NCBI GenBank assembly: GCA_002786025.1
Contig: NHNW01000084.1
Coordinates: forward strand, 62,001-126,000
Direction: 5' to 3'
Source: Zasmidium citrigriseum
Lineage: Eukaryota > Ascomycota > Dothideomycetes > Mycosphaerellales > Mycosphaerellaceae
DNA: 64,000 nt
The position numbers were made by a program, and so were the translations under genes. Under the pieces are notes generated by a model. The model was not told the origin of the DNA. It was given only the letters and a program-made list of their open reading frames with translations, and searched no databases. Below are positions 1-64,000 of this stretch, in pieces. Position 1 is the first letter of the stretch. Each line of letters starts with the position of its first letter.

Positions 1-1862
1 TTGGCAGAATCCACGGACTATCGACAAACTCCTCATACGCATCCTTCGAAAGCGTAACCAACGCAATGGCACACAAAGCAACACCCACAACCGCACTGAA
101 GCCCAATCGTAGCCAGTGCAACGTCATCTTCTTCTGTTTCTTGCTAATCACCGCCAACAGTGTGCAGAGCAAGACGACACAGCCCGTGCAAACCATCAAG
201 TAGATGAACGCGAGCTGAAACGTCTTCGTTGTCTTGTCCTCTTTCTTCTGCATTGCCGAGTCTGACACGCCCATTCTCGTGGCGTAGTTGGCTTCGGTGA
301 GATTCTTCTGTGTTCCGTAGCCAGCTGCTTGCCAGATGGAGACCCGACTGGTGCGGTAGAGCCAGTCTCGAGCAGCGGTTGCGGCTTCGGCGCTGCCGTC
401 TCGGATTGTTTCGACGTGGCCGTTGATTGTGTTGAGGGTTTGGATGCCTTCCAGGATCTGGGGGAGGCCTTTGCTCGCGGAGAGCATTTCCGTGACGATG
501 GTGTTTGTTGTGTAGTTCCAACGGTCGGCGATGATGTCTGAGGCCTCGTCCAGATCCTCGTCGGAGTACATGTTCTCCAGTTGGTTTGTTGCGACTGTCG
601 CTGCTCGCCACATGATGCATTGGTTTACGCCTTCGATTGCCAGTGCCAGTGATAGATGAAGGGGAAAATGCAAGAATGCCCAGATCTGTTGCCGGATGCT
701 GCCGAAGTGATCTTCTTCGATCCAGTCGAAGTAGAGCATGTAGACGAAATAGAAGATCAAGACGGCGCAGATCAATGTCGCCACGTTGGATGGGTGAAAA
801 GAAAAGAAGTCGTATTGCGAGATGGCCTGGCTTTGCTTGGAGATGCCAATCAGGCCTTCACCCAGGATGATTAAGGTGAGGAGTGTCATCCTCTGGACCA
901 GGTGCGTGCCTTTGAAGCCAACGGTCCTTCTCCAGACCATGGAGATGTATATCACGGCGATGGTCTCCAGTAGGGCGACAATGTACCATACGACATAAGA
1001 TTGAGTACTGCCTCCGTTCGTAGTTACGGTAGATTCCGTATCATGCAGCGAGACGAGAGGATTCTCAGAAGTCGTGGTCCGCGGGAAACTCCAGAAAAGA
1101 CAGAAGTAGGCCACAGCAGCGACGCCGTAGACTGAAGCCATGAAGCCTAGGGGTCCGCTGGTGTCTTTGTGCTTCCTGGTGAACCAAACGGCGGAGACAT
1201 GCTGGAGGACCAAGACTAGGCGGCTGCCCATCAGTAGTAATGTGAGCGATCCGTAGAAGTTTGCGTTGTGTGGATCGTTGTCGGTTGCTCCAATTTTGTA
1301 TCGAGGCCCTACTGCCGCGAAGCCTATCATAACTCTGAGGACCGTTGTCAGAAGCAGCCTTGAGCGCTTGCAGAACCGACTCACCCAAAATGCAAGGCTT
1401 TGAAGACTCGCTCAATGAGGCTGTCCGCTGAGAATCGAACGTCGTACAGCGCGACTTGGAACCTGGTGCCGTTCAGACTTTCTCCGCGAGCTCGGCGTGT
1501 GTTGATACTGACCAAGTAAACCATAGCAGAACAAAGAAGCCGGCATACTGCGCCAGCGTCTCAATATCGTTGACATCGTGCACATAGGAGAATACAGTGA
1601 GATTAGCGACGAAAAAGAGGTCGTAGAACAATTCCGCATTGGTCGCCTCCTTGTGGCGATGGAACTCGGGCGCCTCATCGTCCGACTTATGCTCTTGAAT
1701 GACGGCTGCGTATTGCTCTTTGTGGGCGTCCGGTGCGATCCCTGGGAGTGCGGCCAAGGGAGCCAAGGCAAGGTGCGAGAGTCGTTTGCCGCCTGCAGCG
1801 GAGTGGCGATGCACGGGGTTCCCGATCAGAGGGAGATGTGTCTCCTCGTCGTGGCCGGTCAT
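1..1862 (-). CDS. Low temperature requirement A (LtrA) family membrane protein, C-terminus outside window
   Basis: Multi-pass membrane protein of the bacterial/fungal LtrA family; its biochemical role is unknown. The hallmark N-terminal segment is visible (ELFYDLFFVANLTVFSYVHD, in exon 1), followed by several hydrophobic helices. Start ATG is at 1862. Three exons can be placed: 1862-1513, 1462-1385 and 1334 to the window edge, with two 50-bp GT...AG introns whose phases match. The long third exon stays open to position 1. It contains a central soluble loop, then more membrane helices near the window edge. The protein is therefore incomplete at its C-terminus here. Many overlapping frames in the region are shadows. 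Family assignment is firm; function is not. Confidence 0.88.
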
Positions 1863-3737
1863 GGTGGTTGTTGACCGGAGAAGGGTCGTAAAGAAATCCA
1901 GTCAATGAATAGTATGGGCCATGATCATATTGAAGCCAGTAAGTCCGCTACCTGGGTTCATGGCGTGCCAGCCTGTCCAAGATTTGTCCGGCATGTTTGC
2001 CAATTGATGGGAAGCCGCAAAGAGGAACGGTTTGCACTTGCCAGGCAATGGCATTTGGTACAAGCTTCCTGCAGGCTGGTAATACGAGCTTGTCGAATGC
2101 CAATACTGCGGTATACCCCATGAATAGCTGCCGGCTTGCGGATGGACTTCTGCTTGACCTCGGAAAAGCTGGCGTCTGAGACATGCTCTCCAAGTCCGAA
2201 ATTATTTGAAGATGGGAGCATTTGAGGAAACTCGCAGATACAATACTTGTCAAATCTCGATGTGGTTGCTGGATGTGTCGTTCTTGTCTTCGAAAGGGTT
2301 GATCATTGCCAGCATTGAATATCGCATTGTGGAAGCGACTGGCGCCATCTCCATGTCGCTTTTACTTTCAGAACAAATTTGAGGGCGAAGACCCTGAAGC
2401 AGCATTTGGTCGTGTGCGAGTCAATGTTTTGAAGATGATGTGATCAATGTAGAAGAGATGGAAGGAAGGCGAAGTGAGGTTCAGGTTCAGGTTCAAGTTC
2501 ATGTTGTTAAGAACGCGCTGAGTCAGCGCGCCCCTTTTGGACGACGATGATGATTGGGATCCATTCTCTTCCATGCACTATGCTGCAAAAGAGAGTCATC
2601 ATTGCCTAATTCTCGCTCTCCACAACTTCCCTCATCGTCTTCCTCATCCGTTCATCACGTATGGATAGGACAAGACCCGAAGTCTGGTCTACAACCTCCA
2701 TGTCTCTCACCGGACTCCCAGCTCATGTCCCCACAGCAACATCCTCCATCCCTGGACTTTCTTCTCAGAGTCAACGTAATTCTCGGAAGGTCGCAAAGCT
2801 CTCTCAACTTAGACTTACGAGTTTGACAACACAGCCATCATTGGTGTTGAGCTATCACTGCGGCGAGGTTCGGTCTTTCCGTGTCTTTTATTGGACTTGG
2901 TCGTCTCGAGTAGGTGACGAATACTCCGTATGAGTGAATGAGAAGTATGCCATAGGAATCGATTGATCAGGAGTCTTGTTCTTTGATGGCTCGGAAAGAT
3001 GAGATGCTCCAGGTGGAGAGTAATAATGGTATTATATATCCATCAGGAGGCACTCTGGCCGCGGTGATCGTCTTCCAGGCGAACTCGAAGGCATATTCTA
3101 GGTGTTCGCCTTGAATCTAGACGGCCCGTGGATAGAAAGGGAGTTCCACACTCTGGTCCCAGTAGATGCGGAGTTCACTCGTTCAAGAAGGCAGACAACA
3201 CGAGATTGCCATCATCTCCAACAATGGTCACCCATTTGCATGAGAAATCGGCCACACGACGCCCCGGTGCAGCATCTCGCCACCGTAAGCGTCCTTGTGT
3301 GAAGCCGACAACCAGGTGTAATCTTGTGAAGGATTCGTTCCCGAAGGCAACCACGGCGCTATATTGCGGACCAATTTGCCTAGAAACCATGCAGCCATTG
3401 GAAGTCATCCTCACAGATTGTGTTGTGTTGATGTCCAATGTCAAGTTGTGCCAGGCACAAGGTTCGAGGCAGCGACTGCATTGGGGCGCTTGTGTCGAAT
3501 CCTGAAGGAAGGAGCAACCTCCAAGCAAGCGGAAGTCGAAGGCACGAAGTGAGGCTTGCTAGTGCTATATGTCCAACAGGATCTTCAGTACGATGTTCGC
3601 GCTCGGTGATTCAGGCAACGAAGAAGTGTCTAGAGCTGCAAGTGGAACAGCAGAGGGGCAAGATTTGGCGACGGTCCAGCACTTTTCTCATTAGCACCAT
3701 TCTGATCATACATCCGTCCAACCCTCCATCCATCACC
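1863..3737. other. Intergenic, no clear gene (one coherent minus-strand exon-like frame)
   Basis: About 1.9 kb without a supportable gene. A minus-strand frame at 3528-3175 (about 117 codons, no ATG at its head) reads coherently and ends close to a possible donor. It could be an exon of an unrecognised gene or a decayed one. A short imperfect GGTTCA tandem repeat lies near 2478-2500. Nothing else stands out. Confidence 0.4.
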
Positions 3738-5221
3738 TTACTCCCCCTGAGCTTTGTACTTAAACCCACCCGGATACCGATCAAACAAACTCGCCTCAAA
3801 AGGCGCGAGCTCTGGGCACTCCAACTCCTCTTGCAACGGCCCCAACTGCTCCGTCATCCAATTCACGACATTCCCAATATCACCCACCACGGGAGCCAAT
3901 TGCCCCGGGATCAACGCTTGACTAGCTTGAACGAAGAAGCAGGCGAGATTGTTCTTCTCGAGTAGCGTTTGGGAGTTGTAGACGCCGCCGGTGAGGTTGT
4001 TGACGTCGACGCCGACGAAGGAATTGGTTGTGCCTGTATTTCCGCCGACGCGGATGATGCCGGGGTACATTTGGTTGTTGACGAGGCCGTCGGCGACGAC
4101 ATCAACAAGGGTGTATTGCTGGGATGTTGGGCGTTTGTACCAATTGTCCGGGATCCGCTCCATGCCCTCATTATGCACAAAACTTCCCGGCTCGCCCTCA
4201 ACCGCGAAGAACGTCTTGAGCACATCCCTCGTCAAGACACCGCCAGGAGCTTCCGTGCTGTGGTTGCTCATGAAGTTGACGATGAAGTTGTGCGCTGCAG
4301 GTGGTACGAGGCCAGATGCAGGGCCCCAGAAGGCGTAGGGGTTGTTCTGTAGCGAGTATGTTGTGACGTAGTCGTCTTGGGCTGCGAGGACATCGAGAGT
4401 GTATTCTTCTGCGAGGCTGTAGAGGTGTTCCCAGGATCGCATTTGGAAGACGCCGACGTCGCCGCCATTGAGGTAGGCGCTGGAAGGAATTAGTGCTTGT
4501 ACTTTGGGAGATGTTGAGAAGTGATGCCACTTACTCTCCCCTGACTGGAGAAGCGTCGTTCTCGTATTTGTTGTGTGTTCCCAAAATCCCTGGTGCGTTA
4601 CCTAGCAAAGGCACTGAGGCGGGATAGGCGCCGCCGACGGACCTTGATGGGGGTCAGCTTCTGTTGAGATGCTTTCAGAAAAAAGTTCATGTACCAAGTC
4701 TGGGTGACGAAGTCACCAGCATAAGCAACTGCTACAACAGCCAGCACAAGCGATAAATCTGGAGACATGTTGTATGCATCGGCGAGTCCGGTTATGGCTA
4801 CGCACGTCAGCTCTGGACTTCATTGCAGAGTATATGTGGACGAACTTTGCTGCACAGATGTGACACCAGAGCGGGGCAAGAAAGCATGATTCGCGGCAGC
4901 ATTGAGCCCTGTCGTCCGTCAGTATTCGTCGAAGAAGGCCAGACGAAACTCTCTGGGATCGATGTTACCGGGACATTCTCCGCGCAGGTCATTGGGACCA
5001 GGCGCCTGGAACTCATGTCCGCTTCCTGGACCGACGTCCACGTATTGCTCTTGAGCGTTGAATGGAGCCGGAGGATCGTGCAGCGTTCCAGTATTCGGTC
5101 TGTTGGTCGTGAAGGCAGGATCTCTCCGTTTCTGAAGCATCTGGTTGCTAGCCTCCATGGCCCATGGATAGGCAGCCGCCAACGGCGTGGCAGCCGCAAA
5201 CAGGAATGCGCGTGATACCAT
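3738..5221 (-). CDS. Heme-thiolate peroxidase (chloroperoxidase / unspecific peroxygenase family)
   Basis: Secreted heme-thiolate enzyme that uses peroxide to oxidise or halogenate organic substrates. Five exons give 422 aa: 5221-4969, 4908-4846, 4797-4695, 4642-4535 and 4479-3738; every phase closes. The N-terminus is a short hydrophobic signal-like segment. The proximal heme-ligand Cys sits in GECPGLNAAANH, split across intron 1. The distal acid-base motif reads E-N-D-A-S followed by PVRGDAYLN, where the family has E-(H/G)-D-x-S. Length is at the upper end of the family. Relatives include the peroxidases of sterigmatocystin/aflatoxin-type clusters, but no such cluster is adjacent. Substrate cannot be told from sequence. 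Confidence 0.9.
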
Positions 5222-6124
5222 GATCGCAGAACGTCGTGTAGATGAGAGTTACCATTTCTGCTTACCTTCTAACGTAAAGTGTTTTATCCTTCAACTCCAA
5301 GCATGACGTTGCACCTAAGACCGAGCCTTGATCATCACTGCCATGTCTGACCTAGCCAAGAGCAAGTAGATTGGTGGATATAGAACGTCGTCCAGTAGGC
5401 ATGGCGCATTTGTCAAGAATGGCGCATTTGTCAAGACTGACGCCTCAGGGCTGGTCATCGGAAAATGTTTCCGAAACTTGTAGTTGGTACATGGTGCGGC
5501 GAAAGCGACTGAACATGCGGAGAGGCGTTCATCGACATTGAGAGTACTTGATCGGGTATGTGCCTTTTTCTTTTTGTCGGATGCCAACCAGCGCCACGCC
5601 GTCGGTGTCGTCTGCGTTGGTGGATATGGTAGTACAAAGGACAGCCACGCGGGTGTGTTGCCGATCTCTCCAGACGATGGCACCACGGTGGTATTTGGCC
5701 TTCATAAACTTGCAGTGGACATCATATTGCATGTCATAGTCGGCTGCCCTGCTCATAGCCCACTCATGGGTGGCGTAACACGGCCTTCGAAGAGGTGGTA
5801 AATGAGTCCGTGGTCAGTCCTCTAGACTGGGAGTGTTCCTTCTCGAATAGGCCGGCAAGCTGGGGGTTCCTTCATGGCGGTATTTAGCAGCTTTCATGGC
5901 TTCTAAAGAGCCGATATTCGGTCCAGCCTTGTCTTGTGAAGTAGGTGTGTTGGAGGTGAAAGGAACATAGAGTCTCGACCAGGTGACGTTGAGAGCGGAG
6001 CCAGGTCCGGCTTGCGCGGCAAGAGCTGCCTGAGAAACGCCATCGTCATTCGCTGCTCTTCCACCAGACCACCAAAATGTAGCCCTCACTCTTTCGCCTC
6101 GATAACCCCATCAAATCCTCCATC
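5222..6124. other. Intergenic, no clear gene
   Basis: About 900 bp between two divergently transcribed genes. It should hold the peroxidase promoter (left) and the RING-protein promoter (right). Minus-strand frames at 5529-5756 and 5814-6089 look fairly protein-like, but the second has no ATG (it begins at GTG) and neither matches a family I know. Confidence 0.4.
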
Positions 6125-6905
6125 ATGTCGGGCTACGAAGGTCAGTGCCATTATCAACGTCTCATGAATATTTCAAGACTAACCATCAAGGTGCTACTTC
6201 CAGTCGAGCACAACATCCCCAAAGAGCAGCAGCAAGAGCAACCTCGACGACGACCCGACTTAGGCACCTTCTTCAGCACCCTCGACGTCGTAGACACCTC
6301 CGGCTCGCGCCAACCGCAGAATGCCAACTCGCTTCCCCTCCCGCAGGACATCTCCGCCGCCTTCGTACGTCGATCCAAGACCCACCTTCAATAACCTGGA
6401 CTAACGAAAGAGCACGATAGAGAACACTGGCCAATGCCTTTGAGATGATGCGCGGTGGTGACGGAGCCGGTAGCGGAGGTCAGGGCAATGAAGAGCTATT
6501 ACAGCGGTTGGTGGACAGTCTGATGGATAGCGCCGAGCATCCTCCCACGCAAGTCGAGGGTGTGTCGGATGAGTTCATTGAGCAGTTGGAGAGGATACCG
6601 AAGAAGAGTCTCAAGTCGGATATGAGCTGTCCGATTTGTGCGAATCCGTTTCTTGAAGGTATGCACACCATCATATTGGTGGAGTGCAGGACATGATCGC
6701 TGACTTGAGGATTATCGCAGACTCACACCCACTCGTCGTGCGGCTGCCTTGTCACAAGGACCATCTGTTCGATTTGGAGTGCATTCAGCCCTGGCTGAAG
6801 CTCAATCCCACGTGTCCGCTTGATCGGCAGACGCTGCTGAAGAAGAAGCAACCGCCAGCACCGGTGGAGGATGACGAGGGAGAGTACGACGACATGTATG
6901 CATAG
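6125..6905 (+). CDS. RING-H2 zinc finger protein, probable E3 ubiquitin ligase
   Basis: Predicted E3 ligase of 199 aa. Four exons: 6125-6140, 6204-6364, 6421-6658 and 6721-6905; all phases agree. The first exon codes only five residues plus one base, so a start further along would be easy to mis-call. The C-terminal RING begins with CPIC in exon 3. It continues in exon 4 with C-H-K-D-H, then D-L-E-C-I-x2-W and C-P-L-D-R, the layout of a RING-H2 finger. The N-terminal half is polar and low complexity. No membrane segment is seen. The target protein is unknown. The gene is followed by TRM7 on the same strand 327 bp downstream. Confidence 0.85.
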
Positions 6906-7232
6906 ACAAGGATCTGTGCTGTCTGAGCTAGCGAGGTGTCTGGAGTTGGCTATGAGGAATCAGGAGGCAGAGACCTGTAGAAGACTATCAGCGGCTGCGA
7001 ATATAATCGTACAGTTTGCTGCCGCAAACTGGAATAGATCCGGCTCGTATAAGAACCCACGACAAGTACGGTAAGCTGTGTCTCCATTTCCTCCCCGGAT
7101 ATCGCCTTCCTACTGCATGTGATGATTTGACCCATGCTCTGAAAAGTCTTGGCATCGCCTCCTACCTCAAACTTCAAGCCCAAATGAACTCTTTCCCATT
7201 TCCTTTCAACCACTTTAACCGCACCCGACGCC
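6906..7232. other. Intergenic spacer, likely TRM7 promoter
   Basis: 327 bp between the RING gene stop and the TRM7 start, both on the plus strand. It presumably contains a 3' end and a promoter. I see no recognisable element. Confidence 0.4.
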
Positions 7233-8327
7233 ATGGGCAAATCTTCCAAAGACAAGCGCGATGCCTACTACCGTCTGGCGAAAGAACAAGGTTGGCGCGC
7301 ACGGTCCGCCTTCAAACTCCTCCAACTTGACGAAGAATTCAATCTCTTCGAAGGCGTTACCCGCGTCGTAGATCTCTGCGCCGCGCCCGGCAGCTGGTCG
7401 CAAGTCCTGTCTCGCATTTTGATCAAAGGCGAGCGTATCGGCCGTGCGACGTGGGAAGACAAGCGATACAACGGACTTCTGAAGACGCAGCCGCAAATTG
7501 CGTCCGAAGAGCAGCAAGTACGACCGGAGCCAAGGAAAGATGTCAAGATTGTGGCTATTGATCTCCAGCCTATGAGTCCTTTGGAGGGGATCATTTGTCT
7601 GAAGGCGGACATCACGCATCCGTCGACGATTCCACTATTACTGAAAGCGCTGGACCCCGAATACTCACCTTCAACCTCCTCCATCGAAGCCTCCCACCCC
7701 GCTGACCTAGTCATCTCCGACGGCGCACCAGATGTCACAGGCCTTCACGATCTCGACATCTACGTACAATCGCAACTCCTCTGGGCGGCGCTCAACCTGG
7801 CATTATGCGTCCTGAAGCCCGGCGGCAGGTTCGTGGCGAAAATCTTCCGCAGCAAGGATGTTGATATTCTCTACGCACAACTCAAGTGCGTGTTCGGGAG
7901 AGTGGAAGTTGCGAAGCCCAGAAGTTCGAGAGCGAGTAGTGTTGAGGCGTTTATTGTCTGTACGGATTTCCGCCCGCCGGAGGGGTTTAAGGCGAGCTTG
8001 GAGAATCCGTTGCAGCAGCTTAAGCCTTTAGCTGTGGAGGACACCTCGAAGCCTACACGGACTTTGAGAGAAGATGGCACCACAGAGCTCAGACTCGCTG
8101 AAGAGGACTCCAACCGATGGATTGCGCCTTTTCTGGCTTGTGGCGATTTGAGTGCTTTCGATGCGGATGCTAGTCATAAGTTACCTGAGGGACATGTCAG
8201 TCTGGACCCTGTGCAGCCGCCTACTGCACCGCCGTATAAGAGGGCTCTGGAGGAGAGGAAGAAGATGGGAGGTGCTTATGGGAAGACGAAGTTGGGAGGG
8301 CCATGGAAGCCAGGCAAGGAAGCATGA
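7233..8327 (+). CDS. TRM7: tRNA 2'-O-ribose methyltransferase of the FtsJ/TRM7 family
   Basis: Single-exon gene of 364 aa for the FtsJ-type methyltransferase that adds 2'-O-methyl groups to positions 32 and 34 of the tRNA anticodon loop using S-adenosylmethionine. The N-terminus MGKSSKDKRDAYYRLAKEQG is characteristic of Trm7. The SAM-binding motif VVDLCAAPGSWSQ follows at about residue 45. The K-D-K-E catalytic set can be followed: K in RSAFKL, D in ISDGAPD, K in FVAKIF, and a later E. Fungal Trm7 proteins are usually 310-400 aa, so the gene is full length. A C-terminal Gly/Lys-rich tail is divergent. Trm7 normally works with Trm732 or Trm734, which are not in this window. Confidence 0.95.
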   Translation: MGKSSKDKRDAYYRLAKEQGWRARSAFKLLQLDEEFNLFEGVTRVVDLCAAPGSWSQVLSRILIKGERIGRATWEDKRYNGLLKTQPQIASEEQQVRPEPRKDVKIVAIDLQPMSPLEGIICLKADITHPSTIPLLLKALDPEYSPSTSSIEASHPADLVISDGAPDVTGLHDLDIYVQSQLLWAALNLALCVLKPGGRFVAKIFRSKDVDILYAQLKCVFGRVEVAKPRSSRASSVEAFIVCTDFRPPEGFKASLENPLQQLKPLAVEDTSKPTRTLREDGTTELRLAEEDSNRWIAPFLACGDLSAFDADASHKLPEGHVSLDPVQPPTAPPYKRALEERKKMGGAYGKTKLGGPWKPGKEA

Positions 8328-10105
8328 CAGCCGGAAGCATGGATCTGACGAACACCATATGGCATGCCGCATTCATGACTGGCGAGAAAGGGTGACGGGT
8401 CTGGACTTTCCACATTTTTTCAGCATGTGGAGGAAGACTTCCATCTGATCCCTCCTCCGCTACCCGACACCCAAGATGACCGGACGCCTGAGCGCAGCTG
8501 GCACGTGGCTGACTGGGGGCAATCTCGCCAATGCATGGCCTCAGGGATCCTGACAAGGCACACCGTCGAACCACCATGGGGCTGTCAACATGACAGCTGA
8601 AGATGCTGACTTGCAGAGAGTGTATTGAATCTAGTCACACGGAGAGGAAGGGCTGCATTGTTGACATTTCCAAGCAGTGCTTACCTGCATAGACAAATGA
8701 CTTCCTACTACAAGGCCGACCGCATATGTGCGCTGTTCCGACGATCAATCTCGCTTACAATGCGACTCTCAGGACCTAATGCAGGCACGCAGCTGTGGAG
8801 AGACGGGGGATACTCACCAGGATGTTACGCGCTTCGAGCATCGAAAGGGTGATGAGGTGAGATTGTACCGGTACTTGCATGAAGGACTTTCAGCCTTACC
8901 CATCGGTATGAGCGGTATATCGGTGCCGATATTGACGGCTTCGGATGGCATGAGTCGGTTCGCCACGCGAGTGAGATTTGGAGGCCTGATGCAGCGAGCT
9001 CAAAGGAGTGAGCACAGCAGACGTGAAAGCATTGTTGTGGAAGGAGCTCAGAGCTGTTGTAGCTGCTGCTGCTGTTCGACAATGGCCGCACTCATCTCAG
9101 CTCTAGCTGGCTTTAATTAACAGAGCATGACGTCGAGGCATCGAACATTGTATGGGCGACCGTTCCTGGCACCGCCGTTGGAACTTCAACGTCGAGGCTG
9201 GCGACTCCGAAACCGTCCCGAATCCTTCAGACCCAGCACCAGCAGAGCAAAACGTCTATCCGAGACCACATCCACAGGCAAACAATGCGGTGTTCTCGTG
9301 CTGCCTACATGATCATTCTGCGAGACCGGATCCAGCGAGTCGAAACGGAGAAGGAAAACGAGGGGCTTCGTGCAGGATGCATGCAGGAGTACCATTGCGC
9401 TGGGGAGCCGGGTGAGCTTGCATTATTCGAATGCCATTATGGCAGTCTATGCGCTTATGCGTTATGCGACGAGAGATGCGCGAGCCACGTTTTCGAACGG
9501 CTGTGTTGCCGGTTCAGAGGGCCGTTGTTGATGGAGAGCTGAACTCGCTTCTTTCATCACAGAATTAAGCAAACCAGACTGTGAATCGGAATGGCTCGTT
9601 CAGTCCGCTATTCGATACATCAAGCCATGCCAAACAATATTTGGACGATGAAAGGCGTGCCACGACCAGGGAATTTCAGGACCTCAATTCGCAGCACCAG
9701 GAGTGACGCACGAAAAATAGACTTTAACGCTTGATCGGACATTTCTTGGCGCTAGGCCGAGTTGAGGTTTCGGCTGGCGGATATTGGATCCCTCGTACTC
9801 GTGCTTTGTACCTCTCGAACTTCCGCCAGTCATGATGCTGTGCCTTGCAGATGCCCTATACGCCGTCCACACGACGGATGCACTGGCACGACTGGGTTGA
9901 ATTGGTGAGATGGAGAGTCTCGGCTAAGGAAGTGGATGAGGCGGATTTAGGAAGAAGAAAACGCTGGTTCCGGACTCAAAACTTCGATTCCGCGACATGA
10001 AATTACAGGGTCGGAGGCACGAGCGTACCGGCGAGGAGATAACAAAGAAGAAGAATCTCGGGCTGTGACGTCCAGCGCCATGCCCACCAAGCCGGCCGAA
10101 GCTCA

Positions 10106-10143
10106 TGCAAGACCTGCATGCGCATATCCTTGCAGGTCTTGCA
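10106..10143. repeat. Perfect 13-bp inverted repeat with 12-bp spacer
   Basis: The arm TGCAAGACCTGCA (10106-10118) is followed after 12 bases by its exact reverse complement (10131-10143). The pair could form a stem of 13 base pairs, or act as a dyad binding site for a dimeric regulator. It lies about 400 bp upstream of the secreted NTF2-like gene. Confidence 0.7.
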
Positions 10144-10386
10144 CGCGACTTGGCTCTGGACTTTCCGCTTTCGGGTATGGACATGTCGGATGGACGTATA
10201 TGGAGCCAATTATAGCAGCTTGAGTCGTGCTGCAGAGATGACCTCGCTACCATCTCACGCGAGCATGGAGGGTGTGGTTCCCTGCTCGAGGGAATATTGG
10301 ATCCGTCTGGAAATGCACGCACGTTCATCTGTCTTGGGGGAGTGAGTGGAGACGATACGATGGCAGATTTCGGGTGGGTGTGGTGG

Positions 10387-10393
10387 TATAAAG
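10387..10393 (+). promoter_or_regulatory. Possible TATA box of the NTF2-like gene
   Basis: TATAAAG lies about 160 bp upstream of the ATG at 10549. A pyrimidine-rich stretch and a (CAACAC)n run just before the start follow it. This is a consensus match only. Confidence 0.4.
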
Positions 10394-10548
10394 AGCTCGA
10401 CAGGTCAGTCCCTTGCACAAACTACCTCACCTCTCCGTCGTCACCTCTACCTATCGAGACACAGCCATTCGCTTTGTAGCTCCAGTCTACATCTCTACAT
10501 TCATTCTCTAGCCCCGTCTCGTCCTCTCCCAACACCAACACCAACACC

Positions 10549-11205
10549 ATGCGCTCCTCTCTCACCATCCTCACCCTCCTAACCGCCACCGCCCTCGCCG
10601 CCCCCAACTGGGATGCACCTCACGGCGGCAGCTGGGGCGGCAACGGCTACGGCGGCTGGGGCAAAGGCAAACGACCCAACTGGTGGCCCGGACGACAGTC
10701 CACCTGCCTCAGCGACTCTGACGCCCAGGAAGTCGCCGACAATTTCAAAGAGTCCATTGCGGCGTATAGCGATGCCCAAGCCGATGCGGATTTCACGACC
10801 GATTTCCACGACTACTCCGACTCCGTGATCGAACTCATCGACAACGGATGCCCCAACACCCCCGTAGCCGTAAACCTCCCTCCCCAAAACCCCAACCCAC
10901 CCCCACCGCTAACAATGAACGTCTAGCTCGGCTCCGCGACCTTCGACTCCCTCGCCTCCTTCAAAGCCGGCCAAGGCTCGCAACCCCCCATCCCCTTCGA
11001 GATTCTTAATTTATGGCACAACTGCGACACCATCACGATCCGCTGGAAATCCGCCCAGACGCCTGCTCAAGTCACGGGGATTATTGTCATTGAGGCTGTG
11101 CAGCAGAGTGGCAAGTGGATGATTCGGACGGTGTATAGTGAGTTTAACTCCGGGGCTTGGTTGGTGAATTTGGGGATTTTTAAGCCGGGAAACTGCACGG
11201 CTTAG
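10549..11205 (+). CDS. Secreted NTF2-like domain protein
   Basis: Secreted fungal protein of 199 aa with an NTF2-like fold. Exons are 10549-10869 and 10927-11205, separated by a 57-bp intron; phase 0 on both sides. Residues 1-18 form a clear signal peptide ending ALAA. A short Gly/Trp-rich linker follows. The domain then runs from CLSDSDAQEVADNFK to the C-terminal EFNSGAWLVNLGIFKPGNC, signature stretches I know from this fungal family. It has no catalytic residues that can be named. Proteins of this type are commonly abundant secreted proteins of unknown function in Dothideomycetes and Eurotiomycetes. A donor seven bases upstream (10864) is a weaker alternative for the intron. Confidence 0.85.
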
Positions 11206-11744
11206 ATGGGAGGGATGATGGGATGATGGGGGATGGGGCGAGATGGAGAGGGGTTGATGGGGTGATGGGGGATCTCGTATTTCTTTGTTGTACGTTAGCT
11301 GGGTGGATGCATGCATTGGGTTTGGAGGCGGTTGTGTGAGCATAGCGACTTTCTGGCTTGCGAAAGTTGATCGACAGCGCTGAGGAACAGACAGACCAGT
11401 ATCGTTCATGTTGATTATCACCTACAAACCATTGTGGTTGACAGTCTCTTTCCTCGATCACTTTCTCTGCTCCGATGACTTGGGATCCTGATTAGTGGTT
11501 TCTTTGCGAGGACTGTGGTCAAGAGTTGGGGAATTGTGCTGCTGAGATCTGAAAAGCACGGGTGGCGAGGAAGGCCAACCATCGATGGGAGTCTCATTAG
11601 GACAGTTCGAGTAAGATTTGAATCTTTGCTTCATGCATCAAGAAGCGCTGCATCCCAACGCCAGCTAAAGTAACATTCATATAGTCTAGATATCCATTCA
11701 TCAGTCTCCCGAGCCCCCAACTCCCATCCCGATTGTTGTCACAT
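11206..11744. other. Convergent intergenic region
   Basis: 540 bp between two convergent stop codons. It includes a G-rich plus-strand run with repeated GATGGGG-like units at about 11205-11270. No gene is supported. Confidence 0.4.
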
Positions 11745-13077
11745 CTAATACCCAAGCTCACTCCTCGTAACATCCTCCAAAAAATGCTTCTCCCTCCCGG
11801 CCCTCGAAAACCACAAATACCACGGCACAATACACGTCTTAATAAAATGTCCCAACCACCCGGCATCACTTACAGTCTTGACGACAGCCCCACTCTCATC
11901 GAAAGCCTCCTCGATCCGCTTTCGGCGCAGGTTTTCGTAGGCGTTGAAGGCTTCTTTCATGGTGTTCGGTTTGCCTTTTTCGATCCAGCGGGTTAGGCAG
12001 CGCGAGAAGAGGACGGTGTCTTCGAAGACTATGCCGGTGGATTCGCCTTGGGGGGGCATTGCGTGCTGGTAGAATATGTTAGGGGGACGGTGGTGGTTTG
12101 GTGGGAGGGGAGAAGAGACTTACTGCTGCGTCGCCGAGGAGCATTACGCGGTCTGTGGACCATTTGCCGTATTTGGAGAGGGTGAAGACGGGCCAGAGGA
12201 AGAAGTCTTGTGCTTGTTCGATCAGAGGTTTGATGCAGGGGATCTTCGACTCGCCGAAACGTTCCATGAGCATTGCTCGGGTCTTGTCTGCGTCTGCGCC
12301 GACGGCTTTCCAGCCATCTCTTGAGCCGACATCTTCGACTGTCATCAGAGCGCCGACGTAGACGGAGTCCGCTGCGGAGGAGTGGTAGGAAGTGAGCAGC
12401 ATTCCCTTCTGCGCAAAATTGATGGCCGTGCACTCGAAATGCGTCTTGAATTCCTTACCCACAGGAGCGAAGCCAAAAGCGTTCGATATGCCCGTGTACG
12501 TTGCTTTCCGCTCCGGCTCGACGTGCTTCAAGCGAGTGACGGAGTGGATACCATCACAGCCCATGAGCAAGTCTCCCGTAGCAGATCCTCCATCCTCGAA
12601 GTGAATTGTCACGTTGTCTTTCGTCTCATCGATCTTGACCGTCCTCTTCCCACAAGTCATGCTGATATTCTCATGCTTCTCCACCGCCGCAAGCACACCC
12701 TTCAACGAATCCCCTCTCGTAATCCGCAGAGCTTTATACGGCGGCTCGCCAATGCCCTTGCCCTCCGGACCCCGGAAGTCGGAGGTTGCAATCCGGCCAG
12801 AGTAGACATCGAAGATCTCGAGGTAGTCAATGTCCTTGCCATAGTCTCGCTCGCGGTAGATCTCGAAGGCGCCCAGGTGGTCGAGCATGCGCAGGGCGTT
12901 GGGCGTGAGGTTTACGGCGCCGCCGATCACGGCGGGTTCGGGGCGGATCTCGAAGATGCGGATGCGGGGGACGGCGTCTTTGGGGGCGAATTTGGTGAGG
13001 GCGAGGGCGGTGGTGAGGCCGGAGATGCCGCCGCCGAGGATGAGGATGTCGAGGCCGTTGGGGGATGCGGGAGCCAT
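11745..13077 (-). CDS. FAD-dependent aromatic monooxygenase (salicylate hydroxylase-like)
   Basis: Group A flavoprotein monooxygenase of 424 aa, expected to hydroxylate an aromatic or polyketide-type substrate with NAD(P)H. Exons 13077-12124 and 12065-11745 flank a 58-bp intron. The dinucleotide-binding GxGxxG is at the N-terminus (ILGGGISGLTTAL). The DG motif appears as GCDGIHS near residue 180. The FAD-ribityl GD motif LLGDAAHAMPPQG spans the intron junction, which confirms the splice. No signal peptide is present. Same-strand neighbours are a methyltransferase and a P450, so a small biosynthetic unit is plausible. Substrate is unknown. Confidence 0.92.
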
Positions 13078-14115
13078 TGTTGCTGGAGTGTATATAGAAG
13101 GAGAGGTGAGATGGAAAGAAAGGAGAGAGGGAGATACTTGAAACGAAGCTCACAGTAAGAGGGAGGGGGTATTGGGGAGTATATGTTCAGCAGCAGCACG
13201 GGCAACCAGGATGTCTTCCGGAGCACATGCGGCTCCGCGTGTTGGCGTGTTGGCGTGTTGGCGGGTGTCGTGTAGCACCACGCGCATGCACTCCCAGGCA
13301 CTATCGATGCTGGAAGAATATCAGCCGCGATTGGGAGTCTTGGTGCTGTTGCTGCTGCGGATGTCCGATCCTTTGGTGTGCGAGAAAAGCACCCTCCGCC
13401 ACAACGGCGAGGCTCCTCTCTTCGTTGCTTTCTTCACCAACGTTCGTGTGCTGACACGCTAACGAGGCTGCGTAGACAAAACGAGGAGTGAGCTGGAAGC
13501 GGATGTCGTTGATTCAAGCTGTCCGGGATGTGAAGTCAGTGTCCTGAAAGCCGGCCAATCAGAAGTGTTGCCGTTGAGCTAAAAATATGGCGGATTCGGC
13601 TTGGGGAGCCGTTGTGCGCCTGAACGCCTCTTCCGTCTGCCATCAACATCACTCTTCGCCTTCTTTTTCGTTGCTGTCGGTGTCGGCGTCTTGTCGATGT
13701 CGGTACCGAAGGCGTGAGATATGGCTCCGATGGCCCCGGTCGTTGTCTGAGCCCTGCGTGTCCCTCTCCGAGAAGACGCATTTGGAGCAAGCAACATTGA
13801 AAGAAGAAGAACACATTCTCTGGTAGACTGCGTCTTCAAGCCAGAGAGAAGAGATGATTAGGTATTTCCACAGTCGGCCAAGAGGGTTCTCTTCCTTCTG
13901 AAGGCCTTCGTCTGTGTCTCGAGATACGAGGTCATACAAGATTGCGATTGGCCCCACATGCAAGAGAGGCATCAAAAGGCTGATATCTCTAGGACCTCGT
14001 TCTATCTCCTGTGAGAAGAAGAGCGTAATTGCGTCAAGAGCTTGCACATCCGGCAATTGGACTCCGCCGATGGAGATCGTGAAAAGACACAAAGCTGCCT
14101 TCCTGATCTTTGCAT
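13078..14115. other. Intergenic, no clear gene
   Basis: About 1 kb between the FAD monooxygenase start and the methyltransferase stop, both on the minus strand, so it contains the monooxygenase promoter. The 156-codon minus-strand frame at 14119-13649 starts at GTG with a stop shortly upstream and has no known motif. Confidence 0.4.
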
Positions 14116-14814
14116 TCACGCCGACCCTAACTTTCTACAAGTAATATAATAATGCGGCTCCCGATCCGTCTCAAACTGCTCAGGGGGACGATACGGCAAG
14201 ACTTCCGCCTTCACAATCTTCAAACTAGCCTTCGTCAACAGCTTTGCCCAACCGTCCTTGGTCAAATTCAACGTCTTCACCCGCTTGCCCATGTGCCTGG
14301 GCTCCGCGATCCCAGCACCAGTTCTTGTCCCATCGAATGGCTTGAACTCGACATTCTCAGCCCCCCAATCCTCTCCAGCAATCGTCCCGATGAACAGCCA
14401 TCCGCCTGGCTTCACCCAACTCGCCCATTTCGGCACAATGGCTTCGATTTCCTTAAGCTCCATATCGAACGTGGAAAAGATGGCGAAGGCGGCGTCAAAG
14501 GCGAAAGGGGGTGAGTACTCTAGCATACTGACAGTAGTGAAGGTTCCTGTAGGAACTTGTTCGCGAGCTATGCGTGTCATTTCTTCCGAGACGTCAATGC
14601 CATGGAGGGTGCAGCGTGTTTCTGCGATCATGGACGAGGTTGGAATTCCAGTTCCTTGGCCGATGTCGAGGATTGTTGTTTTCGGTATTAGGGGTAGACG
14701 GGCTAGGGCTTCGCGGACAAAGGCGATTTGATTGGGATTCCTGCCGTATGCGTCTTCGTAGGACTTGCTCATGGCGTTGTAGGTTTCTCGCGCGGTGGCG
14801 TCGGAGGACGTCAT
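14116..14814 (-). CDS. Class I SAM-dependent methyltransferase
   Basis: Single-exon protein of 232 aa. The SAM-binding motif I reads ILDIGQGTGIP at about residue 48. The acidic motif II follows as LHGIDVSEEM, and WVKPGGWLFIG corresponds to the post-III region. This is the layout of small-molecule methyltransferases of the Methyltransf_11/25 type. No targeting signal is seen. It lies about 200 bp downstream of the P450 and 1 kb upstream of the FAD monooxygenase, all on the minus strand, which fits a tailoring role. The methyl acceptor cannot be predicted. Confidence 0.9.
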   Translation of the reverse strand: MTSSDATARETYNAMSKSYEDAYGRNPNQIAFVREALARLPLIPKTTILDIGQGTGIPTSSMIAETRCTLHGIDVSEEMTRIAREQVPTGTFTTVSMLEYSPPFAFDAAFAIFSTFDMELKEIEAIVPKWASWVKPGGWLFIGTIAGEDWGAENVEFKPFDGTRTGAGIAEPRHMGKRVKTLNLTKDGWAKLLTKASLKIVKAEVLPYRPPEQFETDREPHYYITCRKLGSA

Positions 14815-15009
14815 CTTGGTGGATGCTTGGGCAAGACTGTTGAAGGAGATATACGAAATCTACTGGGTAAGTTGATTTGAATGTTTCGTCTACTTGGGGA
14901 GCTTTCATTGGAACATGAGAGTTGCGATTGACCAGCTTGCTATGGACCCTGATTGGACCACCGCACGTCATGCTGACCTCTAGTCTATGTCCTCGCGGAC
15001 GAACGGCGC

Positions 15010-16737
15010 TCAGCACTTCCTCGGCTCGATATAGCAGTGATACTTCTGCCACACAAACCAAGTCGAGAACAACTCCCATGGCTTGTCGTTCTCGAAGACA
15101 AGGTCGAACTTTCGAACGATCTGTGGGATGACCTTGGTCATCTCGAGCAGGCTGATGTTCTTCCCTATGCAGGTTCGAGCTCCGGCGCCGAACTGTTCGA
15201 GCAATGTCAGAAGAGAACTTCGAAGAGATTGTTTCGACACTTACTGCGAAAGATGCCCCCAGTTGCGCGGCCGCATTTTTTGACTCTGAGCCCAAGAAGC
15301 GCTCAGGACGAAATTCGCTGGCGTCATCACCGTACACTTCTGGGTTGCGATGAAGTGCCCATGCGGAAACTCCAACTTCAGCCTTTATGGTGAAGCGGTC
15401 AGCAACGATTCATTGACCAGGATAAGGCCCATTACTTACACCCTCAGGAAACCATTGCCCGCTCAACTCTACTCCTCCCTTCGGCACCTTTCTCGGGAGG
15501 ATATAGCCCACCGCCGGATGGATTCGCAGCGTTTCCATGATCACTGCTTGAAGATATGGCATGTCTTGCGCCTCCTTGAACGAGACTGGGTCGGAAATTC
15601 TGCCTTCGGCGGCCATGGTGTCGATTTCTTCTCGAAGCTTTCGCAGGACTGCTGGATTCCGGTAGAGGTAATACAGCGCAGCTGACAAAGTGATGGCAGT
15701 GGTGTCCGAGCTTTAATCCAATGTCAGTGGATGCGAAACATCGTCCCAAAGCACCTACCCAGCAGCAATGTTCGACCCCACCGAGTCCATCATGTGCTGA
15801 TACTGGACTTTTCCCTCAGATTCAAGCTTCAACAACTTGGCAACGAAAGGATCCGCTCGCGAGTCGTCTTGCTTGACAAAAGTGCTTCCTCGATGTTTCG
15901 CCAATTGATCTCTGGCCATGTTCTCTAAAGTATCGGCGCTTTTGTTTCCGAGCAAGCGGTTGAGCCTGAAGATTGGTAGATGCAGCTCTGGAAGAATGCC
16001 GACTGTTCCCTGGTATCGGATGAGGAAGTGTACCAGCTGCATGAGATTGTCGACGTCGCCTTCGTTCTCCATCATGCCGAAGTTCTTGTCAAGCTGGGGC
16101 GTGTCAACGTCGGATTCGCCAGAGAACGAGACACCTTCGAACGTACCGTGATCTCCCCAATTACATCAAAAGCGTAGCACTGCATGAACTCCGGGATTAA
16201 GACCTTCTGTCGCTTCTCCGCGAAATCGTTGAGCTTCCTCATGCAGACGGCGTTCATCCGGTCGACCGCATCCTCATAACTAACCATCGAGCTCATACTA
16301 TACAAATTCGCAACTTTCCTCTTGTTCTCCGCATGCTTGCCTTCATCCCTCAGACTGAACAAATTCGGCCGGGCAGGATCTTCCGCCACGCTGTAGTAGT
16401 CCGTCTTGCCGAAGTTTCCGCCCAAGGAGTAGATTTTCTTCTGCGCTTCGAGGATGTTGAAGGAGTATTTGTTCGGACCGAGACGGATGACAGGGCCGTT
16501 TTTCTGGTGGAGTTTGATGAAGGTCTCGTGCGAGTCGCCCCGGAGCATCTGACGGAGTTCCCATAGTCGAGTAAATCTGGCGAGAAAGGGACCCGGGATG
16601 TCTTTGTAGGGTGAGATGAAGAGAGCGTGGATGATCCAGAGGACGTAGCCGGCGAGAACGACCAGGACTCCTCCGAGAAGGAGTCTGGTTGGTGTTAGAG
16701 CTGTGGCATTGATGTTGAATGCTTCGAAGAGAACCAT
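15010..16737 (-). CDS. Cytochrome P450 monooxygenase (pisatin demethylase-like group)
   Basis: Membrane-anchored P450 of 502 aa. Exons 16737-16147, 16084-15759, 15710-15440, 15382-15245 and 15192-15010 keep frame throughout. One hydrophobic N-terminal anchor helix is followed by the proline-rich hinge PYKDIPGP. The I-helix oxygen-binding motif is AAGSDTTA, formed across intron 2. The K-helix ExxR is ETLR, the PERF motif is FRPERF, and the heme-binding loop is FGAGARTCIG, with the Cys thiolate ligand. An in-frame ATG-led extension to 16827 exists but adds sequence before the anchor, so I prefer 16737. Family resemblance is to fungal CYPs around pisatin demethylase; the substrate is unknown. 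Confidence 0.93.
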
Positions 16738-18529
16738 TGTGATTTGAAATGAATTTCGAGAAGCAAGAGTGAGGAGAAAGTCAAGATCTTTCCTGCCCCG
16801 ATACAAAGCGCTCATATAGCATAGCACTTAAAAGTCATATGTACCTTCGACTGGCGTCTCTGCTTTGGATCCGTCTTGCAGCTGTCGGCCACAACTATCT
16901 TCCACTCTCCGACGAACGTCTCCGCAGGCTGTGCCGACAATGCAGCGTAAAAGAAGACATGCGCCTTTGAATGCGACATTGAAACAGACTTGACGTCGAC
17001 AAGTCACATGTATGCTGCCGCTAAACAGTAGCTCCTCAATACTTGGCCGAACTCCACAATCCCCGGAACCTGGACGAAGCCGATTCCGAGTGGCGCTAAG
17101 GCTGCGCTCCAAACATATGCCGAAAGAGGCAAGGAATGTGCTACAAGTGCGAGTAAAGTAAGAAGGGCTGTTAGTCAATGGTTAAATGAGTAGTCTTGAT
17201 CCTGGACAGAGTTGGTAGATCGATAAGGCCCTGTCGCTATTCGACGGGATGGTGCTTGTTGTGATGCCGGGGATTGCGTAATGTTGGGCCGGCTCTTCTA
17301 ACGAAATATCTTCGATGCCCCAGGTATTATCTTTCTCGATCACTATCCTTTCAAGCTTTCGCTGTACTCTTACAATTATGTCCACCAACGCAATCAACGA
17401 TTTCCAGCCTCTCTTCAGCCTTACTCCGGTATCGCTTCTTGATTTCCTTGTACTCTGAGAAGTACAGCGCATTCACCGATGGACACATCGAATAGAGCTC
17501 TCGTCGTTGAGGTCGCGGTATTGTCAAAAACCGGAGATTGGGTCAATCTTGCAACATTAGAAGTCCCTTGGGGTCATAATGGCTACAATCTCAAGCTCGT
17601 CGGAGGAGCGTAAAAGTATTATGGGAGCCCATACCATGACGCTGATGGCCTACCTTCTACGAGGTTGCGACGGTGAGTGCAATTTCCTTAATTTCGATTG
17701 CTGTTATCTTACAGTATTAAACACCCCTTAAAGACCTCGTGTTTCCACTGACATTGTGCGTCCAGCGTCATTAGTCACTCGCAATCGATGTGACGTTTCC
17801 ATGCTAGCGAGGCCTTCGGTACTGTTGCTGTGCCTGCATGTGGCACGGTCAGGCCGCCTACTCGTTTGACGGAAGATCTGCTCAGCCTTATTGAAGCTCC
17901 TGAAAGTATCCTTGAATCCTGGTCAATAGAAATTCCTCAGTCCAAAACTTTTGAATGCCAACGATGTCGTTGAGAAGGGAAGAAGAGTCGACCTCCATGT
18001 TCGGGAATATTTTTCAAGCAGGTGGCGATTGTTCGTCGAACCCACCTCGGCTGCCGAGGACTCAAGAAGCTCTTACAGATCCTGGAGAATCTTCATCCAG
18101 AGCTTCATTTCTTCCTCCACATCCAACGGACATTTTCTTCCCCACAACTTCAGTAATTCCACGCGGAGCTTCCTATAGTGAGGACTCAACATTGGTGGAA
18201 AGCAATTCATCCTCAGAGACGGCACGCGACCCCCGCATTATACAGGTCTCGAGATCAACAGAAATCGATAGCTCTACAGTAGCGCGAACTACCCCGTGGG
18301 GCCGATCATCAGGAGTCAAGCACCTCCAACATGGATGAAGCTTGCATTGGTGGGATGTATTTCCCCGTTGGTCATCTTTGCAAAAGCTTGCTTGGTGGGC
18401 AATATGTGCTTACCTTTAGGCCAAGGGTATGCTTCCAAGAAATGACGAGGATAAGAAGCCTGCGTGGCCATGCAATTGGCGTTTGCTTGAGTTGTAAGCT
18501 TCTTTTGGTTGAGATCTGAGCGGATCATC
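16738..18529. other. 1.8-kb region with unresolved coding-like pieces
   Basis: Contains the P450 promoter on its left. Between 17479 and 18338 there is a string of coherent plus-strand frames. One is a 44-codon ATG frame from 17479. Another is an open frame at about 17812-17973. The last is a Ser-rich 127-codon frame at 17955-18338. A convincing intron (GTGAGT...TTACAG) sits at about 17672-17715. I could not assemble one intact protein, so this is either an unrecognised spliced gene or a decayed one. Confidence 0.35.
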
Positions 18530-20169
18530 ATGTCTTCACGATCGAGCCTTCGACAGGCTTTGGGCCTTACTGTTGCTGCTGCTGCGGTCTCTGTCAGCGC
18601 CGGTCCTTGCGATATCTATGCCAGTGGAAAGACGCCTTGTGTGGCCGCACACAGCACGACTCGATCTCTGTACAATGCTTACTCTGGCCCGCTTTACCAA
18701 GTGCAGCGTACTTCTGATGGATCGACGACGGATATCAATGCGTTGTCCGCTGGAGGCGTTGCGAATGCCGGTGCCCAGGACTCCTTCTGCGGCAATACGA
18801 CTTGTCTGATCTCGATCATCTATGATCAGTCCGGCAAGAAGAATCATCTCACTCGAGCTCCTCCTGGTGGAGCTGCGAGCGGACCACAGCCTGGAGGAGT
18901 ACGTAAACTGAAGTTTTTTTTACAAAATTGCTGAGACATCTACTGACCTTATACTCTTTACTCGCAGTACGATGATCTCGCTGCTGCAATTGGAGCTCCA
19001 GTAACTCTGAACGGCAACAAGGCGTATGGCGTCTTCATCTCTCCAGGAACCGGATACCGTATCGATTCCACGAACGGCGTGGCCACCGGCGACGAACCAG
19101 AAGGCATGTACGCAGTTCTGGATGGGACACACTACAACGGTGGCTGCTGTTTCGACTACGGAAATGCAGAGACCAACAACAAGGACACCGGAAATGGCCA
19201 CATGGAGTCCATCTACTATGGTACCTGCACCATCTGGGGCACCGGATCTGGAAATGGTCCTTGGATCATGGCAGATCTCGAGAATGGCCTCTTTTCGGGT
19301 GCTAGCACTGGCCAGAACACCGCTGACCCTTCGCTGTCGAACCGGTTCCAGACTGCAGTTGTGAAGGGAGAGCCTGGAAGATGGGCCATCCGTGGTGCCG
19401 CTGCAAATGCAGGCTCGCTCAACACGTACTACTCGGGATCTCGACCGAATGCTGATGGGTACAACCCCATGAGCAAGGAGGGAGCTATCATCCTCGGCAT
19501 TGGTGGCGACAACAGTATCTCCGGCCAGGGAACATTTTACGAGGGTGTAATGACCACCGGATATCCTTCGGACGCCACGGAGAACTCTGTGCAGGCCAAC
19601 ATTGCGGCTGCCAAGTATGCCACGACTTCGTTGACCAGCGGTCCAGCGGTAAGAGAAAATGTCGACTGCCATGCTATTCAGCATTGCTAATGTCCTGTCT
19701 GCAGGTCAACGTCGGTTCTTCGATCTCCTTCCGCGCCACGACGGCAGGCTACACCAACAGCTACCTGTCTCACAACGGCAGCGCTGTCAGCATCCAATCC
19801 TTGTCATCCTCCAGCAGCAGCGCCCAAAAGAAAGCCGCCAGCTGGACAGTCCGCACTGGCCTCGGAAACAGCGCCTGCGTGTCTTTCGAGTCCAACGACA
19901 CTCCTGGCAGCTACATCCGCCACAACAACTTCGTGCTGTACGTGAACGCCGGCGATGGTTCTCAGCAGTTCAATGAGGACGCCACCTTCTGTCCACAGGC
20001 CGGTCTCACTCAGGGCAACTCCATCCGGTCGTGGAATTACCCGACCAGATATTTCCGCCACTACTACACCAATGGCTATATTGCGAGCGATGGTGGTCCT
20101 CATGATTTCGACAATCATAACTCGTTTAACAACGATGTGAGCTGGGTCATTGGTAACAGTCTGGCGTAG
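18530..20169 (+). CDS. abfB: Alpha-L-arabinofuranosidase B, GH54 with CBM42
   Basis: Secreted enzyme that removes arabinose side chains from arabinoxylan and pectin. Exons 18530-18898, 18968-19648 and 19705-20169 encode 504 aa, matching the usual length of about 500. A signal peptide ends near the SAGPCDIY start of the mature enzyme. The GH54 catalytic domain occupies roughly residues 25-345. By alignment with the well-studied Aspergillus kawachii AbfB, the nucleophile is Glu228 (ADLENG) and the general acid Asp304 (GGDNS); the two keep the same offset of seven residues. The C-terminal beta-trefoil CBM42 follows, with repeats such as SYIRHNNFVLYV and YFRHYYTNGYI. I start at 18530 because the upstream in-frame ATG would delay the signal peptide. 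Confidence 0.96.
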
Positions 20170-20486
20170 ACTTGAAAGGGGCAGAAGAAGCTGGACTCTC
20201 CGTGGAGACGTACAAGAGTGTTGAGCGAAGTTGTTGATGATAGCAAGCGCATAGCATATTCAAAGCATCAGTTTGCGTGATTGTTGACGAGTCTTTTTGT
20301 CCAATGTGGTGGTGTTTTCGGGAGTGTTGCAGCTGCTCCAAGAAAAGGACAGATAAGCTCGAAGATAAGGTTATGCGCTAACCGCGCCACCGGCAAAATT
20401 CAACCTCCCCCACGTCGCTTGCCGGGACCACCTGACTTCTCTCCGACCTCACCTCGAGCAAGGGACTTCTTTGCCCAGAGCCTATC
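20170..20486. other. Intergenic spacer
   Basis: 317 bp between two plus-strand genes; presumed 3' end of the arabinofuranosidase gene and promoter of the GH18 gene. No element recognised. Confidence 0.4.
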
Positions 20487-21613
20487 ATGTCAACTCCTCT
20501 TCTGCCTCTTGGAGAAGGCCCACGTGTAATTGTATACCATCAGACCCACCATGGCCCCGATAATGGACCACCAGTCAGCCTCTTGCCTCTGATCACGAAC
20601 GGGACGGGTGTGACACATGTGGTCGTGGCCGCAATCCATCTCAATGATCCACCTGGCAATATCACACTGAATGACCATCCTCCAGATCATGAGCGATTCA
20701 CGACACTCTGGGGCGAGGTGGCATGGATGCAGGCGAGCGGCGTGAAGGTATTGGGTCTGTTGGGAGGAGCAGCGAAAGGATCTTACGAGCGACTGGATGG
20801 CGATGACTTGGCTCGGGTTGAGTCCTACTATGTGCCTTTACGGGACATGATCCGAAAGTACCGCCTCGATGGTCTCGACTTGGACATTGAGGAGCCCACA
20901 TCGTTGCCTGGAACAGTACGGCTAATAGATCGGCTGCGAGCTGATTTTGGTCCGGCTTTCCTTATCACGATGGCACCGGTTGCTACTGCTTTGCTGCCGA
21001 ATCAGCCACACCTTTCCGGGCCAGCTTTTGACTATCGACTACTTGAGCAGATGCGAGGCTATGAGATCGCTTGGTACAATGTACGTCTGGCTATCTGTTC
21101 GAATGCTCTTCCATGCTGACTTCCACCCAGACACAATTCTACTGCGGCTGGGGAGATGCAAGCTCGACAGCATGGTACGACGCAATCATGAGCATGGGCT
21201 GGAATCCTAACAAGGTCGTCTTCGGACTCATCACGAACCCAGCAAATGGCCCAGGGCATGTCGAGTGGGCCAGGCAGGAAGGTGTGCTCAGAGCTCTGCG
21301 GCAGAAGTACCCTAACTTCGGTGGTGTCATGGGTTGGGAGTACTTCAACTCACTACCAGGAGACAAAGGCAGACCGTGGGAGTGGGCGGCGAACATGGCT
21401 CGGACGATAAGAACTCCGCTTCCTGCGCCACCGCCCATTCCGATCCGCCCGTATGGACAGCCAGCTCAGTTGCCGCAGCCGCCACACTCTTTCCCCGCTG
21501 AGAGCATACAGACACTGAAGGATCTTGGATTCAGCGACCAACAGGCTGTCGCGGCTTTGAATTCGACCGGAGGCAATGTGGAGTACGCTGCCGCATTTCT
21601 GTTCCAAGATTAG
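20487..21613 (+). CDS. Intracellular GH18 glycosidase with C-terminal UBA domain
   Basis: Protein of 358 aa from exons 20487-21080 and 21131-21613. The GH18 catalytic signature DGLDLDIEE is at about residues 132-140, with the proton-donor Glu last in DxxDxDxE. Downstream beta-barrel landmarks include FLITMAPVA, YEIAWYNTQFYCGWG and GGVMGWEYFNS. This resembles class III chitinase or endo-beta-N-acetylglucosaminidase-type GH18. There is no signal peptide, so action in the cytosol is likely. After a Pro-rich linker (about residues 285-312) the last 40 residues form a UBA-type three-helix ubiquitin-binding domain (IQTLKDLGFSDQQAVAALN). A glycosidase joined to a ubiquitin reader is unusual; it could act on glycoproteins in the cytosol, which is inference. 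Confidence 0.85.
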
Positions 21614-21776
21614 AGTGCAGTCATGCAGCAGCCCTAAGATACCATCGAAGCCATGGAAGATGATCGAATTCCTCATCAAAGGAGGTCGAGACATTTCAGA
21701 ATCGTGGATGTTTGCCAGTGCATTATCAAAAACCAAAGTCCTGCACCGACTTTCCGAAGTATCTTCAGCAACTGCA

Positions 21777-22427
21777 ATGGATCCCTCTCGTTCATCGTCC
21801 AACGACAAGCAATCCTACCGTTGCGTTCCAGAGAGGGAAGGAGGAACCTACTACTTTCGTCCCAACGGCATAAAAGAAGAACAGTGCACATACATCGGCG
21901 TCTCCGAGCTCATCGTCGGTGTTGGCGTCTACCTTCCCATCGACGAGAATCGCTGCTTCGTAGCTCATGTCAGCCCCATGGTAGACTTCCCCGTGGAGGG
22001 TCTCGAGAAGTTCAGGTGGTTGACGCCGGAAGAGGGCGCGGCAATCAGGACCAAGGTCCACGAGAAGCTTACCCAGAGTGCCAGAGCGCATGAGTGGAGT
22101 GCTCAAGACGTTCTGGACTGCCTCGCGAAGGGTGCGAAGAAAGCAATACTCGTCTGTCGTCGCTTGCTGGATAAACCAGGACGTCCTGGCCCGTACGTAA
22201 TCGAAGGCATCAACGACTTTCTGGGTCGACCGGGGTTCTTTGGGCCGGCGGACTGCGAGCAGGAGTCTAGGGGATTTGTTGTCGAGCATCACAGGGGGGA
22301 GGTATTCTTGTTTCCTCTGCTCGGCAAAGACGAGGATCTGCCCTTCAAAAAGCAGGATGTGTGGATGGAGTGGGAGGTTGTTGTTAGTCCGCAGAGATTG
22401 TTGTTAGTCCACAGCGATGAGGAATGA
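21777..22427 (+). CDS. CheD/CNF1-like family paralogue 1, predicted inactive
   Basis: First of four same-strand paralogues; single exon, 216 aa. It shares with the others the N-terminal GGTYxF block, the central YLPIDxxRCFxAH block, a middle helix ending (V/I)xxGIxDFLG, and a late GFVVEH block. Compared with the other three, the predicted catalytic Thr is Val42 and the predicted nucleophile Cys is Gly48, while His64 and the second Cys (Cys60) are kept. It is therefore probably not an enzyme, or has changed function. The ATG at 21777 matches the start position of the other copies; a longer in-frame frame upstream lacks family similarity. It begins only 163 bp after the GH18-UBA stop. Family naming is inference. 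Confidence 0.75.
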   Translation: MDPSRSSSNDKQSYRCVPEREGGTYYFRPNGIKEEQCTYIGVSELIVGVGVYLPIDENRCFVAHVSPMVDFPVEGLEKFRWLTPEEGAAIRTKVHEKLTQSARAHEWSAQDVLDCLAKGAKKAILVCRRLLDKPGRPGPYVIEGINDFLGRPGFFGPADCEQESRGFVVEHHRGEVFLFPLLGKDEDLPFKKQDVWMEWEVVVSPQRLLLVHSDEE

Positions 22428-22669
22428 ATGCAACACTTCGAAACAAGCCTTCAGCACTACGAGTGAGACATATCTTGCCATTTCAAGATCAAGTTCGACT
22501 AGGTGTGCGTATCATCCATGAATGAATTACAACTGAAGACATGTCTTTCCAGGAATGAGACCGGACTCGTCTGTGAACGGTTCATGCCGATCTCGAGAGC
22601 GCATTTGTGCTCGCATGCTGCCTCGAAAATACTTGAATCTCTTCAATCTCCCATACTCCCTCTACAATT

Positions 22670-23299
22670 ATGTTTGACACCAACAAAATCATCTACCGCT
22701 ACATCGACGAAGCCCAAGGCGGAACGTTCCACTTCAAAAGAAGATGCGTCCAAGAGCAGATTACTCACATTGGGACCAACGGCCTTATCACATGCGTGGG
22801 GGTCTACATTCCCATCGACGGCACCACCTGTTTCTTCGCCCATATTAGCGCATACGTGAATGATCCCGACGATCCATTTGGAAGGCTTGACGGTATTGGA
22901 TCAGCCAAGTCTCGCAGCATCCGTCGACAAGTCACTGAAAAACTCACAAACCATGCATTGCAGAACGGCTGGAGCCAAAGAGATGTCATCAGAAGTCTGA
23001 ACCAGGGCAGAAAGATCGTCTTGATGTGTCCAAGCTATACAATCGCAAGTGGGCGGGCTGGTCCTCATGTTGTTCAAGGAATCAAAGACTTCCTTGGAGC
23101 AATACCGGCGAATTCCATCCTAGAGTACTATGATGATCTGACTACCCATGGGTTGGTAGTGGATCACATTACCGGATCGATTACTCTGATTGTGAAGGGA
23201 CCGGAAGACGATGAAGATCGATTTGAGAGGTTTATGTTCCATCAGTCGAGGGAATGGAATACAGAGAAGGGATGGGAGATTCTAGGTAATTTGTCTTGA
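22670..23299 (+). CDS. CheD/CNF1-like putative cysteine hydrolase, paralogue 2
   Basis: Single exon, 209 aa, no signal peptide or membrane segment. Predicted active-site residues are Thr36, Cys42 and His58 in HIGTNGLITCVGVY...CFFAH. The Thr-to-Cys spacing of 6 equals that of bacterial CheD (Thr21, Cys27), and the Cys-to-His spacing of 16 is one short of CheD's 17. Later conserved blocks are a helix with ALQNGWSQRDVIRSL, then CPSY, VVQGIKDFLG and a GLVVDHITG strand pair that resembles the C-terminal part of CheD. CheD deamidates glutamines of chemoreceptors; fungi have no such receptors, so any substrate would be different. The array position and family blocks are seen directly; enzyme activity is inferred. 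Confidence 0.75.
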   Translation: MFDTNKIIYRYIDEAQGGTFHFKRRCVQEQITHIGTNGLITCVGVYIPIDGTTCFFAHISAYVNDPDDPFGRLDGIGSAKSRSIRRQVTEKLTNHALQNGWSQRDVIRSLNQGRKIVLMCPSYTIASGRAGPHVVQGIKDFLGAIPANSILEYYDDLTTHGLVVDHITGSITLIVKGPEDDEDRFERFMFHQSREWNTEKGWEILGNLS

Positions 23300-23516
23300 T
23301 GCTTCGGGCTATTACCAGGTCTTAAACAGACTAGATAGACTGTCACATGCTTGCAAAAGACGCAGTATAAGACAAAAGGACAAAGCCTTTCTTCTTGAAG
23401 ATTCAGAATGTAGCAAGTGCCTTCGATGGACCCACAAGGCTGCTCAAAATGGCACATAAGTAGAAGATGGCCTTCCACCACAGCTATTTGCAAAAGCTTC
23501 ACCATTATCGACGAAG

Positions 23517-24128
23517 ATGTCCACAACCAACGAAACACTCACATATCGTTACATCCCGGAAAGCTACGGTGGGACTTTCACCTTCGCAGATCAAGACGTC
23601 AATCACTGGATCGGCACAAGGGATCTGACGTCCTGCGTTGGCATATACTTACCCATCGACAAGGATCGCTGTTTCGTGGCTCATATCAACGCTCAAAGCG
23701 GAACAAATCTCGCAGAGCCTGGACTAGGATGGTCTCACGATCTCAGTCTCGAAGATCTCCAGAGCATCCGGCAACAAGTCTGCTCCAAGCTCCGAGCTCA
23801 TGCTATCAGGGAGGGCTGGACAGTCAACGAAGTGCGAAACTGTGGGCGAGGGATCATCATGTGTCCATGCGTGAATAACATGCCGGGTCATGCGGGTCAG
23901 GCTTGTATCGATGCGATTGAGGATTTCCTTGGAGATTTGAGTACGGTGGATCACTATGTCGATGATTTGGATATACAGGGGTTTGCTGTTGAGCATGGGA
24001 AGGGAAATGTGGAGATCATCCCACGATTGCACGATGAGAATGGCAAGGACATATGGGGAGATCCACCGGAATTCAAGAGTGAGATGGAGGCGAGCGCGAG
24101 ACTGGAGTGGAAGATTTTGGCTGACTAG
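23517..24128 (+). CDS. CheD/CNF1-like putative cysteine hydrolase, paralogue 3
   Basis: Single exon, 203 aa, the shortest copy. Predicted triad Thr34, Cys40, His56 in WIGTRDLTSCVGIYLPID...RCFVAH; the second conserved Cys is Cys52. The family blocks GGTFTF near the N-terminus, the AIREGWTVNEV helix, MCPC, AIEDFLG and GFAVEHGKG are all present in order. No targeting signal. It lies 217 bp after paralogue 2 and 403 bp before paralogue 4, so each copy probably has its own promoter. The intact motif makes this a predicted active member if the family is catalytic. Confidence 0.75.
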   Translation: MSTTNETLTYRYIPESYGGTFTFADQDVNHWIGTRDLTSCVGIYLPIDKDRCFVAHINAQSGTNLAEPGLGWSHDLSLEDLQSIRQQVCSKLRAHAIREGWTVNEVRNCGRGIIMCPCVNNMPGHAGQACIDAIEDFLGDLSTVDHYVDDLDIQGFAVEHGKGNVEIIPRLHDENGKDIWGDPPEFKSEMEASARLEWKILAD

Positions 24129-24531
24129 AGTGATGGCTGTAGTCTGCATAGTTCATGTCTGGAGTCAGGAGAGCTACGCAGAGGCAAGGCTGTGAATTGA
24201 CGCAAGGCAGTAAGTGATGTCTCAACATTTCAGTTCATTGTCTCTTCCAATGAAGCTGTCTGCTCGGCCGTAAGTCATTTTTCAAACAGCATGCAGGCTT
24301 CCGATCGTCTTTGACCCGGATGTTTTGGTTGCCTAGCAAATTGTCTCCCGTCTTTCAGAGACGTTGTAAAACATGCAAGGTGCCAATATAAGACGGCAGT
24401 AAGAAAGAAGATTTATCAGCCCGAAAGGACAATGGTTTGGAGTTTGCTGCTTAGCGTTCAAAAAGGCAACCTAAATCAGTTGAAATCCATTTTTCAAGAC
24501 CATAGCAGATCGAAAGTCGATCCGCTCCAGA
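24129..24531. other. Spacer within the tandem array
   Basis: 403 bp between paralogues 3 and 4, the largest gap in the array. I looked for a decayed fifth copy and found none of the conserved blocks. Confidence 0.4.
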
Positions 24532-25257
24532 ATGACAATTAAGTTCCTGTCCGTTGCTGAGGGACACGGCGGAACCTACTCCTTCAACAACAACGACGAA
24601 GTCAAGCACATCGGCACAAGCAACTGCAACACCTGCGTTGGCGTCTATCTTCCCATCGACAAGGATCGCTGCTTCTTTGCCCACATCAACGCCTTTGCTA
24701 GCTATGTCGCACCAAAATGGTCAGAGGAGGAACGAATGATGAAGGAACAGATGGTCCCAGTACGTGCTGGGATCGAAGCAGACGAGGGCGCGAAGATCAC
24801 GGTAGAGGTCGTGCAGAAGCTGAGTGAACATGCCAAAGACAACGGCTGGACCGCTCAAGATATCAAAGATCGGGTCCGGAAGGAGATTCACGAGATGATC
24901 ATCGTATGCCCATCATTGGGGAATGGACTGCCTGGGAACTATGTCATCGAAGGCGTTGAGAAATTCCTCGGGATGTCCGTACAGAAATGGGTGTACAAGG
25001 GGCAAGAGGGCTTCGTCGTTTCCAATTTGTCGGGCTGGGCAGCGCCGATTCCGAAGGGCAAGAAAGAGCAGATTTTGGCAAAGCATACATTAGAGGAAGT
25101 GGAGGAGTTCAAGAAGTGGATCAACGGAGAGCGTGCAAAGGGACACTGGGAGATTTCGGTTCGGCGGCCTGGGCGTCTAAATGGCACGCTTCGCTGGAGC
25201 GAAGTGGCGGAGCGAGGGAAGAGGACAGGAGGGGTAGACAGCCTACCTTATGTGTAG
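24532..25257 (+). CDS. CheD/CNF1-like putative cysteine hydrolase, paralogue 4
   Basis: Single exon, 241 aa, the longest copy. Predicted triad Thr29, Cys35 and His51 in HIGTSNCNTCVGVYLPID...RCFFAH. Compared with the others it has an insertion of about 20 charged residues after the active-site block (near residues 60-85) and a Lys/Arg-rich C-terminal extension beyond the conserved end. The helix HAKDNGWTAQDIKD, the CPSLGN and VEKFLG blocks and the GFVVSNLSG pair are conserved. No signal peptide. The next gene, a GH1 enzyme, is convergent, so the array ends here. Confidence 0.75.
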   Translation: MTIKFLSVAEGHGGTYSFNNNDEVKHIGTSNCNTCVGVYLPIDKDRCFFAHINAFASYVAPKWSEEERMMKEQMVPVRAGIEADEGAKITVEVVQKLSEHAKDNGWTAQDIKDRVRKEIHEMIIVCPSLGNGLPGNYVIEGVEKFLGMSVQKWVYKGQEGFVVSNLSGWAAPIPKGKKEQILAKHTLEEVEEFKKWINGERAKGHWEISVRRPGRLNGTLRWSEVAERGKRTGGVDSLPYV

Positions 25258-25294
25258 ATACAGCATCTACGATCTGCCTTGAAATCTCGTCAAA

Positions 25295-27289
25295 TCAATC
25301 CATCCTCCTCTCCTCAACGAACACCATAACATCAAAGAAGCTCCTCCGATACCTCCTCTCCTGCGTCGTGAAACTCACCTCCTGCAATCCAAAGCCCTGC
25401 GCAAGACTCCCGAATTCCCAATCATCAGCCCAGTTCCACACCAAAGCGCCCATGACATTAACACCGTCCTCCCAGATCGCCTTGAGCATCTCATTTAAGT
25501 AAGCCAAAAGATACTCCGAGCTCGGCTGATTGAACAGATTATCCTGAATCCTTCCCCCGGGGGGTGGAGGCAGCGAGAGGCCGAACTCGGATATGAACAC
25601 CGGGAGACGATACGTATGATAGGTGTATTTTAGCTGGGTGCGGAGGTTGTAGGGGGACATGTAGTTTGTTTCGGAGCCGTAGGGGGAGTAGCCTATTGAC
25701 CAGCCGCCGGTGAGGGTGAGGGAGGTTGCGTTGACGCAGATGGGGAAGCGGTGGTAGGGGTTTGTGGTTTTGTTGCGGGAGGTTGCGCAGGCTGTTAGGT
25801 TGGCTGTTGCTGGGTAGACTATGGGGGCGGAGTAGGCGTCTAGGGAGACGAAGTCTGCACGGCAACGGTCAGCAAATTCTTTGGAGATGAGAGGGGATCG
25901 ATTACCTATTGTTCCGTTCATGTATTCGAGATCTTTCTGGGCGAGAGGAACATAATCTGGAACACTAATCTTGAAAGCTTCTGGATAATCTTCTCCCAAC
26001 GCCAGCGGCCTTAGAAAGGTTCCACTGTACAAGTCGGAAAAGAAGTTGGCGGCCTCCACATGTGACTGATTGCTCGCATCCCACGGCACAGCAGGTGTAA
26101 TACCCATCTTCATCGAGACTTTGCCAGTGCCCTCAAGTGTGTCCTTGTAATAATGATATACCCGTGCATGCGCTTCAAGAACGTTTTTCACGGCTTGACC
26201 ATTACTCGTGCCAATCTGAGGTTCGTTGAAAGTGTTCCAGAGAGGTACTCTGTCAGCGTAGCGAGCCATGACGATCTGTGCGTAGTTGACAAAGGAGTCT
26301 ACGAAGGTTTCGTTGGAGTAGCCGAAGCTGATGTCTCCGAGACCGTAAGTGGCAGAGCTTTGCAAGGCGGCGAGATTCAACAGGTATTCGGAGCTTCCAC
26401 CGTAGAATTGCAGCGGTGTATCGAAGTGAGCTAGGCCAACATTGGGTTGAATGCCGTGTTCGAGCATACAGTTGATGACATCGTCGTAGTGCTCTAGGGC
26501 TCTTGTGTTGACGGGTGTTCCTGGAAGTGCGAATGGTAGAATTCGTGTCATAGGAATGGTGAAGTAAAGATACTTCAATCCCATAGCAGCCAATCTCTCA
26601 ATATCCTGCTTGTATAGGTAGTAGTGCTCCGCAGAGACATAGTTTCCAGAGACCTTCGTCTGAGCCGGTGAAGCCAATAAAGGTGAAGCAGCCCCTACAC
26701 CCACAAGATCGAGGACATTCGCGAGGATGTCCAAAAATGAAGGAGACTTTCCTTCATCAGCGATAGCACCCTCGATTTGGCCAGCAGATCCTGCCGCTCC
26801 GAAGATGAAATGTTTGGGGAACTTGTAGGACCCTTCGGACTTGAAATACAAAGGGGGCGGTGGAATCAGTTCGCTCGATGGTACTGGCGTCGGTGATACT
26901 GTGGTTGAATAGATCCCTCGAGTGAAGTTCACTGGATTTGCAGCCTGCCAAAGATTCGTGAATGCGGCGTTTCCATATGGATTTGCCTGGTCAGTCTGTG
27001 ATGATGTGGGAAATGCCGGGGTCCAGTTCGGCCAGGCGGTTGATGAGACGTTGGCAAAGAGGAATGATACATCTGAGTAGTGGAGGGCGTGGGTTGATGC
27101 TGGCGTTGGTGTTGGCTTGTTTGGGATTGGCGAGGTCGTTGCAGTTGGTGTTGATGGATAGGTGAATTGGCCATACTGAAACGATGGTATTGAAGAAAAA
27201 TTAGGATCGTAGCTCGTGGGTGTGGAATGTGATTGGTCGTCCGCGAGAGCCCTTTCGAGCAGAAGGAGTGTTGCAAGAAGTGGATACAT
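25295..27289 (-). CDS. Secreted GH1 beta-glucosidase-like protein
   Basis: Family GH1 enzyme, 647 aa when the single intron 25905-25855 is removed. That intron is 51 bp, has GTAATC...GCAG ends and a GCTGAC branch-like site, and its removal restores NGTIDFVSLDAYSAP, the usual GH1 strand. Start ATG at 27289 begins a hydrophobic signal (YPLLATLLLLERALA). An atypical Ser/Thr/Pro-rich N-terminal extension of about 150 residues precedes the barrel. The acid/base is the Glu of WNTFNEPQ; the nucleophile is the Glu of VFISEFG, where common GH1 enzymes have (I/V)TENG. It probably acts on beta-glucosides outside the cell. The nucleophile-motif variation leaves the preferred substrate open. Confidence 0.88.
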   Translation of the reverse strand: MYPLLATLLLLERALADDQSHSTPTSYDPNFSSIPSFQYGQFTYPSTPTATTSPIPNKPTPTPASTHALHYSDVSFLFANVSSTAWPNWTPAFPTSSQTDQANPYGNAAFTNLWQAANPVNFTRGIYSTTVSPTPVPSSELIPPPPLYFKSEGSYKFPKHFIFGAAGSAGQIEGAIADEGKSPSFLDILANVLDLVGVGAASPLLASPAQTKVSGNYVSAEHYYLYKQDIERLAAMGLKYLYFTIPMTRILPFALPGTPVNTRALEHYDDVINCMLEHGIQPNVGLAHFDTPLQFYGGSSEYLLNLAALQSSATYGLGDISFGYSNETFVDSFVNYAQIVMARYADRVPLWNTFNEPQIGTSNGQAVKNVLEAHARVYHYYKDTLEGTGKVSMKMGITPAVPWDASNQSHVEAANFFSDLYSGTFLRPLALGEDYPEAFKISVPDYVPLAQKDLEYMNGTIGNRSPLISKEFADRCRADFVSLDAYSAPIVYPATANLTACATSRNKTTNPYHRFPICVNATSLTLTGGWSIGYSPYGSETNYMSPYNLRTQLKYTYHTYRLPVFISEFGLSLPPPPGGRIQDNLFNQPSSEYLLAYLNEMLKAIWEDGVNVMGALVWNWADDWEFGSLAQGFGLQEVSFTTQERRYRRSFFDVMVFVEERRMD

Positions 27290-28519
27290 GGCTGTCAAGG
27301 AGCATCAAGCATTTGATTTCCTTGTTGTTCTCCAGCAGAACGGTCCATTTATACCTACGCTTTCTTTGCAGGTAATCATCCTACGAAGTCAGCTACCGAT
27401 GACATGGAGCGAAAACAGCTGGGTTTGCGAGTGCGCCGCCATTTAACCCAACGCACCAGGCCACGCAAGGATGGCGAAGCAAAAGTAAAATGTTCCTACT
27501 GCCGGATCATGACTTCCTGATTGAGTGCATGGTCATCAATCTCGAGACGGTGGCTCGCCTAGTCGAGCGATGCTCCTGAGTAAGAAACCCACAAGAGGCA
27601 AGACTTCTCTCTTTCCAGCTCGGGAGATGCAGGATAGAGAAAGAGCTCAGCCCTAGGTGCGCATTGTGCGAGTAGTTGCGATGACATGGCGATTACAGCG
27701 CTTCGGCGAGGAGAGCATCCGACGAAGGATCTGGCGTTGCTGCTGGCGGCAGAGCAGGACGACCAGCTCCACGGAGGGTGGGGAGCAAGATGCTGGGCAT
27801 AATCTGGGGCCACTCCACGTTGAACGATTGGAGAGTCATCCAATGGTCGATGCAATTCGTGTCATGCTCGTGATGGTGATGGAAGAGAAGGTGAAGTCGG
27901 TGCAAGTGCGAGGATTTCGGCCGCTCTTCATTTCGCGAAGGTCAGAGGTATCGTGATTGGTCTCGACTTCGCGGACGCTAGCGGTTGTCATGAGCCTCGA
28001 CAGATTCTCCCTCCTTGCTCGAGAATCTGTCGAGGCGAGCTTGGCAGCAAGCTCGGAGTTGGACGCTGAGAAACGGGATCTAGTGGATGCTTGGAGCTGA
28101 ATGAACTCTGAGCCTTTTGGAAGATCAACGACACAAGGCAAGTACCACTCAAAATAATTTCGGCCCATCTTTTGCGTGGATGGCCTTCCATTTGAGTCTC
28201 TTGCGGAATGCAATCCACGTTTCTGGCCATATCGCATGCCGTTGAGTTCCAAGATGTTGGCCCCTGCTCATACCGGGCAGCGAGAACACACAGTGATCCA
28301 GCATTCTGGCTCAAGATAGCGCCATATCCGCACGCACGGTCTGGAGTGGATCACAGTCCGACCGAAGACCATGCGCGGCCGCGCTGAGACAAAGCCTTCA
28401 GCCTTGCGGGAGATGCGGCCGCAGGAGCGGCACGAAAATCGACGTCCGGCACCCGCATAGCTAAGACTGAGATGCCACCTCTTCTAGTTTGCAAAAGCTT
28501 CTGTTGTTCAATCTCAAAC
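27290..28519. other. 1.2-kb intergenic region
   Basis: Holds the GH1 promoter (left) and SDR promoter (right). A minus-strand frame at 27836-28252 has only an internal ATG and no known motif. A strong perfect inverted repeat at 27994-28036 is listed separately. Confidence 0.4.
27994..28036. repeat. Perfect 16-bp inverted repeat with 11-bp spacer
   Basis: GCCTCGACAGATTCTC at 27994-28009 pairs exactly with 28021-28036. It can form a stable stem-loop, lies about 500 bp upstream of the SDR start, and is not explained by any gene. Confidence 0.7.
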
Positions 28520-29374
28520 ATGACTTCTCCAAAACGCACTGTTCTGATCACAGGCTGCTCCGCAGGCGGCATGGGCTTTGCCCTTGCAAAAGAATTCCAT
28601 GCAGCCGGACTCCACGTTATCGCCACGGCTCGAGATACGAACAAGATGAGAGATTTGTCCGCCGTGGGGATCGAAACATTGCCAATGGACGTCTCATCCG
28701 CGAGTTCCATCCAAGCATGTGCCGGAAAGATATCCAGACTGGACATTCTGGTGAACAACGCCGGTGCTTCGTACACCATGCCCATCGCCGACGTAGATAT
28801 CGAGGAAGCCAGAAGGTTGTTCGACACGAATGTTTGGGGCGGTATTGCGACGACGCAAGCATTTCTGCCATTGCTGTTGAAGTCCCCGAGAGCCGTCATC
28901 GTGAACCACACCTCTGTCGGGGCCGGCATGTCGATTCCATTCCAAGGAGTCTATAACGCTTCGAAAGCAGCCATGTCGATGCTCTCTAACACCCTGCGAC
29001 TTGAATTGGAAGCATTTGGGATCTCGGTTATCGAGCTCAAGACGGGAGGGGTCGAGACGAAGATTGTGAAGAACATTCAGGCAAGAGACCCAGAGGTTCC
29101 TGCAGCTTCAATTTACTCGCCAGCCAAAGACGCCGTGGAGAAGGCGCTGAGGAGTGAATGGGTTGAGGCACGTGGGCCTGGAATGCCTGCTGAGCAGTGG
29201 GCGAAGGAAGTGGTTGCAGAGCTTCTGAAGGAGAGTCCGTCGCCCGCCATCTGGAAGGGCGAGTCAGCTTGGACGGCAAGTTGGACCAGCTGTCTTCCAT
29301 CGCGGTGGTTCGATGGGATTGTGAAGAGGATGACGGGGTTGGAGGGGATCGAAAAGATCCTGCGCAAGCGGTAG
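28520..29374 (+). CDS. Short-chain dehydrogenase/reductase (AYR1-like)
   Basis: NAD(P)-dependent oxidoreductase of 284 aa, single exon. The cofactor loop reads VLITGCSAGGMGFALA, the structural NNAG motif is at about residue 80, and the catalytic Ser is followed by YNASK (Tyr-x3-Lys). The shape is that of classical SDRs near yeast 1-acyl-dihydroxyacetone-phosphate reductase. I start at Met 28520, which lies directly before the first beta strand; the frame also allows 28472 with 16 more residues. Neighbours do not suggest a pathway. Confidence 0.88.
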   Translation: MTSPKRTVLITGCSAGGMGFALAKEFHAAGLHVIATARDTNKMRDLSAVGIETLPMDVSSASSIQACAGKISRLDILVNNAGASYTMPIADVDIEEARRLFDTNVWGGIATTQAFLPLLLKSPRAVIVNHTSVGAGMSIPFQGVYNASKAAMSMLSNTLRLELEAFGISVIELKTGGVETKIVKNIQARDPEVPAASIYSPAKDAVEKALRSEWVEARGPGMPAEQWAKEVVAELLKESPSPAIWKGESAWTASWTSCLPSRWFDGIVKRMTGLEGIEKILRKR

Positions 29375-30731
29375 AATTCTGGCTCTTTTGGAACACGGCC
29401 TCTCTAGTGGCAAAGAACTTGTACAAAACGCTTGAAGTAGTCCTATGTTGACATGCAAATCACATCGCTCTTTGGGATCCACCGGGGAACATTCTTTTGT
29501 AGCCTTTGCATCTTTGACTGTGTCTATTCCCTCGGCAGCTACTGTCAATGCCTTGATTCGCCCGTTATTACGCAGCCGCACTGAGGCCAGCGTTTCGCCA
29601 ACCTCCTTTCGCTGGTTACGGCTGGTGAGACCCGAGTGGCCTTTTCGATGACGACTACAACGACAACCAGGATGATGGTGAAGTAATGATTCGTTTGTGT
29701 TGTTACGACATTGCTCGCTCTCGGAAAATTCTTACTCTTAAAATGAGAAAGCGAATGTTTGGAGAAGTCCTGCTGCAGATGCAAATGAATCGAGCAAATG
29801 CCAGGTACAGTGCAGCCTCAATACAATGGATTGAGACTTCTGCGCCAGGATAAATTGCAAACTCTTCTCTAAGCGTCAGACACCATTCAGACATGCTCCG
29901 TTGAATACTTCGATCTGTGGTCACCGCCCGCTCACTGCCAAAGTCGACGTTTCTTGTCAGCCCCTTTTCCTGAAGCTCAGACTTCCTAGTTGACGTGGCA
30001 CTCACCTGTAGAGCATGACAACTTCAACAGTCTCCACAGCTGACGCGGATGCCCTGCGTATGTGCGCCATCCTGTTCGGCATGACAGATTGGACTAGAAG
30101 CTCTGTAGTGGATGCAGTATCGATGTGACAAAGGATTGCTTCTTCAGGGAACTTGAGGTTTACTCCACAGTAGTGACAATTACTTATTAAGAACGCATTC
30201 GAGCTGTTTGCGGCACAGTAGTTGGCTTTGCCCCTTCTCGTCTCTGGTGACTGATCGGCCTGTGTTCCATTTGTAACGCAAATCGTGTCCCAAGCCGCGC
30301 TGCATCGCTGCATACGCTCCTCGGACGCATGTTCATGAAGCTCGGAGACAGATTGAGACTACGCTTGTTCAGCGATTGCAGGTAGGGTGAGCAGAACATG
30401 CGCCTTTGAACAAGACTACGCATTTTGCGTCCACGGTACAGTTCCATGACGTGAGGTCGCAATAACCTCAACGCGGTCGAGGAAGCCGTCTTGGCAGCGT
30501 CCGCTTTGCCGTTGTACGCCCATGAGCTCCAATCGAGGCCTGACGGCTCCTCGGAGGTTGGTGTCTACTTCGCTCAGGGTAGCTCATCGACGGCAACTTC
30601 TCATGTTGATCGGACATTCAGTCGTGATGAGAACAACTGTGCGACTGCTACGCTGCCTGCTGGGCCGCCTGTCCCTTGTCGCTCTCTGAGGAATTCTCTT
30701 CCCAAACGTCAGCACGCCTGACAGGACGTCT
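29375..30731. other. 1.4-kb region without a supportable gene
   Basis: Only short frames, such as minus-strand 30002-30313 (contains a CHYCG stretch) and 29703-30005, without starts or exon structure I can defend. Confidence 0.4.
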
Positions 30732-31409
30732 ATGCCTATGTGGCACTTCCTGATCTCAGTCTGCGAGGGACTCGTCGCCTTTTCCGCCTTTGCCCATGCT
30801 GCGCTTATTGAGACTTCCATCCTCCCCCAAACTTGGCTTCGGGTACCCTCGAACGTCAACGCCCGCCTTCTGCCGCCGACTTGCTTCACTATCACTCTTT
30901 ACGCCCTATCGGAACCTTTGTACTACCTGTTCTGGACACGGCTCCTCACACATGCCTCCGACACCTCCATTGGCGTTACCATCAGCTCGATAATGCACGC
31001 TCCAGCCCTAGTCGCTTTTGTACTTCCAGACGACCTTGATCGCCCATCTCCGTCGCCGTGGCAAAGCAAACTATTCCTATACGCCGCTAATGCCTTCGTT
31101 ATCCAGGCCGCCGCCGCTCAGAACGCTGCATGGCTCCTTATGGCCCTGACTCGCGAGCGCAACGAGCATCTGCGCACGCTGCATGTGACTCTTGGACTCC
31201 TGGCCATGTTCGCGGCGACATCTGTCTGGGTCTTCGCTTGGTGGGAGTTTATGGGTCCGTTAAGAGAGATCAGTACGATCTGGCGAAGAATTCGGAAAGA
31301 TCCTACGCTGCGAAGCAAGCTCATATTGGACACTGCTCTGTTGCTTGCCGCTCGGTCGTCAAGCAGGTGGATCCTTGGCTTAAGCCCTCTGGCTGCGGCT
31401 CCGCTATGA
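30732..31409 (+). CDS. Hypothetical multi-pass membrane protein
   Basis: Open frame of 225 aa starting with ATG at 30732. Four to five hydrophobic segments can be seen. Examples are FLISVCEGLVAFSAFAHAAL near the start, ALVAFVL in the middle, and TLGLLAMFAATSVWVFAWW near residue 165. Short charged loops separate them, and a basic stretch follows the last one. This pattern is hard to obtain by chance, but I recognise no family. The C-terminus (about the last 35 residues) looks less natural, so a missed intron or a different 3' exon is possible. Confidence 0.4.
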   Translation: MPMWHFLISVCEGLVAFSAFAHAALIETSILPQTWLRVPSNVNARLLPPTCFTITLYALSEPLYYLFWTRLLTHASDTSIGVTISSIMHAPALVAFVLPDDLDRPSPSPWQSKLFLYAANAFVIQAAAAQNAAWLLMALTRERNEHLRTLHVTLGLLAMFAATSVWVFAWWEFMGPLREISTIWRRIRKDPTLRSKLILDTALLLAARSSSRWILGLSPLAAAPL

Positions 31410-32307
31410 AGAAGAAATCAAGATCTCGGGCGAGATCAGAGAGGAGACCAGCTATGGGGGACTGCGGATGCTGACCGTGCCTATTGATAGCATTGGTGGA
31501 GAGCTGGAAATGTGACGTTGATGGAAGGAGGAGGAGTGAGTCCAGAGGGGAGAGAGTTTGATTAGAAGCCGGGGGAAGGCGTGCTCATTGGCGGAAGGAC
31601 CCGAAGCGCTAGCGGATGTCCATGCAAGTAGGCGAGTGTTTGTATCACCACCTCCTTCATCCCTCCTTTTCCCTTTCTTCCTCCCCATTTGAACGACACC
31701 TTCACGCCTTCGTGCAGGTGGTATGACACACCTTCCATCACTCTTCTGGTGAAAAATAGATCCGGAGACTGCAGTGCGGGACTGCAGAAATCCCACGTGC
31801 TGCGGCAGCGACTTCCGTTTGTGTCGTGTGGTGTCATTCGTCAATACGCCGCAGCACTGAACACTCGATGCACGAAAGGGCAGTGGCAGTACATTCTCAC
31901 ACACAACTTGGATGCAAGATCATACTTGAGCTGCCAAGGGCCTTGATCTGCTCGATGTCTGGCCTGCACCAACATCAACCGGGTTGCGAGCTGAGCTGAG
32001 GAAACATCGGCTGACCGCCGCTCTGCTTACTCTTGGCTCCGAGGCTCGTCTGGACGAGCTTGGCCGAATATTGTGCCTTGCGTGAGTGTCAAGCGCGAAG
32101 ACTTCGCATTTTCGTCGTCCATCAAGACCGGAGAAGGCGTTGGCGCGGCGCTCTCTGCTTCTTTGTTACCCAGCTGCGGCTGAGACCGGTCACGGGAGGG
32201 ATCCTCCTGTCATGAATAAGCACGAAGAAGATCTACAGCACGAAGAACATCTTCCGGGTAACCATCGAGCTCTACTAATCAATCATTAACACCACAGAAC
32301 TTTCACC
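31410..32307. other. Intergenic, promoter side of the FAD monooxygenase
   Basis: About 900 bp with only short frames that lack motifs. The right end should contain the promoter of the first gene of the putative 32-45 kb cluster. Confidence 0.4.
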
Positions 32308-33570
32308 ATGAGCCTGGACATCATCATCGTGGGATCCGGTCTGGCCGGTCTAGCAGCCGCCGCCTACCTCCGGAAGCAACACACGGTGACAGTTCTCGAG
32401 AAGAGCAAGCTGGACTTCCAAAGAAATGACTATGGCATCTCCGTAATCGCAAATGCCTACAATCTGCTGCAAAAACTTGGAATTGACGACTCAAACCTGG
32501 ACATGGCCGTCATGACAAAGCTCTGGCAGCGCACAGCCCAAAACGAGGAGATCGTGACCGCAGAGTTTGACACCCGGAAGACATTTGGAGCACCTAGCGT
32601 CTTGACTAGGCGGAGCCATTTGCAGGGAGAGCTGTTCCGACTGGCGACGAGTGTCGAGTTGGAAGGGCAGCCCGCGAAGATTTTCGAAGGCGTGAAAGTG
32701 AAAAGCGTTGATGCCAACTCAGGCACGGTATGCACATCTGATGGGCAGTCCTACTCAGGAGACCTCCTCATCGGGGCTGACGGCATCAACTCTGTTATTC
32801 GCTCCGCTGTTCTATCGGAAACTGGTCAGTCGGATCACGCAGCACCAGCAACCACTCACGGTCTGCTGGCATACATGGCTCAGGTCCCAGTCTCTGCTTT
32901 GACCGGCTGTCCTTCTCTCTCTTACTTCACCGATACCGAAAATTCAGCTGGACTCGTGAACTTCCGCTCTTCCAAAGGGCCTACAGACAAACGCCGCATT
33001 CTTGCTTATCACACCTCTCCTAGGGAGCTCCAGCTGGTGGGTTACAGCACAGAAGACGAATTCGCTGCGCAGTTCGACCAACTTGGAACGACCATCATCA
33101 AAGGCGTCCCGGCTTCCCGAGCCAAGGAAGCATTTCCTGACTTTTCCACTGCTCTGACTGACCTCTACGACCATCACAAGGCGGGCGACGGGACAGTGGA
33201 AGTCTGGCGTATCCGCGATGTTGATCCTATCTCAGGCTGGGCCCATGGTAAGACTCTTCTCATCGGAGACTCTGCGCATGCTGTCACGCCGCATGCCGGC
33301 CAGGGCTGCAACGTCGCCTTCGAAGACGCAGAAGCTTTAGGCTTTGTACTTCGAGATGTCAAGACTGGTGGCGAAGTGGATGCAGCACTCGAAAGGTTCC
33401 TCAAGATACGAAAAGAGAGGGCGGAGTTCATCGCCAAGAGCTCCAGACACATGGGTGCTTTGCTGGGAGCGGATGCCGGGCCCTTCGACGAAGAACGCAG
33501 GAGAGAGTTCGGAATGAAGACGTATGGCTATCGAGGAGCGGAAGAGGCATTGAAGCAGATGGAAGCATGA
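32308..33570 (+). CDS. FAD-dependent monooxygenase (salicylate hydroxylase-like), cluster gene
   Basis: Single-exon flavoprotein monooxygenase of 420 aa. GxGxxG at the N-terminus is IIVGSGLAGLAAAAYL, the DG motif is LLIGADGINS near residue 155, and the GD motif is LLIGDSAHAVTPHAGQG near residue 315. The combination places it with salicylate/6-hydroxynicotinate-type hydroxylases. No signal peptide. It faces a class III aminotransferase convergently with 152 bp between the stops and forms the left edge of a run of biosynthesis-type genes. It shares the family, but not obvious close similarity, with the monooxygenase at 11.7-13.1 kb. Confidence 0.92.
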   Translation: MSLDIIIVGSGLAGLAAAAYLRKQHTVTVLEKSKLDFQRNDYGISVIANAYNLLQKLGIDDSNLDMAVMTKLWQRTAQNEEIVTAEFDTRKTFGAPSVLTRRSHLQGELFRLATSVELEGQPAKIFEGVKVKSVDANSGTVCTSDGQSYSGDLLIGADGINSVIRSAVLSETGQSDHAAPATTHGLLAYMAQVPVSALTGCPSLSYFTDTENSAGLVNFRSSKGPTDKRRILAYHTSPRELQLVGYSTEDEFAAQFDQLGTTIIKGVPASRAKEAFPDFSTALTDLYDHHKAGDGTVEVWRIRDVDPISGWAHGKTLLIGDSAHAVTPHAGQGCNVAFEDAEALGFVLRDVKTGGEVDAALERFLKIRKERAEFIAKSSRHMGALLGADAGPFDEERRREFGMKTYGYRGAEEALKQMEA

Positions 33571-33722
33571 TGGATTTCACAACTGCTGTATTGCATGATC
33601 TGCTGTATATGGCTGTAGCTCAAGTCCAGGCATCGCCTTCATCGGATCTCATCTGTCGCTCCGGTCCGATTCGACTACAACAACAAATCCGTCTGCTCCC
33701 CAGTGGCCGAACGAACGTGTCA

Positions 33723-35181
33723 TTATGGACTCATCGCTGTAAGAGTGCAGGAAGCTGGGCAAAGCGTGTACTCCACCACGTCTCGTTCGTGTTTTGAACC
33801 GCGCCCACAGGTCATGCAGAAAGCCTTGTCGAGTTTCTCCAAGCCTTGTAAGACCTCGTCTGCCGTAATATTGATTGGCGGCCCAACACGGAAAACAGCA
33901 TTATCTTGAAGCTGGCACCAGATTCCTTGCTCCCACATGGACTTCGACAGCTCGGTGGCAAGGTCATGGTTAGGTCTCTGGCTCCCATCGGCTCGTACGA
34001 TTTCGATGCCTGCCATGAGACCGCTTCCTCGTACGTCACCAATGCAGTCGTACCGGTCCGCAAGTTTCTTCAAGCCTCCGAGTAATTCGCGGCCTCTTTC
34101 CTTCGCGTTGGCGGCCAGATCGTCCCGGAGAATGATGTCGAGCGTTTTGTTCCCGACTGCAGCTACCAACGGATCGATGGCATGTGTCGTGTAAAACACA
34201 AAACCCTTCTCCTTGCATGTAACGTCGATCCGGACGCTGGTTATTACTGCGCTGAGCGGCAGTCCGTTAGCCAGCGGCTTGCTCAAAGTGAGGATGTCGG
34301 GCACAATGCCCTCATGTTCGATCGCGAAAAGGCTACCGGTCCGTCCTAGTCCAGTCTGTGCCTCGTCCACGATCATAAGCATGTCTCGAGCTCTACAGTG
34401 GCGTTTCAAAGCCTCGAGGTATCCATCGGGTAGAACATGGACACCGGCGTCCCCCTGGATGCATTCCACAATACAGGCAGCAAGAGAACCGCACGATGCC
34501 TGATCAATCAACTGCCAGCCGTAGTCTAGCTCCGCCTGCCAATCGTACGACCCGTCCTTATGCCTAAAGATTGAACGGAATGCATTTGGTTGTGGTAGCA
34601 TGAACTGTCCAGGAGGAGGAGGCCCTAAAGAGGTGTCAGGACACACCTCTCGAGGAATCGCCTTCGCACCCACCGTGGTCTCTGCGGCCAGCATAGTACT
34701 GCGCACCTTGTGCATGCGATGTCATACCGTGCCAAGATTGTGCGAGTGCCACGATTTCGAACTTCCCCGTGTACACTTTGGCCAGCTTTATCGCGGCCTC
34801 GTTGCTCTCGGAGCCAGTGCTGAAGAACATCGCCCGGTCGAGACCAGGCGGCAGAAGTGAAGTCAACCGCTTCGCTAGCTGCAGAACAGGCGGCGACAAC
34901 ATACACGACGAAAGGTGATCGAAACGGTCCGCTGTGCATTTGAGAGCTTGCACGACTTCAGGGTGGCAGTGGCCCAAGGGACATGCCATCTGAGAGTTTC
35001 AGTTTTCATCGGTTAGAGAGAATTTCTGCTGGCTTTTATCACGCACCTGTCCTGACATCCAATCTAAGATCCGTCGACCCCCTTCAGTATATATCTCGCT
35101 GAGTCGACTGCCGACGATGATGTCTGGGACATACCTGGCCCCAAAGTGCGCCAGTGCATCGGTGTCTTTCGATTCATCCAT
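33723..35181 (-). CDS. Class III PLP-dependent aminotransferase / dialkylglycine decarboxylase-like
   Basis: PLP enzyme of 450 aa from exons 35181-35047, 34989-34674 and 34624-33723. Splicing intron 2 (49 bp) joins AGRRDHG to PPPPGQFMLPQPN, the order found in 2,2-dialkylglycine decarboxylase relatives. Key sites are FFSTGSESNEAAIKLA for phosphate binding, SWHGMT, and the family signature VDEAQTGLGRTG. The Schiff-base Lys lies in TLSKPLANG. The last 30 residues after LEKLDKAF are not conserved and may reflect a shifted 3' end. Reactions in the family are transamination or decarboxylation-dependent transamination of amino acids. The genomic setting suggests it supplies or modifies an amino group in a metabolite. 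Confidence 0.88.
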
Positions 35182-35686
35182 GGTCCGTCCGCACAAGCAG
35201 TAACTTCTGAAGCGTCGATCAGAGAAGATTTGAAAAGGTAGTAACAGCACCGAAAGTACTCACGACCTGCTCGTCAAAAATGGGATGTAGGAGATCAGTG
35301 TAAGGCCTACCACGGTGCACTCATCAACGCTACACCGCCGCAATCCACCCGGCCTACCGTAGAAGGCTATTGGGACGACGACTTTACGCGGGCGCAACTC
35401 TTGGCCAACGTCTCCATCAGTGCATGTTTCCTAAAAAAGCCAGCAGGCAGCCAATCAAGCTGTCCGCTTGTCGACCGTTCTTCCATCATCCTACTGAAGG
35501 TTGGTGCTAGCCTGGTGAATGCCGGAACCTAGCCGTATTCAACGGGGAGTGTGGAACGCCTAGTTTCACGGTGGAACGCCTGAACTCACCCATAATGACC
35601 CTTTACGTACCCTGTTGACTCTTTTACTCGAATGTTGGCCATCATTCCTGCTCTGTCCAGAAAAACTACCACGAGGGTCGTCTGCT
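35182..35686. other. Divergent promoter region, aminotransferase / MFS
   Basis: 505 bp between divergent start codons; likely controls both genes. I see no clear dyad or TATA element. Confidence 0.4.
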
Positions 35687-37505
35687 ATGTCCGGACCTCT
35701 CCGTGACATTCGCGATCGCTTGGAGGAACAGGGGCTCGGCATCAACTCAGCCAACGTCGTCTACTGGCTCCCCAATGCGTCCAAACATCCCAGGCATTGG
35801 CCTTTGGGCAGGAAACTATACGATACTGGGGTACTAGTTCTGTTCATCATGGTGTCGTAGGTGCTCTTACTCCCTCCCTTTGAGTCGCGTATCTAACCGT
35901 TTCTTAGAGCATTCATAGGGAACGTTGGTGTGAGCTCGTCACCGCTCAGGGAAAGTTATCGTGGGCTAAATATGAGTTTCACTAGGCAAATGTCGGAAGT
36001 CATGCACTCGCACAACTAGGAGTGGGCGAGGTAGTCGGCAGCGTTGCCTTTGCGTCGATGTGAGTATTCCTCGAAGAGACCTGTAAAGATATTTTCTAGT
36101 CGCAAGTCGCTAGCTCTAATGGGCGCCAGGTTCTTCTACGGACAAGCGATTGGAGGCTTACTTATCCCACCATTCACTGAGAGCTTTGGACGGAAGCAGA
36201 CGAACCTCTTTGCCTGTGGAGCTTACGCAGTCTCCTGCGCCATCGTCGGTATCGGCACTCCTGACTCCCTGCCAGCAGTCTTCATTGGACGCTTCTGCTG
36301 CGGATTCTTATCTGCTCTGCCCACTGTCGCCGGATCTGGTGCCATCGAAGATATGTGGAACACCAAGCACAGAATATGGGCTGTCGACATTTGGATCAAG
36401 GCCTCCATTGTTGGCATAGCCGCAGGACCTGCTTTTGCAGTGGCCATCAGCGAATCCTCGCTCAAATGGTGAGCTGCGATAACCCTGGTCACTGTTTGAT
36501 TGGAGCTCACAAGTCACACGCTAGGCCTTGGATCTTCTACCTCAACGCCATCTTTCTTGCTATCATCTGGGTCTTGTTCCTCTGGACAAGAGAGAGCAGA
36601 CCAAGCATTATCCTCAAGCGCCAGATTGAAGCCGTCGAGAAGGACTCCGTTGAGAAGGGATCTTTCGAGAAGGATTCGGTGACGAGAAGCCTTATCATCG
36701 ACGATTCTGCAAAAGTACCAACCTTGGAGGAATTCACCCGCACGATGCTGATACGACCAGTCTACTTTTTCTTCACCGAGCCCATAGTCAGTGTGGTGAG
36801 CGTCATGAGCGCAACCATCTTCGGATCTGTCTACCTGCAGACGGCCGGGTATGCTGTTACGTATCGCGAGTTTGGGTTCACTCCGCAGCAGACGTCCTTC
36901 GTATTCCTAGCCTGGGCAGTCGGACTCGTGCTTACATTCCCAATTCGGACATACGACTGGCAAATTATCTCACGCCGTCTGCGATCGAAACAGGCGGTGC
37001 AGCCTGAGGACAAGATTACTGGGTTCTACTTTGCAGCACCCGTGCTTGCTGTAGCGTTTTGGTGGTTCGCGTGGACCACTCCACCATATGTGCGTTCTTC
37101 CGTGTGGCATTGCATCGAAAACACTGATGAAAGTCTGACAATTCCATGTAGGCCCGCGGCACTTCACCTTTCGTCTCGATTGGATCCATTGTATTGATCG
37201 GAGCCTGCACCAACGAGTTCGACGGCATCTTGCAGGGCTATCTCACGGACTCTTACGGAATGTATGCAGGCTCTGCCAATGCCCCTCTTGCATTCCTTCG
37301 AGGTATACTGAGCGGCTCATTCCCTATTTTCGGACGGCAAATGTTCTCTGGTCTGGGGAGCAACATCAGTGGATCCATGTTGGCTGCTGTTGCGACTTTA
37401 TTCTGTTTCATCGCCGCTTGGTTCTGGAAGTCTAGTAGGAGGATACGGGAGGCGAGTAAGTATGCTATAACCGAAAGCGAAGATTCGGAGAGCGAAGGAG
37501 TATGA
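35687..37505 (+). CDS. MFS transporter 1 (drug/metabolite efflux type)
   Basis: Major facilitator of 517 aa from six exons: 35687-35856, 35908-35929, 35986-36059, 36100-36468, 36525-37089 and 37152-37505. All phases agree, including the tiny 22-nt exon 2. The sequence preceding TM1 contains WLPNASKHPRHW. The signature loop after TM2 reads PPFTESFGRK, the fungal equivalent of GxLaDrxGrk. A central charged loop (EKDSVEKGSFEKDS) separates the two halves. The type is that of plasma-membrane drug:H+ antiporters near secondary-metabolite clusters. It likely exports the cluster product, which is inference. Confidence 0.88.
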
Positions 37506-38043
37506 TCAGTTCCAATACGATTATGGGAAAAGATACATGCTGGAAGACGACGGGTACCCTTGATCTCCGTCCTAGGATACAAGGCTGATAGCATGGGCCA
37601 GCAGGATGTGGACACAATCATGATGTCTTGAAGATGCAATATCGAGGCTGAAGTTGAGAGCCGAGGATTCAGGATCCTTCGACGATAATGACAAGGAGGT
37701 CTTCGTATGACCGGCACGAGGCTGCATATGATCTTGAATAGCCAGCGTTCATGCTCTGGCTAGTCAGCTTAAAACATGAGAAGTACCAGTCGCTCACTCT
37801 CACGATGGATCCTAAGATGCCGAAGGTCACCATAGGGCAGTGCGGCTGAGCTATGCCAACTTCCCATTGAATTCGCGCTTCTCGGGAGCCAGGAGGATGG
37901 AACGCGCACAGGACTTACCAAATGGAGGAAATCTTGACCGGCTGACAACGCTAATCCTTTCAGCTCACCATGAGATAAAGGCATGTTAAGAGGACGCTCG
38001 CGAAATCTGTCGGCCTTTCTTTGTTGCCGAAGAAGCAAGAAAC
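37506..38043. other. Intergenic spacer
   Basis: 540 bp between two plus-strand genes; no gene or element recognised. Confidence 0.4.
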
Positions 38044-39083
38044 ATGGGGTCATCAGAGCGAGCAAAGCCGACCCAATTCATCCTCCTGACGATTCCACGA
38101 TCAGCATGTCACCTCCTCGACCGTATGCTGTCGAAGCAGTCGAATGGAAAATACATCTCTCATCCGTACATCGAATGCATGGAGCCCAGGCTACGGTGGA
38201 TCAACAATGAGGACCGCTTGGACGGCATGAGTGAAGAGCTGTCCGCCAAAGAGGACGAAGAGCGTAAGAAGGCATTGGACGCGTGGAAAGCGGCATTGAA
38301 GGACGCGGAGGGCGAGGTATGCGCTCGAAGTTCTGCCAGACAAAGAGTCGACTAATTTCTTGGTCCCAGGGCAAGATCCTCATGAACCACACCCACCCGA
38401 TCCATTGCATCTCGCAGGACATCATCCGTTCTCACCTCGCCTCACCAGAAAATCCACCAAATGTTCAACCAGACGCCGAAATCATTCCAGAAGCAACAAA
38501 AGAGCTTCTCCATCCCGGCACCGTTCCTGTCTTCACCATTCGTGATCCACGCCTAGTCGTCGCCTCAGGATCTCGCCTCCTCGGACCCATGGGCTTTGAA
38601 AAGGTTCACAATCCTCTGCTCTCGAGCGTGAGTCCATTCTGGAGTCGCACCATGTACGATTGGTACGTGGCGAATGGAGTTCAACCATTCGTGGTCGATG
38701 CGGATGATTACATGACGAGCAGCGAGTTTGTGAAGAAGCTATGTCGAGAAGCTGGATTGAATGAGGATGAAGCATTTCTGCAGTGGGATTCAGGCACGAA
38801 GAATGATGTAATGATATCAACCGCGTTTCAAGAGGCGAGGCTGACGAAGTGAGTTTAGGGATTGAACGATAAGCTGCAGCATTTCTGGGATTATATGCAA
38901 AATACCCTTCAGGCGTCCAGTGGGACGAATCCTGCGCGAGCTGCTAAGAATATGGACATGGATGCTGTAGTGAAGGGATGGAAGGACGAGTTTGGCGAGG
39001 AGGCACAGAAGAGTATGATGGAGGCGGTAGAGTTGCACAAGCCGCACTACGAGTATCTTTACGAGAAGAGACTGAGGCTGTAA
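38044..39083 (+). CDS. Sulfotransferase-like P-loop protein
   Basis: Protein of 311 aa; exons 38044-38316, 38370-38807 and 38859-39083. The N-terminal phosphate loop ILLTIPRSACHLLDRML corresponds to the PAPS 5'-phosphosulfate-binding loop, and FTIRDPRLVVAS to the 3'-phosphate site of sulfotransferases. The fungal members of this group are often annotated only as P-loop NTPases. If active, it would transfer sulfate from PAPS to a hydroxyl or amine. The 51-bp second intron has a GCTGAC branch site; reading through it gives an early stop, so the splice is needed. It lies between two MFS genes and is convergent with the second (80 bp between stops). Confidence 0.8.
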
Positions 39084-39163
39084 AAGTTTTGGCGAGCGGA
39101 AGGTAGTGTGCGATGGGTCGCAGAAGAATTTAATACTTTGCTAAATGTGCAAGCAGATGGACA

Positions 39164-40759
39164 TCATTCGCCTGAGCTGTAGCCACTCTTTTTCCGCAAT
39201 GCATGGCCATACTTGTCAAACACGAAGGGTATCGGTACGAGCAGGCAAGAAACAAAGCCCAGCAAAGATGTCGCCCACCCCACACCCAGAGCCTCGTACA
39301 TTTGAAGCGTCTACGGGAGATGGTCAGCTAATTATCTGAACAGTGCGAGGCGTGCTCGATACTCACGAAGAGAGGGAAGACAAAAGCGAACAGGTAACGT
39401 AGAAAGGTGTTCGACGACCACGCACTGGCTCCGTACTGCGCTCCGTAGCAGTCCGTGAGATAAAGGCTGGAGCAGGTGAAGACGAGTAAGTTCCCGAACG
39501 AGAAGAAACCTTCAGCGATGACGGGACTGATCCAGTGGATTGAGGGCCTCGCGGTCCAGCCGAACCAGAACAGCCTATTGAAGAGTCAGTATACCAAGTC
39601 CCTTTTGCAGATCATGAACTTACGACACTGGCATGAACAAGGCTCCAATCTTCGCAATCAGCAATCGATGCTCCGGCGGCAACTGCTCTCCTCTCTCCTT
39701 CGCATCTCTGGACATCTTCACCCAGACAGCCTTGTAGATGTATATGATCACCGCGAGACCGATCCAAGTGCCAACCGCTTGCCCAAGATACGTCAAACCC
39801 GTGGCCCCGAGATTGAAGCCATACACAGTCATGAAGACCCATGAGAATGCGGCGAAGAAGGCATTCAGCAATCCAAAATTGAAGGCGATATAAATGTCGA
39901 AGAAGGTCACGATCGGTTCGGTGAACAGCATGTGCAGCGGTCTGGTGATCGTTTTGCGGAGAAAGTACTTCACGAACGAATCACCGAAGTCTTGCTTCGG
40001 GCCTTCAAGACCGTACTTCTTCGCTCGCTTCTTCAAGATGGTGGCTTTGTATGTCTCAGACATGGGAATCGTAATGCCAATGACGATAGCCATACCGAAG
40101 AGCATCACCCACTGCGTCCAGCGCCAGGACATGGTCTCCGTCACGAAGCCACCGATTAGAGGACCAAAGGCTGGACCCATCTGCACCATAGACACGAAGG
40201 TTGACATTGGCGCACCTCGCTTCTCTGGAGGCCAGACGTCCGAGATCGTGCCCGTTCCTATGCTGAGGCCAGGCGAGGAGAAGAGTCCAGCGAACATTCG
40301 ACATATTGTGAGTGAGGCTATGCCAGAGGAGAAGCCTGATCCAATCGTGAAGGCGGCGAACAGCGGCAGGGCGGACAGATATACCATCTTTCGACCGAAT
40401 GTCTCGGACATGGGTGCTGCGATAATGGGACCCATGGCGAGGCCAAGGAGGTACAGGCTGAACGGTAATAGGGCGATCTCTCGGGACACGCCGAACTGTT
40501 CCATCACCTGTTGATGGCCAGGCGTGTACACAGAACTTCCGAAGGGACAAAGAAATCCAATTGCCGCAGGGATTGTGGTGTGGTAGAGTCGTTTCCGCAA
40601 CGGCCAGTTTTGCGGATTCTCGACATCGTCGGGGCCGTCCCAGTCCTTCGCTGTCGATGGTCTCGGTGGACCTGCGGCTTCGTGTTCGATGTCGGGTGTT
40701 GCTGCTCCTGGACTCTTCTCGTCGGCGGAGTCGACCTCATCCTTGTTGCCGCCGGCCAT
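39164..40759 (-). CDS. MFS transporter 2 (polyamine/drug:H+ antiporter type)
   Basis: Major facilitator of 496 aa from exons 40759-39624, 39574-39367 and 39310-39164. The pre-TM1 sequence DDVENPQNWPLRKRLYHT and the loop APMSETFGRKMVY are diagnostic of the DHA1 group of fungal MFS. Twelve hydrophobic segments can be followed. Start 40759 gives a short acidic N-terminus; an in-frame ATG at 40807 adds 16 residues. It is divergent from the carrier-condensation-adenylation gene with 530 bp between starts, a common arrangement of co-regulated cluster genes. Confidence 0.92.
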
Positions 40760-41289
40760 GGAGGACTTGCGAGGTCTGCATGCGGTCCAGTGAGAATTCT
40801 GATGCACAATAGGGGATTTGTTGATAGTGGGCGGTGTAGTTCATCTGCAGCATTGGATGAGATGTTGTTGAGAAGGAGCGATCGATCGGTATGAGTGTCG
40901 TCATCAGATGCATTTCAGTGCTGTCACTCGAAGGCGGCTCGAACTTTGGAGCCCACTTTCTGCAAGCCGCTGCAGATCTCCAATCCTCAAGATGCGTGGA
41001 GTGCCCTGAAAAGGCATAGACTCGATTCATTTCTCCGGTGGCTATAGGCTCATCCAGAGAATAGGTGCTGGGCCGGGCCTGGCTCCACTGCGTCGTTGTC
41101 TGGGCTGGGCGTGATCTCACTGACCATCAGCATGCTGCACACGCGAGACATGGAGCTGAGACGGAGCTTCTCTTCCATCAAGATTGGGATACTTCGCACC
41201 GCCTGGATCATCTTCAACTCTTCGGCCGCTCAAAGCTGGCCCTTCTAGAGTACGACGATAACTCCTCTTAGGGACGTCGAACCCACAAG
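40760..41289. promoter_or_regulatory. Shared divergent promoter, MFS 2 / NRPS-like gene
   Basis: 530 bp between divergent starts. No coding frame is supported. Regulation of both genes from here is likely from geometry alone; no specific operator was identified. Confidence 0.45.
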
Positions 41290-44200
41290 ATGGAAGACCA
41301 GCTCCGCTCCCTCTGGGCCAAAGTCCTCGACATCTCACCATCAGACATCCAACAGGACAGCAATTTCTTCGAGATCGGAGGTGACTCCGTGGGGACCATA
41401 AAGCTCTCTGGTCTTGCCAACGATGCCGGTCTTCGACTTCCCAATCGAACAATCTTCGAATGTCCAGTCTTCTCAGAACAATCTCAGGCCATGCATCAGA
41501 AAGCCAATGGCGAAGAATCCTCGAAACCTTCGTCAGGAGGACAAAGTGCTGGGCAGGACCTCATGCGAGCATGGGATCTCATCTCTACTTGCCTTGCACA
41601 ATGCAACATCCCCAATCATGCTCTCGAAGACATCTACCCCTGCCCTCCATTCCAAGCCGATCTCATGCGTGGTACCCATGAGCTCGGGGTGTGGATGTTC
41701 CAAGCCGTCTTTGAGATAGGACTAAACTCTCTACCCCGAGCAAAGAAAGCACTCGAGATCCTTCGTGAACGAAATCCGGTCTTCAGGTCCAGGATAGCTC
41801 AGCACGACAGTGGCTTGTATCAGGTCATAGTCAAGGGCCGCCCAGAATGGAAGGAGTATCACCAGGATCTTGATTCGTACAAGAAGATGGAACTGACTCA
41901 GAGAATGTCATACGGCGAGCAGCTGGACCGATTGGCAGTCGTTCACGACGCAGAGACGACTTATATCGTCTGGACGAAGACCCATGCTGTGTATGATCGG
42001 TGGAGCAAGATTGCGTTCATTGAAGATCTGCATCAGTGCTTTGCGGATCCCGACGAGTTTGTCAAGAGACCTCTACGGCCCCCATATAGGAAGTTCGTTG
42101 ATCATGTTATGAGTCAAGACCGAGAGGAGGGGATGGAGTTCTGGAGATCTCAGCTTGAAGGTGCTGAGAGATATGATCTGCTTTGGCCTGACGACAACAA
42201 AGAGCGATCATTTGCGACTGCGAAGCACGAGAGTCTGAGGAAGATGATCAAGTTCAAGCGACCGACGACGAAGATTGGACTTGATGCTATATCACAAGTT
42301 GCTTGGACACTGACTTTGGCTAATGAATCTGGGCTTGACGACATCTTCTTCATGGCGATGCGAAGCAGTCGTCAGATTGACTTGGAAGGCGTCGAATCAA
42401 TCATCGGCCCCCTTTGGACTCCTTGTCCGGTGAGACGTCGACTAGATGGCAGCGAAACGATCCAGGACCTCCTCGAACGAGTGTCGAGCCTGACCAACGA
42501 GGCCATTCCCTACGAGCAATTTGGGCTTCCGGCAGCTTTGGAGCATTTCGGTCATAGACGCTATCCTCAGTTCACGTCTATGCTGCAACCACCTCAACCA
42601 GAGAGCTTCGCGGCTAAGACTACTGCGAGGGACAAACATGGCGAGTACTGGATGCGATCGGCCGAGAGGTCATGGACGCAAGCTCGTGGCCATTTCGGCT
42701 TGTATGTCGCGCTCACACCCAAGGGCGAGGATGACATGGAGATCTGGGCACGGTGGGACCCGCATTTCATCGACGTGGACCGGGTATCGAGGATCTGTGA
42801 TGACTTCTCGCAGATGCTCGAGACGCTACTCTCGAGGAATTGGGAGTCGATGACTGTTGGAGAGCTTTGTCCGCATGTGGATCATGATGAAGAGGAGGCA
42901 AATGGTCATCTCAATGGAGACTCAGCACCCAGTACTCTATCGGGTATATTCAGGAACCAGTCGACGACAGCCCCAGCCCTTATCATACCCGGAGAGAAGA
43001 GCAAAGACCTCACGCTATCTCATGCACAGCTCCACGACCTCGTCGCCAAGATACAGGAGGACTTCGCCAATCTTGGAATCAAACAAGGCTCGGCCTGCTC
43101 CATCGCGCTCCCCAACTCCATGGAGCTGATTGTGGCTTTTCTCGCAGCGACCTGGCAACGGAGCATCGCAGCACCTTTGAACCCGGCCTACAAACAGGAG
43201 GAGTTCGAGTTCTACGTCGAGGATCTTGGTTCTGATGTTGTTATCATCCCGAAAGGTGCCTATGCTGAGGAAGGACATGCAGTCAAGGCGGCGAGGAAGT
43301 ACGAAGCGGCGATCGCGGAGTGTTACTGGGATGGCAAAACAGTCGTCGTGGATGTCAAGGAGAAGGGAAAGATGGCCAAGGCTGCGAAACAGGAGAAGCT
43401 CGAGGCGGAGAAGGACGACGTTGCTTTGGTGCTGCATACTTCCGGGACTACGGGACGGCCGAAGGCTGTGCCCTTGACACATGAGAACCTTTTGGCTTCG
43501 ATTGGTGAGTGAAGACTTTACCTATCTGGAGATGGGCTAACATGCTATGCAGTGAACATCATCAACACCTATCAACTCACCCCCAAGGACAGAACAATGC
43601 TCATCATGCCGCTCTTCCACGTACACGGCCTCCTCGCATCTTTCCTCTCACCCCTCTATTCAGGCGGCAGCGCCATCGTACCCAAACGTCTCGAACCCTC
43701 CTTCTGGTCCGTCTTCGACAAACACAAGGCCACCTGGTACACAGCCACACCCAGCATGCACCGGGTGATCCTCCAATTCCCCGAGCCAACCAAAGAAGCC
43801 CTCAAGAGAATCCGTTTCATCCGCTCCTGCTCATCACAGCTCTCACCAAGCCTGCTCAAGCAAATGGAAGAGAAATTCAAAGCCCCAGTCCTGGAGAGCT
43901 ACGCTATGACAGAAGCCAGCCATCTTATGTGTTCGAATCCACTACCTTCAACCGGCGAACATTATCCCGGCTCCGTGGGCCAACCCCAGGGCATCGATCT
44001 CGTCATTCTCGACGAGGAGGGAAACCAGCTAGAGCAAGGCAAAGAAGGCGAGGTCTCCGTCCGCGGTGCCAACGTCACGAAAGGCTACCTCAACAATCCC
44101 GACGCCAATAAATCGTCTTTCACATCTGATGGCTTCTTCCGTACCGGTGATCAAGGCAAGATGGATGAAAACGGATACCTATTCCTAACGGGTAGGTTGA

Positions 44201-44576
44201 AGGAGTTGATCAACAAAGGAGGCGAGAAGATATCTCCAGTGGAGGTGGATAATCTTATCAACCAGCATGAGAAGATTGCGGAGGCTGCGAGTTTTGCCAT
44301 TGATGATGAGGGGTATGGACAGGATGTGGGCTGTGCGGTTAAGCTGGCGGAGGGAGAGGATTTGGATACGAAGGAGTTGAAGAAGTGGGTTGGGGAAAAG
44401 ATTTCGGGGTTCAAGGTTCCCAAAAAGGTGAGTGAATTCGCTCTTGGGGTTTATGGTTTTGATATGTGCTGACTGATTCTTAGATCTGGATCTGTGATGA
44501 TATTCCTAAGACGGCTACAGGCAAGGTGCAGAGGAAGATGGTTGCTGAGGCGATGGTGAAGCGAAAGGAAGGCTAG
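41290..44576 (+). CDS. NRPS-like protein with carrier-condensation-adenylation order
   Basis: Protein of 1060 aa; exons 41290-43504, 43553-44427 and 44484-44576. Domain order: carrier (residues 1-75, phosphopantetheine Ser33 in FFEIGGDS); condensation-type (about 100-540); adenylation (about 555-1060). The condensation HHxxxDG site is T231-H-A-V-Y-D-R237, so the second His and the Asp remain but the first His and the Gly are lost. The adenylation domain is like oxalyl-CoA synthetase/Pcs60. It has HTSGTTGRPKAVPL, YAMTEA, FFRTGD, GRLKELINKGGEKISP and a C-terminal PKTATGKVQRK with the catalytic Lys. Canonical modules are C-A-T. No thioesterase or reductase follows. It is the likely core enzyme of the 32-45 kb cluster. 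Confidence 0.88.
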
Positions 44577-44986
44577 AATCGGCGCAGTGCGTTTTCGAAA
44601 GTAGCAAGGAGGCGTACCCTAACATAATGTATGTAGGGCCCTATTATTCAGCGCTAAAGAACTCACAGATGAGGACAGTCCAGGAATTCGATTAAATGAT
44701 CGCTCCCAACAGACAGCCATTTCAAGGCCCGGCGGCAAGACTTGCGGAGGGCTGCTTGTTCAGCTCGCCACAGATGAAGCAAGCGACAGGCTCAAGCCAT
44801 CAGCTTCGTCTGCAGCCAAGTGGCTTCATGAAGCTTCAGGATTTGGTCTCACCACTATTGCAGAAAGAGGCTGTGGTCTAGACCGGCTGCTTGCGATTGC
44901 AAGTAAGGGCTGCCATCATCAAAGCAATCCTTGAGCGTCTTGACTCCACTGTAACGGCTGCGATTGCCACCTCCCTTCCAACGATC
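44577..44986. other. Intergenic spacer
   Basis: 410 bp between the NRPS-like gene and the broken peptidase. Nothing recognised. Confidence 0.4.
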
Positions 44987-46135
44987 ATGGCGAATACATC
45001 CACAAAACGATTCCTTCGGGCAGAACGCCTCGGCAACTTGAAGGACAAGTCTGACGCAAAGGACGAGCCTCTCTTTACGAAAGAACAGCTTACGGCGCTC
45101 ACAGCCAGGACGAGCACCTCCACCGCAGGATCTCCAGTGATCCTGGAAGATCTTCCACCTGTATATGATCAAGGCCACATCGGCAGCTGCACAGCGAACG
45201 CAACTCTCGCTGCTCTTTGATATGCGTGGAAGAAGAAGCATGCCGATAAAAGTTATAATGACTTTGATCCGTCTCGACTTTTCCTCTACTACAAAGCTAG
45301 AGTCCGCAATGACCTACAGTTCAGCGAGCAGGTTCCAGATGATCCTCAGAAGCGAGTCTCCCACGACAGCGGCAGCCACAATCGTTGCTGCATCGTTGCT
45401 TTGACAATCGATGGAGTCTGTAGTGAGGATCTCTGGCCTTATGGAGATCCCGAATCCGACTCGAAGACGGATGAGTTCAAGAACCTGAACGATATCCCGA
45501 ATCCTTGCGAGCCAAAGGACCTGAGCTCAGCAGAGTACCAAGCCAGAGGCTCGACCAATCCTGCCGCTGGGAACCAGCCATCTTTCATTCCGCGGGAGAT
45601 CAGCTTCTACTGAATCTTCGATCCTGCTGAAGCAACGAAGTACCAGGATCAATCTAAAGATTACGGCCCTTGGAGATGGGATACTCATCCGCCAATCGCT
45701 GCTCTTGAGCAAACCATTCGAGACGGCTATCCATTCATCTTCGGCATCCAGTTCTTCAAGTTCGCAACGCTGTGTACGACGTACAAAGCCGATGAGAATG
45801 ACAACTGGCTGCGTGACGAGAATGGGCGACGCATCATGGCCAGATGAGACGTCAGTGCAGATGGAGTCTTCAATATGCCGCCGATCGAAGATTTCAAGAC
45901 AGACGGGAACCACGCTTTGATGGCGGTGGGCTTCGACTCCAGCAAGAGACAATTCCTGATTCAGAACTCTTGGGGCACGACTGACTAGCCACCAAGGTGT
46001 CCGGAGAAGATGCAGGGAAAAGTGTGGATTCCATACGAGTGGTTCGAGGCGTCGTACACATGGACGGGCAACAGTGGGACTGTGTACACAGATCCGATGT
46101 GTTACGATTTCTGGGTCATCAAGTATGGAGAGTGA
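44987..46135 (+). pseudogene. C1A (papain-like) cysteine peptidase with four in-frame stops
   Basis: One reading frame of 383 codons runs from ATG 44987 to TGA 46133-46135 without any frameshift. It is interrupted by TGA 45218-45220, TGA 45611-45613, TGA 45845-45847 and TAG 45986-45988. All family landmarks are otherwise intact: active-site Cys in YDQGHIGSCTANA, then GVCSEDLWPY, catalytic His in GNHALMAVGFD and Asn in IQNSWG. These motifs match the bacterial/viral-type C1A peptidases rather than lysosomal cathepsins, hinting at old horizontal transfer. Each stop is one transition from a sense codon (for example CGA or TGG to TGA, CAG to TAG). It is most simply a recently silenced gene. Confidence 0.8.
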
Positions 46136-46372
46136 TGAATTGGATTGTGGAGGCGTGATGTTCAGATGTCCTCAAGTGACGGCCGTAACGTTCTCATTAG
46201 CAGCTCTGATTATAGTAACTGAACGATTTTATGATTGCATTTCTTCTACTTTTCAAGCAAATCAGTCCAACGCTGTCTCACTAGCTCTTGCTGTAACAAA
46301 CATACTCGGCCGTCAGCGATCACTGTTGCACCTTGTCAGCGTTATGTATTCTCTCTTTCTTGCCGTAATCAT

Positions 46373-47224
46373 TCAGAGGCCGACATGAAGAGGCCACTGA
46401 GGCTGTCTCTGCTTCCCAAAGATCGCATCCGGACCATCCGCCACCTCACAGAACGACCTATAGGTCCTCGGCTTCACGCAAAACTTGGTATCAGAATCGT
46501 TTGGGCAAGCGTCCAGGCATACGTAGTCCTCCGGACACGTCGTGCTGTTCTCACAAGACTGGGCGTCGTGGAGATCATCGCAGTCAAGGGCCGAGTAGCT
46601 GATGCAGTAACCTGGAGAACTTTCTTCGTTCTCATCTAGTACACAGCGGCACTTCTTTTTTCCTTTCTTGGTGGTGCAATCACTGTTAACGTCGCATTCG
46701 CCAGCTGGTCGGCACATACCTGCTGGACGTTTATCGGGGTCGTCGCTGGGTGGAGCTGAAGTGTCGCAGTACTCGTAGTGTTTGCGGCAACCCTTGCGGC
46801 AGTAGACTTCCAGAGTTGTAGCTGTCTCGGTGACGGTGGACGTGAAGGAGGTTGTCTCTGTGGCAACCGTCGTGGTGGTTCGAGTCTGAATGCACGAGCA
46901 GAGGTTCTTGATCATGGCATTCTCTCTCATCTGCTTCGAGGCAGGAGTGATCTCAGTTGCGAAGGCTGTCTGAGTGGCACGGAAAGGGACCAAGGACGCT
47001 GAAGCTCTGAATCGACCTTCCTTAATTCCCACAAAGGTCTCCGTCTCCGTCGTAGTCGTCGTAGTGGTGACGAAGGCCGATTCTGTCTGAGTGATGCTGA
47101 CCGGCTCGATTGGATACGCTACTCGGCAGTAGGCCTCAAGGTCCTTGTAACATGAATCTTTGTCTTCACAGCCAGCTGCTGCCAGCCGAAAGAGACACAG
47201 AGCTAGGACATAGGTCAAGTACAT
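46373..47224 (-). CDS. Secreted cysteine-rich, Thr-rich hypothetical protein
   Basis: Single exon, 283 aa. The N-terminus MYLTYVLALCLFRLAAAG is a strong signal peptide. The mature part has about 21 cysteines, mostly in the C-terminal half with spacings such as CRKGCRKHYEYC and CRPAGECDVNSDC. Two Thr-rich stretches lie in the first half (around residues 50-60 and 115-135). No transmembrane or GPI tail is present. No known domain is recognised; a disulfide-stabilised cell-wall protein or effector-like protein is possible. It is convergent with the broken peptidase (237 bp between the ends). Confidence 0.75.
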   Translation of the reverse strand: MYLTYVLALCLFRLAAAGCEDKDSCYKDLEAYCRVAYPIEPVSITQTESAFVTTTTTTTETETFVGIKEGRFRASASLVPFRATQTAFATEITPASKQMRENAMIKNLCSCIQTRTTTTVATETTSFTSTVTETATTLEVYCRKGCRKHYEYCDTSAPPSDDPDKRPAGMCRPAGECDVNSDCTTKKGKKKCRCVLDENEESSPGYCISYSALDCDDLHDAQSCENSTTCPEDYVCLDACPNDSDTKFCVKPRTYRSFCEVADGPDAIFGKQRQPQWPLHVGL

Positions 47225-48087
47225 GGTTGCTAGCCAGTTGGTGATGATACTGAAAGTTGGGAAATCCAGAGATTGGAGGACGGGCAGTATCAGTGACGAG
47301 AGGATGGGACGACGACGTACCTCTTGAATGGCTTCAATGGCTTCAATGGCTTCACATATTTCAGAGGCTGGGTGGCAGCTGCACGAGCTCTTCGATGCTC
47401 AATGCACTTTTCTCAGGGAGCTCGACATTGACTTCAGGGTCAGTTTTGTGGCTGGCTGACGGCGACGGATCCTGAAACACGTGGTGCCTTCTAATCAACG
47501 AAAGAATAACAGCAGAGTCCGATGCGCTTGACGACCTCTATTCTTCAGTGTGTCCGGCATTGAATCGCTGGATTCGATGGCCGCTCGCTCTCGTCGATGT
47601 GAGACACTGTCGTGTTCTCCGTCATTCAGCCTCGCGCCTGATCTGAGTCTTGGATCACACCACCCAAAAGCTTGTTACCGAACAACCCATTGAGGGGAAT
47701 GCATATGTATGGCTGCGTCGCAGTCCACTCGAGACTCCGAAATGTCTGTTTTAGCTAATCTGATGAAAGCCAGATCATGCAATGCGCGAGCTGATCCTTG
47801 TCTGAAGACTGACATTCGGACAATTTTGGCGAGACGGCCCCCACGTGCACGATCTGGGTCTTGCAGAGGAGAGATGGCGATGTTGGAGTAACATATTTGG
47901 CTGCGTCAGAATGGACGCTCTCTGTAGAATCTTTGAAGTTGATGAGAAGAAGCATTTCGCCTCGTGCTTTGAACACACTACCATTAGCGTCAACAGTCCG
48001 GAAGTTCGATTGTTGCCATTCGACAGTAGCGTTGTACCTGCATCCAGGCCTGGCTGCGCCAAAGTCTCACACTCTGGCCACATCACC
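47225..48087. other. Intergenic, no clear gene
   Basis: About 860 bp that should contain the promoter of the Cys-rich secreted gene and the 3' end of the decarboxylase gene. It includes a short TGGCTTCAA repeat around 47325-47353. No gene supported. Confidence 0.4.
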
Positions 48088-50337
<2,250 letters not shown>

Positions 50338-50728
50338 GATTGAACAAAGCTGTTGCGGCGGGCCTGCAACCGCGTCGCAGGTCAATATATACCGATGATA
50401 AAGGGTCGAGCTACCATTGAGCCTCAATGTTAGCGTCGTGGAATCTGTGGGGAGACTTCGCTCATGTCAGCACAACACCAGGACCGATGCAGAAGGTGAA
50501 CTGCTTTCTTGGGACTAGCTCCAGGAACGAGTCGTCTCGGAAGTGAATGGAGCTTGCAGGTCGGATGAGTAACAGCTGCTTCTGTTCTGATGAGTAACAA
50601 ACCATCTAATCCGAGGTCAGTACCTCATACCTTCAACATTTGCGAACGAGTGCGTTAAACAACCATCCAGAGGGCTCTCTGCTCCTCGAGAAGTCCTCCC
50701 ATTCACGACTCCTGCTTCCTCTGCCAAG
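50338..50728. other. Intergenic spacer
   Basis: 390 bp upstream of the decarboxylase and downstream of the acetate-transporter-family gene. No element recognised. Confidence 0.4.
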
Positions 50729-51549
50729 CTACATCTTCTCAGCAGCTCTTTCCTCTCGTTCGGCCTTCCGTACCTTCTCCGTCCTCCGCCACAACCAACT
50801 CAAACGTCTCAGCACCGCCAGTTCATACTGATCCTCGATCAAGATGATCGTCACCCTCAGCCAGGCCAAAACCGCCGACAAGATCCAGAAATACGCAGCG
50901 GCCTTCATACCACTCTTCACGCCCGGGTTGTAGCTGTACATGCAAACAGCGATAGTACTGCCAGTGGCGAGACAGGCGAATATGGCGGCTAGGAGGAGGT
51001 CTCGTTTTGCGGCGGCGATCGTCTGCGTTGGGAAGCCCATCAGCGTGTTGCTCTCAAGGGTCTGGATCATGGAGTGTACATACGCCCGACCAAGTAAAAA
51101 ACGACAAAACAACAAACCACGTAGCAAGCTCCGGAAAATGGGCCAACAGGCTGGGCGGTGCCTCTTTCGCCGATGCCTTCAATCATTCACGGTCAGCACG
51201 TCGTTTCAAAGTCCGCCAACAGGATCAAACATACCGCAAGCAAAAACAATAACCCCAAACCAATCCACAACGCCCCCCACATAGCATTAACAACAGTGAT
51301 CAACACCTCCCCAGCCAAAAACCCAAACAGCGCCGCAGAGAACTGGCCCAGGCCGCCGAACAGGGCGACGAAAGGGAAGAAGGCATTGGGGGACGTTGGA
51401 CCGCCCCACCACTCGGCGATGTATGAGGCTGTGATGAAGGTTGAGCCAGAAAGTCCTGCGAGACCGAGGGCGTAGGGATTGGCAACGGCGATTTCGATTT
51501 TGACGACGAAGTGGTCGTCTTCCACCAGGGTGAGCAGATTGGTCGCCAT
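50729..51549 (-). CDS. GPR1/FUN34/YaaH family (acetate transporter-like) membrane protein
   Basis: Six-helix membrane protein of 233 aa; exons 51549-51235, 51176-51084 and 51022-50729. The family motif NPxxLGL is present as ANPYALGLAGL, followed by FGGLGQF in the loop before TM3, both typical of acetate/succinate channels such as fungal Ato1/AcpA. Intron 2 uses a GTATGT donor and a CGCAG acceptor 62 bp later. The C-terminus is basic and amphipathic. It lies beside the pyruvate decarboxylase, a possible link through acetaldehyde and acetate, but there is no direct evidence of joint control. Confidence 0.78.
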
Positions 51550-52101
51550 GGTGTGTTTTCGTGTGGGTGATGAGGTCCCAAGCAAGGCTCTGCGATCTTC
51601 TGCTGGGGAACATATGTAGACTTTTACAGGGGCGATTGGTCAGATCGCTGCTCGCCCGAGACTGTACTTTCTGGGTTCCAATCAGGCTGACGTAGTCTTG
51701 GTCAGTTCCTGCGTCGGAGGAGATGAACGGCTTCAGATCCACGCTACTGGCCCTGCATGTGAAAGTTAGGCGTCATTACTCATGATTGATTACTCAGGGC
51801 ACCTTCACATCGTGCCGACTAAGTCGGTATTTCGAAAGGAGCAGGTTGCCTTCCACATTGGTACCTGAAACAGAGCCTCGTGGGATCGCCATCAAGCTGA
51901 CTGATGGGCGGACAGCCAGCTTGTCTCACAAGAAGCTTTGGCATAACATCGACGTTGATCTGCGCTGTCCTCGTCGGATGAGCCAGGTGCCGGTGATACC
52001 GAGTGCTCAAAGAGCAGAAATCTGGAGTCGAGATCAGCTCAGCTCGCCAGTCCAGCACGAAGCGGTCCGCACATCGTTCTGTCTCCAAGTTCTGTACGAA
52101 A
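51550..52101. other. Divergent promoter region, acetate-transporter-like / GST
   Basis: 552 bp between divergent start codons. No gene supported. Confidence 0.4.
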
Positions 52102-52913
52102 ATGGCCCCACTGACACCGACCGGGAACTCTCAAGTCGAAATCACAGTCCATTGGTAAGTCCTTTCTCTTGCGCTGATGGCCAGAAGGTTGACGTCCCCA
52201 CGGGCTCGAACGATCTCGCGCCCAACGCCTGCTCTGGCTCCTCGAAGAATGCCATCTCGAGTACAAAATCCATCCCTACAAGCGAGTCGGCGGCAAAGCA
52301 CCCCCAGAGATGAAAGCCGTCCATCCACTCGGCAAATCGCCTATCCTCACAATCAAAGATCCGGGACAGGTCGAGCCGCTAGTACTCGCTGAGTCTGGAG
52401 CGATATTCGAGTATATCGTCGACCATTTCGCGCCGAATCTTGCTCTAACACGATGGAAAGATGGACACGAAGGTCAAGTTGGCGGAGAGATGGAGGCCTG
52501 GCTGCGGTATCGCTATTATATGCATTATAGCGAGGGGAGTTTCATGTCGCTGTTGATGCGAGTGCATGATCTGCATGGTACGCATCTCCAATCAGTCACG
52601 AGGGCGGTCCTGACGTTCTCCAGGGTTGACAGGCGTGGAGAGCGCAATGTCGAATCTGAAACGCAATCTGCAGACGCATTTGACCTTTCTCGAGTCGCAA
52701 ATCGTCCATGGAAAGTTTCTGTGTGGCGAGGACTTCACGGCCGCGGATATCATGATGTGCTTCCCGTTGCTGGTGGTGCGGAGCAGTATGGGTGGATTGA
52801 CGGAGTATCCAGGATTAGAGGCGTACGTTGAGCGGATGATCAGCCGGTCTGCGTATAGGGAATCTGTGAAGAGGGCGGAGAATGCCAGTGGCGAGCAGTA
52901 TTCAGTCGTGTAG
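52102..52913 (+). CDS. Glutathione S-transferase, first intron without an AG acceptor
   Basis: Cytosolic GST, 238 aa if three exons join as 52102-52154, 52204-52577 and 52624-52913. The thioredoxin-like part reads ITVHWLERSRAQRLLWLLEE, then HPLGKSPILTI and LAESGAIFEYI. The helical part includes GEDFTAADIMMCFPL, the N-capping box of GSTs. The first intron has a perfect donor (GTAAGT at 52155). To keep frame it must end at 52203, which reads CGG where CAG is expected. Frame 2 has a TGA at 52190, and no AG occurs between it and 52204. The gene may be damaged, use a non-canonical site, or begin at Met 52310 as a truncated protein. Confidence 0.78.
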
Positions 52914-52965
52914 TCGGAACGGTACCCGTCATGCAGCAATCGTCTCTCGTCCGAGTAGACCAGCA

Positions 52966-54555
52966 TCAGCTTCTGTTGATAGGCCAGCAAGCAAACAGAT
53001 TGCCGTCCGCATCCTGGTCGACGCCTCGGAGACGCTTGATGTAAGATCGCCATGGCATACTCCTATTTGCCGGAGCAGCGAGCATCTTGGCGTATAACCA
53101 GACAGCAATGGGATCGGTGGGCGACAGGGTGACATATGCCAACGCCGGAGGCATCGCCCACTGGTGAACAGAGGCAGGAGCGGCGAGGTTCTCCAGCTGG
53201 TATTCGAAAGACCTGCAGATCTCGATGGCCGCTTGCTGGATGGATAAGTCTTGACCTGGTTGCCACAAACTGCCCGATTCCGGCATGGGAGTCGGAAGTC
53301 TCGATTGAAGCTTTTGGGGGTCCAAGAAGCCCAAGACGATGATGACCAAAGCGTCGCAGAGCCAGATTTCGTACATGAGTTGTGGATTGGTGTACCGTAA
53401 CACCGTCCCGAACGAAGAAGCTGCTTCTGCTCCGGCTTCGAAGACACCGCGAGGGTTGCGGGCTAGCCACGACCATCGCCATGAGTGTAGCTGATGGAGA
53501 ATCGCACGAGCTCGATACTCCAAGTCCACGCTGGGAGGCTGCTGTACCGCAATCGGTGCTTTCTTTGCATCTCCTAAGAGTCCCGCAATATCAGCCATGT
53601 AGTCAACGAGATGGTCTGATGGGCTTTTCGACGATGGTAGTAACGCAAAGGGAGCAATCTTCCACCACTCCTCGCCAAAGATGGTCCGCTCTCCGTAGGC
53701 CATGGCCTGCCAGACCATTGCATTACGGACCTCATGGAAGAGATCGAAGCGGCCCTGCTGAAACAGAGACTGGCCTGAAAGTCTTACGAGTTGCTCGAGT
53801 CCGGAGGAGTGCTCCCGACTTCGACCTGATAGCCAACTCTGGCAAATGTCAGCAGACGTATGTATCGGTACACAAGCAACAGTACCTCAGCCGTAAGCAG
53901 CAACAGTGCTGGAACCACAACCTCCTCCAACTTCGCAAGATCAAACAAAGGCAGATGCATCGTCAGGGCCTGGACAGCGGAGGCATACTCTTTGCTACAA
54001 GGAGTCTGTACAGGCTGATTGTGCATCCTGGCGAACATGGTGGTTGATGCTGCTACGGCGGCAGACATGGCCGGGGCACCGAACGCATTGCTTGAACTGG
54101 CCACGAGGATGTGTTGCATGGCGGGGCGGTGCGTGTAGTGCCAGTGGAGCCATGAGAGTTGGACGTTGTCCTTGAAGGGGAGGATGGATAGCGCAGCTGG
54201 CACAGGTGGAGACACAGCCTGGTATTGTGTTGTCACGCTCTCGTCACTCAAAGGTGTGCGTCGTTCGATGCCTACTGACGTGGTTGCTGAAGATGTGCTC
54301 TGGACTGGCGGGGTGGCTAGCGTGTTCGTTGTGATCGATGTGGCTCTCCATGCAGATGCACCTCCGCGGGAAAGTAGGAAGCGGCAGTGCAGTCCCTTTC
54401 TTAGGCATTGAAGGCAGGCCGGGTGTGTCTGACCTGCCCACCATGTCAGACACTCCAGCACACGGGAAGGAGGAGCACGTACTGCATCGAAGACCCCTTC
54501 TTTGACAGTTTCGACAGTCATTGCTGGCCTCCCCACGCCTCGAGGAAGGCTCCAT
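52966..54555 (-). CDS. Zn2Cys6 fungal transcription factor
   Basis: Regulatory protein of 497 aa; exons 54555-54483, 54433-53886 and 53838-52966. Splicing intron 1 (49 bp) completes a perfect CX2CX6CX6CX2CX6C cluster beginning CRNCQRRGLRCSQ near residue 15. Without the splice the cluster is broken, so the intron is well supported. A Ser/Thr-rich linker follows. The rest is a helical middle region (for example SWLHWHYTHR and GLEQLVRLSGQSLF) like the Fungal_trans_2 group. Intron 2 (GTACTG...GCCAG, 47 bp) has an alternative donor near 53873. Target genes are unknown; it lies 10 kb from the NRPS-like gene. Confidence 0.85.
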
Positions 54556-55129
54556 CTTGACCAAGCATCACGCATTGCTCGGCCGGTCGTTCTGCAGAGA
54601 ATGACCACGAACAGTCCAACCCGACGTGTGAAGGACTCGAGGTACGCCTTCGACGTCATAGCTGATCTGCTGTCATTGCCCCGAATCGACCTGTAAAAGA
54701 CTGGGCGTGGCCCTTCTCATTCAACATATTGTTCATTGATCTGTAGTAACTACAAGAGTGGAGTCAAAGGTAAGACACATCTCTACACATTGCCCGAGTC
54801 ATCGTACACGGACCCAATCGCTTTTCACTCCTTTTGCGAAGAATGCTGCTGTACAGTTGCAGATAATACATGAAGACTCAATGCCCGCGCTCGCTCGCCC
54901 GCAAAAAGCTCGGTGATAAAGTGTTGATTTTGAACGCCGCCCAGATGCACAGAAGCTGGTGATGGATGAGGTTGGAGTTCGCCAGACCAGGAGCCGGAAA
55001 AGCGGACGTGTCATGCCGCTCTCAAGTGAACCGCAGTCGGTCCAAGAGCGGCGTGTCCGTTGATCATTTGCCGGAGCGATTGACCACCTCTTCCCAAGAA
55101 TACGAAAGGTAAAGAGACGTACCGCCACC
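54556..55129. other. Intergenic spacer
   Basis: 574 bp with the transcription-factor promoter and the TIM44 3' end. Nothing else recognised. Confidence 0.4.
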
Positions 55130-56851
55130 TCATACGTAATCTCTGGCACTCTTCTGCAGTTCAATCAACCTCCACCCTCTCGTCTCGGGATTGCTGACTT
55201 CCTCGGGGATTCTCGTCACACCAATGGCGTAGGTGACTTGCTGTACCTTGTCTTCCATGCCAGCAGCAAGCTCACCGCTCTTGGCGTTCTTGTATACATG
55301 CACTTCCTGGGTCCGGCACATCAGAACGAAGACAGGAATCTCGCCCGGGTCCAGCATCCTTGCGCTCAGGATATCGACTCCACGGATGTCCAAGATCTTG
55401 CCGTCTGATTTGAGGCCCGCGGTGGTGTACTGCTGCATCAAGGCGTGGTAGACCTGGAATTGAGCTGCCGACAGCCAGAGCTTGAGAACTTCGACGTCGC
55501 CCTTGACGTATGCTTCGAGCACTTCGGGCAGGATGTAAGTTCGCATCTCGGTGAGGAAAGGCTCCAGCTGGAAGGATGGGTCCATCTCTCGGAACTTCTT
55601 GATGACCATTGCCGTCTCGTTCTCTGCGAAGAAGCCGGCAATCCGATCGCTGACGCTTCGGGCAGTGCTGATCAGCGGGTTCTCCGACTCTCGGTATGTG
55701 CTGCCCATGGTGAAGAGTCGCTGCATCATCGGGCTGTTTTCGCGGAAGTTTTTCCAGCTTTCCTTCCACGCCGCATCCTTGTGGACGGTGACGTTGACAC
55801 CAGCGTTGGGATCCTCTTCGAAAACTTCGGGTGCCTTGACACCCATCTTCGCCTCCCGCTCTGCGCGCTTCTTTCTTCGCTCCTCCTTCTCCGTCCAACC
55901 ACCGTATCTCTGCGATGCGCCATCATCGATAGTGTCCTTCACGCTCTTGTAGGCCTCGGTCTCTCGCACCGGTCGGGTCGCCTTCTCCACTCCCGATCCA
56001 ACAGCCGCAGCTCCCTTCCTCAAGACCTTGGCAACAGGTGTATCCCAGGTCCATGCGGCGCTCTTGCCAATCGCACCTGCTGTGCCCATCAACACCTTCC
56101 CGGTGGTCGTGCTCGCAGCCTCGGCAGCTTTTGAGTATGCGCTCCTCGCTCGTTGCACATTCGGGTTCTGGGTGAAGTCGTTGATGCTGCCACTCAGCTG
56201 CTTGGTGCTCTCGTTCCACTCCTTACTGGCCTTGAACTCGGATTGCAGCGTCTCGGTGAAGACCTGCCAAGGAGTCTTGCTGCCGTGTGGTGGAGGAGGA
56301 GCGTCTTCTTTCTTCTCCTTCTTCTTCTGCTCACCAGCTCCCTCCTCGCCCTCCTCCTCTGACTTCTCTTTCTCCTTCTCTTGCTCCTCCTGCTTTCGCT
56401 GCTCTTCCTGCGCCTTCGACCACGATGACTCGGCCTCGGCCTTGAACTGGGCAAAGGCGTCGTCGGCAGCCGATTTCTCGGGCTCTGCCTTTGCTGGTTC
56501 AGGCTCTGGCTCGGACTTTGCTTTTGACTGCGAGGGCTTTGGTTGACCAGAGGCGGCGTTCTCCTTGGCGCGCTGTTCTCGCAGCTCCTTGAAGCTCACA
56601 TGTCGCACCGATGCCGGCGTTGACGCGGAGATGGCAGGCGGGAGGAAATGTGATCGCAGCGCAAAGGGGGGCAGTATGCTGGACGAAGCATCTTGCCGTT
56701 GTCGTAACGAGGCTTCGCTGTATTGTCTGAGGCTGGCGGCTATCCGTCGGTACGCAGCGGTGCGGCCATATGATGCGGTCGGGATGGACGAGGGCAGATT
56801 TCGCGCGCCTCCTGCCCGCGCTGTGAGGCTGCGAAGGGCAGGTGTGCTCAT
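55130..56851 (-). CDS. TIM44: Mitochondrial import inner membrane translocase subunit TIM44
   Basis: Single-exon gene of 573 aa for the matrix-side subunit that tethers mtHsp70 to the TIM23 channel. A long Arg/Ser/Ala-rich presequence (about residues 1-85) is followed by a highly charged Lys/Glu segment (about 110-185). The Tim44 core includes TPWQVFTETLQSEF and the C-terminal membrane-binding domain. That domain runs from SDRIAGFFAENETAMVIKKFREMDPSF through YILPEVLEAYVKGD to DPGEIPVFVLMC and ETRGWRLIELQKS. Fungal Tim44 is usually 430-580 aa. The gene is divergent from the mitochondrial ribosomal protein uS11m. Confidence 0.96.
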   Translation of the reverse strand: MSTPALRSLTARAGGARNLPSSIPTASYGRTAAYRRIAASLRQYSEASLRQRQDASSSILPPFALRSHFLPPAISASTPASVRHVSFKELREQRAKENAASGQPKPSQSKAKSEPEPEPAKAEPEKSAADDAFAQFKAEAESSWSKAQEEQRKQEEQEKEKEKSEEEGEEGAGEQKKKEKKEDAPPPPHGSKTPWQVFTETLQSEFKASKEWNESTKQLSGSINDFTQNPNVQRARSAYSKAAEAASTTTGKVLMGTAGAIGKSAAWTWDTPVAKVLRKGAAAVGSGVEKATRPVRETEAYKSVKDTIDDGASQRYGGWTEKEERRKKRAEREAKMGVKAPEVFEEDPNAGVNVTVHKDAAWKESWKNFRENSPMMQRLFTMGSTYRESENPLISTARSVSDRIAGFFAENETAMVIKKFREMDPSFQLEPFLTEMRTYILPEVLEAYVKGDVEVLKLWLSAAQFQVYHALMQQYTTAGLKSDGKILDIRGVDILSARMLDPGEIPVFVLMCRTQEVHVYKNAKSGELAAGMEDKVQQVTYAIGVTRIPEEVSNPETRGWRLIELQKSARDYV

Positions 56852-57124
56852 GCTCCGTTAGATACAATGAGCAAGAACGACCTGCTCGAAGGGATGAGAA
56901 TGGCAGGAACAGGTCGAAGATGGAAGGTGGCGAGTGAATGATGTGAAGAGTGCGAAGAGCAGTGCAGCTGCGCATGTGATGGTCTTCCGGTCTTTCTTCA
57001 GTCTCGGCAGCGCCCGCAACTCTAATCCGACTAGCGGCTCTCCCGACTTGCTCCGCAAAGCACCACATCTCTCCTGCCCGACCATCGACCTCCAATACTC
57101 CTCATTGACATCGAATTCGTCGAC
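56852..57124. promoter_or_regulatory. Compact divergent promoter TIM44 / uS11m
   Basis: Only 273 bp separate the start codons of two nuclear genes for mitochondrial proteins. A shared promoter is likely. No known operator was identified. Confidence 0.5.
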
Positions 57125-57871
57125 ATGGCCACCGCAAAGGCGCCTCGCAGCTTCGCTTCCTCCATTTGCCACGCCTGCCGCCAACGCCTCCTGCCCGCCC
57201 GTCGCGCCTTCTCCACAACTCCTATCTCGCGGGCAGAAAACGATGCGGCGTCCAGCAGCAGCCCAGGAGGTCTATCCGCTGCCGCCTCCCAAATGGCCCA
57301 GTCTCGCGCCCGTCCTCGAACCAGCGCCGTTGAGGACGACAGGTACAGCGTCATCCTCGATTCCCCCCGCGAAAGTATGCTCGACGCCCAATGGCTGAAA
57401 AATCTCGAGCAATCACAACGGGAGGACATGCCTCATCGAATGCACGTCTACGCAACCAAGCACAACACCCACATCACCTTTGTGCAGCCTGCAAAACCTG
57501 CATCACAGACGGTGTCGTCAAACATCAGCGGCACCAGCGCCTCTGCAGCGGACCAGAAGAAGCAGATCGACGTTCTGATTTCACTGTCGACGGGCAACAT
57601 TGGTTTCAGGAAGGCGGGAAGAGGAAGCTATGATGCAGCATATCAACTGGCCGCTTTCGTGTTGAAGCAAATCCAGGACAAGGGCATGGCCAGGGACATC
57701 AGAGATCTGCAGGTGGTGCTAAGAGGATTTGGTGCTGGGAGAGAGGCTGTGAGCAAGGTGCTGCTGGGGACCGAGGGCAGACATCTCAGAGGGCGCATCA
57801 CGAGTGTGGTGGATGCAACCAGGTTGAAGCAGGGCGGCCCGAGGAGCAAGAAGCCGAGACGTCTGGGTTAG
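57125..57871 (+). CDS. Mitochondrial small-subunit ribosomal protein uS11m
   Basis: Mitochondrial ribosomal protein of 248 aa, single exon. The first 35 residues form an Arg-rich presequence ending RRAFSTTPIS, a typical matrix-processing region. The bacterial S11-like core starts at HRMHVYATKHNTHITF and runs through STGNIGFRKAGRGSYDAAYQLA and LRGFGAGREAVSKVL to the very basic C-terminus KKPRRLG. It corresponds to yeast Mrps18. It occupies the platform of the small subunit and contacts rRNA near the mRNA exit. It shares its promoter region with TIM44. Confidence 0.93.
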   Translation: MATAKAPRSFASSICHACRQRLLPARRAFSTTPISRAENDAASSSSPGGLSAAASQMAQSRARPRTSAVEDDRYSVILDSPRESMLDAQWLKNLEQSQREDMPHRMHVYATKHNTHITFVQPAKPASQTVSSNISGTSASAADQKKQIDVLISLSTGNIGFRKAGRGSYDAAYQLAAFVLKQIQDKGMARDIRDLQVVLRGFGAGREAVSKVLLGTEGRHLRGRITSVVDATRLKQGGPRSKKPRRLG

Positions 57872-58192
57872 ATGGGGCGATGAATGGAGGACGATAGGCG
57901 ACGCCGACATTTGCCTTTCATTGTACAACAACCTAATACGCTTTTGCCGTCGAAGGATTCTCGGGTTTCAAGGATGGCCGCATAGCCTGCCCAAACTCGC
58001 GATATTGCTGGCCAAATACCTCCTTGCCAAGGTGATGCTAGGACGTCAGGGCTCTTGGCAGATCCACTGCTGTGCCACAGCGAAGCATTCATCCCGCGGA
58101 CTCAGCCGCACGGCGATATAACAAACAAACAACGCCGCCTTTTTGCATCTTCATACCACATCTCCCGTTCTATCGCGACTCACTCTCACACC
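57872..58192. other. Intergenic spacer
   Basis: 320 bp between plus-strand genes. Contains GATATAAC at about 58115 as a possible weak TATA-like site. Confidence 0.35.
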
Positions 58193-58914
58193 ATGCTCGC
58201 TACCGTTTTCGCTGCCTTTGCCGCAGGAGCATTGGCCCAAACCACCACTCCCGCGCCTGATGTTGCCAACGCACAGGATAATCTACAAGCACTCCTGTTC
58301 CTCGATACTTCAGCCCCGAACACCGGTTACGATGCTTCTCTCGTTTGCGCCAACCCCACGGGGACGACATACGTCCTGGGCTGTCCGCAAACCGACTCCC
58401 CCAACCTGCTGTGCTCTCAAGATCCCAATGTCCAAGTATTTCGCCCTCACAATTTCCAACTCAAGCATCGACTAAATCATCACAGGTGACCATCACATCC
58501 CGCTCAACCGACTACGAAATGCAATACAGCACCGCCGCCCGCGGCGTGGCTGGAACTGTAACCCAAAGCTGCGCATGGCCAGGCAACTCCACCGCAGCAA
58601 CCTGCTCTCTGCTGGGCTATCTCTACCGAGGCGCGAGGACTGTCACTCTGACTTCCACCATCCAGACTTTGTCGTCGAGTGAGTTTCCGCCCACCGCCAC
58701 CATCCCTATCACCGCTGGAGCCGACAAGACCGGAGGGCAGTGCTCGGCGGAGCCTACGAGAACCTCAAGTGGTACGACTGGCGGAGGAGGTGCGTCTGCC
58801 ACGCCTTCGAATGTTGATTCTGCGAGTTCGAATGATGCGGCGAGTGGTGTGGCTTTGGAGCAGGTGTATAAGGTCTTGATTCCTGCTGGGCTGGGAGCTT
58901 TGGCTGTACTTTAA
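58193..58914 (+). CDS. Secreted, probably GPI-anchored surface protein
   Basis: Protein of 223 aa from exons 58193-58435 and 58486-58914 with a 50-bp intron. A signal peptide (LATVFAAFAAGALA) is followed by a mature region with about eight Cys. It ends with a Ser/Thr/Gly-rich stalk (TRTSSGTTGGGGASAT) and a C-terminal hydrophobic tail (VLIPAGLGALAVL) after a small-residue omega-like region, as in fungal GPI proteins. No enzyme motif is seen. The function is unknown; a cell-wall or surface role is likely. Confidence 0.82.
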
Positions 58915-59157
58915 TATGAGATGTATGATATGACGACAATCCGCTTTGAAGCGCTTCGATTTGCTCCAAGGCTCACGCTTCCCGCCAGTCTCGAGTTCTT
59001 CCGACTCCACCAGCTGGTATGTGACAGTGCCCGCGCCTCTGTCTCAGGCTGAAAACCTTGGAATGCAGAAAGTAACACCACTTGTCTCTATCAACTTCCA
59101 CATCACCTTTTCTCGATCGATTTTCTCCCAACCCTTCCATGTGACCTACGCCAAACG

Positions 59158-61260
59158 ATGGTGTCTTCTCGGTCCCGTTTTCAAGCCCACTCTTGCTCTC
59201 ACTGCCAAGCATGGATCTTCGACTCGAAGCAGAGCGAGATCAAAGATGAACTTGACCTGCCGATGCATAATGTTCTGCTGAACTGCGCCTTCTCAGATCT
59301 CATCGATGGCGACAGGTATTGCCAATTCAGCAGCTGGCTCCTCGACCAGGACATCGTCCCTTCCGACAAATCCCTGGACCTGCTTCCCAAGAGCTCACAC
59401 CGAGACGATCCTTATTGGCAAATGATTCCCGTCTTTAACACTCCCATGTTGTCCGCAGAAGAGTACAGAGAGTTGCTCATGCCTCGCACTCTGCGGGAAC
59501 TAATTCGGCAGGAGGAAATGGCTGGGTATGGATATCGGATCTTTGCCGCCATTGATGAAGGAAGGATCGAGTCTTTGGGGGTTTGGAATCCTGAGACGAG
59601 AGAGGTTGACTATCGAACGAGGCAAGGACTGGAGGTCTTTGCTGCAGATGAGGATCCGGCTGCGAAATATGTTTCGACGAGACCGATCGCGATCGATCCA
59701 GCGTCGGATCATACTTTGAAGCGGATCTGGTCTTGGTGGAGAGATTGTCGATACACCCACACTAAGTGCAAGACGGTCTCTTCGAAAGCTCCTATGAGAC
59801 TCCTTGAGATCATCGTCGGTGGACCACGACCGGCTGTGCGACTTGTCGACACAAACGATCTCGAACGGCTTGAATACGCCGCTCTGAGCTACGTCTGGGG
59901 CGTCAAAGATGGCGGTGTCACCGAAGCAGTGCTGCGACATCTTCGAACGGGAGTGGCAGTATCCGAGCTGCCTGCGACTATCCGAGATGCTGTGATCATC
60001 TGCTCAAGGCTATGTATTCAGTACTTGTGGGTCGACTGTCTGTGCATCAACCAAGACGACGAGGAGGAGAAGACGAGCGAGATTGCCAGCATGGCCTCCG
60101 TCTATGGGAATGCCTGCTTCACCATCGCCGCGGGCAAAGCAGAAAGTATGCATCATGGCTTCCTCCATCCTCGACATCGCAATCTCCCGTCATTCAAGTT
60201 TCCCTATCGATGTCCTGATGGGACCGTGGGATCCTTCACGCTTTCAGCAGTGGATACCTCCTCAGAGCCTTTGGAGGATCGAGCCTGGGCTTTGCAAGAA
60301 GAACTGCTATCGACAAGAGTAATCCGCTTCGGAGCACGATCGACTCAGTGGTGCTGCCGACAATCTAATCATCAACACATCGATGGCTGGAGGTCCGAGT
60401 CTGAGAATACGGATCTAAATTCCGAAACTCGAAGCCTAGTGAGCATCAATCGACTCCGAGATTTTCACCTTCGCAAAGACTGTGGATATATCCTATCTCA
60501 TTGGCACAGGATCGTCGAAGCATACACCGCTCGCCAGCTCTCGGTATCATCTGACCGATCTCAAGCCATATCCGGCATCGGAGATGTCTTCAGCCGTCTC
60601 TTTGAAGACCAGTATCGAGCTGGACTCTGGACTTGCTCAGTTCATTCGGAGCTCCTCTGGACGATCTCACCGCAATCTAGAGAGCCTCGTCCAGTGAGCT
60701 ACCAAGGACCCTCATGGTCCTGGACCGGCGTGAACGGAACAGTCAAATTCGATCATCTCAACGTCAACGATTTCCAACCCAGTCGCTGTCAGGCCCAAGT
60801 AATCGGCATTGAATGTGGGCCTGTCAATCCGTTAGCACCGCTGGGGGCTATCAAGCCAGAGTCGGGCTTGCTTCGCCTTCGAGCTCGAATCTCCAATGGA
60901 GCTCGCATCGATCAAGACAAGTCCACTGTAATGTTCGACGGTAAAAACGGCTCCGGCATATGTACCGCTACAGTCTCCATATCCCTCGACACGCTCGAAG
61001 GTGCCACAACCACTTCCGACGATATCGCCGTCCTGGAGATCCAGAGCAGGATTTATGGGAACTCCTGGCAGTGTCGAGGTCTTGCCTTAAGGGCGATCGC
61101 TAGGAAGAAGCATTGGTATCGTCGAATCGGAACGTTTTGTTTCCATACGGGCAGAGAGGGACAAAGGAATGATAAGAGTGAGGAGGATTGGGATGTGAGA
61201 GTTGCGCAGGAGTTTGATTGGTTTCGACATTTGACTTATGCGGATGTTACGATTGTTTGA
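59158..61260 (+). CDS. HET-domain (heterokaryon incompatibility) protein
   Basis: Single-exon protein of 700 aa. The HET domain lies at about residues 245-390 with its three landmark blocks: YAALSYVWG, the central block from ATIRDAVIICSRLCIQYLWVD to CINQDD, and the later RAWALQEELLSTRVIRFG. HET domains are TIR-related modules that trigger cell death when different strains fuse, or act in fungal immunity. No NACHT, WD40 or other partner domain is present. The C-terminal half is typical of the stand-alone HET proteins that are abundant in Pezizomycotina. Allelic specificity cannot be judged from one sequence. Confidence 0.92.
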   Translation: MVSSRSRFQAHSCSHCQAWIFDSKQSEIKDELDLPMHNVLLNCAFSDLIDGDRYCQFSSWLLDQDIVPSDKSLDLLPKSSHRDDPYWQMIPVFNTPMLSAEEYRELLMPRTLRELIRQEEMAGYGYRIFAAIDEGRIESLGVWNPETREVDYRTRQGLEVFAADEDPAAKYVSTRPIAIDPASDHTLKRIWSWWRDCRYTHTKCKTVSSKAPMRLLEIIVGGPRPAVRLVDTNDLERLEYAALSYVWGVKDGGVTEAVLRHLRTGVAVSELPATIRDAVIICSRLCIQYLWVDCLCINQDDEEEKTSEIASMASVYGNACFTIAAGKAESMHHGFLHPRHRNLPSFKFPYRCPDGTVGSFTLSAVDTSSEPLEDRAWALQEELLSTRVIRFGARSTQWCCRQSNHQHIDGWRSESENTDLNSETRSLVSINRLRDFHLRKDCGYILSHWHRIVEAYTARQLSVSSDRSQAISGIGDVFSRLFEDQYRAGLWTCSVHSELLWTISPQSREPRPVSYQGPSWSWTGVNGTVKFDHLNVNDFQPSRCQAQVIGIECGPVNPLAPLGAIKPESGLLRLRARISNGARIDQDKSTVMFDGKNGSGICTATVSISLDTLEGATTTSDDIAVLEIQSRIYGNSWQCRGLALRAIARKKHWYRRIGTFCFHTGREGQRNDKSEEDWDVRVAQEFDWFRHLTYADVTIV

Positions 61261-61623
61261 GCTGGGTCGCGAACGGCTCGGGATCTTTCTCTCTTGAATG
61301 TGCCGCTACGGCTCACGGAATGGGATTCAAAACACGATCCGCCTTGCTCAGGAACCGCAAGATCACACGTTAGGATCAATCACGTGGCATTGATCATCGG
61401 ATTACTGATCATCGAACTGAGGCTATTGATGCGACCAGGCCTCAATGCCTCGCTGCGAGAAATCGGCAAGGAGCACGATTTTGTGTCCTTCGTGACTGTC
61501 CGGACATAATGATGCCGGTAGAGATTTCAAAGCACAAGTCTTGTCGACATTGGCGTCGCTGTCAGCTGGGAGAAAGATCCGAGATGGAACAGGCATATAA
61601 GGCTGCAAATTCCCTTCTGGTTA

Positions 61624-62586
61624 ATGCCTCAAACGAATGCGATTCACTCACCGACTATGGCTTCCCCCAACCGACTCATCAAGAATGTCGCTGTTCTCGG
61701 GGCCACAGGCAACGTCGGCATCCCTGTCGTTAATGCGCTCGCAAAGCATCCAGCAGACTTCACAGTCACAGCAGTCACTCGCTCCAAGTCGAAGACATCC
61801 TTCCCGTCGAACATCGAAGTCGTTGAATCCGATCTTTCCGAATCGTCACTCCGCAGCATCTTCAAAGGCCAGGACGCAGTCGTCTCCTGCATGGCAACCT
61901 CCACTCTCACCCAAGAAATTCTTCTCGTTGACCTGGCCGTCGAAGCTGGTGTGATGAGATTCATCCCCAGCGAATACGGTCTCGACTCCACGCACCCCAA
62001 TGCGGCGGAGCGATTTCCCGTCATTGAACAGAAGATCGCAAACCATGCGTATGTCCGCAATTTTGAGGAACGTATGTCCTGGACGACACTGATCACGGGT
62101 TCTTTCTTCGACTTCAAGTTCTGGTCTCCGCCGGCTTCGTTTGGGTTCAACTTTCCTGAGAACAAAGCGACTGTTTATGATGGAGGAAATGTAAGCTTTG
62201 AGACCACCACTCTTGCACAGATTGGAGAAGCGATTGGCTCGATCCTCTCGCCGGGGCACATTGATATGACGAGAAACGAAGTCGTGTATGTGAACAGCTT
62301 CACGACGACGCAGAACGATATCGTCAAGGCGGTGGAGGATGTGACGGGGAAGAAAGTCACGGTTGAGCACGACACGACAGCAGCTTTGAGGAAGAGCGCA
62401 TTGGGAGCGCGGGAGAAGGATCCGGAGAGCTTTCTGCCTGTAGTGGATCTGATTCGGGCGTCGACGTATGAGCAGGGTGGGATTAATCAGTACTCGCAGA
62501 GGGAGGGTGGGCTTTGGAATGAGAGGTTGGGGCTTGCGCAGGAGGATTTGGGGGAGAGTGTGAGGAGGGCTTTGAAGGAGGATTGA
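61624..62586 (+). CDS. NmrA-like / isoflavone-reductase-like NAD(P)-binding protein
   Basis: Atypical short-chain reductase family, single exon, 320 aa from ATG 61624 or 309 aa from ATG 61657; the second is right before the nucleotide-binding strand and is preferred biologically. The loop is VAVLGATGNVGIPVV (GxxGxxG). The central RFIPSEYGLD block with its Lys (FPVIEQKIANH) is that of the PCBER/isoflavone reductase group in plants and fungi. Members are either reductases of small aromatic compounds or redox-sensing regulators. No cluster partner is adjacent, so the role is open. Confidence 0.88.
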   Translation: MPQTNAIHSPTMASPNRLIKNVAVLGATGNVGIPVVNALAKHPADFTVTAVTRSKSKTSFPSNIEVVESDLSESSLRSIFKGQDAVVSCMATSTLTQEILLVDLAVEAGVMRFIPSEYGLDSTHPNAAERFPVIEQKIANHAYVRNFEERMSWTTLITGSFFDFKFWSPPASFGFNFPENKATVYDGGNVSFETTTLAQIGEAIGSILSPGHIDMTRNEVVYVNSFTTTQNDIVKAVEDVTGKKVTVEHDTTAALRKSALGAREKDPESFLPVVDLIRASTYEQGGINQYSQREGGLWNERLGLAQEDLGESVRRALKED

Positions 62587-63074
62587 AGCAACATCGAACA
62601 TACGCCTCAGCACCTCACTTTAGTAGTCTCATTGCTCGCCTGCTTTCTCGAGCAGGGAGGAGGGCTTTCTCGGTGATCTATCTCTGATTGGCCACGAGTG
62701 CTTTCCGTTTTGGGATTTCAGCCTCACATTCACTCAAATTGTAAACTATTGTATTAGTCTCCGGGTGTCTCTTGAGGGTGTAATGGGACTGGCCAGACGC
62801 GAGTCGGAAAAATTACCCATAGGCTACTCGCGATCGCTTCTGCATTTTTCGTTTGACGACGAGCAACTTCGAGCTGCAAAAAGTGAAGGCAGGCGTGTTC
62901 GATCGACGTCATTATTAATTGTTCTTGCCGCTGTAGGAACGAAGCTTAGTTCCCACTTGCCGCTGGGCGATCTTCCATCAGCCCCTTCGACTTCGACTTC
63001 ATCCTGTCACTCGGAGCATTTTCTCTCATCTCTCATGCACGACGACATCGCAAGTGCTTTCAAAATATGAGAAC
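62587..63074. other. Intergenic spacer
   Basis: 488 bp between two plus-strand genes, presumed promoter of the gene starting at 63075. No gene supported. Confidence 0.4.
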
Positions 63075-64000
63075 ATGCCATCGAACTTGGTCTGGATCGA
63101 TACTGGGTCCCGAAGAGACTCTGAGCAGGCGACTCGTATCCGCTCGCAAGCAGCGAGAGACGGCAGAAGAAGGCGACGGGAACAAGTCGCTTTAGTGGGT
63201 ATGCATGTAATCGCATGCGGTACACATTGCTCACTCATTTGCTCACTCTCTACCAGCTGCCCGCAAGGCTGACGACATCAGTGAAGCCGCAAAATGGAAA
63301 GCAATTACACCGAGCCGGACTCGCGTCCGGAATGCTGCATTGCCAGGCGTCGCAAATCAGCTAGAAGCTACCGAAGACGGCAAACGCTCCAAGGTTCCGC
63401 ATTCGTCCGTCGGAAGTGCGGTTGGCCAGATCTCAAAGACAACAGCATCCGAAAACCAGCTCGTCCCTGTGCACAACGCCTTGCCGATGTCCATCTCACG
63501 CGGCGGCTTGCCAATAGACCTCCTGGCTAACGGCGTCTGTGATGGCTACTTCACACCAGACGCATATCGTCTCGATGCGGTTGCCGTTCGACATCGCATG
63601 TGGATTTCGCCCGTGAGCAAGTCGATGGAGGAAGCCATATACGCCATTGGCCTTCTGCAGATAAGCTCTGTGAAACCAAACGAAGATGTAGATATGCAAG
63701 CAATGCGCCATTATGAAACCATGCTGCAGGTACTACAACTGGAACTAAGCCGTGCTAACCGGGATCTGACCGCTGTGGCTGCCACTAGTGCATTCGTTCT
63801 GCTTGGACAGGTAAGTTGCACTGTCTCCAAAATTGAATGGAGGTACCCTGTACCATAGCTAACAATGTTCTGCAAGATCTACAAATCTGTTTGCGGAGAC
63901 TCAGCCTCTTGGCCAATGCATGTATCCTGGATGATCAAGATCGTAAAGCTAGCTGGTGCGAGCATCTTGTCGAGCGCCTTGGGGCGTGTTATCTTCGAAG
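63075..64000 (+). CDS. Fungal transcription-factor-like protein without zinc cluster, 3' end outside window
   Basis: Partial gene; exons 63075-63198, 63257-63810 and 63877 to beyond 64000. The N-terminus reads WIDTGSRRDSEQATRIRSQA and then a basic run RDGRRRRRE. This matches the start of a common Pezizomycotina group that has a basic N-terminal motif and a Fungal_trans_2-like middle region but no Zn2Cys6. Exon 2 continues with the helical region (SKSMEEAIYAIGLLQ and LQLELSRANRDLTAVA), and exon 3 begins IYKSVCGDSASWPMHVSW, the typical Trp-Pro-x-His block. Target genes and function are unknown. Confidence 0.8.

Follow-up and report, generated by a model that had tools for sequence, protein, structure and literature searches.

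The CNF1/YfiH-like deamidase fold is shared by proteins of bacterial chemotaxis, by bacterial toxins and by the eukaryotic N-degron enzyme NTAN1. CheD (PDB 2f9z_C) is the chemoreceptor glutamine deamidase of bacteria and archaea, NTAN1 (PDB 6a0e, 6a0f) is a protein N-terminal asparagine amidohydrolase encoded by a single gene in mammals, and the catalytic domains of CNF1 and BLF1 deamidate internal Gln residues of Rho GTPases and eIF4A. Fungi are not known to have chemoreceptors of the kind that CheD acts on. According to PMC7022378, the triad of CheD is Thr21-Cys27-His44 (spacing 6 then 17) and that of NTAN1 is Ser69-Cys75-His92; replacement of Cys75 or His92 with Ala abolishes NTAN1 activity. 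The same paper is cited here for attributing the specificity of NTAN1 to an appended C-terminal region, which we estimate from the residues named there to extend from about residue 205 to 310, and for mentioning a zinc site in YfiH. Among the titles seen in a limited literature search none described a fungal case of such an enzyme family, although absence from print is not claimed.

Four tandem genes

The window, i.e. the whole 64,000-nucleotide stretch of Zasmidium citrigriseum DNA under analysis, carries the four genes listed in Table 1. A preliminary description had presented them as intronless, same-orientation paralogues with several sequence blocks in common. This agrees with the present data, as all four are uninterrupted, homologous plus-strand reading frames that align along the core, and the quoted blocks are present in the alignment. 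Pairwise identity between the copies is 32–35% in the 21-row family alignment and 31–38% in four-row alignments; a search of the genome with copy 3 matched copies 2, 1 and 4 at E 4e-29, 9e-22 and 4e-19, respectively. The spacing reported earlier for copies 2–4 was likewise recovered, with six residues from Thr to Cys and 16 from Cys to His in all three. In copy 2 the codons of Thr36, Cys42 and His58 start at 22775, 22793 and 22841. In copy 1 the positions of Thr and Cys are occupied by Val and Gly, and only His64 of the triad remains; therefore, at most three of the four window proteins can be cysteine enzymes.

Table 1 Window positions of the four paralogues and of the predicted active-site stretch of copy 2
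Feature	Position	Strand	Description
Copy 1	21777..22427	+	216 aa; predicted pseudoenzyme; fold residues kept
Copy 2	22670..23299	+	209 aa; Thr36-Cys42-His58; source of the better model (pLDDT 72.7, pTM 0.76)
Copy 3	23517..24128	+	203 aa; Thr34-Cys40-His56
Copy 4	24532..25257	+	241 aa; Thr29-Cys35-His51; longer C-terminal tail
Copy 2, predicted active-site stretch	22775..22843	+	on strands 33-37, 42-48 and 53-60 of the model; triad residues as placed by the family alignment

An in-frame ATG upstream of the chosen start of copy 1 exists at 21576. Immediately upstream of this gene lies an apparent GH18–UBA fusion across a putative intron (window 20487-21613, plus strand), consisting of a GH18 frame (PF00704, E 5e-10) followed by a frame that ends in a UBA domain (PF00627, E 3e-10), UBA being ubiquitin-binding.

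Predicted fold and comparison with known deamidases

Two template-free models were built from different query sequences and one common four-sequence set. CheD ranked first for both models in the second-look alignment; for the copy 2 model, the best 25 rows of that alignment are all CNF1/YfiH-like cysteine hydrolases. By Foldseek, the better model (copy 2) gave seven PDB matches at E <= 0.001, namely six NTAN1 chains and CheD, with NTAN1 as best match (E 9.7e-5), while the first, poor model gave 18 matches at E <= 10 and none at E <= 0.001. On these predicted models the fold is CNF1/YfiH-like, and CheD and NTAN1 are the nearest in structure to the modelled protein. The CheD/CNF1-type fold put forward in the preliminary description is supported on this basis, and the fold search proposed there did not lead to an unrelated fold. 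Still, NTAN1, the best Foldseek match and the eukaryotic enzyme of the fold, had been overlooked among the relatives named. In the copy 2 model Thr36 is part of strand 33-37, Cys42 is the first residue of strand 42-48, and strand 53-60 contains His58; 34 residues of low confidence follow strand 171-175. By sequence position the triad is present in copies 2–4 and in 12 of the 21 family members described below.

The fungal proteins differ from each of these systems. They share the Thr-Cys distance of 6 with CheD, whereas the Cys-His distance is 16 rather than the 17 given in PMC7022378; they also have no Gly-Ser before the Cys, are about 50 residues longer and give no match to PF03975. The order of the triad is the same as in NTAN1, in which the spacing is again 6 then 17. 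NTAN1, however, has Ser in place of the fungal Thr and a C-terminal extension that lies over the active site and for which the fungal proteins are too short, and its profile, PF14736, does not exceed the cut-off in the latter; moreover, 21 fungal copies contrast with the single mammalian gene. CNF1 and BLF1 are weaker structural matches than CheD and NTAN1, and the fungal proteins (196-278 aa) have no room for the delivery regions of a CNF1 toxin and show no secretion sign in a simple scan.

Profile and sequence searches

The four window copies gave no Pfam match, and across the 21 members four Pfam families appeared, each in one member (best E 0.032), which we attribute to chance. PF03975 (CheD) matched neither the four copies nor the 21 members at E <= 10 within the HMMER filters; nor did it match the genome, whereas the same profile finds matches in 5 of 14 control genomes. 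PF14736 (NTAN1) matched none of the 21 members. Its best genome match, elsewhere (contig C105), reached E 0.5, which is under the cut-off, in an exon-by-exon search that has no positive control, as the 14 control genomes stayed under it too. For PF02578 (YfiH/YlmD, DUF152) neither the 21 members nor the genome at E <= 0.001 gave a match, while 8 of 14 control genomes did. Membership in the CheD, NTAN1 or YfiH families by profile was consequently rejected, all three profiles being unmatched. Matches to NCBIfam (CopP, E 0.017; TIGR00003, E 0.025; CspA, E 0.12), to PHROGs (best E 0.064) and to PDB sequences (E 0.42 and 1.2) were judged to be chance; the family profile found nothing among PDB sequences.

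Among 5.8 billion proteins, copy 3 found no relative at E <= 0.01 (39 candidates) and the 21-member alignment none at E <= 1 (3,053 candidates), in a search that needs shared five-residue words, uses at most 100 of them and is insensitive to remote kin. Fungal proteins are probably represented in that collection because its sources include nr, UniRef and EukProt. The fold and its chemistry are already known; a fungal, many-copy version with triad-less members is absent from all family libraries searched.

Comparison by hhalign was uninformative. In it the family reached a probability of <1% against CheD (two of 15 sequences removed, a fragment and a duplicate) and against NTAN1 (280-400 aa rows only, 93 kept from the best 120 of 511), but the accepted pair CheD–NTAN1 also scored <1%, and a global run was no better. 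A motif HMM made from the 12 triad-bearing members was run on 17 CheD/NTAN1 sequences (four of them NTAN1 rows), 624 unrelated ORFs and 3,400 shuffles; 15 of the 17 appeared among 2,005 sequences listed, with a best rank of 7 and no separation from the rest. Upon MAFFT profile merging, with 12 or 21 members, all three triad residues land on the CheD triad, a placement to be read with caution, as it recurred in 18 of 100 permutations keeping only the triad columns and in 91 of 100 in which the hairpin was kept and all the rest permuted. For NTAN1 three, two or none of the three residues matched, depending on the rows (one merge excluded those with at least 40 core gaps, the other used 15 rows), with 1 and 5 of 100 in the controls.

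A family of 21 members and its genomic setting

The search with copy 3 yielded 21 members, itself included, in the 44.4 Mb genome (148 contigs), 17 of them outside the window; as such counts are lower bounds, the family has at least 21 members. A four-copy profile found 21 open frames at E <= 1 among 645 fetched regions, at identical places, and two distant members used as queries gave 17 and 20 matches, all within the known 21. No stop codon interrupts the matched stretch of any member. Sixteen lie on the contig of the window (C132), four on C1 and one on C97. Those on C132 form three arrays, i.e. nine genes at 12.3-21.6 kb (eight on the plus strand, one on the minus strand), three at 53.1-55.9 kb (minus strand) and the four of the window. 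The two most similar members share 48% identity, and the median over all pairs is 26%. Judged from these sequences the copies are old or fast-changing, and the recent duplication assumed in the preliminary description is at odds with the identities, both among the window copies and at the family maximum.

Protein lengths were obtained with start codons that we picked, and with these starts most proteins begin near the first strand. The highest nine-residue mean hydropathy within the first 33 residues is 1.63 among the 21 members. Because none of the N-termini was strongly hydrophobic in this simple scan, the proteins are probably cytosolic, and the earlier proposal of a secreted effector finds no support. 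One triad-less member (L005:1144-2148) has a Pro/Thr/Ser-rich N-terminal extension with a basic KRKRS stretch.

The nine-gene array (region C132:11500-21499) is flanked by RIF1 (Pfam Rif1_N, E 7e-128) on one side and RAD4 (E 1.5e-41) on the other, both housekeeping genes, with one extra 198-aa frame without a Pfam match on the RIF1 side. Strongly RIP-like DNA occupies 32-52 kb of the same contig as well as the outer 4 kb examined at each end; in these blocks TpA/ApT is 1.8-2.4, the substrate index 0.01-0.10 and GC as low as 0.23, compared with a TpA/ApT of 0.39-0.66 and a substrate index of 1.20-1.46 in gene-rich blocks. Given these flanking genes and blocks, the arrays are near mutated repeat DNA, yet the chromosome is not obviously dispensable. 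The evidence on the accessory region suggested before is mixed: strongly RIP-like DNA adjoins the arrays, but the nine-gene array occupies the RIF1–RAD4 interval.

Retention and loss of the triad

Conservation of Cys and His across a wider alignment, on which the preliminary description had made its proposal depend, turned out mixed. Thr is retained in 18, Cys in 13 and His in 17 of the 21 members, and all three in 12; copy 1 and eight other members lack a complete triad. It is complete in all five genes on C1 and C97 and in 7 of 16 on C132. Conversely, Trp202, Phe55, Ala57 and Gly17 (copy 2 numbering) are invariant in all 21, the nine triad-less members included. Two further cysteines of copy 2, residues 54 and 120, are shared by 19 and 18 of the 21 members, and by eight and six of the nine without a triad.

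In a tree from which the triad columns were excluded, the mean end branch is 0.96 in triad-bearing genes vs 1.84 in the others (Mann-Whitney p 0.0004; p 0.003 within C132 alone); the test ignores kinship, and misaligned divergent rows could lengthen branches. Longer branches in the absence of the triad are the pattern expected if the members with the triad are the working enzymes and a protein that loses it becomes free to change, and the best reading is that several members became faster-evolving pseudoenzymes. The triad state requires seven changes on the best tree (6-8 in bootstraps), a number as low in 313 of 500 shuffles; the trait clusters no more than in shuffles. It should be noted that 12 of 18 inner branches are weak and that the strongly supported ones force a single change only.

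Candidate deamidases and alternative readings

From the computed homology, copy number, triad counts and predicted fold we infer a family of single-domain, probably cytosolic CNF1/YfiH-like cysteine hydrolases, acting most likely on Gln or Asn of proteins, with triad-less paralogues that are probably pseudoenzymes; we regard this account as somewhat probable. In copies 2–4 the Cys at the start of its strand (Cys42 in copy 2) would be the nucleophile, the His on the next strand (His58) would activate it and the Thr (Thr36) would orient the His. By analogy with CheD and NTAN1, the Cys would attack a side-chain amide, ammonia would leave and a carboxylate would result, the target most likely being the side-chain carboxamide of Gln or Asn in a protein substrate. 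NTAN1 has its active site covered by a C-terminal region for which the present proteins are too short; hence, an open site as in CheD, accepting internal Gln or Asn, appears more likely than an NTAN1-type site. Paralogues such as copy 1, having lost Cys, His or Thr and kept the fold residues, are probably binding or regulatory pseudoenzymes, which may bind either the targets of the active members or those members themselves.

Alternatively, the fold may have been reused without catalysis, in binding or scaffold proteins, with the Cys-His pair of 12 members as a remnant. The loss of Thr, Cys or His in nine members in which the four fold residues are invariant points in this direction, as do the trait changes on the best tree, no more clustered than in shuffles, and the matched stretches free of stops. 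However, a complete triad in 12 members despite a median identity of 26%, its presence in all five genes on C1 and C97 and the longer branches of the triad-less genes make a purely non-catalytic family rather unlikely. A role as N-terminal amidohydrolases in protein degradation is suggested by NTAN1 chains being the best Foldseek matches and by NTAN1 being a eukaryotic enzyme, but it is improbable in view of the PF14736 result, for which a positive control is lacking, the mere 34 residues that follow strand 171-175 in copy 2, and the use in yeast of the nitrilase-fold enzyme Nta1 instead, as stated in PMC7022378. The genome has 23 nitrilase-family matches, none identified as Nta1, and a housekeeping task would presumably not need 21 divergent copies. 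Hydrolysis of a small molecule (an amide, a nucleoside or a cell-wall fragment), as by YfiH/YlmD, is just as doubtful, since YfiH/YlmD rank under CheD and NTAN1 in the second-look alignment and PF02578 is unmatched in the genome at E <= 0.001.

If the preferred account of candidate deamidases with pseudoenzyme paralogues is correct, the 21-copy fungal expansion, missed by all sequence profiles used here and visible through structure, would extend the likely protein-deamidating enzymes by a branch in eukaryotes, with a built-in comparison between copies with and without an active site. The substrate would tell whether fungi use Gln/Asn deamidation for regulation or defence. A more specific idea, which we consider unlikely, is that a fungal lineage has diversified a set of protein deamidases, together with pseudo-deamidase counterparts, for use inside the cell. 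Much of this set would stand in tandem arrays next to mutated repeats and serve recognition or conflict (viruses, transposons, fusing partners), with inactive copies regulating the active ones or acting as their decoys.

Structural matches among viral proteins

When viral contigs were scanned for the pattern of the four-copy alignment, none of 67 stretches was confirmed as a relative. Among predicted structures, five CheD-like proteins of giant viruses (Moumouvirus, Tupanvirus, ChoanoV1, Fadolivirus) match at E <= 0.001, with 10-17% identity to the fungal protein. These BFVD entries are A0A6N1NPS2, A0A5B8IFF4, A0A2P1EL59, A0A5B8HVT9 and A0A7D3V927, one of which is annotated as a CheD chemotaxis protein.
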